Assembly (NCBI GenBank): GCA_016000085.1
Contig: JAECRT010000013.1
Location: forward strand, 1-49,691
Source: Sphingomonadaceae bacterium
Lineage (GTDB): Bacteria > Pseudomonadota > Alphaproteobacteria > Sphingomonadales > Sphingomonadaceae
Length of the DNA stretch: 49,691 nt
Direction: 5' to 3'
Shown: positions 1 to 49,691 of the stretch, one piece after another
Position numbering within the stretch: the stretch's first letter is position 1
Layout of the letters: every line of letters starts with the position of its first letter
Made by a program: the position numbers and the translations under genes
The notes under the pieces: generated by a model
What the model saw: the letters and a program-made list of their open reading frames with translations, nothing else
The model's database searches: none
Told to the model about the DNA's origin: nothing

Positions 1-1
1 T

Positions 2-1222
2 GGGCCGATCACCGTCGCGATAATGGCCGCCGGAACCGATACAGTCATCGCCGACATCGCCCGGCTGATGGACCAGGCCGCACAGGGCAAGTCGCGCTAT
101 GTCCGCCTTGCCGACCGGGCCGCGCGCTACTATGCGCCCTGCGTCCACCTGCTCGCCGCGCTTTCCTTTGCCGGATGGATGATCGCGGGCGCGGGCCTCC
201 ATCAATCCTTGCTGATCGCGGTCGCGGTGCTGCTCATCACCTGCCCCTGCGCGCTCGGGCTGGCCGTACCCGCCGCGCAGATCGTGGCGTGCGGCGCGCT
301 GATGCGACGCGGCGTGCTGGTCAAGGACGGGTCCGCGCTCGAACGGCTGGCGGAGGTCGATGAAGCGGTCTTCGACAAGACCGGCACGTTGACCATGGGC
401 CGCCCGGTGCCGCGCGACCTCGACCGGCTGGATGCGCAGGATCGCACGATCCTGCTCGCCCTTGCGCGCGGCAGCCGCCATCCGCTCAGCGTCGCGCTGC
501 GGCAGACGCTGGAGAGGGAGGGCGTCACCCCGGCCCTGCTCACCGACCTGCGCGAAATCGCAGGACAGGGCATGACCGCACGCCATGGCGCGCAACCCGT
601 AGCGCTGGGCCGCCCACGCAGCCTCATCACCCTGTTCGACCTTGCGACCGAATATCGGCGTGGGGAACAGCCGACGCTGCTGCGCTTCACCGACGCGCTG
701 CGGCCCGATGCCGCCGATACGCTGGCCGACCTGCGCGCCATGGGCTTGCGCACCCTGATCGCCAGCGGCGACCGGCCCGAAGCGCTCAGCGACATCGCCC
801 GCACGACCGGTTCGACGGCAATCGGCCATCTGCGCCCGCAGGACAAACTGGCCTTGCTTGATCGCCTCAAAGGATCGGGGCGGACAGTGCTGATGGTCGG
901 CGATGGCCTCAACGATGGCCCCGCGCTCGCCGCCGGCCATGCCAGCATGGCCCCGGCCTCCGCCAGCGACGCCAGCCAACTGGCGGCCGACGCCGTGTTC
1001 CTGGGCGACCAGCTGGCGCCCGTGGCCATCACCGTGCGCGCCGCGCGGCGGACGGTGCGCGTGGTGAAACAGAATTTTGCGCTGGCGATCGGCTATAACA
1101 TCTTCGCCGTCCCGCTCGCCATCGCCGGGCATGTCACCCCACTCGTCGCCGCCATCGCCATGTCGACCAGTTCATTGATCGTGGTCGCCAACGCCCTGCG
1201 CCTGAAAAGCGCCGCGCAATGA
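2..1222 (+). CDS. fixI: Cation-translocating P-type ATPase, FixI/CcoI type (5' partial)
   Basis: Copper-exporting P1B-type ATPase of the inner membrane. The FixI/CcoI subgroup supplies copper for maturation of cbb3-type cytochrome oxidase. The reading frame is open from the window edge, so the N-terminal metal-binding domain and first helices are missing. Visible in order: the transmembrane CPC motif (ITCPCALGLAVPAA), the phosphorylation motif DKTGTLT, the hinge motif MVGDGLNDGPAL, and the C-terminal helix pair. The stop overlaps the start of ccoS (ATGA), which is the usual fixI-ccoS arrangement. The ccoNOPQ/GH genes are therefore expected just upstream, outside the window. Assignment to FixI rather than a general CopA pump rests mainly on the ccoS neighbour. 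Confidence 0.93.
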   Translation, partial: GPITVAIMAAGTDTVIADIARLMDQAAQGKSRYVRLADRAARYYAPCVHLLAALSFAGWMIAGAGLHQSLLIAVAVLLITCPCALGLAVPAAQIVACGALMRRGVLVKDGSALERLAEVDEAVFDKTGTLTMGRPVPRDLDRLDAQDRTILLALARGSRHPLSVALRQTLEREGVTPALLTDLREIAGQGMTARHGAQPVALGRPRSLITLFDLATEYRRGEQPTLLRFTDALRPDAADTLADLRAMGLRTLIASGDRPEALSDIARTTGSTAIGHLRPQDKLALLDRLKGSGRTVLMVGDGLNDGPALAAGHASMAPASASDASQLAADAVFLGDQLAPVAITVRAARRTVRVVKQNFALAIGYNIFAVPLAIAGHVTPLVAAIAMSTSSLIVVANALRLKSAAQ

Positions 1223-1359
1223 CCGGCCTTTCCATCCTGATCCCGATCGCGCTGCTGCTGGGGCTGCTGGGTCTTGCCGCCTTCTTCTGGGCATTGGGCA
1301 GCGGCCAGTTCGACGATAGTGAGGGCGCTGCCGTCCGCATCCTCATGGACGACGACTAA
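1219..1359 (+). CDS. ccoS: cbb3-type cytochrome oxidase assembly protein CcoS
   Basis: A 46-residue single-span membrane protein needed to insert cofactors into the cbb3 oxidase. One N-terminal helix (SILIPIALLLGLLGLAAFFW) is followed by the family signature GQFDDSEGAAVRIL and an acidic tail MDDD, which matches CcoS/FixS closely. Its ATG overlaps the fixI stop by four bases, so the two are translationally coupled. It ends at 1359, directly against the stop codon of the opposite-strand CHAT gene, with no spacer for separate terminators. Confidence 0.95.
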   Translation: MTGLSILIPIALLLGLLGLAAFFWALGSGQFDDSEGAAVRILMDDD

Positions 1360-4305
1360 TCAGCGCCCCACCAGAATGAACGGCGCCCAGATATAGGGCT
1401 GGGCAGCGTCGGGTCGGTTCGATCGCATCAGCTTGAGCATCGCCCGTTGCAACGCCACCGCGCGCGGCAGCCCTCTGGCGGCCCCCTTCACCGTCTCCAG
1501 CGTGACGAAGGCGCTGGCGTCATCACGCACCGGCCAGTGCGACACCAGCAGCGCGCCCGCCCCCGCATAACGGAACGCCTGCGCCAGACCGGAATAAGCC
1601 GGCGCTTGCGCATTCTCGCCCGCCGCCGTGTTACAGGCCGACAGGATCACCCAGTCCGCACCGATCCGCATTCCGGCGACTTCCGATGCGGTCAACAACC
1701 CATCGTCAGACGCGCCCGGCTGCGGCGGCGACAGCACCAGCGCCGGTTCGGTCACACCCTCCATCTGCCCGCTGACCAGGCCATGGGTCGCAAACAGGAT
1801 CACCGAATAGGGGGTCAGGTCGCTGGTCCGCAGCATCGCCTCGCTGGCGTCTCTGCCGATCATCAGCCGCGCCGCGCCCTTCCCGAACCGATCCGCAACC
1901 GCTTCCAGCTCCCTGTCCGAATCCGGTAAAAGCGGCAGTTGCGACAATGTCTGCGCGTCCGCCGATCCCCCGCGAAAATAGCGATTGGCCGTCAGGAGCG
2001 CCTGGGACGGCGCGACATCGGCTGTTGCCGCCGTCGGAAAGGGCAAAGGCGCGCCCACCCCCAGAAAGCGGGTCGGCGCGGCCGCCATGCGCACGGGCGG
2101 GCGCGGCGCTTCCATGGCGAAGGACGGCTGCACTTCGATCGCGAAACGGTGGATCAGCCAGGGCGTCGCCCCGTGGTTCGCCGCGATCGGCCGCTGCGGC
2201 AGCATGGCGAAGGGCAGCGACGCGAACGCCCCGGTCGGCACGATGCGCAACGTCTGCGCCTTGCCCAGTTGCGCCAATATGCCCGGCGTGAATAGCTGAG
2301 CGTAGAGGTCATCGGCGGCGGCCCGGTCGAAACCTGCGGGCGTCATCGACCCGCGCAACCGGTCGACCAGCGCCACCAACCCGGCCCGGTCCATCCGCGC
2401 CCGCTCGATGCGCGCCCCGTCCGCGCCCACCGCCAGCAGATATACGCCGTCGAAAGCGGGCATCACCGCCAGCAGCGCCTCGTCCGGCGCCAATGCGGCG
2501 CGCAGCTTGGACAGGTCTGGCCGCTCGCCGCCCTGCACCTCGACCCAGCGCGGATAGTCGCGTGCAATGCCCATGCGCTCGGCCGCGACCTGGTCCGCAA
2601 GGGTCGCCCGCGCCGCACGGGCCACGGGCACGCCTCTGTCGGCGGCCAGCGCCTTGAGCAAAGCGCTATCGGCGGCGTCCAGCGCCTTGATTCCGTCCTG
2701 CAATCCGCGCACCCGCGCGGCCAGCACGGGATCGGCCACCATCCGCTGCGCGACCAGACGATTGGCCTGTGCAATGCGCGATCCTGCCAGCATCGCCATC
2801 GCATCCAGCGCCAGCGGCGCATCCTGCGTGCGCGCCGCCACGCTCAGCACCGTGTCGAGCGCGGCGCGGTGATCGTCGGTCAGTTCGCCATCGCTGCTCA
2901 GGCTGCCGCCATCGCGCAGCACGCCCGCCAGTCGCGCCGCCGCTTCGCCAAGGCCCGTTGCGCCCTCCGCGCCATCCTGCGCCCATGCCGACAGCATCGC
3001 GGCGCGCGCCAGCGGAAAGGCAGGCGCATTATCCAACTGGCGCGTCTCGGCGACAAAAGCCCTCGCGGCCCCCCGCGCGTCGTCCGCCCGCCCTGCGTCG
3101 ATCAGCGCAGGGATCAGGAAGGGGTAAACATGCTGGCCGATATCGCGGTCCTTGTCCGACCCCGCCCGCACCCGCGCCAGCGCGGCGCCCAATCGTTCGA
3201 TCCCCTCAGTCCTGTGCCCCTCCGCCAGCGCCGCCTGTCCGGCAAAGGCCAGCGCGCGGGCTGATTGCGGGCTGTCATTCCCTTCGATCTGGCGAAACCC
3301 CTGCTCCGCCTCCATGAACAGCGCATCGGCATCGGCATAGCGCTCAAGCGGCAGCAGCACCGTCCCCAGATTTTGCAGCGCGAAATGGAAATAGAGGCTT
3401 TTCGTGCCCACCGTCTCGCGCTTGATCGCGATGGCGCGCTGGAGATAGTCCAGGCTCTCGGCCCGCCGTCCGGTCCGCGACAGCAGCAGCCCCAGCGCTT
3501 CGAGCGCCCGGGCGTAGCTGGGATGCCTGCGGTCGACATGGTCGGTCGCCACATCCACCGCCAGCCGCGCATAATGTTCCGCTTCGTCGTCCCGGTCGGC
3601 GCGGGACAGCATCTGGGCATAGGTATAATAGGAACCGATGGCGTCGGCATGGTTGGGGCCGACCGCCGCCACCCGCGCCTCCATGCTGGCGCGCTGCGCT
3701 TCCACCGCTTCGGCATTGCGGCCCAGCCGGGTCAGCGCCTGCGCATGGGCAAAGGCGATGTTGGACCGCAGCATATGCGTCGAATCGTCCAGCGCCTTGG
3801 GATCGGTGCGGGCGATATAGCCGTCCATATAGGCGCTCGCCTGCGCCAGCGTCTCCGCCCCGCCCGCCACATCGCCCAGCGCCGCCTGCACATAGCCCTT
3901 GACCGACAGCCCCTGCATCCAGCCGATCGGATAGGCGTCGCGGAACGGCGCAATCAGCGCCAGCCCCTTATTGGCATGGTCAAGCGCTTGCGGGTTGCGC
4001 CCGTCGATCTGGTCCATCGACGCCAGATTGACCAGCGCCACCCCGGCGAGGGGATGGCGGTGGCCGCCCACCTTCACCGTCAACGCGACGTCGTGCAGCC
4101 GCGCCCATGCATCGCGTGTCTTTTGCGACATGGACAGGGCGTAATCGTCGCTTTCGAACAGGGCGAGCGCCTGCTTTTCCAACAGACGCAGATGGGCATG
4201 ACGGGAATCGCTGACGGAAAAGCCGCTCGGCACGCCATCGGCGGCCTGCACAGATGGCGCGACCAGGGCCAACATCATGGCCGCAGCGCGCGAGGAAAGC
4301 TTCAC
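1360..4305 (-). CDS. Exported TPR-CHAT domain protein
   Basis: A 981-residue protein with a signal peptide (hydrophobic stretch MMLALVAPSVQA then ADG), so probably periplasmic or outer-membrane associated. Helical tetratricopeptide-like repeats occupy roughly residues 60-400, clearest at 215-375. A CHAT domain (caspase-HetF-associated with TPRs) fills about 690-981. The caspase-type dyad is visible as His841 in FATHGLVSG and Cys891 in ILSACNTAAG. Start: a GTG at 4305 preceded by a strong GGAGGT eight bases upstream. CHAT domains are caspase-fold cysteine peptidases, often paired with TPR substrate-recognition modules. The substrate here is unknown. It lies 73 bp after cysS on the same strand but probably has its own role. 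Confidence 0.88.
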   Translation of the reverse strand: MKLSSRAAAMMLALVAPSVQAADGVPSGFSVSDSRHAHLRLLEKQALALFESDDYALSMSQKTRDAWARLHDVALTVKVGGHRHPLAGVALVNLASMDQIDGRNPQALDHANKGLALIAPFRDAYPIGWMQGLSVKGYVQAALGDVAGGAETLAQASAYMDGYIARTDPKALDDSTHMLRSNIAFAHAQALTRLGRNAEAVEAQRASMEARVAAVGPNHADAIGSYYTYAQMLSRADRDDEAEHYARLAVDVATDHVDRRHPSYARALEALGLLLSRTGRRAESLDYLQRAIAIKRETVGTKSLYFHFALQNLGTVLLPLERYADADALFMEAEQGFRQIEGNDSPQSARALAFAGQAALAEGHRTEGIERLGAALARVRAGSDKDRDIGQHVYPFLIPALIDAGRADDARGAARAFVAETRQLDNAPAFPLARAAMLSAWAQDGAEGATGLGEAAARLAGVLRDGGSLSSDGELTDDHRAALDTVLSVAARTQDAPLALDAMAMLAGSRIAQANRLVAQRMVADPVLAARVRGLQDGIKALDAADSALLKALAADRGVPVARAARATLADQVAAERMGIARDYPRWVEVQGGERPDLSKLRAALAPDEALLAVMPAFDGVYLLAVGADGARIERARMDRAGLVALVDRLRGSMTPAGFDRAAADDLYAQLFTPGILAQLGKAQTLRIVPTGAFASLPFAMLPQRPIAANHGATPWLIHRFAIEVQPSFAMEAPRPPVRMAAAPTRFLGVGAPLPFPTAATADVAPSQALLTANRYFRGGSADAQTLSQLPLLPDSDRELEAVADRFGKGAARLMIGRDASEAMLRTSDLTPYSVILFATHGLVSGQMEGVTEPALVLSPPQPGASDDGLLTASEVAGMRIGADWVILSACNTAAGENAQAPAYSGLAQAFRYAGAGALLVSHWPVRDDASAFVTLETVKGAARGLPRAVALQRAMLKLMRSNRPDAAQPYIWAPFILVGR

Positions 4306-4378
4306 GAAAGCACCTCCGCTACCCTGACTCGACCCACGGCTGTCTTGGGTCGGGCGCGGCCCGCCGTCAAGACAGCCA

Positions 4379-5896
4379 TCAGGCCAGCGTCAACCGCCAG
4401 TCCCACCGCAACGGGTCGCCGTCCATCACCTCAACCCCGCGCGCAATCAGCGCATCCCGTATCGCGTCGGACAGGGCGAAATCCTTGTCCGCGCGCGCCG
4501 CGGTGCGACGGTCGAGTTCCGCTTCGATCTCGTCGGCCGTGATCTGCGCATCCTTGGGCCGCAACCGCAGGTCCGCGCGCGTCAGCGTCAGCAGATTAAG
4601 GCCCAGCGCGGTATCGAACGCGGCCAGCAGGCACAGCCGTTCATCGACCGGCACCTTCTTCATCGCCACCACTTCCTCCAGCAACGGCAGAGCGCGCGGC
4701 GTCATCAGGTCGTCGGCCATGGCCGCGTCGAACTGCTCCAACAGCGGCGTGAGCTTGGGGTGCAGATTAGCGCGCAGATAGTCGATCCGGGGCGACTGCC
4801 ACGTCACGCCTTCCGCCCGCGTCTTGAGATTGTCGATTCCCATCACCAGCCGCTTGAGCCGCGTCAGCGTTGCCGCCACGCCCTCCGCGCTGAACTCCAG
4901 TTCGGACCGATAATGCGCGCCAAGGCACAGCAAGCGATAGGCCAGCGGATGCACCCCCGCATCGATCAGCGAGAACAGCGTGGTGAAGCTGCCCTTCGAC
5001 TTGCTCATCTTGCCGCTACGGTCGACCAGGAAATTATTGTGCATCCACCAACGCGCGCCGGTGAACCCCGCTTCCGCCGCGCCGACGTCTGAACCGCAGC
5101 AGGCATGGAACGCCTGATTCTGCGCAATTTCATTGGGATGGTGGATTTCGCGATGATCGATGCCGCCGGTGTGGATGTCGAACGGATGGCCCAGCCGCGC
5201 CTGGCTCATCACCGAACATTCCAGATGCCATCCCGGCGCGCCCTTCCCCCAGGGCGAATCCCATTCCATCTGCCGCTGTTCGTCCGGCGGCGACTTGCGC
5301 CAGATCGCGAAATCGGACGCATTGCGCTTGCCCGCCACCGGGTCGATCCGCGCATGGGCTGCGTCATCGCGCCCGCCCGCCAGCGCGCCATAATCGGGCA
5401 CCGAAGCACTGTCGAAATACAGGCCGCTCTCCAGCTCATAGCAATGATCCGGCGCGATCTTCTCTGCAAAGGCGATCATCTGCGGCACATAGTCGGTCGC
5501 GACCGTCCATTCGCTGGGCGCAATGATGTTGAGGTCGGCGATATTCTGCTTGAACGCGGTCGTATAATGGGCCGCGATGTCCCAGATGCTCTTGGCGCTG
5601 GCTCGCGCCGCCGCTTCCATCTTGTCGTCGCCCGCGTCCGCGTCGCTGGTCAGGTGGCCGACATCGGTGATGTTGATGACATGGGTGACCGCCAACGCTT
5701 TCCACAACAGCGTCCGCCGCAGCGTGTCGGTAAACACATAGGCGCGCAGGTTGCCGAGATGGGCGTAATTATAGACGGTCGGCCCGCAACTATAGATGCG
5801 CGCATGGCCCGGCTCGATCGGCACGAACGGCTCGATCGTGCGGGTCAGGCTGTTGAACAGGCGCAGCGGGGCGGCAATATGCTGGTCGTCGGACAT
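4379..5896 (-). CDS. cysS: Cysteinyl-tRNA synthetase
   Basis: Class I synthetase that charges tRNA-Cys in the cytoplasm. Seen in the sequence: the HIGH-like motif in YNYAHLGNLRAYVF, the zinc ligand in YSCGPTVY with later Cys/His ligands (LECSVMSQ, GIDHREIHHPNE), the KMSKSKGS loop, and the DALR-type C-terminal helical region. With the ATG at 5896 (MSDDQHI) the protein is 505 residues, normal for the family. ATG 5908 and TTG 5932 are in-frame alternatives; none has a clear ribosome binding site. The histidine kinase gene ends 50 bp upstream on the same strand, so cysS may be read from that transcript. Confidence 0.97.
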   Translation of the reverse strand: MSDDQHIAAPLRLFNSLTRTIEPFVPIEPGHARIYSCGPTVYNYAHLGNLRAYVFTDTLRRTLLWKALAVTHVINITDVGHLTSDADAGDDKMEAAARASAKSIWDIAAHYTTAFKQNIADLNIIAPSEWTVATDYVPQMIAFAEKIAPDHCYELESGLYFDSASVPDYGALAGGRDDAAHARIDPVAGKRNASDFAIWRKSPPDEQRQMEWDSPWGKGAPGWHLECSVMSQARLGHPFDIHTGGIDHREIHHPNEIAQNQAFHACCGSDVGAAEAGFTGARWWMHNNFLVDRSGKMSKSKGSFTTLFSLIDAGVHPLAYRLLCLGAHYRSELEFSAEGVAATLTRLKRLVMGIDNLKTRAEGVTWQSPRIDYLRANLHPKLTPLLEQFDAAMADDLMTPRALPLLEEVVAMKKVPVDERLCLLAAFDTALGLNLLTLTRADLRLRPKDAQITADEIEAELDRRTAARADKDFALSDAIRDALIARGVEVMDGDPLRWDWRLTLA

Positions 5897-5946
5897 GGCC
5901 GCAGCCATGCGGCGGTTTGCGCCGGGCGTCAACGCCCCCCACGGCT

Positions 5947-7302
5947 TCAGGCCGGCAGGACGAGGCTGGCCTCCAGCCCGCCCTCCGGCCGGTTGGCCAG
6001 CCTGAGCGAGCCGCCATGTTCCGCCATGATCGCCCGCACCAGCGCCAGCCCCAGCCCCGCGCCGCCCGTCTCGCGGTTGCGCGATCCCTCCAGCCGGGTG
6101 AACGGCTCCAGCATCTCGTCCATCCGGTCCTCGGCGATGCCCGGACCATCGTCGGCCACCGACAGGCGGATCATCCCATCCTTCTGTTCCACCGATACAT
6201 GGGCGCGTTCGCCATAGACGATGGCATTTTCAATCAGGTTGCGCAGCGCCCGGCGGATCTGCTGCGGCCGCACGAAGGCGACGGCGCGATCGCAATCCGC
6301 CATCTCCACCGGCGATCCCAGTTCGATGAAATCCTCCACCACCGCGTCGGCCAGCGATGTCAGGTCGACCTTCTGCGCCGCCTGCGTGCTGCGCCCGGCA
6401 CGCGCGAGCGAGAGAATATCCTCCAGCATCCGGTTCATCTCTTCGATAGTCTGCGACATCCGGGCGCGCTCGCCCTCATCCTCGACCGATTCGGCGCGCA
6501 GCCGCAGCGACGCGAGCGGCGTGCGCAGGTCATGGCCGATCGCGCCCAGCATCCGGTCCTTCTCGTCCAGCATGGCGATGATCCGCGATCGCATCGCGTT
6601 GAACGCCATGGTCAATTCGCGCACGTCGCCCGGCCCACGCTCGTCCACCGCGTCGGCCAGTCCCGTACGCGCAAATTGCTGGGCGGACCCTGTCAGTTGC
6701 TTGAGCGGCCTTGCCAGCCGCCGCCCGACCCACAGCAACGGCGCAAGCACGATGACGTACAGGATCAGCGTCTGCCCGATCAGCCAGCCGTCATAGCGTG
6801 GCGCTCGGTCGCCGCTGCGCGCCTGCGTCACCACCCATTTGCCCGGTTCATATTCCGCCGCCAGCGTCAGCCGGGAAACGCGATGGTCATGGGGGCGCTC
6901 ACCATTGGCGCGGATGCGCATCCGTTCCCAGCGGCGCATGGGCATGACGGCATCATCCTGCACCACCCGCACGTTCAGGATGCGCAGGCCGATATCGTCG
7001 AACATCGCGGCGGCGCGTTTTTCGATGTCAGGCCGCGCCTGTCCGTCGATCGTCGGCCGCCCCTGCACGAAGCGCGCGCGCATCCGATCCGGGCCGGGCC
7101 GGTCGGGCCGGTTGTCGAGCGCATCAACGACGCGATAGACGACAGGCGCAGTCTGGCCGGTCAGTTCCAGACGGGTCCGTTCGCGATACAGCAGCGCGAA
7201 ATTGATCGCCTGCGCCACGAACAGCGCCAACGCGACCAGCAGGATGATCTGCCCGACCAGACTTTGCGGCCACAGGCGCAACCGCTTCCACGCCTGCGCC
7301 AT
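5947..7302 (-). CDS. Two-component sensor histidine kinase
   Basis: Inner-membrane EnvZ-like histidine kinase of 451 residues. The first helix is near residues 15-40 (IILLVALALFVAQAI). A periplasmic sensor region of about 130 residues with many Arg and Asp follows. The second helix is GQTLILYVIVLAPLLWVG, then HAMP. The HisKA domain carries the phospho-acceptor His257 in AIGHDLRTPLASL. The catalytic domain shows the N box (LIENAIVYGE), G1 (DDGPGIAED) and G2 (GGAGLGLALV). The ATG at 7302 overlaps the regulator's TGA by one base (TGATG), so kinase and regulator are coupled. The input signal is unknown; an EF-hand gene upstream makes divalent cations a candidate. Confidence 0.94.
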   Translation of the reverse strand: MAQAWKRLRLWPQSLVGQIILLVALALFVAQAINFALLYRERTRLELTGQTAPVVYRVVDALDNRPDRPGPDRMRARFVQGRPTIDGQARPDIEKRAAAMFDDIGLRILNVRVVQDDAVMPMRRWERMRIRANGERPHDHRVSRLTLAAEYEPGKWVVTQARSGDRAPRYDGWLIGQTLILYVIVLAPLLWVGRRLARPLKQLTGSAQQFARTGLADAVDERGPGDVRELTMAFNAMRSRIIAMLDEKDRMLGAIGHDLRTPLASLRLRAESVEDEGERARMSQTIEEMNRMLEDILSLARAGRSTQAAQKVDLTSLADAVVEDFIELGSPVEMADCDRAVAFVRPQQIRRALRNLIENAIVYGERAHVSVEQKDGMIRLSVADDGPGIAEDRMDEMLEPFTRLEGSRNRETGGAGLGLALVRAIMAEHGGSLRLANRPEGGLEASLVLPA

Positions 7303-8021
7303 CACAATTTGCGAACGTCGGAGGACAGGGCATAGCCCCCGCCCCAGACCGTCTTGATGAGCGTGGGATTCTTGGGGTCCGGCTCGATCTTCTTGCGCAA
7401 CCGGCTGATCTGGTTGTCGATCGCCCGGTCGAACGCATTGGCCTCGCGCCCCTGCGTGATGTCGAGCAACTGGTCGCGGCTCAGCACCTGATTGGGTCGC
7501 GTGGCAAAGGCCAGCATCAGATTATATTCGGCGGTCGACAGCGGCAGCGACACGCCCTCGGCATCAACCAGCATACGTTCCTGCGTCTTGAGCATCCACC
7601 CGGCAAAGGCATAGGTCGCTCCATCCGGCGCGGTGACGCGCTGGCCGCCGGTGGCGACGCGGCGAAAGATCACCTTGATCCGGGCGACCAGTTCGCGCGG
7701 CGAAAAGGGCTTGAGCACATAATCGTCCGCGCCCATTTCCAGGCCCACGATCCGGTCCGTCTCTTCCGTTCGGGCGGTCAGCAGGATGACCGGGATTTCG
7801 CTCGTCTCGCGAATATGGCGACACAGCGACAACCCGTCTTCACCCGGCATCATGATGTCCAATATCACCATGTCGATCGCGTTGGCCGCCAACCGCAGCC
7901 GGGCCTCCGCCGCGCTTTCGACCGCAGTGATGCGAAAACCGTTACGGCCCAGATATTGGGCCAGCGGTTCGCGGATGGAACGCTCGTCGTCGACGAGCAG
8001 CAAATGGGGGCGATCGGTCAT
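7302..8021 (-). CDS. OmpR/PhoB-family response regulator
   Basis: A 239-residue DNA-binding response regulator, cognate partner of the overlapping kinase. Receiver domain at 1-120: acidic pocket VDDE, phospho-acceptor Asp55 in ILDIMMPGEDG, switch Thr in LLTART, and Lys in LKPFSP. The C-terminal winged helix (about 135-235) shows the OmpR-type pattern LSTAEYNLMLAF and the recognition region DRAIDNQISRLRKKIE. The ATG start is at 8021. The EF-hand gene ends 93 bp upstream on the same strand, with a hairpin between the two. Confidence 0.95.
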   Translation of the reverse strand: MTDRPHLLLVDDERSIREPLAQYLGRNGFRITAVESAAEARLRLAANAIDMVILDIMMPGEDGLSLCRHIRETSEIPVILLTARTEETDRIVGLEMGADDYVLKPFSPRELVARIKVIFRRVATGGQRVTAPDGATYAFAGWMLKTQERMLVDAEGVSLPLSTAEYNLMLAFATRPNQVLSRDQLLDITQGREANAFDRAIDNQISRLRKKIEPDPKNPTLIKTVWGGGYALSSDVRKL

Positions 8022-8055
8022 GCAAGCCTGTCTGTCATGGCGGGTTACAGGTTGG

Positions 8056-8086
8056 AAGGGCGAAGGCGCGAAATGCCTTCGCCCTT
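8056..8086 (-). terminator. Hairpin between EF-hand gene and response regulator
   Basis: A perfect 12-bp stem (8056-8067 with 8075-8086, arms GCCTTCGCCCTT / AAGGGCGAAGGC) with a 7-base loop, lying just after the EF-hand stop on the minus strand. There is no real U-tract, so it may be a weak terminator or an mRNA-stabilising hairpin that lowers two-component expression relative to the EF-hand gene. Confidence 0.5.
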
Positions 8087-8114
8087 TCCGTTCAAGCGGT
8101 CGGCAACCGCTCGC

Positions 8115-8798
8115 TTACTTGTCGGTTTGCGGCGGCGCGGCTGGACCCTTGCGATCCTGCCATGCGCCACGCATCGCCTGGCGCGCGGCCTTCATCTCGT
8201 CGGCGGTGACGCTGCCGTCCTTGTTGGTGTCGGCCTTGTCGAACATCGCGATCGGGCCAGCCATGAACTCCGCCTTGGTCAACGTACCGTTCTTGTCGGC
8301 ATCGCGACCGCCACGGCCACCCATCATCATGCCCTTGCCATGGCCGCCATGATGACGCCCGCCCCAGCCACGGCCTTCGTCGCCCTTGCCGGCCCCGTCG
8401 CGCGCACCATCGCGCCCCTCGGCCCGCCGCTCGAACCGCGCCTGTTGCGCGGCGGCAAATTCCGCCTTGCTGATCTGGCCGTTCTTGTCGGCGTCGAGCG
8501 CGGTGAAGCGCGCGTCCAGCCGTTGCTGGCGCATCGCGTCGCGATCCTTCTGGGTGATCTGGCCGTCATGATCGACGTCCATCTTGGCAAAGCGGGCTTC
8601 CAGCGCCGCGGTCAGTTCCGCGTTGCTGATCTTGCCATCCTTGTTGGTGTCGGCCTGCGCCATCATCGCGCCGCCGCGTCCGCCGCGCGCGCCATGGTCG
8701 CCGCCGGGCCCCGGCTGGGCAAAGGCGAGGTGGGCGCCGGCCAGGCCGCCCACGAACAGCGTGCCGACCGCTACGGTGGTCATGAATTTGCGGATCAT
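8115..8798 (-). CDS. Exported EF-hand calcium-binding protein
   Basis: A 227-residue protein with a signal peptide (VAVGTLFVGGLAGAHLAFAQ) and five EF-hand loops of 12 residues: DTNKDGKISNAE, DVDHDGQITQKD, DADKNGQISKAE, DADKNGTLTKAE and DTNKDGSVTADE. Four end in the Glu that completes calcium coordination; the second ends in Asp. A Gly/His/Arg-rich linker (WGGRHHGGHGKG) separates loops three and four. Likely a periplasmic calcium buffer or sensor. The ATG is preceded by GAGGAA. It sits directly upstream of a two-component system on the same strand, which suggests, but does not prove, a shared calcium- or cation-related role. Confidence 0.93.
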   Translation of the reverse strand: MIRKFMTTVAVGTLFVGGLAGAHLAFAQPGPGGDHGARGGRGGAMMAQADTNKDGKISNAELTAALEARFAKMDVDHDGQITQKDRDAMRQQRLDARFTALDADKNGQISKAEFAAAQQARFERRAEGRDGARDGAGKGDEGRGWGGRHHGGHGKGMMMGGRGGRDADKNGTLTKAEFMAGPIAMFDKADTNKDGSVTADEMKAARQAMRGAWQDRKGPAAPPQTDK

Positions 8799-8936
8799 TT
8801 CAGTGTTCCTCGATAATGTCTGTCGCGAACGGCAATCCGCCGTCCTTGAAGACGCTTATCGACAGAACATGTCCCGCAACTTTGTCATGTCACCCGATAA
8901 AATGTCGCAATTTGTATCGGGCGCGTTTTAGCAGAA

Positions 8937-8967
8937 CCGCACCGGCGCGCACCTCCATCCGGTGCGG
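8937..8967 (-). terminator. Putative argG terminator hairpin
   Basis: A 9-bp perfect inverted repeat (CCGCACCGG at 8937-8945, CCGGTGCGG at 8959-8967) immediately downstream of argG on the minus strand. It is followed by TTCTGC rather than a full U-run, so termination is plausible but weak. Confidence 0.4.
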
Positions 8968-8984
8968 GCCGGTGCCGCAGATTG

Positions 8985-10205
8985 TCAGACGGCGTCGCGG
9001 CGACCCAGCAGGCGCAGGCGCAAGGCGTTCAACTTGATGAAGCCCGCCGCATCGCGCTGATCATAGGCGCCCGCATCATCCTCGAACGTCACGACCTTCT
9101 CGCTGTAGAGCGAATAAGGCGACTTGCGGCCCACGATATAGACCCCGCCCTTGTAGAGCTTGAGCCGAACCGTGCCCGTCACCTTCTCCTGGCTGTAATC
9201 GATCGCGGCCTGCAACATCTCGCGCTCGGGCGAGAACCAGAAGCCGTTATAGATCAGCTCGGCATATTTGGGTGCGAGTTCGTCCTTGAGATGCGCCGCA
9301 CCGCGATCCAGCGTCACCTGCTCGATGCCGCGATGGGCCAGGTGATAGATGGTGCCGCCGGGCGTCTCATACATGCCGCGCGACTTCATGCCCACGAAGC
9401 GGTTTTCCACCAGATCGAGGCGGCCAATGCCATGCTTGCGGCCATAGTCGTTCAGCGTTTCCAGCAGCGTCGCGGGTGACATCGCGATGCCATTGATCGC
9501 CACGCCGTCGCCACGCTCGAAATCGATCGTGATGAACTCGGGCGCGTCGGGCGCGTCTTCCGGGTTCACCGTGCGCGAATAGACATAATCGGGGACTTCT
9601 TCCCACGGATCTTCCAGCACCTTGCCCTCGGACGAGGTGTGCAGCATGTTCGCGTCGGTCGAAAACGGGCTTTCGCCGCGCTTGTCCTTGGCGATGGGGA
9701 TCTGGTTCTGTTCGGCGAACTCGATCAGCTTGGTGCGGCTGGTCAGATCCCATTCGCGCCACGGCGCGATGACCTTGATGTCGGGCGACAGCGCATAATA
9801 GCCCAGTTCGAAGCGGACCTGATCGTTGCCCTTGCCGGTCGCGCCATGCGACACGGCGTCCGCGCCGACCATTTTGGCGATCTCGATCTGGCGCTTGGCG
9901 ATCAGCGGCCGGGCGATCGACGTGCCGAGCAGGTACAGCCCCTCATACAGCGCATTGGAGCGCATCATCGGGAAGACATAATCCTTCACGAATTCTTCGC
10001 GCAGGTCGTCGATGAAGATATGCTCTTCCTTGACGCCCATCAGCCGCGCCTTGGCGCGCGCCGGTTCCAGTTCCTCGCCCTGCCCCAGATCGGCGGTGAA
10101 GGTCACCACTTCGCACTGATAGGTCTGTTGCAGCCATTTGAGGATCACGCTGGTGTCGAGGCCGCCGGAAAAGGCAAGGACGATGCGGTTGATCTGATCT
10201 GACAT
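8985..10205 (-). CDS. argG: Argininosuccinate synthase
   Basis: Joins citrulline and aspartate using ATP to form argininosuccinate, the penultimate step of arginine synthesis. The 406-residue length is normal. The N-terminal PP-loop ([16 protein letters not shown]) is intact, and conserved blocks such as [13 protein letters not shown] and the C-terminal [14 protein letters not shown] region are present. The ATG at 10205 matches the usual N-terminus for the family. It is a stand-alone gene: no other arg genes are nearby. A strong terminator at 10308-10339 separates it from the gene upstream on the same strand, so it has its own promoter in 10206-10305. Confidence 0.98.
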
Positions 10206-10305
10206 GGCGTGAGCGACTCTTTCGCAAATGAGGGCGCGGATATGGGCGCGCCGGTATCAGGCAAGGCGGCAAAGCGCAACCGGATCGCGCCGGGGGACGC
10301 ACAGC

Positions 10306-10339
10306 AAAAGGGGACGGAAGCATTGGCTTCCGTCCCCTT
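10306..10339 (-). terminator. Intrinsic terminator upstream of argG
   Basis: A perfect 14-bp stem (10308-10321 with 10326-10339) closed by a 4-base loop. On the minus strand it is followed by TTTTGC. It ends transcription of the 327-residue membrane protein gene before argG. It is the clearest intrinsic terminator in the left third of the window. Confidence 0.82.
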
Positions 10340-10360
10340 CGCCTAACCTGGCGTGATCGA

Positions 10361-11344
10361 TCAGCGTGTGCGCGGCTTCAACCCGGCCGGGCGCATGGTT
10401 GGTCCGCCATAGCGATAGACGGTCTGGCTCCGGTCGACCGCCGGCGCGGGTGCAGGCTGCGCGGCAGGCGTCTGCATGACCGGCGCTGCGCTGGCCGGGC
10501 GCTCCGTACGCTGCGCCAACAGATATTGGGCGCGACGCATCCGCTTGGTCCGCGTGCGGAAAGGATTTTCGGCACTGGGCGCGGCAGCGACCATCGCCTC
10601 CAGCCTGTCATCGCCCTGCCTGTCCGGCGCGCGCGCCGCCATGGCCGGTGCTGGGGTGGCCATCGGTGCAATGATCGGTCGCGACAGGACCGCTTCACGC
10701 GGGGCCGCAACCGGCGTGGCTGCAACAACCGTGTCGTCCTCGATCGCATCGGTCGGGCGACGACGGCGCATCAAAGCAGCCCCGCCCAACCCGGCGAGCA
10801 GCAGCGCTGCGCCACCCATCGCCCACAGCAGGGCGTTATCCGGCCGGGCAACGCTCTCCGTCACGGGCGCGGCCGCAATCGGCGCAGCGTCCTGTTCTGC
10901 AACCACGGGGGCAACAGGTGCAACGGGGGCTGGTTCAGCTACTGGCGGCACGACCGCAGCAGGCGCTTGCGTCCGCGCGACCGGTGCGGCCGCCGGAGCG
11001 ACACGTTCAACGGGCGCATCAGCGACGCGCGACGCGACGGCGCGGCGAGGGGCAGGCGCAGGACGGGCAGCAGCCTCAGCTTCGGCAGCCGCCACAGCAG
11101 CAGCGCGATTTTCCTCGACCGAAGGGGTCGACTGCACCATCGGCTGGGCGGGCGCGAAAACCGGCGCAGCGGGCGCAGCAGGCGCGGCGCTCACGGTCGG
11201 CGGCGCGACAGGCGCATCCGGCATCGCGGTCTGCGCGACCGGCGGCGGCGCGGCGACCTGTGCCAGCACAGGGGTTGCACTCAAAGCCAGAACAGCGGCG
11301 ATCGCGGCCCTGGCGGGGCGGATTGATGTAATGTGTCCAGTCAT
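10361..11344 (-). CDS. Ala/Pro-rich single-span membrane protein of unknown function
   Basis: A 327-residue protein I do not recognise. It begins with a signal-like segment (AAIAAVLALSATPVLAQ). A long Ala/Pro/Val-rich low-complexity stretch, probably extracytoplasmic, runs to about residue 170. A hydrophobic helix (ALLWAMGGAALLLAGLGGAA) is followed at once by MRRRRP, a strong stop-transfer signal. The C-terminal 130 residues are again Ala/Pro/Arg-rich, with a basic block RTRTKRMRRAQYLLAQR. The layout (export signal, disordered linker, one helix, basic tail) resembles envelope anchoring proteins, but no catalytic motif is visible. The upstream region holds an unusual cluster of TGAAC elements. 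Confidence 0.7.
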   Translation of the reverse strand: MTGHITSIRPARAAIAAVLALSATPVLAQVAAPPPVAQTAMPDAPVAPPTVSAAPAAPAAPVFAPAQPMVQSTPSVEENRAAAVAAAEAEAAARPAPAPRRAVASRVADAPVERVAPAAAPVARTQAPAAVVPPVAEPAPVAPVAPVVAEQDAAPIAAAPVTESVARPDNALLWAMGGAALLLAGLGGAALMRRRRPTDAIEDDTVVAATPVAAPREAVLSRPIIAPMATPAPAMAARAPDRQGDDRLEAMVAAAPSAENPFRTRTKRMRRAQYLLAQRTERPASAAPVMQTPAAQPAPAPAVDRSQTVYRYGGPTMRPAGLKPRTR

Positions 11345-11438
11345 AGCAAAGGACCAACCGTCGACTCATGCAATCGAACGCATGACCCATCTCCATTTTA
11401 GGATGAATAGGTGCGACAGGCCGATGAAATGATATTCA

Positions 11439-11478
11439 TGAACAATCGTTCATCTGAACATGAACTCTGTATTTACAG
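11439..11478. promoter_or_regulatory. Cluster of TGAAC elements and a CTGTA palindrome
   Basis: Within 27 bp there are four TGAAC pentamers: 11439 direct, 11448 inverted as GTTCA, 11455 direct and 11461 direct. A perfect palindrome CTGTA-TT-TACAG follows at 11467-11478. The surroundings are AT-rich, unlike the rest of the window. It lies about 95-135 bp upstream of the unknown membrane protein gene on the minus strand. It looks like a transcription factor operator. The spacing does not fit the alphaproteobacterial LexA box. Confidence 0.4.
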
Positions 11479-11504
11479 AATTACCTATGAATATTTCATC
11501 ATGA

Positions 11505-11714
11505 CTATGCTTCATCTTCCGGCGACGACGCATCGCGCCGATCTTCGCGAAATGCGCCGTCCAGCAATTGCGCACGCCGGGCGGCCTGTTCGGCATCGGC
11601 CTGCCGCTGCGCCTTGGTACGGCCGAATTTCGCTCGATTGGCTTCGGCTTCGCGCTGCTTGTCGCCCCGCGCCTTATCCTTGCGCGCCTGCCGCAGATTG
11701 ACGATGTTGCTCAT
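11505..11714 (-). CDS. DUF4169 family small protein
   Basis: A 69-residue, highly charged helical protein (MSNIVNLRQARKDKARGDKQ, then RAKFGRTKAQRQADAEQAAR). The NLRQARK...R..KFGRTKAQR pattern is that of the DUF4169 family, common and uncharacterised in alphaproteobacteria. No membrane segment or Cys is present. It is divergent from the LacI gene, 96 bp apart, and its 3' end lies beside the TGAAC cluster. Confidence 0.85.
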   Translation of the reverse strand: MSNIVNLRQARKDKARGDKQREAEANRAKFGRTKAQRQADAEQAARRAQLLDGAFREDRRDASSPEDEA

Positions 11715-11810
11715 GCCTTATCATAGGGTGAAGGATCGCGGCTTGCCAAGCGCGGCCTCATCCCCGCATGACGCACCGCTTACCCCCTTTTTTTTGAGCC
11801 CACCCCGTCC

Positions 11811-12800
11811 ATGACCAGCATCCACGACGTCGCCGCACTGGCCCAGGTTTCGATCAAGACCGTGTCGCGCGTCGTCAACAAGGCGCCCAACGTCAGCGCG
11901 CCGCTGCGCGAACGGGTGGAAACCGCAATCCAGACGCTGGGTTATCGTCCCAACCAGTCGGCGCGGCGGCTGGCGGGCGGGCGCTCCTTCATGATCGCCT
12001 ATCTCTACAACAACCCTGCCCCCGGCTATACCAGCGCTATTCAGGCGGGCGCGGCCGAACGCTGCCGTGACCTGGGCTATCATCTGGTGGTCGAACCGAT
12101 CTCGCCGGGCGGCGAGGAAAGGTTCGACGTGCTGGACCGGCTGGTCGCGGCGCTGCGGCCCGACGGCGTGCTGCTGGTGCCGCCGCTTTCCGATGACGAG
12201 CCGCTGCTGGCGCGCCTTGCCCAGCTTGGCCTGCCCTGCGCGCGGATCGCCGGGTCGGTAGCGGCGGTCAGCTACAACCTCCCCACGCCCGAGCGCGCAG
12301 CCGGGCGCATGGTGGCGGATCATCTGATCGCGCACGGCCATCGTCGCATCGGCGTCATCACCCCGCCTTTGTCCCACCGCGCCGCCCTGCGCCGGGTGGA
12401 GGGGTTTCGCGACGGACTGCACATAGCGGAGGTGCCGGTCGACGAAGCGCTGTTCGTGCGCGGCGCGTTCGACTTCACCTCCGGCATCGCGGCGGCCGAA
12501 GCGCTGCTCGCGCTGCCCAATCCCCCCAGCGCGATCTTCGCCACCAATGACGACATGGCGCTGGGCGTGCTGACGCTGGCCCATCGCACCGGGCTGCGCG
12601 TGCCGGAGGATCTGTCGGTGGTCGGGTTCGACGACACGCGCGCCAGTCTCACGTCCTGGCCACCGTTGACCACCGTGCGTCAACCGCTGGCGGACATGGG
12701 GCGGTCGGTCGTGGATGCACTCGTCAACGGCCCGGTCGAGGCGCCGGAATTTCTCTTCACGCTGGTCGAACGCGGCAGTTGCGGCCCCGCCCCCACCTGA
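11811..12800 (+). CDS. LacI-family transcriptional regulator
   Basis: A 329-residue repressor-type regulator. The N-terminal LacI helix-turn-helix (IHDVAALAQVSIKTVSRVVN) and hinge helix (YRPNQSARRLAGGRS) are intact. The periplasmic-binding-protein-like effector domain follows, including the HLIAHGHRRIGVI strand and ATNDDMALGVL. No sugar transport or catabolic operon lies beside it, so its target genes are probably elsewhere. There is no obvious ribosome binding site before the ATG; a run of eight T at 11788-11795 lies about 15 bp upstream. It is divergent from the DUF4169 gene. Confidence 0.93.
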   Translation: MTSIHDVAALAQVSIKTVSRVVNKAPNVSAPLRERVETAIQTLGYRPNQSARRLAGGRSFMIAYLYNNPAPGYTSAIQAGAAERCRDLGYHLVVEPISPGGEERFDVLDRLVAALRPDGVLLVPPLSDDEPLLARLAQLGLPCARIAGSVAAVSYNLPTPERAAGRMVADHLIAHGHRRIGVITPPLSHRAALRRVEGFRDGLHIAEVPVDEALFVRGAFDFTSGIAAAEALLALPNPPSAIFATNDDMALGVLTLAHRTGLRVPEDLSVVGFDDTRASLTSWPPLTTVRQPLADMGRSVVDALVNGPVEAPEFLFTLVERGSCGPAPT

Positions 12801-12913
12801 CAGGGCCGTGACGGCTGGGCGCACCGCCATGGGCCGCCGTTGCAATCAAGCTGTCACGGAAGCGTTCTAGCAAGAGTCCATTCACATTCCCCGGACATGA
12901 AGGACCAGGCCGC

Positions 12914-14533
12914 ATGAACGCGACGATTGCCAGGGACAACGGCGCAATAGGCGGAGGTGCCGCCCGCCCCGATCTCGACAAGGGGCTGGGCGTCATCGGC
13001 ATGGTCGGCTTCGGCGCAGCGATCGTCGTCGCCCTGGCCTATGTCGCCTACAGCATCTATGCCGACGCCAGCGCGGCGGGGGTTCAGGCCACGGCCTATC
13101 TGCCCTTCATCCTGCTGTTCATCGCCCTGCTGATCGCGCTCGGCTTTGAATTTGTGAACGGGTTCCACGATACGGCCAACGCCGTCGCGACCGTTATCTA
13201 CACCAACGCCATGCCCGCCAATGTCGCGGTCGTCTGGTCGGGCTTCTTCAACTTCCTGGGCGTGCTGCTGTCGACCGGCGCGGTCGCGTTCGGCATCGTG
13301 TCGCTGCTGCCGGTGGAACTCATCCTCCAGGTCGGTTCGAACGCTGGCTTCGCCATGGTGTTCGCGCTGCTGATCGCCGCGATCCTGTGGAACCTCGCCA
13401 CCTGGTATCTGGGCATCCCTTCGTCCAGCTCGCACACGCTGATCGGATCGATCATCGGCGTGGGCGTCGCCAATGCGATGATGCATGGCAAGAGCGGCAC
13501 GTCGGGTGTCGACTGGACCAAGGCGACGGAAATCGGTCAGGCGCTGCTGGTGTCACCGCTCATCGGCTTTGGCGTCGCGGCCCTGCTGTTCCTCGCCATG
13601 AAGCTGCTGATCCGCAACGAAGCCCTGTATCAGGAACCCAAGGACGGCGTACCCCCGCCGCTGTGGATTCGCGCATTGCTCATCTTCACCTGCACTGGCG
13701 TCAGCTTCGCCCATGGCTCGAACGACGGGCAAAAGGGCATGGGCCTCATCATGCTGATCCTCATCGGCACGGTGCCTACCGCCTATGCCCTCAACCGCGC
13801 CGTGCCCGAACGCTATGCGGTGGAATTCCACACCAACTCGATCGCCGCTGCCAGCGCGCTGGGCGTCGCCGCACCGGCCGCCTCCGATCCGGCGGCAGCC
13901 CGCCAGACCGTGACTCGCTATATCGCCGACAAGCGCTACACGCCGGACACCAAGCCTGCGCTGGGCGTGCTGATCCACGACGTCGACCAGCAGGTCGCCG
14001 AATATGGCTCGCTGGCCAAGGTGCCGGCCGCCGCCGTCAGCAACATCCGCAACGACATGTATCTCGCCTCCGAAGCGATCAAGCGCTTGGGCAAGGACAA
14101 GGGCGCTGGCCTGTCCGAAACCCAGAATGATACGCTGGGCACATATAAGAAGTCGCTCGACGCAGGCACGCGCTTCATCCCGACCTGGGTGAAGGTCGCC
14201 GTGGCCTTTGCGCTGGGCCTTGGCACCATGGTCGGCTGGAAGCGGATCGTCGTCACCGTGGGCGAAAAGATCGGCAAGACGCACCTCACCTATGCGCAGG
14301 GCGCGTCGGCCGAACTGGTGGCGATGGGCACCATCTTTGGCGCCGATCATCTGGGCCTGCCCGTATCGACCACCCATGTCCTCTCGTCCGGCGTCGCGGG
14401 CACGATGGCGGCCAACGGGTCGGGCCTTCAGATGAGCACCATCCGCAACATGCTGATGGCATGGGTGCTGACTCTGCCCGTTTCGATCGGTCTGGCGGGC
14501 CTGCTCTACGTCCTCTTCTCCCAGATCATCTGA
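12914..14533 (+). CDS. pit: Inorganic phosphate transporter, PiT family
   Basis: A 539-residue integral membrane low-affinity phosphate (metal-phosphate) symporter. Both inverted PiT signatures are present: GFEFVNGFHDTANAVATVIY near residue 80 and FAHGSNDGQKGMG near 275. Paired SSSSHTLIGS and STTHVLSSG motifs mark the two halves. A long cytoplasmic insertion of about 110 residues (roughly 320-425) separates the halves. The ATG is preceded by AAGGA. A CTGTCAC half-site at 12854 could be half of a Pho box, but the second half is poor. A CorA-type transporter follows directly, with polyphosphate kinase 2 beyond it on the other strand. Confidence 0.95.
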   Translation: MNATIARDNGAIGGGAARPDLDKGLGVIGMVGFGAAIVVALAYVAYSIYADASAAGVQATAYLPFILLFIALLIALGFEFVNGFHDTANAVATVIYTNAMPANVAVVWSGFFNFLGVLLSTGAVAFGIVSLLPVELILQVGSNAGFAMVFALLIAAILWNLATWYLGIPSSSSHTLIGSIIGVGVANAMMHGKSGTSGVDWTKATEIGQALLVSPLIGFGVAALLFLAMKLLIRNEALYQEPKDGVPPPLWIRALLIFTCTGVSFAHGSNDGQKGMGLIMLILIGTVPTAYALNRAVPERYAVEFHTNSIAAASALGVAAPAASDPAAARQTVTRYIADKRYTPDTKPALGVLIHDVDQQVAEYGSLAKVPAAAVSNIRNDMYLASEAIKRLGKDKGAGLSETQNDTLGTYKKSLDAGTRFIPTWVKVAVAFALGLGTMVGWKRIVVTVGEKIGKTHLTYAQGASAELVAMGTIFGADHLGLPVSTTHVLSSGVAGTMAANGSGLQMSTIRNMLMAWVLTLPVSIGLAGLLYVLFSQII

Positions 14534-14534
14534 C

Positions 14535-14548
14535 GGGAGCGGCATACG
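14535..14548 (+). promoter_or_regulatory. Possible ribosome binding site with ACG start for the CorA-type gene
   Basis: Directly after the pit stop (14531-14533), GGAG (14536-14539 area) is followed at normal spacing by an in-frame ACG at 14546. That would add TDTEPDRLFRVP to the N-terminus. ACG starts are rare, so this is only a candidate. Confidence 0.25.
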
Positions 14549-14581
14549 GATACCGAACCCGACCGGCTGTTTCGCGTCCCC

Positions 14582-15559
14582 ATGCCTGCGCAGGGCATGG
14601 GGCCGGGCCTTATCTGGGGGCTGGATTTCGCCGCTGACGGCACGCCCAGCCCCGTCGCCCGTTGCGATGGCGACACGACCGGCGTCTTCCGCTGGCTGCA
14701 CCTCAACCTCGCCGATCATGGCACGCGCCAGTGGATCGCCGACGCTCCCGACCTCTCCCCCCAGATACGCGACCTGCTGCTCGCGCCCGACACGCACCAG
14801 CGCGCGCTGGTCGATGGCGGCTGCGTCGGCTGCGTCCTGCATGATTTCGAACGCGACTTCGACATTGCCGATACCGACCGGATCGGCGCGTTGCGGATCG
14901 CCCTTACCCCCTCGCTCATGCTCACCACCCGGCTGCACCCGCTGCGCTCGGCCGACATTGCGCGCGGGCGGTTGGAACGGGGCGGCGCGGCAACCGGGCC
15001 GGCACAGGCGCTCGACCTGCTCGTCGGCGCGATCACCGGCAATATCGCCGACATCGCCCGGTCGCTGGGCAATGACGTGCAACAGGGCGAAGACGCCTTT
15101 CTCGACGGCCATCACTTGCCCGACGCGCGCGACCTGATCCGCATCCGGCGCAGACTGGCGCAGATCCACCGGCTGCTCACCGGGATGCGCGGTGTGTTTC
15201 AGCGACTGGAGGAGGATGAGGAACTGCCCGAGACGCTGCGCCCCACGGTCGAAAAGCTGGTGCAACGGCTTCAGGCGCTCGACGGCGACATATTGGGCGC
15301 GCAGAGCCAGCTCCGGTTGCTGCGCGACGAACTCGACATCCAGTCGGCGCAACGCACCAACCAGAATCTCTATATTCTCTCGATCATCACCGCCCTGATG
15401 CTGCCCGCGACCTTGGTGACCGGCATCTTCGGCATGAACACCGGCGGCATGCCGCTGGCGAGCGGCGCCCATGGCACGCTACTCGCCGCGCTGGTTGCGG
15501 CGGGTGCTGCCGGGCTGACCTATTGGCTGCTGCGCTGGATGGGCTTCATGCGCCGCTGA
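14582..15559 (+). CDS. CorA-family metal ion transporter (ZntB-like)
   Basis: A 325-residue CorA-superfamily channel or transporter. The N-terminal soluble domain has the CorA-type alpha/beta start (GLIWGLDFAADG, WLHLNLADHGTRQW). A long stalk helix runs to about residue 270. Two C-terminal helices carry the signature GMN in TGIFGMNTGGMP. Substrate could be Mg2+ or Zn2+; the ZntB subgroup is likely from the N-terminal pattern. The ATG at 14582 has no ribosome binding site. The frame is open back to the pit stop at 14533, and an ACG at 14546 sits seven bases after GGAG, so the real protein may begin 12 codons earlier. Confidence 0.9.
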   Translation: MPAQGMGPGLIWGLDFAADGTPSPVARCDGDTTGVFRWLHLNLADHGTRQWIADAPDLSPQIRDLLLAPDTHQRALVDGGCVGCVLHDFERDFDIADTDRIGALRIALTPSLMLTTRLHPLRSADIARGRLERGGAATGPAQALDLLVGAITGNIADIARSLGNDVQQGEDAFLDGHHLPDARDLIRIRRRLAQIHRLLTGMRGVFQRLEEDEELPETLRPTVEKLVQRLQALDGDILGAQSQLRLLRDELDIQSAQRTNQNLYILSIITALMLPATLVTGIFGMNTGGMPLASGAHGTLLAALVAAGAAGLTYWLLRWMGFMRR

Positions 15560-15690
15560 GCGGCCCCTGTCCTACAAACCCGCCTGCGGCTAAAAGGATG
15601 GTCGCGACACACCGCCCCATCCGACGCGTAATATTATTTCCAACTTTTGTTCGAAAAAGTCAAAATTACCGGGAAATGTGCGAAGTTAAG

Positions 15691-15732
15691 CGATTTCCAA
15701 GCGATCGGCATCGATCGCTGGTTAAGAAATCG
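15691..15732. repeat. Nested inverted repeat between convergent corA-like and ppk2 genes
   Basis: Outer arms CGATTTC (15691-15697) and GAAATCG (15726-15732) enclose a perfect inner palindrome AGCGATCG-GCAT-CGATCGCT (15700-15719). It lies in an unusually AT-rich 190-bp gap between convergent genes. No U-tract follows, so it is not a standard terminator. Six GATC sites fall within about 75 bp from here into the 3' end of ppk2. Confidence 0.45.
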
Positions 15733-15752
15733 CGGCCGATCAAAGAAGCGGA

Positions 15753-16670
15753 TCAGAAGCGATCTGGGACGATCATTTCTGGCGGCACGGGATGGCGGAT
15801 ATAATCCTCATGCCGCTCCCGGTCGGGCAGGACCACCGGCGCCTTGGGGACATCCTCATAGGGGATTTGGTCCAGCAGATGGGCGATGCAGTTGATCCGC
15901 GCCCGCTTCTTGTCGACCGCTTCCACCACCCACCACGGCGCTTCGGGGATATGGGTCCGCTCCAGCATCGCTTCCTTGGCCCGCGTATAATCCTCCCACC
16001 GACGGCGCGATTGCACATCCATCGGCGACAGCTTCCATTGCTTGAGCGGATCATGAACCCGCATCGCAAACCGGAACTGCTGCTCGTCATCGGTGATCGA
16101 AAACCAATATTTGATCAGGATGATGCCCGACCGCACCAGCATCCGCTCGAACTCCGGCACCGACCGGAAGAATTCCTCCACATCCTGCTCCGAACAAAAG
16201 CCCATGACCCGTTCGACCCCGGCGCGATTATACCAGCTCCGGTCGAACAGCACGATCTCCCCCGCCGCCGGCAGATGCGCGGCATAGCGCTGGAAATACC
16301 ATTGGCTGCGTTCCCGCTCGTTGGGCGCGGGCAGCGCAGCGACCCGGCACACCCGCGGATTGAGCCGCTGGGTGATGCGCTTGATCGCCCCGCCCTTGCC
16401 CGCCGAATCCCGGCCTTCAAAGATCACCACGACCTTCAGCCCCTTATGCACCACCCAATCCTGCAAGCGGACGAGTTCATGCTGCAACCGGAACAGCTCG
16501 CGGAAATAGGCCCGTCGCTCCATTTGCTCGCGATCGGGATGCTCCTCCATATCGGCCAGCATCGTCTCCAGCCGGCTCTCGTCGATTTCCATCTCCAGTT
16601 CCTCGTCGAAACTGTCGGCAATCTCGGCCTTGATGCGGTCCATGGCGAAGGAAGATTGATCGAAGGTCAT
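15753..16670 (-). CDS. ppk2: Polyphosphate kinase 2
   Basis: Cytoplasmic PPK2-family phosphotransferase that moves phosphate between polyphosphate and nucleotides. About 305 residues from the ATG at 16670 (MTFDQSSFAM); TTG 16718 and ATG 16643 are alternatives. Seen: Walker A EGRDSAGKGGAIKRI, the NERERSQWYFQRY block, Walker B LFDRSWYNRAGVERVMGF, and the lid and C-terminal segments (YTRAKEAMLERTHIPEAPWW). Single-domain length and the GRDSAGKG motif fit class I PPK2. Convergent with the CorA-type gene; the Pit transporter lies about 1.2 kb further away, giving a phosphate/metal/polyphosphate neighbourhood. Confidence 0.96.
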   Translation of the reverse strand: MTFDQSSFAMDRIKAEIADSFDEELEMEIDESRLETMLADMEEHPDREQMERRAYFRELFRLQHELVRLQDWVVHKGLKVVVIFEGRDSAGKGGAIKRITQRLNPRVCRVAALPAPNERERSQWYFQRYAAHLPAAGEIVLFDRSWYNRAGVERVMGFCSEQDVEEFFRSVPEFERMLVRSGIILIKYWFSITDDEQQFRFAMRVHDPLKQWKLSPMDVQSRRRWEDYTRAKEAMLERTHIPEAPWWVVEAVDKKRARINCIAHLLDQIPYEDVPKAPVVLPDRERHEDYIRHPVPPEMIVPDRF

Positions 16671-16791
16671 GGCTGAGGCGCTTTCCGTGCGGGGTGTCGA
16701 AGCCAAAGATGACAGCAAGCGATGACATTATATTGACGCCGCCCCGCGCCGCTCCCACATCGGCCCGGCCCCGCAACAGCGAAAGTCCCCC

Positions 16792-17010
16792 ATGTCCCTG
16801 CCCCACGCCCGTTACATCGTCCTGCACCATGACGGCGCCTGGAAGATCAACCTCGACAATAAATATTACGGCCCCTTCGCCACGCAGGCCGCAGCCGTGG
16901 CAAGCGCCACCGATACCGCCCGCAAGGCGAGCGAAGGCGGCTATCCTGCTTCAGTATTGCTAATGAAGGGAACGGATTTCGAAACGCTGTGGACGAGCGT
17001 GGCGGACTGA
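16792..17010 (+). CDS. DUF2188 family small protein
   Basis: A 72-residue soluble protein (YIVLHHDGAWKINLDNKYYG, then PFATQAAAVASATDTARKAS). The DGAWKI...G.YGPFATQ.AAV..A...A pattern is that of DUF2188, a small uncharacterised family with a beta-strand-then-helix layout. It is divergent from ppk2 with 121 bp between starts and convergent with murA. No export signal. Function unknown. Confidence 0.82.
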   Translation: MSLPHARYIVLHHDGAWKINLDNKYYGPFATQAAAVASATDTARKASEGGYPASVLLMKGTDFETLWTSVAD

Positions 17011-17117
17011 TCGTGCCAGTCCCGCCGATATCGCGGGCTTACGCCGGTCCCGTGCTGCCAGAGTCGAGATCATAGAGCGCCAGCAACGCCGCACGATCCG
17101 CCTCCAGCCCCCGCGCC

Positions 17118-18401
17118 TCAGCCGTCGCTGACCCGCTCAATATCGGCGCCCACGGCAGAGAGTTTTTCCTCCAGCCGCTCATAACCGCGATCGAGATGAT
17201 AGACACGATTGACCTGGGTTTCGCCCTCGGCGGCCAGCCCCGCGAGAATAAGGCTCATCGACGCACGCAGGTCAGTCGCCATGACCGGCGCGCCGACCAG
17301 CTTCTGCACGCCGCGCACCACCGCCGTCCGGCCGTTAACGGCAATGTCCGCTCCCATGCGCGCCAGTTCGGGGACATGCATGTAGCGATTTTCAAAGATC
17401 GTCTCAGTCAGCACCGACGCGCCGTCCGCCATGGTCAACATCGCCATGAACTGCGCCTGCATGTCGGTCGGGAACGCCGGGAAGGGCGCAGTCGACAGCG
17501 ATAGCGAGCGCAGCTTGCCGTCCGACGCGATACGGATACCGCCCTTATATGGATCGACCTGCACCCCGGCGTCGCGCAACGCGGCCAGAATGGCGTGCAT
17601 ATCTTCCGCATTGGCGCCCACCAGATCCACCGATCCGCCAGTGATGGCAGCAGCGCAGGCATAGCTGCCCGCTTCGATCCGGTCCGGCATCACGCGATAG
17701 GTCGCACCATGCAGCCGGTCGCGCCCATGGATCACCAGCTTGTCACTGCCGACCCCTTCAATATCCGCGCCCATTGCCAGCAGCAGGTTGCACAGATCGA
17801 CGATTTCCGGTTCGCGCGCGGCATTTTCAAGAATGCAGGTACCCTTCGCCAGCACTGCCGCCATCAGCGCATTTTCGGTGGCGCCCACCGAAACGACCGG
17901 GAAAGTATAGATGCCGCCCGGCAATCCGCCGTCGGGCGCGCTGGCGCGGACATAGCCCGCCGTAATTTCGATGATCGCACCAAACGCTTCCAGCGCCTTC
18001 AAATGCAGGTCGATCGGCCGGTTACCGATCGCACAGCCGCCGGGCAGCGACACCCGCGCCTCGCCCGCGCGCGCCAGCAGCGGACCGAGCACCAGGATCG
18101 AAGCGCGCATCTTGCGCACGATGTCGTAAGGCGCTTCGGTCGATGTGACACGTCCCGCACGCATCGTCATCACCCGGCCGAAATCCTCCGGCCGCGCGCC
18201 TTCGATCATGGTCGATACGCCCAACTGGTTCAGCAGATGGCCAAAACTGTCGACGTCGGCGAGGCGCGGCAAATTGCGCAGCGTCACCGGTTCGTCGGTC
18301 AACAAGGCGCAGGGCAGCAGCGTCAACGCCGCATTTTTCGCGCCGGAGATGGGAAGGCGGCCATTGAGTACGTTGCCGCCGCGGATGTGAATGCGGTCCA
18401 T
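17118..18401 (-). CDS. murA: UDP-N-acetylglucosamine 1-carboxyvinyltransferase
   Basis: First committed step of peptidoglycan synthesis: transfers enolpyruvate from PEP to UDP-GlcNAc in the cytoplasm. 427 residues, normal length. N-terminal [20 protein letters not shown] is the conserved Lys/Asn active-site region. The catalytic loop Cys, target of fosfomycin, is present in [18 protein letters not shown]-terminal conserved [14 protein letters not shown] and RYMHVPEL are intact. The ATG is at 18401. It is a single gene here, divergent from the Crp/Fnr regulator across a 209-bp intergenic region. Confidence 0.98.
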
Positions 18402-18597
18402 TGGCTAGGGTTCATAGCGTCTAATGCGCGCCGTGCAAGGCGGCTGCTCGTCCATTCGTCGCCGAAAAAGCGGTCCGAACGCCCCGCACAACAATCATAC
18501 AAAGGCCGGAAGAACCTTAATCGAGTTTAGTGCAACAACTGAGAATGCAGCCAAAAGGCATATGGGGCGTTCTGCCATCGTAATGACAATCCTTGAT

Positions 18598-18613
18598 GAG
18601 GTTATAATTGGTG
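18598..18613 (+). promoter_or_regulatory. Ribosome binding site overlapping a TATAAT hexamer at the Crp/Fnr start
   Basis: GAGGT (18598-18602) precedes the GTG at 18611 by eight bases. A perfect TATAAT occurs at 18603-18608 between them. No good -35 lies 16-18 bp upstream. If the hexamer were a true -10, transcription would begin after the start codon, so I take it as chance or a sign of leaderless or downstream initiation. Confidence 0.35.
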
Positions 18614-19342
18614 GCAACAAGTTGTTTCGCCGAAAGGCTGGCAAAGAATGCGCCCTTGGCCGATGCAGAAAGAAAGGCTCTGGCCAGGCTTGAGGAAAAC
18701 CCCCGAAAAATAAAGCGCGGCGCACTGATTCAGCGCGTTAATGAACTGGTGACAGAGTTATTCGTTTTGCGCGAAGGTCGAGTGATGAGTTTCGTCATTC
18801 TGCCCGACGGCAGCCGACAGATATTGCGTGTCTATTTTCCCGGCGACTTCATCGGGTCGGCCAGCACCATATATAATAAAGCGCCCGAATCACTGGTCGC
18901 GTTGTCGGACGCCATTGTTTGTCCATTCGATAAACATGCATTGCGGCGTTTGCTGGAGGAATATCCACGCGTAGCGGCTTTACTCTTCCTGCTATCCAAT
19001 GCCGAACGGGTCGCAATGACTGACCGGCTGGCCTCTCTGGGACGCACATCCGCCAAAGCCCGCGTTGCGTCGTTCCTCCTCGACATGTTCGACCGGTTGC
19101 GCGTGACCGACGACAGGATCGTCGACAGTTTCGATCTCAAGCTCACCCAGGAGGAGATCGGTGATTCCATCGGCCTGACATCGGTCCATGTGAACCGCAT
19201 GATCCGGCAGATGGAGCAGGAAGGGCTGATCAGCCGTGCCAATGGCCGCATAACCCTGCTCGACATGGCGCGGCTGGAGGATATCGGCCATTATACCAAC
19301 CGGCACAAGGATATCGACCTCGACTGGCTGCCGATGGCCTGA
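18611..19342 (+). CDS. Crp/Fnr-family transcriptional regulator
   Basis: A regulator of about 243 residues. N-terminal cyclic-nucleotide-binding-like beta barrel (residues about 25-115: VLREGRVMSFVILPDGSRQI, RVYFPGDFIGSAS), dimer helix, and C-terminal HTH_Crp domain (LTQEEIGDSIGLTSVHVNRM). Only two Cys residues are visible (near residue 5 and in AIVCPFD), so the four-Cys Fe-S cluster of FNR is absent and direct oxygen sensing by that route is unlikely. In-frame TAA at 18605-18607 limits the start to TTG 18608 or GTG 18611; GAGGT at 18598-18602 fits GTG 18611. Ligand and targets unknown. Confidence 0.9.
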   Translation: MATSCFAERLAKNAPLADAERKALARLEENPRKIKRGALIQRVNELVTELFVLREGRVMSFVILPDGSRQILRVYFPGDFIGSASTIYNKAPESLVALSDAIVCPFDKHALRRLLEEYPRVAALLFLLSNAERVAMTDRLASLGRTSAKARVASFLLDMFDRLRVTDDRIVDSFDLKLTQEEIGDSIGLTSVHVNRMIRQMEQEGLISRANGRITLLDMARLEDIGHYTNRHKDIDLDWLPMA

Positions 19343-19345
19343 GCC

Positions 19346-19618
19346 TTACTGTTTCGTCTTCCGTTCCGGGGCGAAACAATGCTCACACCGGCGCCAGCAG
19401 ACAAGGCCCGGCATTGCGGCGGCCGGTTGCAGTCCGCGCTCGGGATAAAGGCCGATCAGAATGGCGGGAGATATGCCCTCCGGCGCGGCGCGGCTATGAC
19501 ACATCAGGCAATTGCGCACATATTTGGCGCGGGTCCGGCCGGACCGATCTTCCTGCGCGGCCAGAACGCCGGGCAGGAAGAAGGCAAGCAGCGCCACCAA
19601 CCGCGCCAGCGCGATCAC
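19346..19618 (-). CDS. Small exported CxxCH protein, possible mono-heme c-type cytochrome
   Basis: About 90 residues. The N-terminal export signal (IALARLVALLAFFLPGVLAA) is followed by a short mature part with the heme-attachment motif CLMCH, then a CWRRCEHC cluster giving three more Cys. It could be a tiny cytochrome c-like protein or a metal-binding periplasmic protein; no distal Met ligand is certain (candidate in AAAMPGL). GTG at 19618 overlaps the TGA of the HNH gene (GTGA), so the two are translationally coupled; TTG 19639 is a less likely start. Convergent with the Crp/Fnr gene, 3 bp apart. I do not recognise the family. Confidence 0.65.
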   Translation of the reverse strand: MIALARLVALLAFFLPGVLAAQEDRSGRTRAKYVRNCLMCHSRAAPEGISPAILIGLYPERGLQPAAAMPGLVCWRRCEHCFAPERKTKQ

Positions 19619-20181
19619 GCCAGTAACTCGACATCCCAATAAAGCCAGTCATGCCAGCTTTCGTGCAGATAGCCGGGCGGAAAGGCGCGACCATGTTCCA
19701 GCAATTGCCAGCTGGTCGGCCGGATCGGCTGAACATGCAGCTGCATGCCCGCCTGCCGGGGCGTGCGCCCGCCTTTTTTGAGATTGCAGGGCGAACAGGC
19801 CGTCGCGACATTTTCCCATGTAGTGCGCCCGCCCGCCCGACGCGGCACCACATGGTCGAACGTCAGATCGCTGGTCGTGCCGCAATATTGGCAGGCAAAC
19901 TTGTCGCGCAGGAACAGGTTGAAGCGGGTGAAGGCAGGATGCTCGGACGGCTTCACATATTGCTTGAGCGCAATCACCGAAGGAATTTTCATTTCCAGAC
20001 TGGGACTATGCACCTGCCGCTCATAGGAGGCGATGATGTCCACACGGTCCAGAAACACCGCCTTGATGGCGGTCTGCCACGGCCACAGGCTCAGCGGATA
20101 ATAGCTGAGCGGCGTGTAATCTGCATTCAGAACAAGCGCCGGACAGTTTTCCGGGTGTCGTATGAGGTCGGGATGGTACAT
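19615..20181 (-). CDS. HNH endonuclease
   Basis: A 188-residue HNH nuclease of the McrA-like group widespread in alphaproteobacterial chromosomes. The zinc-ribbon-like HNH core is complete: CQYCGT, then LTFDHVVPRRAGGRTTWENV, then ACSPCNLKKGGRTP. That gives two CxxC pairs, the catalytic DHVVPR and the conserved Asn. N-terminal half has the typical VLNADYTPLSYYPLSLW. ATG at 20181. No methyltransferase or phage gene is nearby, so it is probably a conserved housekeeping or DNA-repair type nuclease rather than restriction. Coupled to the small CxxCH protein downstream. Confidence 0.93.
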   Translation of the reverse strand: MYHPDLIRHPENCPALVLNADYTPLSYYPLSLWPWQTAIKAVFLDRVDIIASYERQVHSPSLEMKIPSVIALKQYVKPSEHPAFTRFNLFLRDKFACQYCGTTSDLTFDHVVPRRAGGRTTWENVATACSPCNLKKGGRTPRQAGMQLHVQPIRPTSWQLLEHGRAFPPGYLHESWHDWLYWDVELLA

Positions 20182-20275
20182 AGAAACCTTCTACCCCCTT
20201 GCCGACGACGCTGATCCACCAGCATCGTGACAAGAGCATGACAGCATTAACCAATATCACCCGTCAAGAGCCTGT

Positions 20276-21175
20276 ATGACTCCTTCTGTCGCACCACAGC
20301 ATATGGTGACCCGCTTTGCGCCCAGCCCGACCGGACGACTACATGTTGGCCATGGCTGGTCCGCGCTGCTGGCGATGGACATGGCTCGCGCGGCAGGCGG
20401 CGCCTTTCACCTGCGCATCGAGGATATCGACGGCACCCGCAGCCGCCCGGAACATGCGGCGGGGATCATCGCGGACCTGACGTGGCTGGGTGTTGCCTGG
20501 GATGGCGACATCATCTTTCAATCGCAACGGCTCGATCACTATCATGCCGCACTGACGCAATTGCGGGCCATGGGCCTGCTCTATCCCTGTTTCTGCACGC
20601 GAGCGGACATTCAGGCCAGCCTGACCGCGCCGCATGAGTCGGAAGGGCATGCTTACCCTGGAACATGCCGACGGCTGGGCGAGGACGAGCGAGCACGGCG
20701 GATCGAGGCGGACGAGCCGCATGCTTGGCGGATCGACATGGAGCGAGCGACAGCCATGACGGGCGATCTGGCATGGCGGGCCTTTCCCTTTCCCCCGACA
20801 GGCGATCCCACAACGGTCATCGCCCGCCCGCACATCGCGGGCGACGTCGTGCTGGCCCGCAAGGACGCCCCGGCCAGCTATCACCTGTCCTGCACGCTGG
20901 ATGACGCCGCGATGGGGATAAGCCATGTGTTGCGCGGCGATGACCTGTACGGCGCGACGCACATTCATCGGCTGCTGCAAGCACTCCTCGACCTGCCCTC
21001 TCCCATCTATATCCACCACCCTTTGCTGGTCGGCGCGGATGGCAAGCGGCTGGCCAAGCGCGACGGGTCGATCGCCCTCGCCGACCTGCGCGCACAGGGC
21101 ATGGAACCCACACGCCTCACCGATGACTTGCGGGCGCACCGCTTTCCGGTTGGCATCGCTCTGGCAAGCGCCTAG
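20276..21175 (+). CDS. gluQ: Glutamyl-Q tRNA(Asp) synthetase
   Basis: A truncated GluRS paralogue that attaches glutamate to queuosine at the wobble position of tRNA-Asp. 299 residues, lacking the anticodon-binding half of GluRS. HIGH-type motif in RFAPSPTGRLHVGHG. Zinc site CFC...Y..TC (YPCFCTRADI and AYPGTCR), characteristic of GluQ. The KMSKS equivalent is KRLAKRDGS. ATG at 20276, divergent from the HNH gene across 94 bp. It begins a plus-strand run of short-spaced genes; the next start is 9 bp after its stop. Confidence 0.95.
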   Translation: MTPSVAPQHMVTRFAPSPTGRLHVGHGWSALLAMDMARAAGGAFHLRIEDIDGTRSRPEHAAGIIADLTWLGVAWDGDIIFQSQRLDHYHAALTQLRAMGLLYPCFCTRADIQASLTAPHESEGHAYPGTCRRLGEDERARRIEADEPHAWRIDMERATAMTGDLAWRAFPFPPTGDPTTVIARPHIAGDVVLARKDAPASYHLSCTLDDAAMGISHVLRGDDLYGATHIHRLLQALLDLPSPIYIHHPLLVGADGKRLAKRDGSIALADLRAQGMEPTRLTDDLRAHRFPVGIALASA

Positions 21176-21184
21176 ACTGGCGGG

Positions 21185-21421
21185 ATGAATACCGTCCTTG
21201 TGATCGCCCTCATCCTTGCCATGGCCGCGACGCTGTTCGCGCTTATCCGCGGCATCATCAGCTTCCTTCAGACCACCAAGGAGGAACTGAACATGCCCGA
21301 AGGCAGCGGCCCCAGCCCGTCGCGCCTCAAGCAGAACAAGATGATGATGAACCGCATTCTGTTTCAGGCGGCGGCGATCATCATCGTCGCCATCCTGCTG
21401 CTGATGAAGGGCAATGGCTGA
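21185..21421 (+). CDS. HIG1-like twin-transmembrane protein
   Basis: A 78-residue membrane protein with two helices: LVIALILAMAATLFALIRGI and ILFQAAAIIIVAILLLM. They are joined by a polar loop (TTKEELNMPEGSGPSPSRLK, then QNKMMMNR). The layout fits the HIG_1_N (hypoxia-induced) family, annotated in sphingomonads as twin transmembrane protein. In mitochondria HIG1 proteins associate with respiratory complexes; a similar role here is only inference. It lies between gluQ and the adenosyltransferase with 9- and 18-bp spacers, suggesting one operon. Confidence 0.82.
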   Translation: MNTVLVIALILAMAATLFALIRGIISFLQTTKEELNMPEGSGPSPSRLKQNKMMMNRILFQAAAIIIVAILLLMKGNG

Positions 21422-21439
21422 ACATAGGGGGCTGACCCC

Positions 21440-22009
21440 ATGGTCAAGCTGAACAAGATCTACACACGCACAGGCGATGCAGGAACGACCGGCCTGGTCG
21501 ACGGATCGCGCCTGCCCAAACATGCGCCGCGCATGCAGGCGGTGGGCGATGTCGATGAAACGAACAGCGCCATCGGCCTGGCCATCATTGCCATGGGCGA
21601 CACGCCGGAATCGGGTTGGTTGACGACGATCCAGAACGATCTGTTCGATCTGGGCGCCGACCTCGCAACACCCATCCCCGATGGTCCCGACGAACCCTGG
21701 GCGCTGCGCATCATCGCAACACAGGTAGAGCGGCTGGAAAGCCAGATCGACGCGATGAATGTCGACCTTGCCCCGCTCGACAGCTTCATCCTGCCCGGCG
21801 GATCACCTGCCGCCGCCGCCGTTCACCTCGCCCGCGCCATCACCCGCCGGGCGGAACGCAGCGCGACTGCGGCCGCCGCCGATGTGGCTCTCAACCCGCA
21901 CGCTTTGGCCTATATCAACCGGCTTTCCGACCTGCTCTTCGTGTTGGCGCGGCGGCTGAACGGCAATGGCGCTAGCGATATCAAATGGGTGCCGGGCGCT
22001 TCGCGCTGA
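21440..22009 (+). CDS. Cob(I)yrinic acid a,c-diamide adenosyltransferase, PduO type
   Basis: Transfers the adenosyl group of ATP to cobalt in cob(I)alamin, giving coenzyme B12. 189 residues. The N-terminal ATP-binding motif YTRTGDAGTTGLVDGSR is intact, followed by GDVDETNSAIGLA and the C-terminal helical signature FILPGGSPAAAAVHLARAIT with RRAER. These are hallmarks of the PduO/ATR (not CobA) family. ATG at 21440. No other cobalamin genes, and no cobalamin riboswitch, are in the window, so B12 is likely salvaged or made from a distant locus. Confidence 0.95.
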   Translation: MVKLNKIYTRTGDAGTTGLVDGSRLPKHAPRMQAVGDVDETNSAIGLAIIAMGDTPESGWLTTIQNDLFDLGADLATPIPDGPDEPWALRIIATQVERLESQIDAMNVDLAPLDSFILPGGSPAAAAVHLARAITRRAERSATAAAADVALNPHALAYINRLSDLLFVLARRLNGNGASDIKWVPGASR

Positions 22010-22152
22010 ATTATTGGCCGATGACGTATCTGGTTGCGATCCGACTCTCCTGCGGCACGGCTCGTCCCGGCCACCCGAATTAACCTTGTTCATTCAGATC
22101 GCGTTTAGGCGAATTGCCGATTTTGCACCCCATCATGTTTCCAGGGGCTGCC

Positions 22153-23016
22153 ATGCATTTCTATCTCGCCACCTCTTTCATCTTTCCGCGTTCACTCAGA
22201 CTACGTCTTTTCACTCTTTGCTTTGTCGCCACCCATTTGCCGTTACTGGGTTATTGCGTCTGGGGCCTGTCGACCGGCCGGATCGCCCTTGCCGAGTTCA
22301 TGGCGGTTATGCTCGCAACGCTGATCGGCACAGGCATGGCCCTGTGGGGCATCGGCGCACTGCTCAACCCCATTCATGCACTGGCGCACGCGCTGCATCG
22401 TAAGGACGAAGCGCCCCCCACGACGCTGCCTGAAGTCGGTGACGTCATCCGCACCCTCTATTCCGGGGTGCAGCAGGCCGCGGCGACGACCCGCGCACAA
22501 ATGGATGACCTGCATGTCGCCGCCCATGCAGATCCACTGACTGGCATCGCCAACCGACGCGGCTTTCTCGCCCGGATCGACGCCCTGCCGCCAACCGCAC
22601 GCCGCGGCTGTATCGCCATACTCGACCTCGATCATTTCAAGCAGGTCAACGATCAGTCCGGCCATGACGAGGGCGACCGTCTGCTGGCAGCCTTCGCCTC
22701 TCGCCTTTCCGCCCAGCTACGCCGGGTGGATATGGTCGCCCGCTGGGGCGGCGAGGAGTTTGTGGTCTTTCTGCCTGGCTGTATCGAGGATGAGGCAAGC
22801 TGGTCCCTGTCCCGCATCGCCAGCCTGATGCGCAGCGATCCGGTCGGCAGGCTCGACGGCCGCGCGATCAGCTTTTCCGCCGGGGTGGCTCGCTGGTCGG
22901 GCGACAACATCGACGCCGCGCTCAGCGCCGCCGACAAGGCTCTTTACGAAGCCAAACGCGCCGGGCGCGACCGGATATGCCGCGCCGAATCCAGACTGCA
23001 ACCTGCCTGCCCCTGA
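22153..23016 (+). CDS. Membrane-bound diguanylate cyclase (GGDEF)
   Basis: About 287 residues. Two N-terminal helices (LFTLCFVATHLPLLGYCVWG and AVMLATLIGTGMALWGIGAL), a short linker helix, then a GGDEF domain from about residue 130. The catalytic motif is GGEEF (ARWGGEEFVVFLPG), the active form. The product-inhibition I-site RxxD is present as RRVD exactly five residues before GGEEF, so it should be feedback-inhibited by c-di-GMP. No EAL domain. The ATG at 22153 is preceded by AGGGG at good spacing; ATG 22135 and the codon at 22114 are upstream alternatives. A PilZ protein at 33780-34076 is a possible c-di-GMP receptor elsewhere in the window. Confidence 0.93.
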   Translation: MHFYLATSFIFPRSLRLRLFTLCFVATHLPLLGYCVWGLSTGRIALAEFMAVMLATLIGTGMALWGIGALLNPIHALAHALHRKDEAPPTTLPEVGDVIRTLYSGVQQAAATTRAQMDDLHVAAHADPLTGIANRRGFLARIDALPPTARRGCIAILDLDHFKQVNDQSGHDEGDRLLAAFASRLSAQLRRVDMVARWGGEEFVVFLPGCIEDEASWSLSRIASLMRSDPVGRLDGRAISFSAGVARWSGDNIDAALSAADKALYEAKRAGRDRICRAESRLQPACP

Positions 23017-23092
23017 CCACAATCGGGAACCGCTCCTTCTTTCGTGCGCTTGAGCCAGTGAAAACGGCGCAACCGTATCGGAAGGGGCGTGC

Positions 23093-24361
23093 ATGGCCAG
23101 ACGCTGGACTGAAGCCCAACAGGATGCACTGGAAGCGCGCTATCGCGACGTCCGTGCCCTGACTCAGGCGCTTGCGGCACCACTGTCGGATGCGGACGCG
23201 ACGGTCCAGTCAATGCCCGACGCCTCGCCCGCCAAGTGGCATCTGGCGCATGTCACATGGTTCTTCGAAACGTTCGTGCTGCGGGATCATGTCGCGGGCT
23301 ACCGCCCGTTCGATCCGCGTTACGCCTTTCTCTTCAACAGCTATTATGAAGCGGAAGGCGCGCGCCATCCCCGTGCCATGCGGGGAATGCTGACGCGCCC
23401 GTCGCTCACTGAAATCCTGCGCTGGCGTGCGCATGTCGATGATGCTCTGTCCGCCGCGCTGCCGACACTGCCGGCAGTCGCGCGCGATCTGGTCGCGCTG
23501 GGGTTGCATCATGAACAGCAGCATCAGGAGTTGCTGCTGACAGATCTGCTCCATCTTCTTTCATGCAATCCGTTGGAGCCTGCGCTGTTCGCTCCGCCCA
23601 GCGGCACGCCGGTTGACCTGCCCGGCCCGCTCCACTGGATCGAGGGCCGCGAAGGGCTGGTCGAAATCGGTGATAGCGGCAATGTCGGCTTTGCCTTCGA
23701 TTGCGAGGGGCCAGCCCATAAGGCTCTCCTCCATCCCCATGCACTCGCGCATCGTCCGATTACCAATGGCGAATGGATCGCCTTCATCGAGGATGGCGGC
23801 TATCGCGCCTCCGCGCACTGGCTGTCGGACGGCTGGGCATGGCTGCGCGAGGAAGGCATAAACGCGCCGCTCTACTGGAAACGCAGCGAACAGGGCTGGA
23901 CCCGGTTCGGGCTTGATGGACGCCAGCCGGTCGATCCCGCCGCCCCGGTGACGCATATCAGCCTGTATGAGGCCGATGCCTATGCGTCTTGGGCCGGAGC
24001 GCGCCTGCCGACCGAAGCGGAGTGGGAAAGCGCGGCGCAAAACATTTCGCCCCTCGGCGGCGTCCAACTCGAAGGCCCATCCTGTCCAAGTCCCCACGCC
24101 GCCGAAACGGAATCGGCCTTGACCCAGATGTTCGGCGACGTGTGGGAATGGACCGGCAGCGCCTTTCGCCCTTATCCCGGCTTTCGCCCGACCGAGGGCG
24201 CGGTGGGCGAATATAATGGTAAGTTCATGTCCGGCCAGTTTGTGCTGAAAGGCGGCAGTTGCGCCACGCCGCGCGGCCATGTGCGGGCGAGCTACCGCAA
24301 TTTCTTTTATCCCCATCAACGCTGGCAGTTCACCGGGCTGCGGCTGGCGAAGGATCTGTAA
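23093..24361 (+). CDS. egtB: Ergothioneine biosynthesis protein EgtB (iron-dependent sulfoxide synthase)
   Basis: Non-heme iron enzyme that couples a thiol substrate to hercynine with oxygen, forming the sulfoxide precursor of ergothioneine. 422 residues. The N-terminal DinB-like domain supplies the three-His iron site: His in HLAHVTWFFE and two in HHEQQHQELL. The C-terminal FGE-sulfatase (formylglycine-generating enzyme) fold is seen in ARLPTEAEWESAA, FGDVWEWTGSAF, and LKGGSCATPRGHVRASYRNF. ATG at 23093 has AAGGGG upstream. egtD starts 4 bp after its stop, so they form an operon. Confidence 0.95.
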   Translation: MARRWTEAQQDALEARYRDVRALTQALAAPLSDADATVQSMPDASPAKWHLAHVTWFFETFVLRDHVAGYRPFDPRYAFLFNSYYEAEGARHPRAMRGMLTRPSLTEILRWRAHVDDALSAALPTLPAVARDLVALGLHHEQQHQELLLTDLLHLLSCNPLEPALFAPPSGTPVDLPGPLHWIEGREGLVEIGDSGNVGFAFDCEGPAHKALLHPHALAHRPITNGEWIAFIEDGGYRASAHWLSDGWAWLREEGINAPLYWKRSEQGWTRFGLDGRQPVDPAAPVTHISLYEADAYASWAGARLPTEAEWESAAQNISPLGGVQLEGPSCPSPHAAETESALTQMFGDVWEWTGSAFRPYPGFRPTEGAVGEYNGKFMSGQFVLKGGSCATPRGHVRASYRNFFYPHQRWQFTGLRLAKDL

Positions 24362-24365
24362 CGCG

Positions 24366-25325
24366 ATGCTACTGACCGAAGACGCCCTGGCCCCGACCCG
24401 CGCCGTCGATCCGGCCTTTCGCCGCGACATAGTGGAAGGGCTGTCGCGCAATCCGAAGGCAACACCGCCAATCTGGTTCTACGACCGGCACGGATCAGAA
24501 TTGTTCGAGGCGATCACCGACCTGCCCGAATATTATCCGACGATCACCGAAACTGCCCTGTTGCAGGCCCACGGGGCCGATATCGCAACAGCGGTCGGCC
24601 ATGGGCGGGCGGTCGTGGAATTTGGCGCGGGCAGCGCCCGCAAGACGCCGCACTTGTTGCGCGCCATCGCACCGGCCGCCTATGTGCCGATCGACATCAG
24701 TGGCGACTTTCTGCGCGCGAGCAGCGCAGAATTAGCAGGCGTCTTTCCCGGCTTGCCGGTGATTCCGCTGGTAGGCGATTTCAACGGACAGCTCTCGCTG
24801 CCCTCCGCGATCGACGCCATGGCGCGGCTGGGTTTCTTTCCCGGATCGACGATCGGCAATATGGAGCCGGACGCCGCCGTCGATCTGCTGCGGGCGATGC
24901 GTCGCCTGCTCGGCAGCGACGCCATGTTGCTGATTGGCATGGATCGGATCAAGGACCGGGAAAGGCTCATTGCCGCCTATGATGATGCCGCTGGCGTCAC
25001 GGCCGCCTTCAACCTCAACCTGATTGCCCGGATCAACCGTGAACTGGAAGGCGATATCCCGATGGATGCCCTAGTCCACCGTGCCATCTGGAACGACGCC
25101 AAGGCGCGAATCGAAATGCATCTGGAAGCGACCCGGTCGCTCCATTTCCATGTCGCAGGCGAACCGTTCCGCATGCAAGAAGGCGAGACAATCCATACCG
25201 AAAGCAGCCACAAATATGGCTCGCGCGACGCCCGCCTGCTGCTGCGCGCGGGTGGATGGGAACCGATGGAAGCATGGACCGACGCTGACAGCCTCTTCTC
25301 GCTGATGCTGGCACAGGCGGGCTAA
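24366..25325 (+). CDS. egtD: L-histidine N-alpha-methyltransferase EgtD
   Basis: SAM-dependent enzyme that trimethylates histidine to hercynine, the first step of ergothioneine synthesis. 319 residues from the ATG at 24366. Conserved features: NPKATPPIWFYDRHGSELFE, the SAM-binding motif VVEFGAGSARKTPHLL, PIDISGDFL, FFPGSTIGNMEP, and the C-terminal HTESSHKYG. The ATG follows the egtB stop by 4 bp. The egtA/egtC genes of actinobacteria are absent, as in other proteobacterial two-gene clusters. Confidence 0.96.
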   Translation: MLLTEDALAPTRAVDPAFRRDIVEGLSRNPKATPPIWFYDRHGSELFEAITDLPEYYPTITETALLQAHGADIATAVGHGRAVVEFGAGSARKTPHLLRAIAPAAYVPIDISGDFLRASSAELAGVFPGLPVIPLVGDFNGQLSLPSAIDAMARLGFFPGSTIGNMEPDAAVDLLRAMRRLLGSDAMLLIGMDRIKDRERLIAAYDDAAGVTAAFNLNLIARINRELEGDIPMDALVHRAIWNDAKARIEMHLEATRSLHFHVAGEPFRMQEGETIHTESSHKYGSRDARLLLRAGGWEPMEAWTDADSLFSLMLAQAG

Positions 25326-25354
25326 GAAACCATAGGCCGCGCCTGCCCCGTGCG

Positions 25355-26680
25355 TCAGCGCATGCTCAGCATCAAGCCCGCCAGCGCAGCGCTCATCAGG
25401 TTGGCGAGGCTCCCCGCGACAAGCGCCTTCATCCCCAGTTTCGCGATCATCGGGCGCTGGTTGGGGGCCAGATTTCCCGTCACCGCCATCTGAATCGCGA
25501 TCGAGCTGAAATTCGCGAAGCCGCATAGGGCGAAAGTGACGATGGCGATGGTCGATGGGGACAGTGCGCCCTGCACCTGACCCAGGTTGATGTAAGCGAC
25601 AAATTCGTTGAGCACGACCTTTGCGCCGAACAGACCGCCTGCGACCTGTGCTTCTTCCCAAGGAATGTTGAGCAGGTACATGACCGGCGAGAAGACATAG
25701 CCGAGCATCTGCTGGAAGCTGAGGTCCGGCATACCGAACAGCCCGCCGATGCCACCCAATATCCCGTTCGCCAGCGCCATCAGCGCAACGAACGCCAGCA
25801 CCATCGCCCCAACCGCGACGGCCAATTTGACGCCTGTCTGCGCACCCTGCGCGGCGGCCATGATGATGTTGGCTGGCCGTTCTTCATCATGGGTTGCGGG
25901 CGGCATCGGTTCACCCGGCGTTCCTTCGGGCAGCAACGCGGCAGGACCGACGCCGCTGATCCGCGCATCAGGCAACGGCAGCGCGGGCGTATCGCCCAGC
26001 GGCAATTCGCCTTGCACCGGCACGCGCGGATCGGGCATCATGATCTTGGCCATCAACAATCCGCCCGGCGCAGACATGAAGCTGGCCGCCAGCAGATAAT
26101 CGATCCGGATGCCCATGGATGCATAGGCCGCCAGGATCGTCCCGGCCACACCCGCCATGCCGCTGGTCATCACCGCAAACAATTGGGGCGGGGTCAACCC
26201 TGCCAGATAGGGGCGAATTACGAGCGGACTTTCGCTCTGTCCCACAAAGATATTGGCGGCAGCGCACAGGCTTTCCACCTTCGAAACGCCGGTCACTTTC
26301 TCGATGGCGCCGCCGACCCAGCGGACGATGAACTGCATCACGCCCAGATAATAGAGGATCGATACCAGGCTGGCGAAGAAGATGATGACCGGCAGCGCCG
26401 CAATGGCGAAACTCGCTCCGCCGATTTCCGGCTTGGCCAGCGGCCCGAAGATGAAGTCCGTCCCTGCCTGCGCGTAGCCGAGCAAATTCGACACGCCTTT
26501 CGACATACCCGCGATGATGGAGCGACCGGCAGGCACATAGAGCACCAGCACGGCAATGCCGATCTGAAGCAGGAAAGCCGATCCCACGACACGGGGATTG
26601 ATCGCGCGGCGATCGGAGGAAAAGGCGAGGGCAAGGCCCAGGATCAACAGGATACCGGCAAGGCCGATGAGAAAATGCAT
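25355..26680 (-). CDS. NupC-family concentrative nucleoside transporter
   Basis: A 441-residue CNT-family inner-membrane symporter for nucleosides. Helices fill most of the protein. Conserved CNT segments are visible: FFASLVSILYYLGVMQFIVR, the GQSESPLVIRPYL motif near the substrate site, MTSGMAGVAGTILAAYASMG, LNEFVAYINLGQ and ALCGFANFSSIAIQMAVTG. A hydrophilic Pro-rich loop of about 70 residues (PRVPVQGELPLGDTPALPLP) interrupts the middle and is longer than in E. coli NupC. Convergent with egtD, 29 bp apart. The ATG is at 26680. Confidence 0.94.
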   Translation of the reverse strand: MHFLIGLAGILLILGLALAFSSDRRAINPRVVGSAFLLQIGIAVLVLYVPAGRSIIAGMSKGVSNLLGYAQAGTDFIFGPLAKPEIGGASFAIAALPVIIFFASLVSILYYLGVMQFIVRWVGGAIEKVTGVSKVESLCAAANIFVGQSESPLVIRPYLAGLTPPQLFAVMTSGMAGVAGTILAAYASMGIRIDYLLAASFMSAPGGLLMAKIMMPDPRVPVQGELPLGDTPALPLPDARISGVGPAALLPEGTPGEPMPPATHDEERPANIIMAAAQGAQTGVKLAVAVGAMVLAFVALMALANGILGGIGGLFGMPDLSFQQMLGYVFSPVMYLLNIPWEEAQVAGGLFGAKVVLNEFVAYINLGQVQGALSPSTIAIVTFALCGFANFSSIAIQMAVTGNLAPNQRPMIAKLGMKALVAGSLANLMSAALAGLMLSMR

Positions 26681-26911
26681 GCGCGCGCTTGCTCGTTCAG
26701 TGGAGAGACGGGGCGACTATACAGGCCACAGGGCGCGAGGCCAGTGGGTTTGCACGGGGCGGAATAAGGTGACTTGGCCTGTTGCGCGCCGGTCCACGAT
26801 CCATAGCGATATGGCCAACGGCTATAACGGGACGGCGACAGTCAGGCTGGCTGTGTAAAACGTGGAAGGGGGCTGGCGCCTCGCGGTCACGACCCCATCC
26901 TTCTGCCCGCT

Positions 26912-27076
26912 TCAGCTACCGGCCTTCTTATCCTTGTCCTTATGCGCTTTCAGCAGGGCGTCGAGTTCATCGATGCGCAGCCGTTCCGGCGTGCCCTTGG
27001 CCAGGCCCTTGAGGCGACATTCGGCCCAGAGCTTGCGGCGTTCGGATTCGAGGGCCTTGAGGTAGAGATCGGCCAT
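26912..27076 (-). CDS. Small basic hypothetical protein
   Basis: A 54-residue soluble, helix-rich, charged protein beginning MADLYLKALESERRKLWAEC and ending in a Lys-rich tail (KAHKDKDKKAGS). The ATG has AAAGGA upstream at good spacing. It lies after typA on the same strand, behind a terminator-like hairpin at 27097-27124. Codon use resembles the neighbours. I do not recognise the family; a single Cys and no membrane segment are visible. Confidence 0.6.
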   Translation of the reverse strand: MADLYLKALESERRKLWAECRLKGLAKGTPERLRIDELDALLKAHKDKDKKAGS

Positions 27077-27096
27077 GAGGATGTCCTTTACATTGG

Positions 27097-27124
27097 AAAA
27101 GGGCCGAGGCGCACTTCGCGCCCC
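27097..27124 (-). terminator. Probable typA terminator
   Basis: On the minus strand, a GC-rich hairpin (GGCGC 27108-27112 with GCGCC 27118-27122, five-base loop) is followed after a few bases by TTTT at 27097-27100. It lies between the typA stop and the small basic gene. Confidence 0.45.
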
Positions 27125-27161
27125 TGCCCCTCCACCATCTGCTCCGCAAATGGTCCTCCTC

Positions 27162-27177
27162 CCCCGGCTTGCCGGGG
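27162..27177. repeat. Short GC palindrome after typA
   Basis: CCCCGG-CTTG-CCGGGG, ten bases beyond the typA stop, flanked by CCTCC and GGAAGGA. It resembles in composition the hairpin at 36778-36799 and may belong to a dispersed intergenic palindrome type. No U-tract follows. Confidence 0.4.
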
Positions 27178-27187
27178 AAGGAATGCG

Positions 27188-29023
27188 TTATGCAGCCTTG
27201 GAGCGGCTCATGCGCTTGCGCTCGTTCGGGTCGAGCCAACGCTTGCGCAGACGGATGGTCTTGGGCGTGACTTCGACCAGTTCATCATCGTCGATATAGG
27301 CGATCGCCTGTTCCAGCGTCAGCTTCCAGGGCGGGGTCAGGCGAACGGCGTCGTCCTTGCCGCTGGCCCGGAAGTTGGTGAGCGCCTTCGACTTCATCGG
27401 ATTGACTTCCAGATCGTCGGGCTTGGCGTTTTCACCGATGATCATGCCTTCGTAAAGCGCTTCGCCCACGCCCACCATCAGCACGCCGCGTTCTTCGAGC
27501 GGACCCAGCGCATAGGCATTGGCTTCGCCAGCGCCGTTCGAGATCAGAACGCCATTTTTGCGGCCTTCGATCTTGCCCTTGTGGGGGCCGTATTTCTCGA
27601 ACAGGCGGTTCATGATGCCGGTACCGCGCGTGTCGGACAGGAATTCGCCATGATAACCGATCAGGCCGCGCGAGGGCGCGGAGAAGGTGATGCGGGTCTT
27701 GCCGCCGCCCGAAGGACGCATGTCGGTCATTTCCGCTTTGCGCAGGTTCATCTTTTCGACGACCGTACCGGAAAATTCATCGTCCACGTCGATCATGACG
27801 GTTTCATACGGCTCGGTCTTGCCGCCATCTTCATCTTCGCCAAACAGCACGCGCGGGCGGCTGATCGACAGTTCGAAGCCTTCGCGACGCATCGTTTCGA
27901 TGAGCACGCCCAGCTGCAATTCGCCGCGACCGGCGACTTCGAAGCTGTCCTTGTCGGCGCTCTCGGTCACCTTGACCGCCACGTTCGATTCGGCTTCGCG
28001 AGCGAGGCGATCGCGGATCATGCGGCTGGTGACCTTGGTCCCTTCACGGCCCGCCATCGGCGAATCATTGACGGCAAAGCGCATCGACAGCGTCGGCGGA
28101 TCGATCGGCTGAGCCTGAATGGGCACGGAAACCGAGGTGTCGCAAATGGTGTTGGACACGGTCGCGACGGCGAGGCCGGCCAGCGAAATGATGTCGCCTG
28201 CCTGCGCTTCTTCGACTGGCACCCGCTCCAGACCCTGGAACGACATGATCTTCGACGCACGGCCGGTTTCGATCACGTTGCCGTCCATGTCGAGCGCATG
28301 AATCGCCTGATTGACCTTCACCTTGCCCGACGTCACGCGCCCGGTCAGGATGCGGCCCAGGAAGTTGTCGCGATCGAGCAGCGTCACCAAGAAGGTGAAG
28401 GGCGCATCGACGTCCAGCGCTGGCGGCGGGACATGCTCGACGATCTTTTCGAACATCGGGATCAGCGTGCCTTCGCGGCGCGATGGATCGTCGCTGGCGT
28501 AGCCGTTGCGGCCCGATGCGTAGAGGACGGGGAAGTCGAGCTGCTCGTCGGTGGCCTCAAGGCTCACGAACAGGTCGAACACCTCGTCCAGCACTTCCTG
28601 GATGCGTTCGTCGGGACGGTCGACCTTGTTGACGACGACGATCGGACGCAGGCCCAGCGCCAGCGCCTTGCCGGTCACGAACTTGGTCTGCGGCATCGCG
28701 CCTTCCGACGAATCGACCAGCAGGATCACGCCGTCGACCATCGAAAGGATGCGTTCGACTTCGCCGCCGAAATCGGCGTGGCCTGGCGTATCGACGATGT
28801 TGATGCGAACGGATTCGCCACCACCGGGAGGCGCCCACTCGACCGAGGTCGGCTTCGCCAGGATGGTGATGCCGCGCTCCTTTTCCAGGTCGTTCGAATC
28901 CATGGCGCGTTCTTCGACGCGCTGGTTGTCGCGGAATGTGCCGGACTGGCGGAACAGCTGGTCGACGAGGGTGGTCTTACCGTGGTCGACGTGCGCGATG
29001 ATCGCGATATTACGCAGGGACAT
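27188..29023 (-). CDS. typA: Translational GTPase TypA/BipA
   Basis: Ribosome-associated GTPase of the EF-G family, involved in ribosome assembly and stress or low-temperature growth. 611 residues from ATG 29023 (MSLRNIAIIAHVDHGKTTLV), with GAAGG upstream. GTPase motifs: G1 AHVDHGKTTL, G3 DTPGHADFGGEVER, G4 NKVDRPD. The C-terminal TypA-specific domain ends in the usual basic region (RLRKRWLDPNERKRMSRSKA). Full length, no anomalies. Divergent from the S10 peptidase gene. Confidence 0.97.
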   Translation of the reverse strand: MSLRNIAIIAHVDHGKTTLVDQLFRQSGTFRDNQRVEERAMDSNDLEKERGITILAKPTSVEWAPPGGGESVRINIVDTPGHADFGGEVERILSMVDGVILLVDSSEGAMPQTKFVTGKALALGLRPIVVVNKVDRPDERIQEVLDEVFDLFVSLEATDEQLDFPVLYASGRNGYASDDPSRREGTLIPMFEKIVEHVPPPALDVDAPFTFLVTLLDRDNFLGRILTGRVTSGKVKVNQAIHALDMDGNVIETGRASKIMSFQGLERVPVEEAQAGDIISLAGLAVATVSNTICDTSVSVPIQAQPIDPPTLSMRFAVNDSPMAGREGTKVTSRMIRDRLAREAESNVAVKVTESADKDSFEVAGRGELQLGVLIETMRREGFELSISRPRVLFGEDEDGGKTEPYETVMIDVDDEFSGTVVEKMNLRKAEMTDMRPSGGGKTRITFSAPSRGLIGYHGEFLSDTRGTGIMNRLFEKYGPHKGKIEGRKNGVLISNGAGEANAYALGPLEERGVLMVGVGEALYEGMIIGENAKPDDLEVNPMKSKALTNFRASGKDDAVRLTPPWKLTLEQAIAYIDDDELVEVTPKTIRLRKRWLDPNERKRMSRSKAA

Positions 29024-29205
29024 GTGTTGCCTTCGGGATATGGGCTCCCCTGGCCGACACAAGGTCACGCAGAGGCTTCGGGCGCGCCCCTACAGGAAAT
29101 GACGCGATGCGGCAAGTGTGGCGCTGCCCGCCCCTGCCCTTGATCGGACGCGCTGCTGCTTTATGGGCGTAAAGCAGGTTCGCTCCCAACAAAAAAGGAA
29201 TGCCG

Positions 29206-30756
29206 ATGCGGTCGCCCGCCCTTCTCACCCTTGCTTCCATGATCGCGCTGACCAGCCCCGCGCTGGCGCAGAAGGATGCGCCCGACGCCGCCAAGGCCCA
29301 TGCCGAAAAAGTGGCCGACGATGTCGCTAAAAACTGGGCTAGCGCCCCGGTCGAGGAAGTCACCAAGAGCGGCAAGGGGACCGCGCGGGTCGATGGCAAG
29401 TCCATCGCCTACACCCAGACCGCCGGCACGCTCACGATCCGCGACGAAAAGGGCAAGCCGGTCGCCAGCATGTTCTACACCGCCTATATAGCGGCGGGAA
29501 AGAACCGACCGCTGACCTTCTTCTACAATGGCGGTCCCGGCTCCTCGTCGCTTTGGCTGCGCATGGGCAGCTTTGCGCCGGAGCATGTGCGCACCAACAA
29601 TCCCGAAGCGGTCAAGCCCGCGCCATTCGACGTCGGCCCCAATAATGACAGCCTGATCGGCAGCACCGACATGGTGTTTCTGGACGCCATCGGCGCGGGC
29701 TATTCGCGTATCCTGGGCGACGCCAAGCCGTCCGATTTCTACGGCGTCGATCAGGATGTCGACGCCTTTGCCAAGGCGATCATCCGCTACACGACCAAAA
29801 ATGGCCGCTGGGCGTCGCCGAAATATATTTTCGGCGAAAGCTATGGCACGACCCGGTCGGGCGCGCTGGCCTATCAGCTTGAGGATAGAGGGCTAGCACT
29901 GAACGGCGTGGTGTTGCTGTCGTCGATCATGAACTATGGCGTGCGCCAGTCGGGCTTCGACACCATCCATATTGGCTATATCCCCAGCTACGCCGCGACC
30001 GCCTGGTATCATAATCGCGTGCCCGGCGGCCGCCCGGCCAGCCTGGAGCAGTTCGTCGAGGAATCGCGTCAGTTCGCCAACGGCCCCTATGCCACCGCAC
30101 TGCTGAAGGGGCAGGACATCACGGCGGAGGAAACCGACGCGATCGCCCAGCAGATGAGCCGCTTCACCGGCCTGTCGGTCGATTATCTCAAGCGCGCGAA
30201 CCTGCGCGTCAACCTCTCGCGCTTCCGCAAGGAGATATTGCGCGACAGCCATGAAACGGTCGGTCGGTTCGACAGCCGCTACAAGGGAATCGATGCGGAC
30301 GCCGCGGGCGAGGAACCGGAATATGATGCATCCAGCACCGGCATCACCGGCCTTTATGTCGGCAGCTTCCTGGATCAGGTGACGCGCCAGATGGGCTATG
30401 AAACGGACCTGTCCTATCGACTGAGCGCGCGCGAAGGCGGCGATTTCAAATGGGATTGGAGCCATCAGGCGCCCGAAGGCGGCAAGCAGAATGTCGCGGA
30501 CGTGACCGCCGACCTGTCCAGCGCAATGCGAGCCAACCCGCATATGCGCGTGCTGTCCTTGAACGGCTATTATGACATGGCGACGCCCTTCTTTTCGACA
30601 GAGCGCGACCTCAAGCATATGATGCTGGAGCCGGGGCTGCGGCAGAACCTCCAGTTCCGCTACTATCCTGCGGGCCATATGGCCTATCTCAACCCGGAAG
30701 CGCTGCACCAGATGCGGCTCGACATGGAACGCTATTACGCGGAAGGCGCGCGCTGA
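29206..30756 (+). CDS. Exported S10 serine carboxypeptidase
   Basis: About 516 residues with a signal peptide (LLTLASMIALTSPALAQ). Alpha/beta-hydrolase fold of family S10, which removes C-terminal residues from peptides. Oxyanion-region motif FFYNGGPGSSSLWLRMG, catalytic Ser in YIFGESYGTTRSGAL, catalytic Asp in NGYYDMATPFF, and catalytic His in YYPAGHMAYL are all visible. The ATG at 29206 is favoured over 29200 because AAGGA ends six bases before it. Probably periplasmic or secreted, for peptide scavenging. Convergent with the DUF899 gene across a large hairpin. Confidence 0.94.
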   Translation: MRSPALLTLASMIALTSPALAQKDAPDAAKAHAEKVADDVAKNWASAPVEEVTKSGKGTARVDGKSIAYTQTAGTLTIRDEKGKPVASMFYTAYIAAGKNRPLTFFYNGGPGSSSLWLRMGSFAPEHVRTNNPEAVKPAPFDVGPNNDSLIGSTDMVFLDAIGAGYSRILGDAKPSDFYGVDQDVDAFAKAIIRYTTKNGRWASPKYIFGESYGTTRSGALAYQLEDRGLALNGVVLLSSIMNYGVRQSGFDTIHIGYIPSYAATAWYHNRVPGGRPASLEQFVEESRQFANGPYATALLKGQDITAEETDAIAQQMSRFTGLSVDYLKRANLRVNLSRFRKEILRDSHETVGRFDSRYKGIDADAAGEEPEYDASSTGITGLYVGSFLDQVTRQMGYETDLSYRLSAREGGDFKWDWSHQAPEGGKQNVADVTADLSSAMRANPHMRVLSLNGYYDMATPFFSTERDLKHMMLEPGLRQNLQFRYYPAGHMAYLNPEALHQMRLDMERYYAEGAR

Positions 30757-30760
30757 GCCC

Positions 30761-30803
30761 GGCCTGCCCCGCAGCGCCTTCGACGTGTGCAGCGGGGCAG
30801 GCC
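30761..30803. terminator. Hairpin between convergent genes
   Basis: A perfect 12-bp inverted repeat GGCCTGCCCCGC / GCGGGGCAGGCC (30761-30772 and 30792-30803) fills most of the 54-bp gap between the S10 peptidase and DUF899 genes. No U-tract on either side, but the position suggests a bidirectional transcription block. Confidence 0.55.
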
Positions 30804-30810
30804 AAGCAAT

Positions 30811-31506
30811 TCAATATCGCAATTTGGGATACCAGTCGGGCGCTCGCCCCTCCGGCGTCAGGTCAAGGATAGGCCATAGCGACGCGATGTCCGGCCCGTC
30901 GCGCGGATCCTGCCCCGGATCGGCCATTTCGGCGCGCATCTCACTCATCCAGAACAGGCGGATCTGCTCGCCATCCTTCCTGAACACGACAAGCGCGGGA
31001 TATTCTCCATCGGGCGTCAGCAAACCCAGGTCATTGGCATAATCGTCGCCGATGGTCTGGATGAAGTCGGTGTTCCGCCAGCCCCGCTCCTGCGCGAAGG
31101 CGAACTGGCGCTCGACTGGGCTGCGACCCAATATCTTGTAAGCGACGCGTTGCTTGATGTCGTTGGCATTGCCATCGACCGATCCGACCCAGTTGGTACA
31201 CATGGGGCAAGGCCGCTCGCGTTCCGGGCCATACATCCAGAAATAGGCGACGAGTGCATCCTTGTCCCCGAACAGTTCGATCAGACCGACTTCAAAACCC
31301 TGTTCATCCTTGAAGCGATAGTCCTTTGTAATCAGCGGGCCGGGCGGCAGCGCCTGTCGCTGTTGGGCCACGCGAGTCATATGACGGCGCAATTCGATTT
31401 CCTGCGCCAGCAGCGCGGTGCGTGCATCGCGATAGGCGTCGCTTTCGCCGGGAAACACAGGCTTGCGATAGGTTACAAGATCGGCGGCGGGTTTCAGGCT
31501 CTCCAT
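30811..31506 (-). CDS. DUF899 family thioredoxin-like protein
   Basis: A 231-residue cytoplasmic protein of the DUF899 family, which has a thioredoxin-like fold. Features: YRFKDEQGFEVGLIELFG, the CPMC motif in RERPCPMCTNWVGSVDG (CxxC in the redox position), and the C-terminal WPILDLTPEGRAPDWYPKLR typical of the family. Likely a thiol oxidoreductase or dithiol-containing protein of unknown substrate. ATG at 31506. Divergent from telA across 132 bp. Confidence 0.9.
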   Translation of the reverse strand: MESLKPAADLVTYRKPVFPGESDAYRDARTALLAQEIELRRHMTRVAQQRQALPPGPLITKDYRFKDEQGFEVGLIELFGDKDALVAYFWMYGPERERPCPMCTNWVGSVDGNANDIKQRVAYKILGRSPVERQFAFAQERGWRNTDFIQTIGDDYANDLGLLTPDGEYPALVVFRKDGEQIRLFWMSEMRAEMADPGQDPRDGPDIASLWPILDLTPEGRAPDWYPKLRY

Positions 31507-31582
31507 GACGGCTTCTCCTTCCCGTGATGATTGCCAAGCAATGTCCTGCGGCCCTATATCGTTCCCTGACAGGCTTGCGACG

Positions 31583-31600
31583 ATGGTGTATTGTCACCAT
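31583..31600. promoter_or_regulatory. Palindrome upstream of telA
   Basis: A perfect inverted repeat ATGGTG-TATTGT-CACCAT in the divergent region between DUF899 and telA, starting 56 bp before the telA ATG. TTGCGA (31575) and TATTAC (31600) flank it at 19-bp spacing, so it could be an operator inside a promoter. No factor is identified. Confidence 0.3.
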
Positions 31601-31638
31601 ATTACAGTAACGAGCCGCTTATGGCGACTGGAGACGAT

Positions 31639-32856
31639 ATGGCCACCACCGCGCCCACCACGACGACGACTGCCGAACCCCTGAACCTGACGCCGCCCGA
31701 TCCCGTGCCGGTGGTCGCGCCGGAAAAGGCGTCCGGCCTCGTCCCAATTGACGAAGAGAAAAAATCCAAGCTGGACGAAAAGGTCGATGCCTTCGTCGAA
31801 GACCTCGTTGCACAGGACGCCAACAGCCCGGAATTCGGTGCGCGGGTCGACCAGTTGACCAATATGGGCCGCAAGGAAATCGCCGAAGCCGCCGGGCACA
31901 GCAACCGATTCCTTGACCGGCCCGTGCGCGCGATGGACAGCGATACCAAGGTCGGCGCGGACCTGGCCGAACTGCGCCGCACCGTCGAGGATCTCGATCC
32001 CGGCAAGCGCGGCAATCTGATGGCGCCCAAGAAACTGTTCGGGATCATCCCGTTCGGCAACAAGGTGCGCGACTATTTCGATGGCTACAAAAGCGCGCAG
32101 AGCCACATCAATGCGATCCTGGGATCATTGGCCAGCGGCAAGGACGTCCTCATAAAGGACAATGCCGCGATCGATGTCGAGCGGCAGAATATGTGGCAGA
32201 CCATGGGCCGTCTGGAACAGATGATCCATATCAGCAAGACGATGGACGCCCGGCTCGAATCAAAAGCGCTGGAACTGGACTCGTCCGACCCGGCCAAGGC
32301 CAAGGCGATCCGCGAGAGCGCCCTTTTCTATATCCGGCAGCGCACGCAGGATCTGCTGACGCAGATGGCGGTCACAGTGCAGGGCTATCTGGCGCTCGAT
32401 CTGGTGAAGAAGAATAATGTCGAACTGGTCAAGGGCGTGGACCGCGCCGGCACCACCACCGTCGCGGCGCTGCGCACGGCTGTAACCGTGGCGCAAGCGC
32501 TGGTGGGCCAGCGCTTGGTGCTGGAACAGATCACCGCGCTCAACACCACCACGGCGAACATGATCGACCGCACCGGCGAACTGCTCAAGAGCCAGACCGC
32601 GCAGATCCACGAACAGGCCGCAGCCAGCACGATCCCGATCGAGACGCTCCAGCGCGCCTTTCAGAATATCTATGATACGATGGACAATATCGACGCCTTC
32701 AAGATGAAGGCGCTGGAGAATATGAAAACCACGGTGAATACCCTGTCGAACGAGGTGGAAAAGTCGAAGGGCTATATCGCCCGCGCCGAAGGTCAGGCGC
32801 AGGCCGCCAAGGAAGTGCGCGCCGACAATCCCCTTCTGAGCGCGATCGAGGGCTAA
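31639..32856 (+). CDS. telA: Toxic anion resistance protein, TelA family
   Basis: About 405 residues from ATG 31639, chosen because GGAGACGAT lies directly before it (ATG 31621 is an alternative). Soluble, almost entirely helical, with the TelA/KlaA family blocks DRPVRAMDSDTKVGADLAEL, LFGIIPFGNKVRDYFDGYKS, LDLVKKNNVELVKGVDRAGT and TTTANMIDRTGELLKSQ. Named for tellurite resistance, but the molecular role is not established; related genes act in envelope or phage-stress phenotypes. An XpaC-like membrane protein follows 34 bp later, the usual partner. Confidence 0.93.
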   Translation: MATTAPTTTTTAEPLNLTPPDPVPVVAPEKASGLVPIDEEKKSKLDEKVDAFVEDLVAQDANSPEFGARVDQLTNMGRKEIAEAAGHSNRFLDRPVRAMDSDTKVGADLAELRRTVEDLDPGKRGNLMAPKKLFGIIPFGNKVRDYFDGYKSAQSHINAILGSLASGKDVLIKDNAAIDVERQNMWQTMGRLEQMIHISKTMDARLESKALELDSSDPAKAKAIRESALFYIRQRTQDLLTQMAVTVQGYLALDLVKKNNVELVKGVDRAGTTTVAALRTAVTVAQALVGQRLVLEQITALNTTTANMIDRTGELLKSQTAQIHEQAAASTIPIETLQRAFQNIYDTMDNIDAFKMKALENMKTTVNTLSNEVEKSKGYIARAEGQAQAAKEVRADNPLLSAIEG

Positions 32857-32890
32857 GGATGATCCTGTCCCTCCCCTGGATCGTTGCAGC

Positions 32891-33601
32891 ATGAGCCGGT
32901 CCGACCGCGTTCTCGCAGATGCCGAAGTCGTGCTGCGTCGCCATAGCGATCGCGGGCAGAGCCTGTCGATGCGCGCGCGGCAGCGGCGCAACGCCGGGCT
33001 GATGCGCAAGGTCAAATATGCTTTCTGGGCAGTGCTGGCGGTATTGCTGGCCAGCACGGTGGCGGGTTTCGTCATGCCGTTGGGCACGACCGGCGTGATG
33101 ATCGTGCTGGGCATGATGATCGCCGCGCTGCTGCTGATCGCGCTGCTCCCCTCAGAGCCGCGCGTCCGCACCGAATCGCTGGCGGAAACGGAATTGGCGG
33201 CCCTGCCGCTCAAGACCGAAATCTGGCTGGAAAACCAGCGCAAGGCGTTGCCCGCCCCCGCCATCACGCTGGTCGATAGTATCGGCGTGAAGCTGGAGGC
33301 GCTGGCGCCGCAACTTGAGCGGCTCAACCCGCAGGAGCCGGCCGCACAGGAAGTACGCAGGCTGCTGGCCGACCATCTGCCCGAACTCGTGACCGGCTAT
33401 CAGTCGATCCCCCAACCTCTGCGGCGCGAGGAGCGCAACGGGCGCGTGCCGGAAAAGCAATTGGTCGACGGGCTGTCGGTGATCGACGCGGAAATCACAC
33501 GGATGAGCGAGCAACTTGCCAGCGGCGATCTCGACAAGCTGGCGACCCAGAACCGCTTTCTGGAACTGAAATATCAGGAGGCGAAGGAACTGGGGCAATA
33601 G
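32891..33601 (+). CDS. XpaC-like membrane protein
   Basis: A 236-residue protein with two adjacent helices near residues 45-95 (YAFWAVLAVLLASTVAGFVM and VMIVLGMMIAALLLIALL). A long, helical, charged C-terminal cytoplasmic region follows. It fits the XpaC family (named for 5-bromo-4-chloroindolyl phosphate hydrolysis in Bacillus), whose genes regularly accompany telA. The enzymatic name is probably not informative; a membrane partner of TelA is the better inference. ATG at 32891. Confidence 0.85.
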   Translation: MSRSDRVLADAEVVLRRHSDRGQSLSMRARQRRNAGLMRKVKYAFWAVLAVLLASTVAGFVMPLGTTGVMIVLGMMIAALLLIALLPSEPRVRTESLAETELAALPLKTEIWLENQRKALPAPAITLVDSIGVKLEALAPQLERLNPQEPAAQEVRRLLADHLPELVTGYQSIPQPLRREERNGRVPEKQLVDGLSVIDAEITRMSEQLASGDLDKLATQNRFLELKYQEAKELGQ

Positions 33602-33619
33602 GCCCAACTTCCTTTCCTC

Positions 33620-33775
33620 ATGATCCATCTCACCCTTATCATCGTCGATTTCCTGACCGGCTTGCTGGCGGCGGGCGCATGGGCGCTCGCATCGGCAGGC
33701 GGCGTGATAGCCGCGCTGGTGGGCAGCGGTTTTCTGGGCGTCTCGCTATTGCGGCGCTGGCGGCGCAAGGGTTAG
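33620..33775 (+). CDS. Very small membrane protein after xpaC
   Basis: A 51-residue, highly hydrophobic protein: LTLIIVDFLTGLLAAGAWAL and SAGGVIAALVGSGFLGVSLL followed by the basic tail RRWRRKG. Two helices or one long hairpin; the tail should stay cytoplasmic. It starts 18 bp after the xpaC stop, in line with the telA-xpaC operon. There is no clear ribosome binding site, and the family is not recognised, so the call rests on position and composition. Confidence 0.5.
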   Translation: MIHLTLIIVDFLTGLLAAGAWALASAGGVIAALVGSGFLGVSLLRRWRRKG

Positions 33776-33779
33776 ATGC

Positions 33780-34076
33780 CTAATCCCCCATGACGACGCG
33801 CTGGACGATCATGTCGGCCAGCGGCACGTCGAAACGGAGGCCAAAGCGCCGGGCGCGGACCCATACGACCCGCCCCGACACACACAGGGATTCCCCTTCG
33901 ATAAGCACATGATCGCCGACACACGGCGTCCGTTCGCTATGGGCCAGTGCGCCTGTTGCCGACAGATCGAGCAAATGCGCGCGGAACGGCATGCCGTGCA
34001 GCCGCAATAGCACCGGTTCGAATAATTTGAGGCGCGTCGCGCGTCTGGCGATGGCCAGCGACTGTTGGTCGTGCAT
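33780..34076 (-). CDS. PilZ domain protein
   Basis: A single-domain PilZ protein of about 98 residues, likely a c-di-GMP receptor. The N-terminal RRATR (RxxxR) arm and the second motif DLSATG (D/NxSxxG) are both present, followed by the beta-barrel with GDHVLIEGESLCVSGRVVWV. The ATG at 34076 has GGGGAG nine bases upstream; ATG 34145 would give 121 residues. The last base of the gene lies 4 bp from the telA-operon small membrane gene stop. A diguanylate cyclase with an intact I-site is 11 kb away. Confidence 0.85.
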   Translation of the reverse strand: MHDQQSLAIARRATRLKLFEPVLLRLHGMPFRAHLLDLSATGALAHSERTPCVGDHVLIEGESLCVSGRVVWVRARRFGLRFDVPLADMIVQRVVMGD

Positions 34077-34152
34077 GTGATGAAACTCCCCGATTCCGCC
34101 ACGAACGCGGCGTGGGGCCGTAAGCTCCAGACAAATCGACATCATCGCGGGG

Positions 34153-34884
34153 TTAACCCTCTTTATCCCCGTTCAGTTCACAGGGCACGATGGCATAGGG
34201 GTCGGGGCGCGCGGTGATACGACGAAAACGGGCAAGATAACCGCCCGCCGTCGGCTTGGGGATCAGTTCCTCCATGCGAAAACCCATGGCGGCCAATTCG
34301 CAAACCAGCAGGCGTGGCGGTGTGCCATGCTGGTCGGTCGGCCGATCAGCATCGACCACGATCAGTTCGCCATCCTTCTTCAGCGCCGGGCTGAGATGCC
34401 AGAGAAACGCGTAGGGTTCGGCAATCTCATGATACATATGGACCATCAGGATGCGGTCGAAGCTGTTTTCGGGCAATTTGGGATCTTCCGGCGCGCCCAG
34501 TTTGACGCTGACATTATCCCATTTCTCTCGCGTGATACGGCGTGACAGCGCCTCGATCACTTCAGGCATGATATCCTCGGCCAACACCCGGCCTTTGTCC
34601 CCCACTCGCGCGGCGAGGCGCACGCTGTAATAGCCCTCTCCCGCGCCGATGTCCGCTACCGTCATGCCGGGGTGGATGCCCGCCCGGTCCATGATATCTT
34701 CCGCCTCATTGACGCGGTCGCGCGCCTCCTCGCTGGACCAGCGGGTCGACACGATCGGCGCGACCGGGCGATCGGCGCGGGGGAAGGGCCGGGCGGCGGC
34801 GGACCTGTCCGCTTCATGCCCCGGCGTCAGCGCGTCGCAGGCGGCCAGCAGGACCAGAACGCCCGCCAACGCCACCCGGATCAT
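34153..34884 (-). CDS. Lipoprotein SAM-dependent methyltransferase
   Basis: A 243-residue class I methyltransferase. The N-terminus MIRVALAGVLVLLAACDAL is a lipoprotein signal with lipobox LAAC, so it is predicted to be exported and lipid-anchored. That is unusual for a SAM-dependent enzyme, since SAM is cytoplasmic. The methyltransferase core is intact: TVADIGAGEGYYSVRLA, AEDIMPEVIEAL, KLGAPEDPKLP, and ILMVHMYHEI. ATG at 34884 overlaps the prfB TAA (TAATG), so translation is coupled. Families like this are common in proteobacteria; the substrate is unknown. Confidence 0.85.
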   Translation of the reverse strand: MIRVALAGVLVLLAACDALTPGHEADRSAAARPFPRADRPVAPIVSTRWSSEEARDRVNEAEDIMDRAGIHPGMTVADIGAGEGYYSVRLAARVGDKGRVLAEDIMPEVIEALSRRITREKWDNVSVKLGAPEDPKLPENSFDRILMVHMYHEIAEPYAFLWHLSPALKKDGELIVVDADRPTDQHGTPPRLLVCELAAMGFRMEELIPKPTAGGYLARFRRITARPDPYAIVPCELNGDKEG

Positions 34885-36011
34885 TAATCCACATCCTCCA
34901 CATCGACCTTCTCGCCCGTCACCTTCTGGCTGAGGGCAGCGGCCATGAACGGATCGAGCGCGCCATCGAGCACATCGTCCGGCGCCGTGGACGTCACCCC
35001 GGTGCGGAGATCCTTCACCAACTGATAGGGCTGGAGAACATAGGAACGGATCTGGTGGCCCCAACCGATTTCGGTTTTGGCCTGATATTCGCCCGCCGTC
35101 ACTTCCTCGCGCTTGCGCAATTCGGCCTCGTAAAGGCGCGCCTTGAGCATGTTCATCGCGGTCGCGCGATTCTTGTGCTGCGACCGGTCATTCTGCGACG
35201 CCACGATGATGCCCGAAGGCACGTGGGTGATACGCACGGCCGAATCGGTGGTGTTGACGTGCTGCCCGCCCGCGCCCGACGCACGGTAGGTATCGATCTT
35301 GAGGTCGCTTTCCTTGACCTCGATCTCGATATCGTCGTCGATTACCGGATAGACCCACACCGACGAGAAGCTGGTATGGCGGCGCGCGGCGCTGTCATAG
35401 GGGCTGATGCGGACCAGGCGATGAACACCGCTTTCGGTCTTGGCATAGCCATAGGCATTTTCGCCCTTAAGCAGGAAAGTCGCGGACTTGATGCCCGCCT
35501 GATCGCCCGCCTGATAGTCGACCAGTTCCACCTTGTAGCCACGCCGTTCGGCCCAGCGGCGGTACATACGAGACAGGATTTCGGCCCAATCCTGGCTTTC
35601 GGTCCCGCCTGCACCGGCATGGATTTCCAGATAGGTGTCGCTGGCATCGGCCTCACCCGCCAGCAGCGCCTTGATCTTGTCCTCGTCGGCGCGATCGGCC
35701 AGCGCTTTCAGCGCCGCGACCGCTTCGTTCACCATATCCTCATCGCCTTCGGCCTCGGCCATTTCAATGAGTTCGGCATTATCGGTCTTTTCCGCCTCGA
35801 TCGAACGGGTGGCGCCGATGGCGCTGTCCAACCGGGTGCGCTCGCGCATGACTTCCTGCGCCAGCTTCGCATTGTCCCACAAGGTCGGATCTTCGACGCG
35901 CGCGTTCAATTCGTCCAGGCGGCGCAGCGCGCGGTCCCAGTCGAGCGACTGGCGCAGCAGAGCCAGCGCGGCGTCGATACGGTCGATATATTGCAGCGCT
36001 TCGGCGCGCAT
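34884..36011 (-). CDS. prfB: Peptide chain release factor 2 (no programmed frameshift)
   Basis: Reads UGA/UAA stop codons and triggers peptide release. 375 residues from ATG 36011 (MRAEALQYIDRIDAAL). The catalytic GGQ loop is ASGAGGQHVNTTDSA. The anticodon-mimic tripeptide region reads RISPYDSAARRHTSFSS, i.e. SPY rather than the SPF of E. coli. In E. coli the reading frame breaks at CUU-UGA-C near codon 26; here the equivalent stretch reads TCG CTC GAC in one continuous frame, so autoregulatory frameshifting is absent. The lipoprotein methyltransferase is coupled at its 3' end; engB lies 111 bp upstream. Confidence 0.96.
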   Translation of the reverse strand: MRAEALQYIDRIDAALALLRQSLDWDRALRRLDELNARVEDPTLWDNAKLAQEVMRERTRLDSAIGATRSIEAEKTDNAELIEMAEAEGDEDMVNEAVAALKALADRADEDKIKALLAGEADASDTYLEIHAGAGGTESQDWAEILSRMYRRWAERRGYKVELVDYQAGDQAGIKSATFLLKGENAYGYAKTESGVHRLVRISPYDSAARRHTSFSSVWVYPVIDDDIEIEVKESDLKIDTYRASGAGGQHVNTTDSAVRITHVPSGIIVASQNDRSQHKNRATAMNMLKARLYEAELRKREEVTAGEYQAKTEIGWGHQIRSYVLQPYQLVKDLRTGVTSTAPDDVLDGALDPFMAAALSQKVTGEKVDVEDVD

Positions 36012-36122
36012 GATCTTTACTCCAACTGGCGTCGGCCCGGCCAACGCCACGCTCCTTAGCGCGTCATGGCTGACTTGTCGAAACGTGCGTCCTTCCCGAT
36101 ACGGCGCATGTTCGTCAAGCGG

Positions 36123-36770
36123 TTAACCTTGCGACACGCTTTCCAGTACGGCGGCGCGCAGTTCGGCTATGCCCATGCCCTTTTCGCTCGATGTGGCGAT
36201 GATGTCGGGATGCGCGGCCGGGCGTTTGCGGATTGCGTCGGCCGTCGCCTGGGTGACGGCGGCGAGTTCGCTCGCCTTGATCTTGTCCGCCTTCGTCATG
36301 ACGATGCGATAGCTGACCGCCGCGCCATCCAGCATGTCGAGCATGTCGGTATCGACATCCTTGATGCCGTGACGGCTGTCGATCAGCACCAATGTCCGCT
36401 TCAATGCCGCACGCCCACGCAGATAGTCGTTCACCAGGAACTTCCATTTGCGCACGATGTCCTTCGGCGCCTTGGCATAGCCATAGCCCGGCATGTCGAC
36501 GAGGCGAAAGCGCAGCGGCTCGCCCACGTCGAAGAAGTTCAGTTCCTGCGTCCGTCCCGGCGTGTTGGACGTGCGCGCCAGATTGTTGCGGTTGGTCAAT
36601 GCATTGAGCAGCGAGGATTTGCCGACATTGGATCGGCCCGCAAACGCGACTTCATTCACCGCCATATCGGGCAGGAATTCCAGCGTGGGCGCGGACTTCA
36701 GGAAGGTGATGGGGCCGGAAAAGACCTTACGGGCTTCCTCGATCAGGGCGGATTGGTCTTGTTCTGTCAT
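36123..36770 (-). CDS. engB: Ribosome biogenesis GTPase EngB (YihA/YsxC)
   Basis: Essential GTPase for assembly of the large ribosomal subunit. 215 residues. G1 FAGRSNVGKSSLLNALTNR, G2 Thr in TSNTPGRTQELNFF, G3 VDMPGYGYAK, G4 VMTKADK are all present. ATG at 36770. Its ribosome binding site lies inside a 9-bp hairpin directly after yidC (see 36778-36799), so translation may depend on opening of that stem. Its position after yidC is the usual alphaproteobacterial order. Confidence 0.96.
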   Translation of the reverse strand: MTEQDQSALIEEARKVFSGPITFLKSAPTLEFLPDMAVNEVAFAGRSNVGKSSLLNALTNRNNLARTSNTPGRTQELNFFDVGEPLRFRLVDMPGYGYAKAPKDIVRKWKFLVNDYLRGRAALKRTLVLIDSRHGIKDVDTDMLDMLDGAAVSYRIVMTKADKIKASELAAVTQATADAIRKRPAAHPDIIATSSEKGMGIAELRAAVLESVSQG

Positions 36771-36777
36771 AATGAAA

Positions 36778-36799
36778 ATCCTCCCCTTGCGGGGAGGAT
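36778..36799 (-). promoter_or_regulatory. Hairpin burying the engB ribosome binding site, terminator-like
   Basis: On the minus strand: ATCCTCCCC-GCAA-GGGGAGGAT, a perfect 9-bp stem with a stable GCAA tetraloop, followed by TTTCATT. It sits between the yidC stop (36807) and engB ATG (36770). The 3' arm contains GGGGAGGA, the only Shine-Dalgarno for engB, eight bases before the ATG. It could end yidC transcription, limit engB translation, or both. Confidence 0.6.
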
Positions 36800-36806
36800 C
36801 TCTTTC

Positions 36807-38510
36807 CTACTTGGCCGTCGCAGCGCTCAGCACGGGATGGCGTTTGTACAGCCACCATTGCTGCGCCATCGACAGGCAGTTGTTGGTGATCCAGTAAACC
36901 AGCAGGCCCGCCGCGAACGGCGCCATGATGAACATCATCATCCACGGCATGATCGAGAAGATCTGCTGCTGCATCGGGTCCATCTGGGCGGGGTTCAGCT
37001 TGAACTGGAAGTACATGCTGATGCCCAGCAGCAACGCCAGCACACCGATCGCCAGGAAGGACGGCGGCGTGAAGGGCAACAGGCCGAACAGGTTCAGGAT
37101 GTGCATCGGGTCAGGCGCGGACAGATCCTTGATCCACAGCACGAACGGCTGGTGACGCATTTCGATCGTCAGCTGCAACACTTTGTACAGCGCGAAGAAG
37201 ATCGGGATCTGGATGAAGATGGGCAGGCAACCGGCGAGCGGATTGACCTTTTCCTTCTTGTAAAGCTCCATCATCTCCTGCTGGAGCTTGGGCTTGTCGT
37301 CCTTATATTTTTCCTGCAGCGCCTTCATCTTGGGCTGCACGGCGCGCATCGCGGCCATGCTGGAAAACTGGCGCTGGGCGACCGGGAACATCAGGCCGCG
37401 CACCACGAAGGTCAGGCAGATGATCGCGAAGCCGAAATTGCCGAGCGTTTCGAACAACCAGTGCAGCAGCGCGAAGATCGGCTGTTCGAACCAGTAGAAC
37501 CAGCCCCAGTCGATCGCGCGGTCGAACAAGGTCACGCCGCCGCGCTCATAGGCCTGGAGCGTCTTGACCTCCTTGGCGCCGACAAACAGGCGCAGAGTCT
37601 GGCTCGCAGCCTTGCCGGGGGGCAGCATGGTCGAACCCAGCGCAACATCGGCCTGATATTGCACGCCCTCGCCCTTGCGGAACTGACCTGCGAAATCGGC
37701 CTGCGGCCCCGGCACCAGCGCCGACAGCCAATATTTATCGGTAAAGCCAATCCAGCCGCCCTTGGACTGGAAACTCTGGGTCGACGGACCCTTGTCCAGA
37801 TCCTTATAGTTCACGTCATAATTGGCTGCGCCGTTGAACACGCCCATCGGCCCGATATGGATCGTCCAGGTATCGGGGTCCTTGGGAATGCCGGTGCGGC
37901 TGATATAGGCATAGGGCTTCACGCCGATCATGCCCGCGCCGCTGTTCGACACTTTCTGCGTTGCCGAAATCATGTAATTTTCGTCGACCGATAGGCGAAT
38001 TTCGAACAGCTGGCCCGCGCCATTGTTCCACGTCAGCGTGACGGGGCTGGTCGGCGTCAGTTCCTTGCCGCTTGCCGTCCAGAGCGTGTCCTTGGTCGGC
38101 GCCTTGAGCCCTTCGCCCTGCCAGCCGAAGCCCGCGAAATAGGCGTCTTGCGTGCCGGACGGGCTGTAAAGGCGAACGTCGGGCGAATCCTTGGCGATCG
38201 TTTCCTTGTAGGTTGGCAGGATGATGTCGTCGATCCGTGCCCCCTTCAGGTTGATCGAGCCGATCAGCTTGGGCGTGCGGATGGCCACACGGGGGCTTTC
38301 GCGCAGCACGATCGCTCGGTCGCGAATCGCTGCCGCGCTGTCCACTGCGGGGTTGGCGCCCGCGCCAGCGACGGCCGTGGTCTTGCCCCCCTCGATCTTC
38401 GTGACCGGCGGATTGGCCGCCGGAAAGAAATGTTGCGAGACATAGGGCCAGCCGAACAGGATCGCTGCGGTCAGCAGCACCGCCAGAATGATATTCTTCT
38501 TGTCGTCCAC
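36807..38510 (-). CDS. yidC: Membrane protein insertase YidC
   Basis: Inserts and folds inner-membrane proteins, alone or with SecYEG. 567 residues. N-terminal signal anchor (NIILAVLLTAAILFGWPYVS), a large periplasmic domain (about residues 60-345), then the conserved five-helix core with VVRGLMFPVAQRQFSSMAAM, NPLAGCLPIFIQIPIFFALY and the final helix MMMFIMAPFAAGLLVYWITN. Start is a GTG at 38510 (MDDKKNI). yidD ends 31 bp upstream on the same strand. Confidence 0.97.
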   Translation of the reverse strand: MDDKKNIILAVLLTAAILFGWPYVSQHFFPAANPPVTKIEGGKTTAVAGAGANPAVDSAAAIRDRAIVLRESPRVAIRTPKLIGSINLKGARIDDIILPTYKETIAKDSPDVRLYSPSGTQDAYFAGFGWQGEGLKAPTKDTLWTASGKELTPTSPVTLTWNNGAGQLFEIRLSVDENYMISATQKVSNSGAGMIGVKPYAYISRTGIPKDPDTWTIHIGPMGVFNGAANYDVNYKDLDKGPSTQSFQSKGGWIGFTDKYWLSALVPGPQADFAGQFRKGEGVQYQADVALGSTMLPPGKAASQTLRLFVGAKEVKTLQAYERGGVTLFDRAIDWGWFYWFEQPIFALLHWLFETLGNFGFAIICLTFVVRGLMFPVAQRQFSSMAAMRAVQPKMKALQEKYKDDKPKLQQEMMELYKKEKVNPLAGCLPIFIQIPIFFALYKVLQLTIEMRHQPFVLWIKDLSAPDPMHILNLFGLLPFTPPSFLAIGVLALLLGISMYFQFKLNPAQMDPMQQQIFSIMPWMMMFIMAPFAAGLLVYWITNNCLSMAQQWWLYKRHPVLSAATAK

Positions 38511-38541
38511 GCGTGTCGGCTCCGCCGTCTATATCTGTCGG

Positions 38542-38754
38542 TCAGGGGACCGGGTCGTACCCCGACCCTCCCCATGGGTGGCATCGCATTAGCCGCTTGA
38601 AGCCGAGCCAGCTACCCTTCATCGCGCCATATTTGCGCACGGCCTGAATCGCATATTCAGAACAGGAAGGCGCATAGCGGCAAGTAGGCGGCAATATGCG
38701 CGAAGGACCGACTTGCCAGAAGCGCGCGATCAGGATGAGCAAGCGGGCGATCAC
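38542..38754 (-). CDS. yidD: Membrane protein insertion efficiency factor YidD
   Basis: A 70-residue amphipathic membrane-associated protein that helps YidC. Signature [20 protein letters not shown] and [14 protein letters not shown] is complete. GTG start at 38754 overlaps the rnpA stop by four bases (GTGA), so translation is coupled. Standard rpmH-rnpA-yidD-yidC order. Confidence 0.96.
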
Positions 38755-39116
38755 GCCCGGCCACCGCGGCCCCGACGGGGCGTTTCGCCGTCTGGCGCGG
38801 GGCGCATCACCTTGCGCAGCGCCTTTTGCAATTCGGTGCGCAGCAAGGAGAAGTCACGCTCGATCCCGCCATCACGGCCGATCAATACATGGTCCGCCCC
38901 GGCGATACCGTCCGTTGGTAACAGCTCGCGCGCCAAAACGCGAAAGCGGCGCTTCATCCGGTTGCGGATGACGGCGCCGCCAATCTTTTTCGTGACCGTG
39001 ATGCCGAAACGCATCGCCGGATCGCCATCGCCGCGTTCGCGCACCAGCAGGACAAAGCCCGGCATGGGTGCACGCTTGCCGCGATTCGCCGCCAGAAAAT
39101 CGGCGCGCCTGCCCAT
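38751..39116 (-). CDS. rnpA: Ribonuclease P protein component
   Basis: Basic protein subunit of RNase P, which trims tRNA 5' ends. 121 residues from ATG 39116 ([20 protein letters not shown]). The family RNR motif is [19 protein letters not shown], and [12 protein letters not shown] is conserved. There is no strong ribosome binding site before 39116; it starts 32 bp after rpmH, so coupling to rpmH translation is likely. The frame is open further upstream across rpmH, but those codons are not conserved in the family. Confidence 0.94.
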
Positions 39117-39148
39117 GATGGCAGGCGTCGCCGTCAGCGGCAGGTCGC

Positions 39149-39283
39149 TCAGGCGCTCAGGCTCTTGCGGCCGCGAGCGCGACGCGCACGAATGATATTG
39201 CGGCCGCCGGGGGTCTCCATGCGTGCGCGGAAACCGTGACGGCGCTTCCGAACCAGATTGCTCGGCTGAAAAGTGCGCTTCAT
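39149..39283 (-). CDS. rpmH: 50S ribosomal protein L34
   Basis: 44 residues: [20 protein letters not shown], then [20 protein letters not shown] and SLSA. This is a near-consensus L34. ATG 39283 with GAGGAA upstream. First gene of rpmH-rnpA-yidD-yidC. Its leader contains an intrinsic-terminator hairpin (39316-39341). Confidence 0.98.
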
Positions 39284-39315
39284 CGTTCATTCCTCAAAAT
39301 AGAATCGGGCGTGAC

Positions 39316-39341
39316 AAAAAAGGGCCGCCACACGGGCGACC
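39316..39341 (-). terminator. Intrinsic terminator/attenuator candidate in the rpmH leader
   Basis: On the minus strand, GGTCGCC (39341-39335) pairs with GGCGGCC (39329-39323) through seven pairs including one G-U, with a CGTGT loop, followed by CTTTTTTG. This is a classic intrinsic terminator ending about 33 bases before the rpmH ATG, and downstream of the best promoter candidate. Confidence 0.6.
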
Positions 39342-39357
39342 GCAAGTCAGGGGGCGT

Positions 39358-39386
39358 CCGATAGGCAAAAGGGGCGCGCAAGTCAA
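39358..39386 (-). promoter_or_regulatory. Putative rpmH operon promoter
   Basis: Minus strand TTGACT (39386-39381), 17-bp spacer, TATCGG (39363-39358). The -35 is near consensus; the -10 is weaker. The -35 lies in the loop of the dsbA-side terminator stem at 39371-39400. The 9-mer TGACTTGCG occurs twice (39385-39377 and 39349-39341), 36 bp apart. Confidence 0.5.
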
Positions 39387-39400
39387 TGGCCGAGCGCCCC
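39366..39400 (-). terminator. Terminator after the DsbA-like gene
   Basis: Stem GGGGCGC (39400-39394) with GCGCCCC (39377-39371), 16-base loop, followed by TTTTG on the minus strand. It lies 16 bp after the DsbA-like stop and overlaps the rpmH promoter candidate. Confidence 0.65.
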
Positions 39401-39415
39401 TGCCCAGCTGCGGAA

Positions 39416-40183
39416 TTATTTACCCCGCGCCGCCGCCACGCCGTCCTTGAGCGCGTCATAGCCGACCGCCCCATTCAACACCTGACCGCCTATCACGAAG
39501 GTGGGCGTGCCGCTGGCCTGCAATTTCTGGGCGAGCGCGATATTGGACTGGATTTCGGCATCATATTTTTTCGATGCGATCGCGGCTTCGGCGTCGGCCT
39601 TGCCGATGCCCGCCTTGGTGGCCGCGCTAAGAATGGAATCGCGTGTCACCCGACCCGCGCCATACAGCGCCTTGTGATAGGCCATATATTGGCCCCGCTC
39701 GGCGGCCAAAAGCGACACCTTGGCCGCGTCGCTGCTTTCTTCCGACAGGATCGGCAGCTCGCGATAGACGACCTTCACCTTTGCATCGGCCCCGACGAGT
39801 TTCGCCAGATCGGGCAGAGATGCACGGCAATAGCCGCAGGCATAATCGAAAAACTCGACCACGGTGACGTCCGCATTGGCCGCCCCTTCCCATGCCCCGG
39901 CATAGGGGGTTTCGAGCGCGCTGCGGCTGGCCTCGATATTGCCCGACATCCGCTTCGCCTGCAGCTTCTCCACGGCCTGCGGAATGATTTCGGGATGCTC
40001 AAGAATGTAGTCGTGGACGATTTTCTCGATCGCCGCCTTGTCGTTCGCGCCGACGCTGGCGGGCGCCTGCACAGCCAGCGCGGTTCCGGCCGCAGCCGCG
40101 ATAAAGGCGAAAGCGCCTAGGGTCATCTGGATCGTCCTGTTGGATAGGGCGGCGCGAAAAGTCGGCCGAGGATTATCTGTCAT
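39416..40183 (-). CDS. Exported DsbA-family thiol oxidoreductase
   Basis: A 255-residue periplasmic thioredoxin-fold protein. N-terminal membrane-targeting segment (MTLGAFAFIAAAAGTALAVQ), an N-terminal helical extension, then the active site FDYACGYCRASLPDL (CGYC). The cis-Pro loop is SGTPTFVIGG. The layout resembles the DsbA/ScsC-like Com1 group in alphaproteobacteria, acting in disulfide formation or isomerisation. It starts 3 bp after the bepA-like stop, forming an operon for envelope protein quality control. A clear terminator follows. Confidence 0.92.
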   Translation of the reverse strand: MTDNPRPTFRAALSNRTIQMTLGAFAFIAAAAGTALAVQAPASVGANDKAAIEKIVHDYILEHPEIIPQAVEKLQAKRMSGNIEASRSALETPYAGAWEGAANADVTVVEFFDYACGYCRASLPDLAKLVGADAKVKVVYRELPILSEESSDAAKVSLLAAERGQYMAYHKALYGAGRVTRDSILSAATKAGIGKADAEAAIASKKYDAEIQSNIALAQKLQASGTPTFVIGGQVLNGAVGYDALKDGVAAARGK

Positions 40184-40186
40184 CTA

Positions 40187-41536
40187 TTATCTTTTCTTCC
40201 GCTGCTGCTCGATCGCGGCGCGCGAAACCATGGCGATATCCTGCGCGCGCAGATAGTCAACCGTGCCGGGCTTCAACCCCTGCATGGCGGCGTCGGCGCT
40301 GCGCAGCGCCATCGGGTTTTCCCCCATCATCGCATAGCGCTCCGCCGTGGCCAGCGCCGCACGCGGCGTATCGCCACGTCGCTCATAGACGACGCCCAGT
40401 TGATACCAGGCAAAGGGATTCTCCCGGTCGCGCGCTACCGCAACGCGCAACACCTGTTCGGCTTCGGCGAAATTGGCTTCGTCCTCGGTCGCGATCAGGG
40501 CGTGGGAGAGCAGTACCGAAATCAGCGGCTGGTTGGTCAGTTTCACCGCCTCCCGCAACGGCGCGATGGCGTCTTTCGGGCGACCGCTTTCCAGCAGGAT
40601 CTGCCCTTTCAACTCCAGAAAATAGGGATCGTGCGGCGCGGCGGTCAGCAGCGCATCGGCTTCGTCCAGCGCCTTTTGCGGATAGGCGCTTTTATGCCAA
40701 GCATAGGCCCGGGCGTAATGCGCCGGGATAGACTGGTCGCTTTCGGGATATTTCCGCAATGTCTGGGTGGGTTCGGACACAAAGCCAACCAGCTTCGCCT
40801 TGATCCGCTCAAACCGCTGCTCCAGCGCCGGGTCCACCGGCTTGTCCCATGAGGGATCGACGGTATAGACTTCGCGCAGCACGTTGATGCGCTCGCCCGA
40901 CAAGGGATGGGTGCGCCCATAGCTGTTGTCCTGCGGGATCGCGAGGCGATATTCCTGATTTTGCAGCTTCTTGAAAAATTCCAGGCTGCCCCGACCACTG
41001 ACACCCGCTGCGCTCAGATAGCGTGCGCCAGCCAGATCGGCCGAACTTTCCTGACCGCGGGAAAAGGCCAGGAACTTGCTCATCGCCGCCTGCTGGCCCA
41101 GGCCCATGATGCCCATGCCCGCTTCCGCACCGCCTGCCGCGATTGCCGCCGCACCGAGCACCAGGCTGAGCAGCGTGACGCTCGTGGCTTCCTTCATGCC
41201 TTCGCCGAAACGGACGATGTGACCGCCCTCAATGTGGCCCAGTTCATGCGCGACCACGCCCTGAAGCTGGTTCACATTGTCGGCCTGCGCGATCAGGCCG
41301 CTATGCACCCAGACATATTGTCCGCCCGCGACGAAAGCATTGATTTCCGGGTCGTCGATGACGAGCACCTGGACATTGCGGGGATCCATCCCGGCCGCCT
41401 TGACCAGCGGGCCGGACATGTCGGCCATGAAGGCTTCCGTTTCCGCGTCGCGCAATATGCTCTGCGCCAGCGCCGGGCGGGCGATGCTGGCTAGCGCCAC
41501 GACCGCAAAGGCGACCAGTTTCAACCGCCGCCGCAT
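40187..41536 (-). CDS. M48 metalloprotease with TPR domain (BepA-like)
   Basis: A 449-residue exported protein. Signal peptide (LVAFAVVALASIARPALAQ). M48 catalytic domain with the zinc motif VVAHELGHIEGGH (HExxH) and the third ligand Glu in FSRGQESSADLAGARYL. C-terminal half (about 270-449) is TPR repeats. This is the BepA/YfgC arrangement, a periplasmic protease and chaperone that degrades stalled outer-membrane proteins such as LptD. The ATG at 41536 is chosen because the signal peptide begins there. Operon with the DsbA-like gene. Confidence 0.93.
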   Translation of the reverse strand: MRRRLKLVAFAVVALASIARPALAQSILRDAETEAFMADMSGPLVKAAGMDPRNVQVLVIDDPEINAFVAGGQYVWVHSGLIAQADNVNQLQGVVAHELGHIEGGHIVRFGEGMKEATSVTLLSLVLGAAAIAAGGAEAGMGIMGLGQQAAMSKFLAFSRGQESSADLAGARYLSAAGVSGRGSLEFFKKLQNQEYRLAIPQDNSYGRTHPLSGERINVLREVYTVDPSWDKPVDPALEQRFERIKAKLVGFVSEPTQTLRKYPESDQSIPAHYARAYAWHKSAYPQKALDEADALLTAAPHDPYFLELKGQILLESGRPKDAIAPLREAVKLTNQPLISVLLSHALIATEDEANFAEAEQVLRVAVARDRENPFAWYQLGVVYERRGDTPRAALATAERYAMMGENPMALRSADAAMQGLKPGTVDYLRAQDIAMVSRAAIEQQRKKR

Positions 41537-41625
41537 CACGCGCAATCCTGAAAATGGGGAGTGTGGACCATCGGCGCGAAGCGATGCCATGGCCGCCCTG
41601 AACCTGTCGTGAAGCCCATATCAAC

Positions 41626-41673
41626 GAAAAGCGCCGCTGCGCTCCGGTGGGAACCGGCAGGGCAGCGGCGCTT
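41626..41673 (-). terminator. rne terminator
   Basis: Perfect 12-bp stem AAGCGCCGCTGC (41629-41640) with GCAGCGGCGCTT (41662-41673); a small inner CCGGT/ACCGG stem sits in the 21-base loop. On the minus strand it ends in CTTTTCG. It lies 22 bp after the rne stop. Confidence 0.75.
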
Positions 41674-41695
41674 GTTCATAGTCGTGCGTCCAGGT

Positions 41696-44434
41696 TTACT
41701 GGCCGAAGGTACGCTGCCACCAGCCGCGACGGGGGGCGCCATTTTCGTCCACGCCATCCGCTTCGTTTTCGGCGGTCGCTGCCGTTTCCGCTTCGGCGAC
41801 GGGCGCCGCCTCGACCGGACCTTCGATCGCGACGATCCCCGTCGACACAGCGTCCGTCTCGACGGCGTCGCTTGCGACCACCTTCTTGCGACGGGTGCGC
41901 TTGGGCTTGACCGGCGCTTCCTCGGCGACGGCTTCCACCGGCGCTTCGAGCGCAGGTGCCGCTTCGACTTCCGCCGCGATGTCAGCCTTCTTGCGACGGG
42001 TGCGCTTGGGCTTGACCGGCGCTTCCTCGGCAGCGGCTTCCACCGGCGCTTCGGCCACTACCTCAACCGCGACCGGCGCTTCTGGCGCTGGTTCGGCTTC
42101 TACCTTTGCCTTGCGGGCGCGGGGACGACGACGGGTCTTGGGCGCTTCCTCAGCGGGGGCTTCCTCGACTGCCTCGATCACCGCTTCCACTTCGGTCACA
42201 GGTTCGTCAGTTGCTTCCGCCTCTGCGCCACCGATGGGCGCTTCGCCCTCACCTGCTTCACGACGGCGACGACCACCGCGACGACCGCGACGACCGCGAC
42301 GGCGCGCTGCGCCCTCTTCCTCGGTCTCGGTGGTTTCCGCGGTTACGCCATCCGCGTCCGCTTCGGCTTCAACCTCTTCGGCTTCGACGCCATCGGCATC
42401 ACCGGCTTCGGTTTCCGCGTCACCTTCGCCCTCGACGCGAGTCTCGTCGCGCTGACCGCCACGACGGCGACGACGGCGGCGACGACGACGGGTGCCGTCA
42501 CGATCCTCGCCCTGGTCACCCCGGTCGCTGCGCTGCTCGCGCTCGCCAGCCGTTTCCTCTTCGTCGGCTTCCGCCTCTTCTTCTACCTCTTCCTCTTCTT
42601 CCTCGATGATATCGAGGTCATCCTCTTCCTGCGGCAAGGGCGCATAGGACACGACCCGTTCCGGCCGGGGACCGCTGGCCTCGACCGACATGCGCGCGCC
42701 TTCGACTTCACCATCGGGCAGGACGGCGATGCTCACGCCATAGCGCTGCTCGATTTCGTCCAGTTCGCGACGCTTGTTGTTGAGGACGTAGAACGCCGCT
42801 TCCTGGCTGGCGCGCAGGGTGATGAGGCTGCCGCGACCGCGCGCCGCTTCCTCTTCCAACATGCGCAACGCGCTGAGGCCCGCCGACGAAGCGGTGCGAA
42901 CCAGGCCCGTGCCTTCGCAATGCGGGCACTGACGCGTGGACGCTTCCAGCACGCCGGTGCGCAGACGCTGGCGGCTCATTTCCATGAGGCCAAAGCCCGA
43001 AATCCGACCGACCTGGATGCGGGCGCGATCGTCCTTCAGCGCCTCCTTCATCGCCTTCTCGACCTTGCGGATGTTGGAGTTCACCTCCATGTCGATGAAG
43101 TCGATCACGACCAGGCCTGCCATGTCGCGCAGGCGCAACTGGCGTGCAATCTCGCGCGCGGCCTCCAGGTTGGTGGCCACGGCGGTCTGTTCGATGCCAT
43201 GTTCGCGGGTCGACCGGCCCGAGTTGATGTCGATCGACACCAGCGCCTCGGTCGGGTTGATGACCAGATAGCCGCCGGATTTCAGCTGCACTACCGGATT
43301 ATACATCGCGGCGAGCTGATCCTCGACGCCGGCGCGCTGGAATAGCGACACCGCATCGGCATATTGCTTAACCCGCCGCACATGGCTGGGCATCAGCAGC
43401 TTCATGAAATCGCGCGCGGCCCTGTAGCCATGCTCGCCCTCGACGATCACTTCCTCGATATCCTTGTTATAGATATCGCGGATCGCCCGCTTGATGAGGT
43501 CGCTGTCATTATGGATCAGCGCAGGCGCGGCGGAACCCATCGTCTTTTCGCGGATCTCGTCCCACAGACGGGCGAGATAGTCGAAGTCACGCTTGATCTC
43601 GACCTTGGTGCGCTGAAGCCCTGCGGTACGCACGATGCAACCCATCGACGACGGCAGCGCCATGTCGGCGATGATCGTCTTGAGACGCTTGCGATCCGCT
43701 GCATTGCTGATCTTGCGCGAAATACCACCGCCATGCGACGTGTTGGGCATCAGCACGCAATAGCGACCGGCCAGCGACAGATAGGTGGTCAGCGCAGCAC
43801 CCTTGTTGCCGCGTTCTTCCTTGACGACCTGCACCAACAGCACCTGACGGCGCTTGATGACGTCCTGAATCTTGTAGCGACGGCGCAGCGCCATGCGCTT
43901 GCGACGCAGTTCATCGGCGGCATCGTCGCCGCCGCGGCCCCGGCCACGACCGCCACGGTTGCCGCGATCCCGGTTGCCTTCGGCCTCACCATTGTCGGCC
44001 TGCGGCTCGCCTTCTTCGCCCGGCTCATCATCGTCATGATGATGATGGCTCGCCTCGACATATTCGACGCCGCCTTCGCCCGCGCCATGATCGTGGTCGT
44101 CATCGTCATCGTCGAAATCGGCGCGCAGGGCGGCCTCTTCTTCGGCATGAGCGCGTTCTTCACGCAGCAACGCCTCACGGTCTTCGCGCGGGATCTGGTA
44201 ATAATCGGGGTGAATTTCGCTGAAAGCAAGGAAGCCGTGGCGATTGCCGCCGTAATCGACGAACGCCGCCTGCAACGAGGGTTCAACCCGCGTCACCTTG
44301 GCCAGATAGATATTGCCCTTGAGCTGCTTGTGCTCCGAGGATTCGAAGTCGAATTCTTCGATCCGGTTACCCTTGACGACCGCGACACGGGTTTCTTCCC
44401 GGTGGCGCGCGTCGATCAGCATACGCATTGTCAT
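41696..44434 (-). CDS. rne: Ribonuclease E
   Basis: Main endoribonuclease of RNA decay and rRNA/tRNA processing. 912 residues. S1 RNA-binding domain from about residue 36, interrupted by an acidic and His-rich insertion of about 90 residues (DDDDDDHDHGAGEGG, SHHHHDDDE, then RG-rich). Catalytic Asp residues lie in SIDINSG and VVIDFIDME; the zinc-link is CPHC. The C-terminal 280 residues are disordered, alternating Arg-rich blocks (RRRRRRRRRRGG, RRRGRRGRRGGRRRR) with Ala/Glu stretches, the expected scaffold for degradosome partners and RNA. Two near-identical copies of EAPVKPKRTRRKK lie there. ATG at 44434. Confidence 0.96.
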   Translation of the reverse strand: MTMRMLIDARHREETRVAVVKGNRIEEFDFESSEHKQLKGNIYLAKVTRVEPSLQAAFVDYGGNRHGFLAFSEIHPDYYQIPREDREALLREERAHAEEEAALRADFDDDDDDHDHGAGEGGVEYVEASHHHHDDDEPGEEGEPQADNGEAEGNRDRGNRGGRGRGRGGDDAADELRRKRMALRRRYKIQDVIKRRQVLLVQVVKEERGNKGAALTTYLSLAGRYCVLMPNTSHGGGISRKISNAADRKRLKTIIADMALPSSMGCIVRTAGLQRTKVEIKRDFDYLARLWDEIREKTMGSAAPALIHNDSDLIKRAIRDIYNKDIEEVIVEGEHGYRAARDFMKLLMPSHVRRVKQYADAVSLFQRAGVEDQLAAMYNPVVQLKSGGYLVINPTEALVSIDINSGRSTREHGIEQTAVATNLEAAREIARQLRLRDMAGLVVIDFIDMEVNSNIRKVEKAMKEALKDDRARIQVGRISGFGLMEMSRQRLRTGVLEASTRQCPHCEGTGLVRTASSAGLSALRMLEEEAARGRGSLITLRASQEAAFYVLNNKRRELDEIEQRYGVSIAVLPDGEVEGARMSVEASGPRPERVVSYAPLPQEEDDLDIIEEEEEEVEEEAEADEEETAGEREQRSDRGDQGEDRDGTRRRRRRRRRRGGQRDETRVEGEGDAETEAGDADGVEAEEVEAEADADGVTAETTETEEEGAARRRGRRGRRGGRRRREAGEGEAPIGGAEAEATDEPVTEVEAVIEAVEEAPAEEAPKTRRRPRARKAKVEAEPAPEAPVAVEVVAEAPVEAAAEEAPVKPKRTRRKKADIAAEVEAAPALEAPVEAVAEEAPVKPKRTRRKKVVASDAVETDAVSTGIVAIEGPVEAAPVAEAETAATAENEADGVDENGAPRRGWWQRTFGQ
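41881..42053. repeat. 68-bp direct repeat inside rne
   Basis: Two copies, 41881-41948 and 41986-42053, with a 105-bp period and only a couple of mismatches. They encode the basic AEEAPVKPKRTRRKK unit in the C-terminal scaffold of RNase E. Likely a recent in-frame duplication. Confidence 0.8.
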
Positions 44435-44961
44435 TGATGTGTCTCCGGCGTTGGCAGCCCAATGCCCATGGGCGGGCCGCCACGCGATAGTGAAGGGACG
44501 GCCGCACGCGCGCCGGTAAGGGCGCCGATTGCGGCATCATCCAGGTTTGAAGGAAATTATATGCGTCTGCTGCGTCGGCAGGGCCGGACAAAGCGCCGGG
44601 CCGGACCATCCACGCCGCATCGCCCGTCACCGGGGCAAGCGTAGGATGGAAATCATGCCTCATGCAGCGTCAACCTGTTCATGGCATCCCATCGCGCGAC
44701 AGAAAGAGCGCGCGCCGATGCCCTATATTGGCCCCCAAAAGGCCGCCAGCTCGTGGACATACCTGTCGGGAATGTGAATGGGTAGCAGCCAAAGACCCAC
44801 GGAGCAACGGCTGCCTGAAATATTATGCCATCATCCAACGGGCCATCGACAACTATCGGCCACGATGGTGAAGATGAGATTAACCCTCTCATTTTACGGA
44901 GCCACAAGCAGGCAATGCTTAATCCGGTGTTCAGCGTGGGGACGCTGGACGGATTTGCGTA
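44435..44961. other. Longest intergenic region (rne / amidase)
   Basis: A 527-bp gap between divergent rne and the amidase gene. I see no convincing protein. It should hold the rne leader and promoter on the minus strand (a TATAAT at 44561-44556, about 120 bp before the ATG, without a clear -35) and the amidase promoter on the plus strand (AT-richer near 44870-44930). RNase E genes commonly have regulatory leaders; no defined structure was identified here. Confidence 0.5.
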
Positions 44962-46242
44962 ATGACATTTGGCTGGACGAGCGTCACTGCCGCGTTGCAC
45001 AAGCGACGCATGTTGCACAGCCTTGCCCTGGTGGGCATGATCCTGACTGCTACGCCGGGCGGCGCGGGCGGTATCGCCGCCGTCGACGTCGCGGACAATC
45101 GCGTGACGGTGCGTTTCGACGATCGGGTGGACGGCGCCTCCGCCTTCCTGCTGGACGGGCCACGCCGAATCGCGCTGGATATTAGCGGCGCGCAGGCAGG
45201 CCGCGGCAATGTCATCCCAGCCAACAATGCCATCGCCGCCATACGACAAGGACAATTGAGCGGCGACACCGCCCGCGTCGTGCTGGACCTGTCGACCCCG
45301 GCGACGCTGGACGACGCCCGAATCGCGCCCGACGGCAAATCGCTCAGCTTTTCCATTCAGGGCGTCAGCGACAGCCATTTCCGCGCCGCGATCGGCAAGG
45401 GCCGCACCCGCTTCGATGCGCCAGCAGACATGGCCGCACGCCCTCAAAAACGCCTCCATTCCATCACCGTGCCGATCCCGGCAGCGGCGCGCGGCGTCAC
45501 CCTGCCACCGGTAGAAGGCGCACATGACGGCGCGCGGCCGCTCGTGGTGATCGACGCGGGTCATGGCGGCCATGATCCGGGCGCGATCAACAAGGAACAT
45601 GGCAAGCGCGAGAAGGATGTGACGCTGGCCATCGCACAGGCGATCCGCGATCAGCTCGTCAAATCGGGCCGCGTCCGCGTGGCACTGACTCGCGACGATG
45701 ATCGCTTCCTCGTGTTGCAGGAACGCTATGGCATCGCCCGCAAACTGGGCGCGGACCTGTTCATCTCCATCCATGCCGACGCCGCCGAAAATGCCGACGC
45801 GCATGGCGCAACCGTCTACACCCTGTCGGAAACGGCGTCCGACCGCGAAGCGGCGCGGCTTGCGGCGCGCGAGAACAAGGCAGACATCATCAACGGCATG
45901 AACATGGGTGGCCAGTCTGGTGACGTGTCATCCATCCTCATCGACCTGACCCAGCGCGAATCGATGAACATCTCGGCGAATTTCGCGCGCCTGCTCCAGC
46001 GTGAAGCCGCCCCCTACGTGCCGTTCCGCAGCGCCTATCACCGCTTCGCCTCGCTCATGGTGCTCAAGGCGCCCGACACGCCATCGGTACTGTTCGAAAC
46101 CGGCTATATCAGTAACGCCGAAGATGCCGCCTTCCTCTCCTCCCGCCAGGGCCAGCAAAAGATCGCACAGGGCGTCGCCCGCGCGATCGAGGTGCATTTC
46201 GCGCGCAAACTGGCCATGCGGGGCGATACCAGCGGCGGGTGA
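44962..46242 (+). CDS. amiC: N-acetylmuramoyl-L-alanine amidase
   Basis: Exported zinc amidase that cuts the bond between muramic acid and the peptide, needed for septum cleavage. 426 residues. N-terminal signal (LHSLALVGMILTATPGGAGG), an AMIN domain at about 40-130, a linker, then Amidase_3 from about 190: VVIDAGHGGHDPGAINKEHG (zinc His and Glu region), FISIHADAAENADAHGATVY, and the C-terminal Glu in VLFETGYISN. ATG at 44962 has no strong ribosome binding site; ATG 45010 is an alternative that keeps the signal peptide. PBP1A follows 61 bp later. Confidence 0.95.
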   Translation: MTFGWTSVTAALHKRRMLHSLALVGMILTATPGGAGGIAAVDVADNRVTVRFDDRVDGASAFLLDGPRRIALDISGAQAGRGNVIPANNAIAAIRQGQLSGDTARVVLDLSTPATLDDARIAPDGKSLSFSIQGVSDSHFRAAIGKGRTRFDAPADMAARPQKRLHSITVPIPAAARGVTLPPVEGAHDGARPLVVIDAGHGGHDPGAINKEHGKREKDVTLAIAQAIRDQLVKSGRVRVALTRDDDRFLVLQERYGIARKLGADLFISIHADAAENADAHGATVYTLSETASDREAARLAARENKADIINGMNMGGQSGDVSSILIDLTQRESMNISANFARLLQREAAPYVPFRSAYHRFASLMVLKAPDTPSVLFETGYISNAEDAAFLSSRQGQQKIAQGVARAIEVHFARKLAMRGDTSGG

Positions 46243-46303
46243 TAGCGCGCTGCGTCGATCCATGCTGGCTTTGACGACATTTTGACCCTAGAGCCTCTTT
46301 CAT

Positions 46304-48841
46304 ATGGAAGAGGCCCGTTCCGAAAACGCATCATCGTCCACCACTTATCGCCTGCGCCGCGACGCCGGGGGCTTTCTCGCTCGCCTTGGTGGCCTGTGGC
46401 AGCGGCGCCTGTTCCGCTGGGGTGCGATCCTGCTGGGCGGCATACTCGTCGCATGGCTGCTGTTCTGGCTGATTTTTGCGCGGGGCCTGCCCGACGCCGC
46501 CACGCTGCTGGAATATGAACCGCCGCTGCCGACCATCGTGCGCGACATCAATGGCCAGCCCGTGCACAGCTATGCCCGCGAACGCCGGGTACAGCTGCAA
46601 TATAGCGACTATCCGCCACTCCTGATCCGCGCCTATCTGGCGGCGGAGGACAAGACATTCTTCGAACATCATGGCGTCGACATTCCCGGCTTTGCGGGCG
46701 CGGTCGTCGATTATGCGAGTAAATTGGGGTCGGGCCAGCGCGCGCGCGGCGGCTCCACCATCACGCAGCAGGTCGCCAAGAATCTGCTGATCGGCGACGA
46801 ATATTCCCCGACCCGCAAGGTGAAAGAGATGATTCTCGCCTATCGCATGGAAGGTGTGCTGTCCAAGCAGCAGATACTGGAACTCTATTTCAACCAGATT
46901 TTCCTGGGTCGTAACGCCTATGGTGTGCAAGCGGCGGCCCGCGCCTATTTCGACAAGGATGTGGCGGATCTGACGCTGCCCGAAATGGGCTACCTCGCCA
47001 TCCTGCCCAAGGGACCGGCCAATTATCGTCCCGAAAGCACGACCGGCCATGCCCGTGCGATCGACCGCCGCAACTGGGCGCTGGGGGAAATGTTCAGCAA
47101 TGGCTGGATCAACGCCGCCCAGCGCGACGCCGCTCAGGCCGCCCCGCTCGGGACCGTGGCCGCCCATAGCTCCAGCTTCGATGCGCGCGCCGGCGGCTAT
47201 TATATGGAAGAAGTGCGCCGTCGCCTGATCCAGATGTTCGGTGAAAAGGCGGACGATGGCCCCAACAGCGTCTATGCCGGCGGCCTTTGGGTGCGGAGCC
47301 CCTATGACGCCGTGGTACAGGACAGCACGGCCACCGCTCTGCGCAACGGGTTGCTGCGCTTCGACGCCGGGCGCGGCTGGTCGGGGCCGGTCGCCCATAT
47401 CAATATCGACAAGGGCTGGGAACGCGAGCTGGCGGCCAGCTATATTGACGTCGATTACGCCCAGTGGCGCGTCGCCGTCATCATCAGCCGCACCGCGTCA
47501 CAGGCGGAAATCGGCTTTGCCGACGGCAGCACCGGCGCACTGCCCGCTGCGATGGCGCAAATGCCCTATCGCAAGAGCGGCGGCCCCGCCTTTTCCGCGA
47601 TGAAGCCGGGCGACCTGATCGTCGTCGCGCGCAACGGCGCGGGCTGGGCTTTGCGCAACATTCCCGAAGTGTCGGGCGGCATGGTGGTCGAGGAAGTCCA
47701 TTCCGGCCGCATCCGTGCGATGCAGGGCGGCTTCGATTCGCGCCTGTCCTCCTATAATCGCGCGACCCAGGCGATGCGTCAGCCCGGATCGACCATCAAA
47801 CCGTTCGTCTATGCCGCCGCGCTGGACAGCGGCATGACACCAGCCTCGATCATCGTGGACGGACCGCTCTGCGTTTATCAGGGCGCGGGGCTGGGCCAGA
47901 AATGCTTCCGTAACTTTTCCGGCGGCAGCGCGGGACCGCAGACGATGCGCTGGGGCGTGGAACAATCGCGCAACCTGATGACCGTACGCGCCGCCAGCCA
48001 GACCGGCATGGATCGCGTCGTGCGCACCATCAAGGGAATGGGCATCGGCGACTATAAACCCTATCTCTCCTTCGCGCTGGGCGCGGGGGAAACGACAGTC
48101 GAACGCATGGTCAACGCCTATGCCGCGCTCGCCAATCAGGGACGGCAATTCCAGCCCAAGGTGATGGACTATGTGCAGGACCGGCGCGGTAAGGTGATCT
48201 GGCCGGAACGCTGGCGTGCCTGCGACGGGTGCAACATGGCGAACTGGGATGGCAAATCGATGCCCCGCTTCGGCATGGAGGGCAAACAGGTATTGAACCC
48301 GATGACCGCCTATCAGGTCGTCCACATCACCGAAGGCGTGGTCCAGCGCGGCACCGCGACGGTGCTGGCGGATCTTAAGCGCCCCTTGTTCGGCAAGACC
48401 GGCACCACCAACGGCCCGACCAACGTCTGGTTCGTGGGCGGATCGCCCGATCTGGTTGCGGGCGTCTATATCGGTTACGATCAGCCCCGCAGCCTGGGCG
48501 GCTGGGCACAGGGCGGCCGCATCGCCGCGCCGATCTGGAAAGCGGCGATGGCGCCCATATTGGAAACCATGCCCAAGACACCTTTCGTCGCTCCGGCAGG
48601 TATCCGCATGGTCGCGATCGACCGCCGATCGGGCAAGCGTGTCTATGGCGCATGGCCGGGCAATGAAGCGAAGGCGGCCGTGATCTGGGAAGCGTTCAAG
48701 CCCGAATCCGAACCACGCCGCACCATCCGCAAGGAAGAAGCGGAGGATCAGGCGAAGGCCGCAGCCGCCAAGGCCGCGACCCATGCCACGCGCCAGCGCA
48801 CCGACAGCGATTTCCTGCAGGATCAGGGCGGCATTTACTGA
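46304..48841 (+). CDS. mrcA: Penicillin-binding protein 1A
   Basis: Bifunctional class A PBP. 845 residues. Short cytoplasmic N-terminus, one helix (GAILLGGILVAWLLFWLIFA), GT51 glycosyltransferase domain (AAEDKTFFEHHGVDI, GGSTITQQVAKNLL, RKVKEMILAYRME, FNQIFLGRNAYG), an OB-like insert, then transpeptidase. Active-site Ser496 lies in RQPGSTIKPF, SRN in EQSRNLMTV, and Lys698 in LFGKTGTTNGPT. It polymerises and crosslinks peptidoglycan and is a beta-lactam target. ATG at 46304. The order rne-amidase-mrcA is common in alphaproteobacteria. Confidence 0.97.
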   Translation: MEEARSENASSSTTYRLRRDAGGFLARLGGLWQRRLFRWGAILLGGILVAWLLFWLIFARGLPDAATLLEYEPPLPTIVRDINGQPVHSYARERRVQLQYSDYPPLLIRAYLAAEDKTFFEHHGVDIPGFAGAVVDYASKLGSGQRARGGSTITQQVAKNLLIGDEYSPTRKVKEMILAYRMEGVLSKQQILELYFNQIFLGRNAYGVQAAARAYFDKDVADLTLPEMGYLAILPKGPANYRPESTTGHARAIDRRNWALGEMFSNGWINAAQRDAAQAAPLGTVAAHSSSFDARAGGYYMEEVRRRLIQMFGEKADDGPNSVYAGGLWVRSPYDAVVQDSTATALRNGLLRFDAGRGWSGPVAHINIDKGWERELAASYIDVDYAQWRVAVIISRTASQAEIGFADGSTGALPAAMAQMPYRKSGGPAFSAMKPGDLIVVARNGAGWALRNIPEVSGGMVVEEVHSGRIRAMQGGFDSRLSSYNRATQAMRQPGSTIKPFVYAAALDSGMTPASIIVDGPLCVYQGAGLGQKCFRNFSGGSAGPQTMRWGVEQSRNLMTVRAASQTGMDRVVRTIKGMGIGDYKPYLSFALGAGETTVERMVNAYAALANQGRQFQPKVMDYVQDRRGKVIWPERWRACDGCNMANWDGKSMPRFGMEGKQVLNPMTAYQVVHITEGVVQRGTATVLADLKRPLFGKTGTTNGPTNVWFVGGSPDLVAGVYIGYDQPRSLGGWAQGGRIAAPIWKAAMAPILETMPKTPFVAPAGIRMVAIDRRSGKRVYGAWPGNEAKAAVIWEAFKPESEPRRTIRKEEAEDQAKAAAAKAATHATRQRTDSDFLQDQGGIY

Positions 48842-48861
48842 TCAATAGGCAAGGAATAGCC

Positions 48862-49164
48862 ATGGCAGACGACGACTATATTTATGACGAAGCGACCGGC
48901 GAATGGATCAGCGCCGCCGATGCGGCGGCCGGGGTAACCGCTGGCGATGCCGTCGAAGTGCGCGATTCGGTCGGCAATCTGCTGGCCGATGGCGATCAGG
49001 TGACGCTGATAAAAGATCTAACCGTCAAGGGCGCGGGCCAGACGCTCAAGCGCGGCACCGTCATCAAGTCGATCCGCCTGACCGGCGACGCGCAGGAAAT
49101 CGACTGCAAATATGACGGCATCAAGGGACTGGTGTTGCGCGCCGAGTTCGTGCGGAAACGATAA
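48862..49164 (+). CDS. PhnA/YjdM-like protein
   Basis: A 100-residue soluble protein matching the C-terminal domain of PhnA/YjdM: SVGNLLADGDQVTLIKDLTV, KGAGQTLKRGTVIKSIRL, EIDCKYDGIKGLVLRAEFVR. The N-terminal zinc ribbon with CxxC pairs found in E. coli YjdM is missing; the N-terminus is the acidic DDDYIYDEATGEW. The family name (alkylphosphonate utilisation) is historical and function is uncertain. ATG with AAGGAA upstream, 20 bp after mrcA. Convergent with the next gene, 4 bp apart. Confidence 0.88.
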   Translation: MADDDYIYDEATGEWISAADAAAGVTAGDAVEVRDSVGNLLADGDQVTLIKDLTVKGAGQTLKRGTVIKSIRLTGDAQEIDCKYDGIKGLVLRAEFVRKR

Positions 49165-49168
49165 TTCC

Positions 49169-49691
49169 TTAAAACAGGCTATATTGGGCGCTGCCCTTGA
49201 GCGGCCAGGTGGCCAATATATCATGCCGGGTGCGGCCGACATGGCTACACAGCAGCACAAACTGGTCGACATGCCAGTGAAACCCATCAACCGGCCGCTG
49301 CTCAGGCGAGGAATCGCGATAGAATAGGGTCTGGTGCGGACTGAACGTCCATTGCGGGCGCAACGCCACGCCTGCCCCTTTCATCCCGTCGAGAATATTC
49401 TGCTGGAGCGCGGTCATCAGCGGAACCACTCGTGACGGGCGCAACGCCGCGGATCGCCCGCCGACGCTCAGCCGGTCGAGCGTCAGGTCGAACGGCTCGG
49501 CCATCACTCTGGTTCCTGCGCGGATCAGCGCCTTCACGATGGCATAGGGATAATCGTCATAATCCGCCGTGATCGCCAGCGTCACATGCTGATGCTCGAT
49601 CGCGATGCGTTGCGCGTTCCCTGCCAGCGTCGCAGCGAAATGATCGGTCTGGCGCGCGACTACAGGGTCAGGTTTCAGCGCATAGAAAAGG
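49169..49691 (-). CDS. 2'-5' RNA ligase family phosphoesterase (5' partial)
   Basis: Frame open through the right edge, so the start is missing. Visible part begins LFYALKPDPVVARQTDHFAA, typical of LigT/ThpR near its N-terminus. Both catalytic HxT motifs are present: HQHVTLAI and SPHQTLFY. The family hydrolyses cyclic phosphodiesters or ligates RNA halves; the true substrate in bacteria is often unclear. C-terminal RHDILATWPLKG is also family-like. Convergent with the PhnA-like gene. Confidence 0.88.
   Translation of the reverse strand, partial: LFYALKPDPVVARQTDHFAATLAGNAQRIAIEHQHVTLAITADYDDYPYAIVKALIRAGTRVMAEPFDLTLDRLSVGGRSAALRPSRVVPLMTALQQNILDGMKGAGVALRPQWTFSPHQTLFYRDSSPEQRPVDGFHWHVDQFVLLCSHVGRTRHDILATWPLKGSAQYSLF

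Follow-up and report, generated by a model that had tools for sequence, protein, structure and literature searches.

A weak, promoter-anchored hairpin of terminator shape in the rpmH leader of sphingomonads: a candidate leaky attenuator

Whether transcription of a ribosomal protein operon may have to pass a terminator before its first gene is reached is a question raised by the rpmH locus of the sphingomonads. The analysed window, 49,691 nucleotides of a Sphingomonadaceae bacterium (contig JAECRT010000013.1), carries rpmH, the gene of ribosomal protein L34, on the minus strand (39149..39283, ATG at 39283-39281), and relatives of this open reading frame were found in 93 of 94 genomes of the genus. 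As the first gene of the operon it is followed by open reading frames which we take to be rnpA, yidD and yidC, and it is preceded by a DsbA-like gene (Pfam PF01323, E 3.7e-26). The first-pass annotation had placed two intrinsic-terminator shapes in series between the DsbA-like gene and rpmH, the upstream one with the -35 box in its loop and the downstream one between the promoter and the rpmH ATG.

All elements of the leader lie on the minus strand. The predicted promoter consists of TTGACT (39381..39386), which is plausible as the rpmH -35, and of a predicted -10, TATCGG (39358..39363), with a spacer of 17; the pattern TTGA[CT], 16-18 nt, TA was present in 123 of 125 leaders. According to PMC8407463, a T at -7 is often missing from the -10 boxes of Alphaproteobacteria. 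A spacing rule of about 36 nt from the start of the -35 puts the predicted transcription start region at 39347..39352. The downstream hairpin (39323..39341) begins 45 nt after the -35, which corresponds to positions of about +7 to +10 in the predicted RNA. Its arms, GGTCGCC (39341-39335) and GGCGGCC (39329-39323), were read directly from the sequence and enclose the loop CGTGT, and a folding energy of -12.6 kcal/mol was determined in a 37-nt piece. The stem is followed by an unpaired C (39322) and six T (39321-39316), together the U-run C-TTTTTT (39316..39322), and a Shine-Dalgarno-like GAGGA stands at 39291..39295. The terminator-shaped hairpin between promoter and ATG was confirmed, with stem, C and six T at 39341-39316.

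The upstream stem-loop (39371..39400) was also found as annotated, with the arms GGGGCGC and GCGCCCC (39400-39394 and 39377-39371), TTGACT (39386-39381) in the loop and TTTT after the stem. So was the 9-bp repeat TGACTTGCG, the two copies of which occupy 39385-39377 and 39349-39341. Judged by the window sequence alone, both hairpins lie close to what chance gives: the leader held 2 overlapping terminator-like matches, both to the one downstream hairpin, versus 1.2 ± 1.1 in shuffles, and the fold z of the downstream hairpin was -1.59, that of the upstream one -1.07. It is conservation that tells the two apart. A terminator-like hairpin spanning the -35 was detected in 1 of 35 Sphingobium leaders, namely that of the window, and in 1 of 90 others; the repeat was absent from the other 34 Sphingobium leaders and from all 90 others. 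The idea of a promoter nested in a functional terminator was accordingly given up, the stem being private to this species, as was a functional part for the repeat; both are most simply explained by chance.

The conservation of the downstream hairpin was determined in two samples. The genus sample comprised the leaders of 35 Sphingobium species, that is the 30 best-scoring L34 matches and 5 distant ones, from 93 matches in 94 genomes. The family sample comprised 90 leaders of other genera (about 74 by database labels) of the same GTDB family, which are part of the available matches, one search alone giving 193 in 199 genomes. A script requiring TTGA[CT], 16-18 nt, TA and then a single hairpin starting 34-58 nt after the -35 and followed by T-rich sequence found hairpin and U-run in 34 of 35 genus leaders and 76 of 90 others (110/125). 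The loss of stem and U-run in close relatives, which the annotation had named as the result that would speak against it, was thus not observed. After correction by eye, by which L061, L092 and L101 were taken as chance matches, a better hairpin was chosen in L105, and L088, L095, L106 and L115, with stems that are long or imperfect or a -10 that has no TA, were added, the element was kept in 111 of 125 family leaders. In these, a GC-rich stem is immediately followed by the U-run, usually with one unpaired base in between, which is the shape of an intrinsic terminator. The covariance model R1 of promoter and hairpin (84 rows, 12 from the genus) matched the rpmH leader in all 93 genus genomes with an rpmH match, 90 of them at E < 1e-5, with coordinates read manually; in G018, G060 and G076 the match was weak and the U-run unlike the usual one.

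The 14 leaders without hairpin and U-run were L048, L051, L054, L058, L059, L061, L077, L079, L092, L099, L101, L109, L112 and L149. By eye, L059, L061, L077, L079, L092, L099 and L109 have a start-proximal stem without a U-run, which indicates that the stem outlives the U-run. Elsewhere in the order, outside the family, rpmH is preceded by the promoter motif but rarely by the U-run, at least 5 T in the 10 nt after the hairpin being present in 3 of 37; since these leaders are mostly without it, the operon does not need the U-run. Counting any hairpin in register was non-discriminating, with 34 of 37 even outside the family.

The alignment of 84 leaders revealed the compensatory stem changes that the first-pass annotation had proposed to look for, and these extend across the family. 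As the rows were pre-selected for TTGA[CT] and a hairpin, the invariance of TTGAC (84/84) and the U-run figures (81, 82 and 83 T in the 84 rows at columns 87-89) are conditional on that selection. The 7-bp stem was paired in 98.5% of 588 cells, 4 of the 7 pairs had changed on both sides, and 0 of 500 shuffles reached any of five measures of covariation. When the partner was shifted by 1-3 columns, pairing fell to 25-70%. The loop is variable in length and sequence. The wobbles of the stem are lopsided, with 58 cells having U in the 5' arm against G versus 11 with U in the 3' arm; the corresponding numbers were 19 and 20 in a set of 55 strong terminator-like hairpins taken from the window plus 400 kb of congener sequence. 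Due to this lopsidedness and the greater constancy of the 3' arm, the latter seems to be under some extra constraint. An outer pairing, UCGG/CCGA and UGAC/GUCA in a 132-nt fold, was rejected, as by eye it occurs in close relatives only and its 5' half lies before the predicted start.

The position of the hairpin is set by the promoter motif. The distance from the -35 start to the hairpin start was 43.0 ± 2.3 nt (n=106 leaders), a spread that is clipped by the script's requirement of 34-58 nt and has its mass at 39-47, and the distance to the start of the U-run was 64.4 ± 4.6 nt. From the start of the U-run to the ATG it was 15-86 nt (mean 41.7, sd 13.3, n=105). The element goes with the promoter motif and not with the ribosome-binding site. 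Under strict criteria, the window plus 400 kb of G038 (899,382 strand-bases in all) contained 36 promoter-like sites, of which one, that of rpmH, had a hairpin and U-run in register; a relaxed scan gave 20 in 1379, rpmH among these, and by eye the others were mostly unlike the rpmH leader. A co-directional upstream gene overlaps the rpmH promoter in L055, L056 and L144: its stop codon (TAA or TAG) starts the -10, and TTGAC lies within its last codons. With 43 nt between the beginning of the -35 and that of the hairpin, a transcript from the predicted start site would have only some 7 nt before the hairpin, and no antiterminator, leader ORF or peptide, or aptamer fits ahead of it.

The strength of the hairpin was compared with that of gene-end hairpins, defined as terminator-like hairpins at most 120 nt after ORF ends in the genus, a set of 49 in which one is the window's upstream stem. 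The stem reached the T-run in 26 of 103 rpmH leaders versus 31 of 49 gene-end hairpins, and 77 of the 103 leaders had one unpaired base between stem and T-run. The closing base next to the U-run was paired in 4 of 84 rows, and G stood opposite C in none of the 84, though G makes up 30% of the bases just upstream. By a formula after d'Aubenton-Carafa, the median score D of the leaders was -4.2 with 30 of 106 above 0; none of 220 control windows placed further upstream in these leaders had D > 0. The window's own hairpin, with a D of -9.3, would be missed by a terminator finder with that cut-off. The pattern GGCGGCCCTTTT occurred five times in the window's own genome and a reversed control pattern four times. 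The copies of GGCGGCC-C-TTTT in this genome were the leader, one contig-edge site, and L166, L168 and L170. In the last three, which lie 38-111 nt after an open frame of at least 144 codons and are probably gene-end terminators judging from this placement, the stem runs through the C to the T-run and D was 31-52. Neither the leader median nor the window score falls in that range. The rpmH leader hairpin is terminator-shaped and weak, and read-through is to be expected because of its weakness in comparison with gene-end terminators.

The leaders of L13, L33, S20, L28 and recA from 29 genomes of the family each were used for comparison. The usable loci were 13 of 29 for L13 (the rest being lost to the start or promoter pattern), 27 of 28 for L33 (two of the 27 being one leader twice in one genome, L274 and L297), 27 of 28 for S20, 23 of 28 for L28 and 20 of 27 for recA. 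The mean fold z of the first ~42 nt was -2.02 for L34 of other genera (n=88), -2.65 for L13 (n=13), -1.75 for L33 (n=27) and -1.32 for S20 (n=27); rpmH of other families gave -0.90 (n=37). When determined 20 nt further on, the values were -0.51 for L33, -0.08 for L13 and +0.13 for S20. There was no start-hairpin signal for L28 (+0.07, n=23) or for recA (-0.13, n=20), the latter being a poor control because its promoter lacks TTGAC and TTGTTC was used as the anchor. The recA leaders (L354-L380) often carry a TGTTC..GAACA palindrome, presumably LexA-like, at the -35 position instead of TTGAC. The mean for 23 other promoter-like sites of the genus was +0.47, a soft control, as these are pattern matches before length-called ORFs rather than known promoters. 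A hairpin at every promoter was rejected on the values of these sites, recA and L28. A hairpin at the start site therefore marks some ribosomal protein leaders, though not all of them, nor, with the soft control, promoters generally. At least 5 T within the next 10 nt were found in 66 of 88 leaders of L34, 20 of 27 of L33, 5 of 13 of L13 and 5 of 27 of S20.

Hairpins of related appearance were met elsewhere. The rpmG leaders (L270-L297, e.g. L276, L278 and L282) have a start-proximal hairpin and then a U-rich stretch in the register of rpmH, and the rplM leaders (L241-L269, e.g. L256, L262 and L267) show a strong hairpin close to the start, in most cases with no U-run next to it. Some of the examined secondary matches of R1 stand at promoters of other housekeeping genes and others at plain gene-end terminators or elsewhere; the genes concerned are presumably those of L13, L33, L28, S4, trigger factor, argD and trcR/DUF1013. 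In several species, at L178:10947-11016 (+), L225, L227, L231, L232 and L220, a promoter-like site is followed in the same register by a hairpin of the GGCGGCCCTTATCG type or a near variant, and the gene behind this leader is assumed to be trcR (DUF1013). A promoter-like site with a terminator-like hairpin and T-run just after it was also seen in L221, L222 and L224 of the genus and in L211 and L212 of another family, before a gene which we take to be acetylornithine aminotransferase-like, argD.

The rpmH hairpin may be a leaky, terminator-only attenuator, and the probability of this reading was estimated as just under one half (about 0.48). According to it, RNA polymerase would start at TTGACT-N17-TATCGG and make about 7-10 nt and then the 7-bp GC hairpin and the U-run. 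At about +30 to +36 a fraction of the polymerases would release an RNA of about 35 nt, and the rest would continue into rpmH and the genes behind it. The termination would be partial because the conserved stem ends one base before the U-run. Any regulation would have to act on the early elongation complex itself, through NusA, another polymerase-bound factor or the elongation speed, since the space upstream is too short for an antiterminator, leader peptide or aptamer; alternatively, there may be no regulation and the hairpin may simply set the expression level. A 5' leader without a preceding antiterminator, ORF or aptamer and a stability below that of gene-end terminators, as looked for in a terminator-only attenuator, were both found. 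The attenuator reading explains the stem, the adjacent U-run, the promoter anchoring and the weakness jointly. The confidence stays near one half because we infer the termination, because some leaders retain a stem but no U-run, and because a U-run is mostly missing from the hairpins of L13 and S20. These leaders and those of other families fit a hairpin function other than termination.

Such a function would be that of a 5'-terminal mRNA hairpin serving transcript protection, translation or promoter escape, with the U-rich stretch as a landing site of the ribosome (S1) or Hfq, and this, the main rival, is regarded as somewhat less probable than attenuation. Hairpins in the same register before rpmG (L33), rplM (L13) and, more weakly, rpsT (S20) agree with it, as do the presence of the U-run in only some of these leaders and the several rpmH leaders that keep a stem without it. 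Against it, the rpmH U-run abuts the stem whereas its distance to the start codon varies between 15 and 86 nt, and the near-invariant U-run and the near-absent paired closing base are left unexplained; moreover, 5'-end protection by a stem is generally most effective within a few nt of the 5' end. That the hairpin is the terminator of the gene upstream of rpmH, an insulator standing by chance after the rpmH promoter, is very improbable. Of the 30 Sphingobium loci L001-L030, 28 were shown by tblastn to have a co-directional DsbA-like gene upstream; L010 offers just 179 nt of upstream sequence, and L016 has a different gene there. In L055, L056 and L144 the upstream stop codon coincides with the -10 box. 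Both findings would suit an insulator. Nevertheless, the hairpin is locked to the promoter motif, and it is not just the upstream gene's terminator because it persists in 11 loci (L036, L037, L040, L042, L053, L072, L100, L102, L103, L107 and L142) where a divergent comM match begins 164-290 nt before the ATG and leaves little room for another gene. The comM-neighboured L051, L058 and L079 are without the hairpin; a general loss of it at loci without a co-directional upstream gene was not seen. These upstream genes of other genera, which we presume to be comM, carry the Mg-chelatase domains PF01078/PF13541 and run in the opposite direction. A co-directional gene often lies between them and rpmH in other genera, and the Pfam search of its protein gave no match, so that DsbA-like applies to the Sphingobium gene only.

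The leader might also yield a short trans-acting regulatory RNA, as proposed for UpsM, since promoter and terminator shape together would give an RNA of about 35 nt, and a weak full-length match to the Rfam family suhB/mmgR was obtained at 39308-39373 (-). Its score of 20.2 bits is half the cut-off of 41, for which reason membership was rejected, and the match probably reflects just the shared hairpin and U-run. With no family at cut-off in the 15 related loci and no conserved unpaired stretch as a seed in a loop that varies in length and sequence, such an RNA is highly unlikely. Hardly any probability is given to a DNA-level element, namely an operator whose palindrome, for example GCGGCCGC, would fall at the beginning of the transcribed region. 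In favour of an operator, C immediately precedes the 5' arm in 61 of 84 rows, with G one position further out in 58 of 84, and by the unequal wobbles the 3' arm varies less; in many leaders, however, GTCGCC or an A before the arm breaks the palindrome, and the covariation runs between the two arms.

Well-studied attenuators have a sensor, and terminator-only leaders are less understood. The element is kept over most of a bacterial family and placed about as early as a terminator could work, and the operon behind it yields a ribosomal protein, the RNase P protein and the membrane insertase YidC. A wider proposal, that sphingomonads have a class of start-site-locked hairpins on the operons of L34 (with RNase P protein and YidC), L33, L13 and S20, that of L34 being a terminator that is weak by design and read by NusA or another elongation factor, is unlikely as a whole; under it, polymerase would choose before leaving its first 40 nt whether ribosome parts are made, and no sensor RNA would be involved. 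Natural variants make it testable in Zymomonas and Novosphingobium whether the hairpin terminates and what reads it, and Zymomonas RNA 3'-end data have been published according to PMC7566282.

In the search listings and text passages that the literature search covered, no report of an attenuator in the rpmH/L34 leader was found, and the Rfam leader models gave no family at cut-off for the window and 15 related loci. In the E. coli ampC attenuator, a hairpin and U-run right after the start site attenuate a constitutive promoter. The rpmH leader resembles it in the start-adjacent hairpin and U-run. The attenuation of ampC presumably needs a ribosome binding the leader before the hairpin, for which the rpmH leader has no room. 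The autogenous leaders of ribosomal proteins (PMC7247131) are alike in being structured leaders of ribosomal protein operons; L34 and rpmH are absent from the main text of that paper. Unlike these, the rpmH leader has a loop that varies and shows nothing like an rRNA-like binding structure, and the variable loop argues against a leader that binds L34.

The rimP-leader, as presented by Naville and Gautheret (2010, PMC2965389), is a short conserved terminator hairpin with a U-run in a ribosome-related operon with no visible antiterminator or sensor. It is described there as less stable than regular terminators and conserved in stem sequence. By this description, both leaders have a terminator-shaped hairpin that is weak, conserved in the stem and placed before ribosome-related genes, with no antiterminator or sensor in sight. 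The rpmH leader is not the rimP-leader itself, since its operon is that of rpmH rather than rimP-nusA-infB and its stem is GGYYGCC..GGCGGCC as opposed to GGGc..gCCC; the predicted hairpin start at about +7, the lock to the promoter and the presence in one family only set the rpmH leader apart. The UpsM/dcw leader of Rhodobacter sphaeroides is, according to PMC5089854, a 5' leader confined to one family, in which an intrinsic terminator precedes an essential gene cluster. Both leaders are Alphaproteobacterial and family-restricted; UpsM has a 268-nt leader and a longer sRNA, whereas the rpmH leader would give a piece of about 35 nt.
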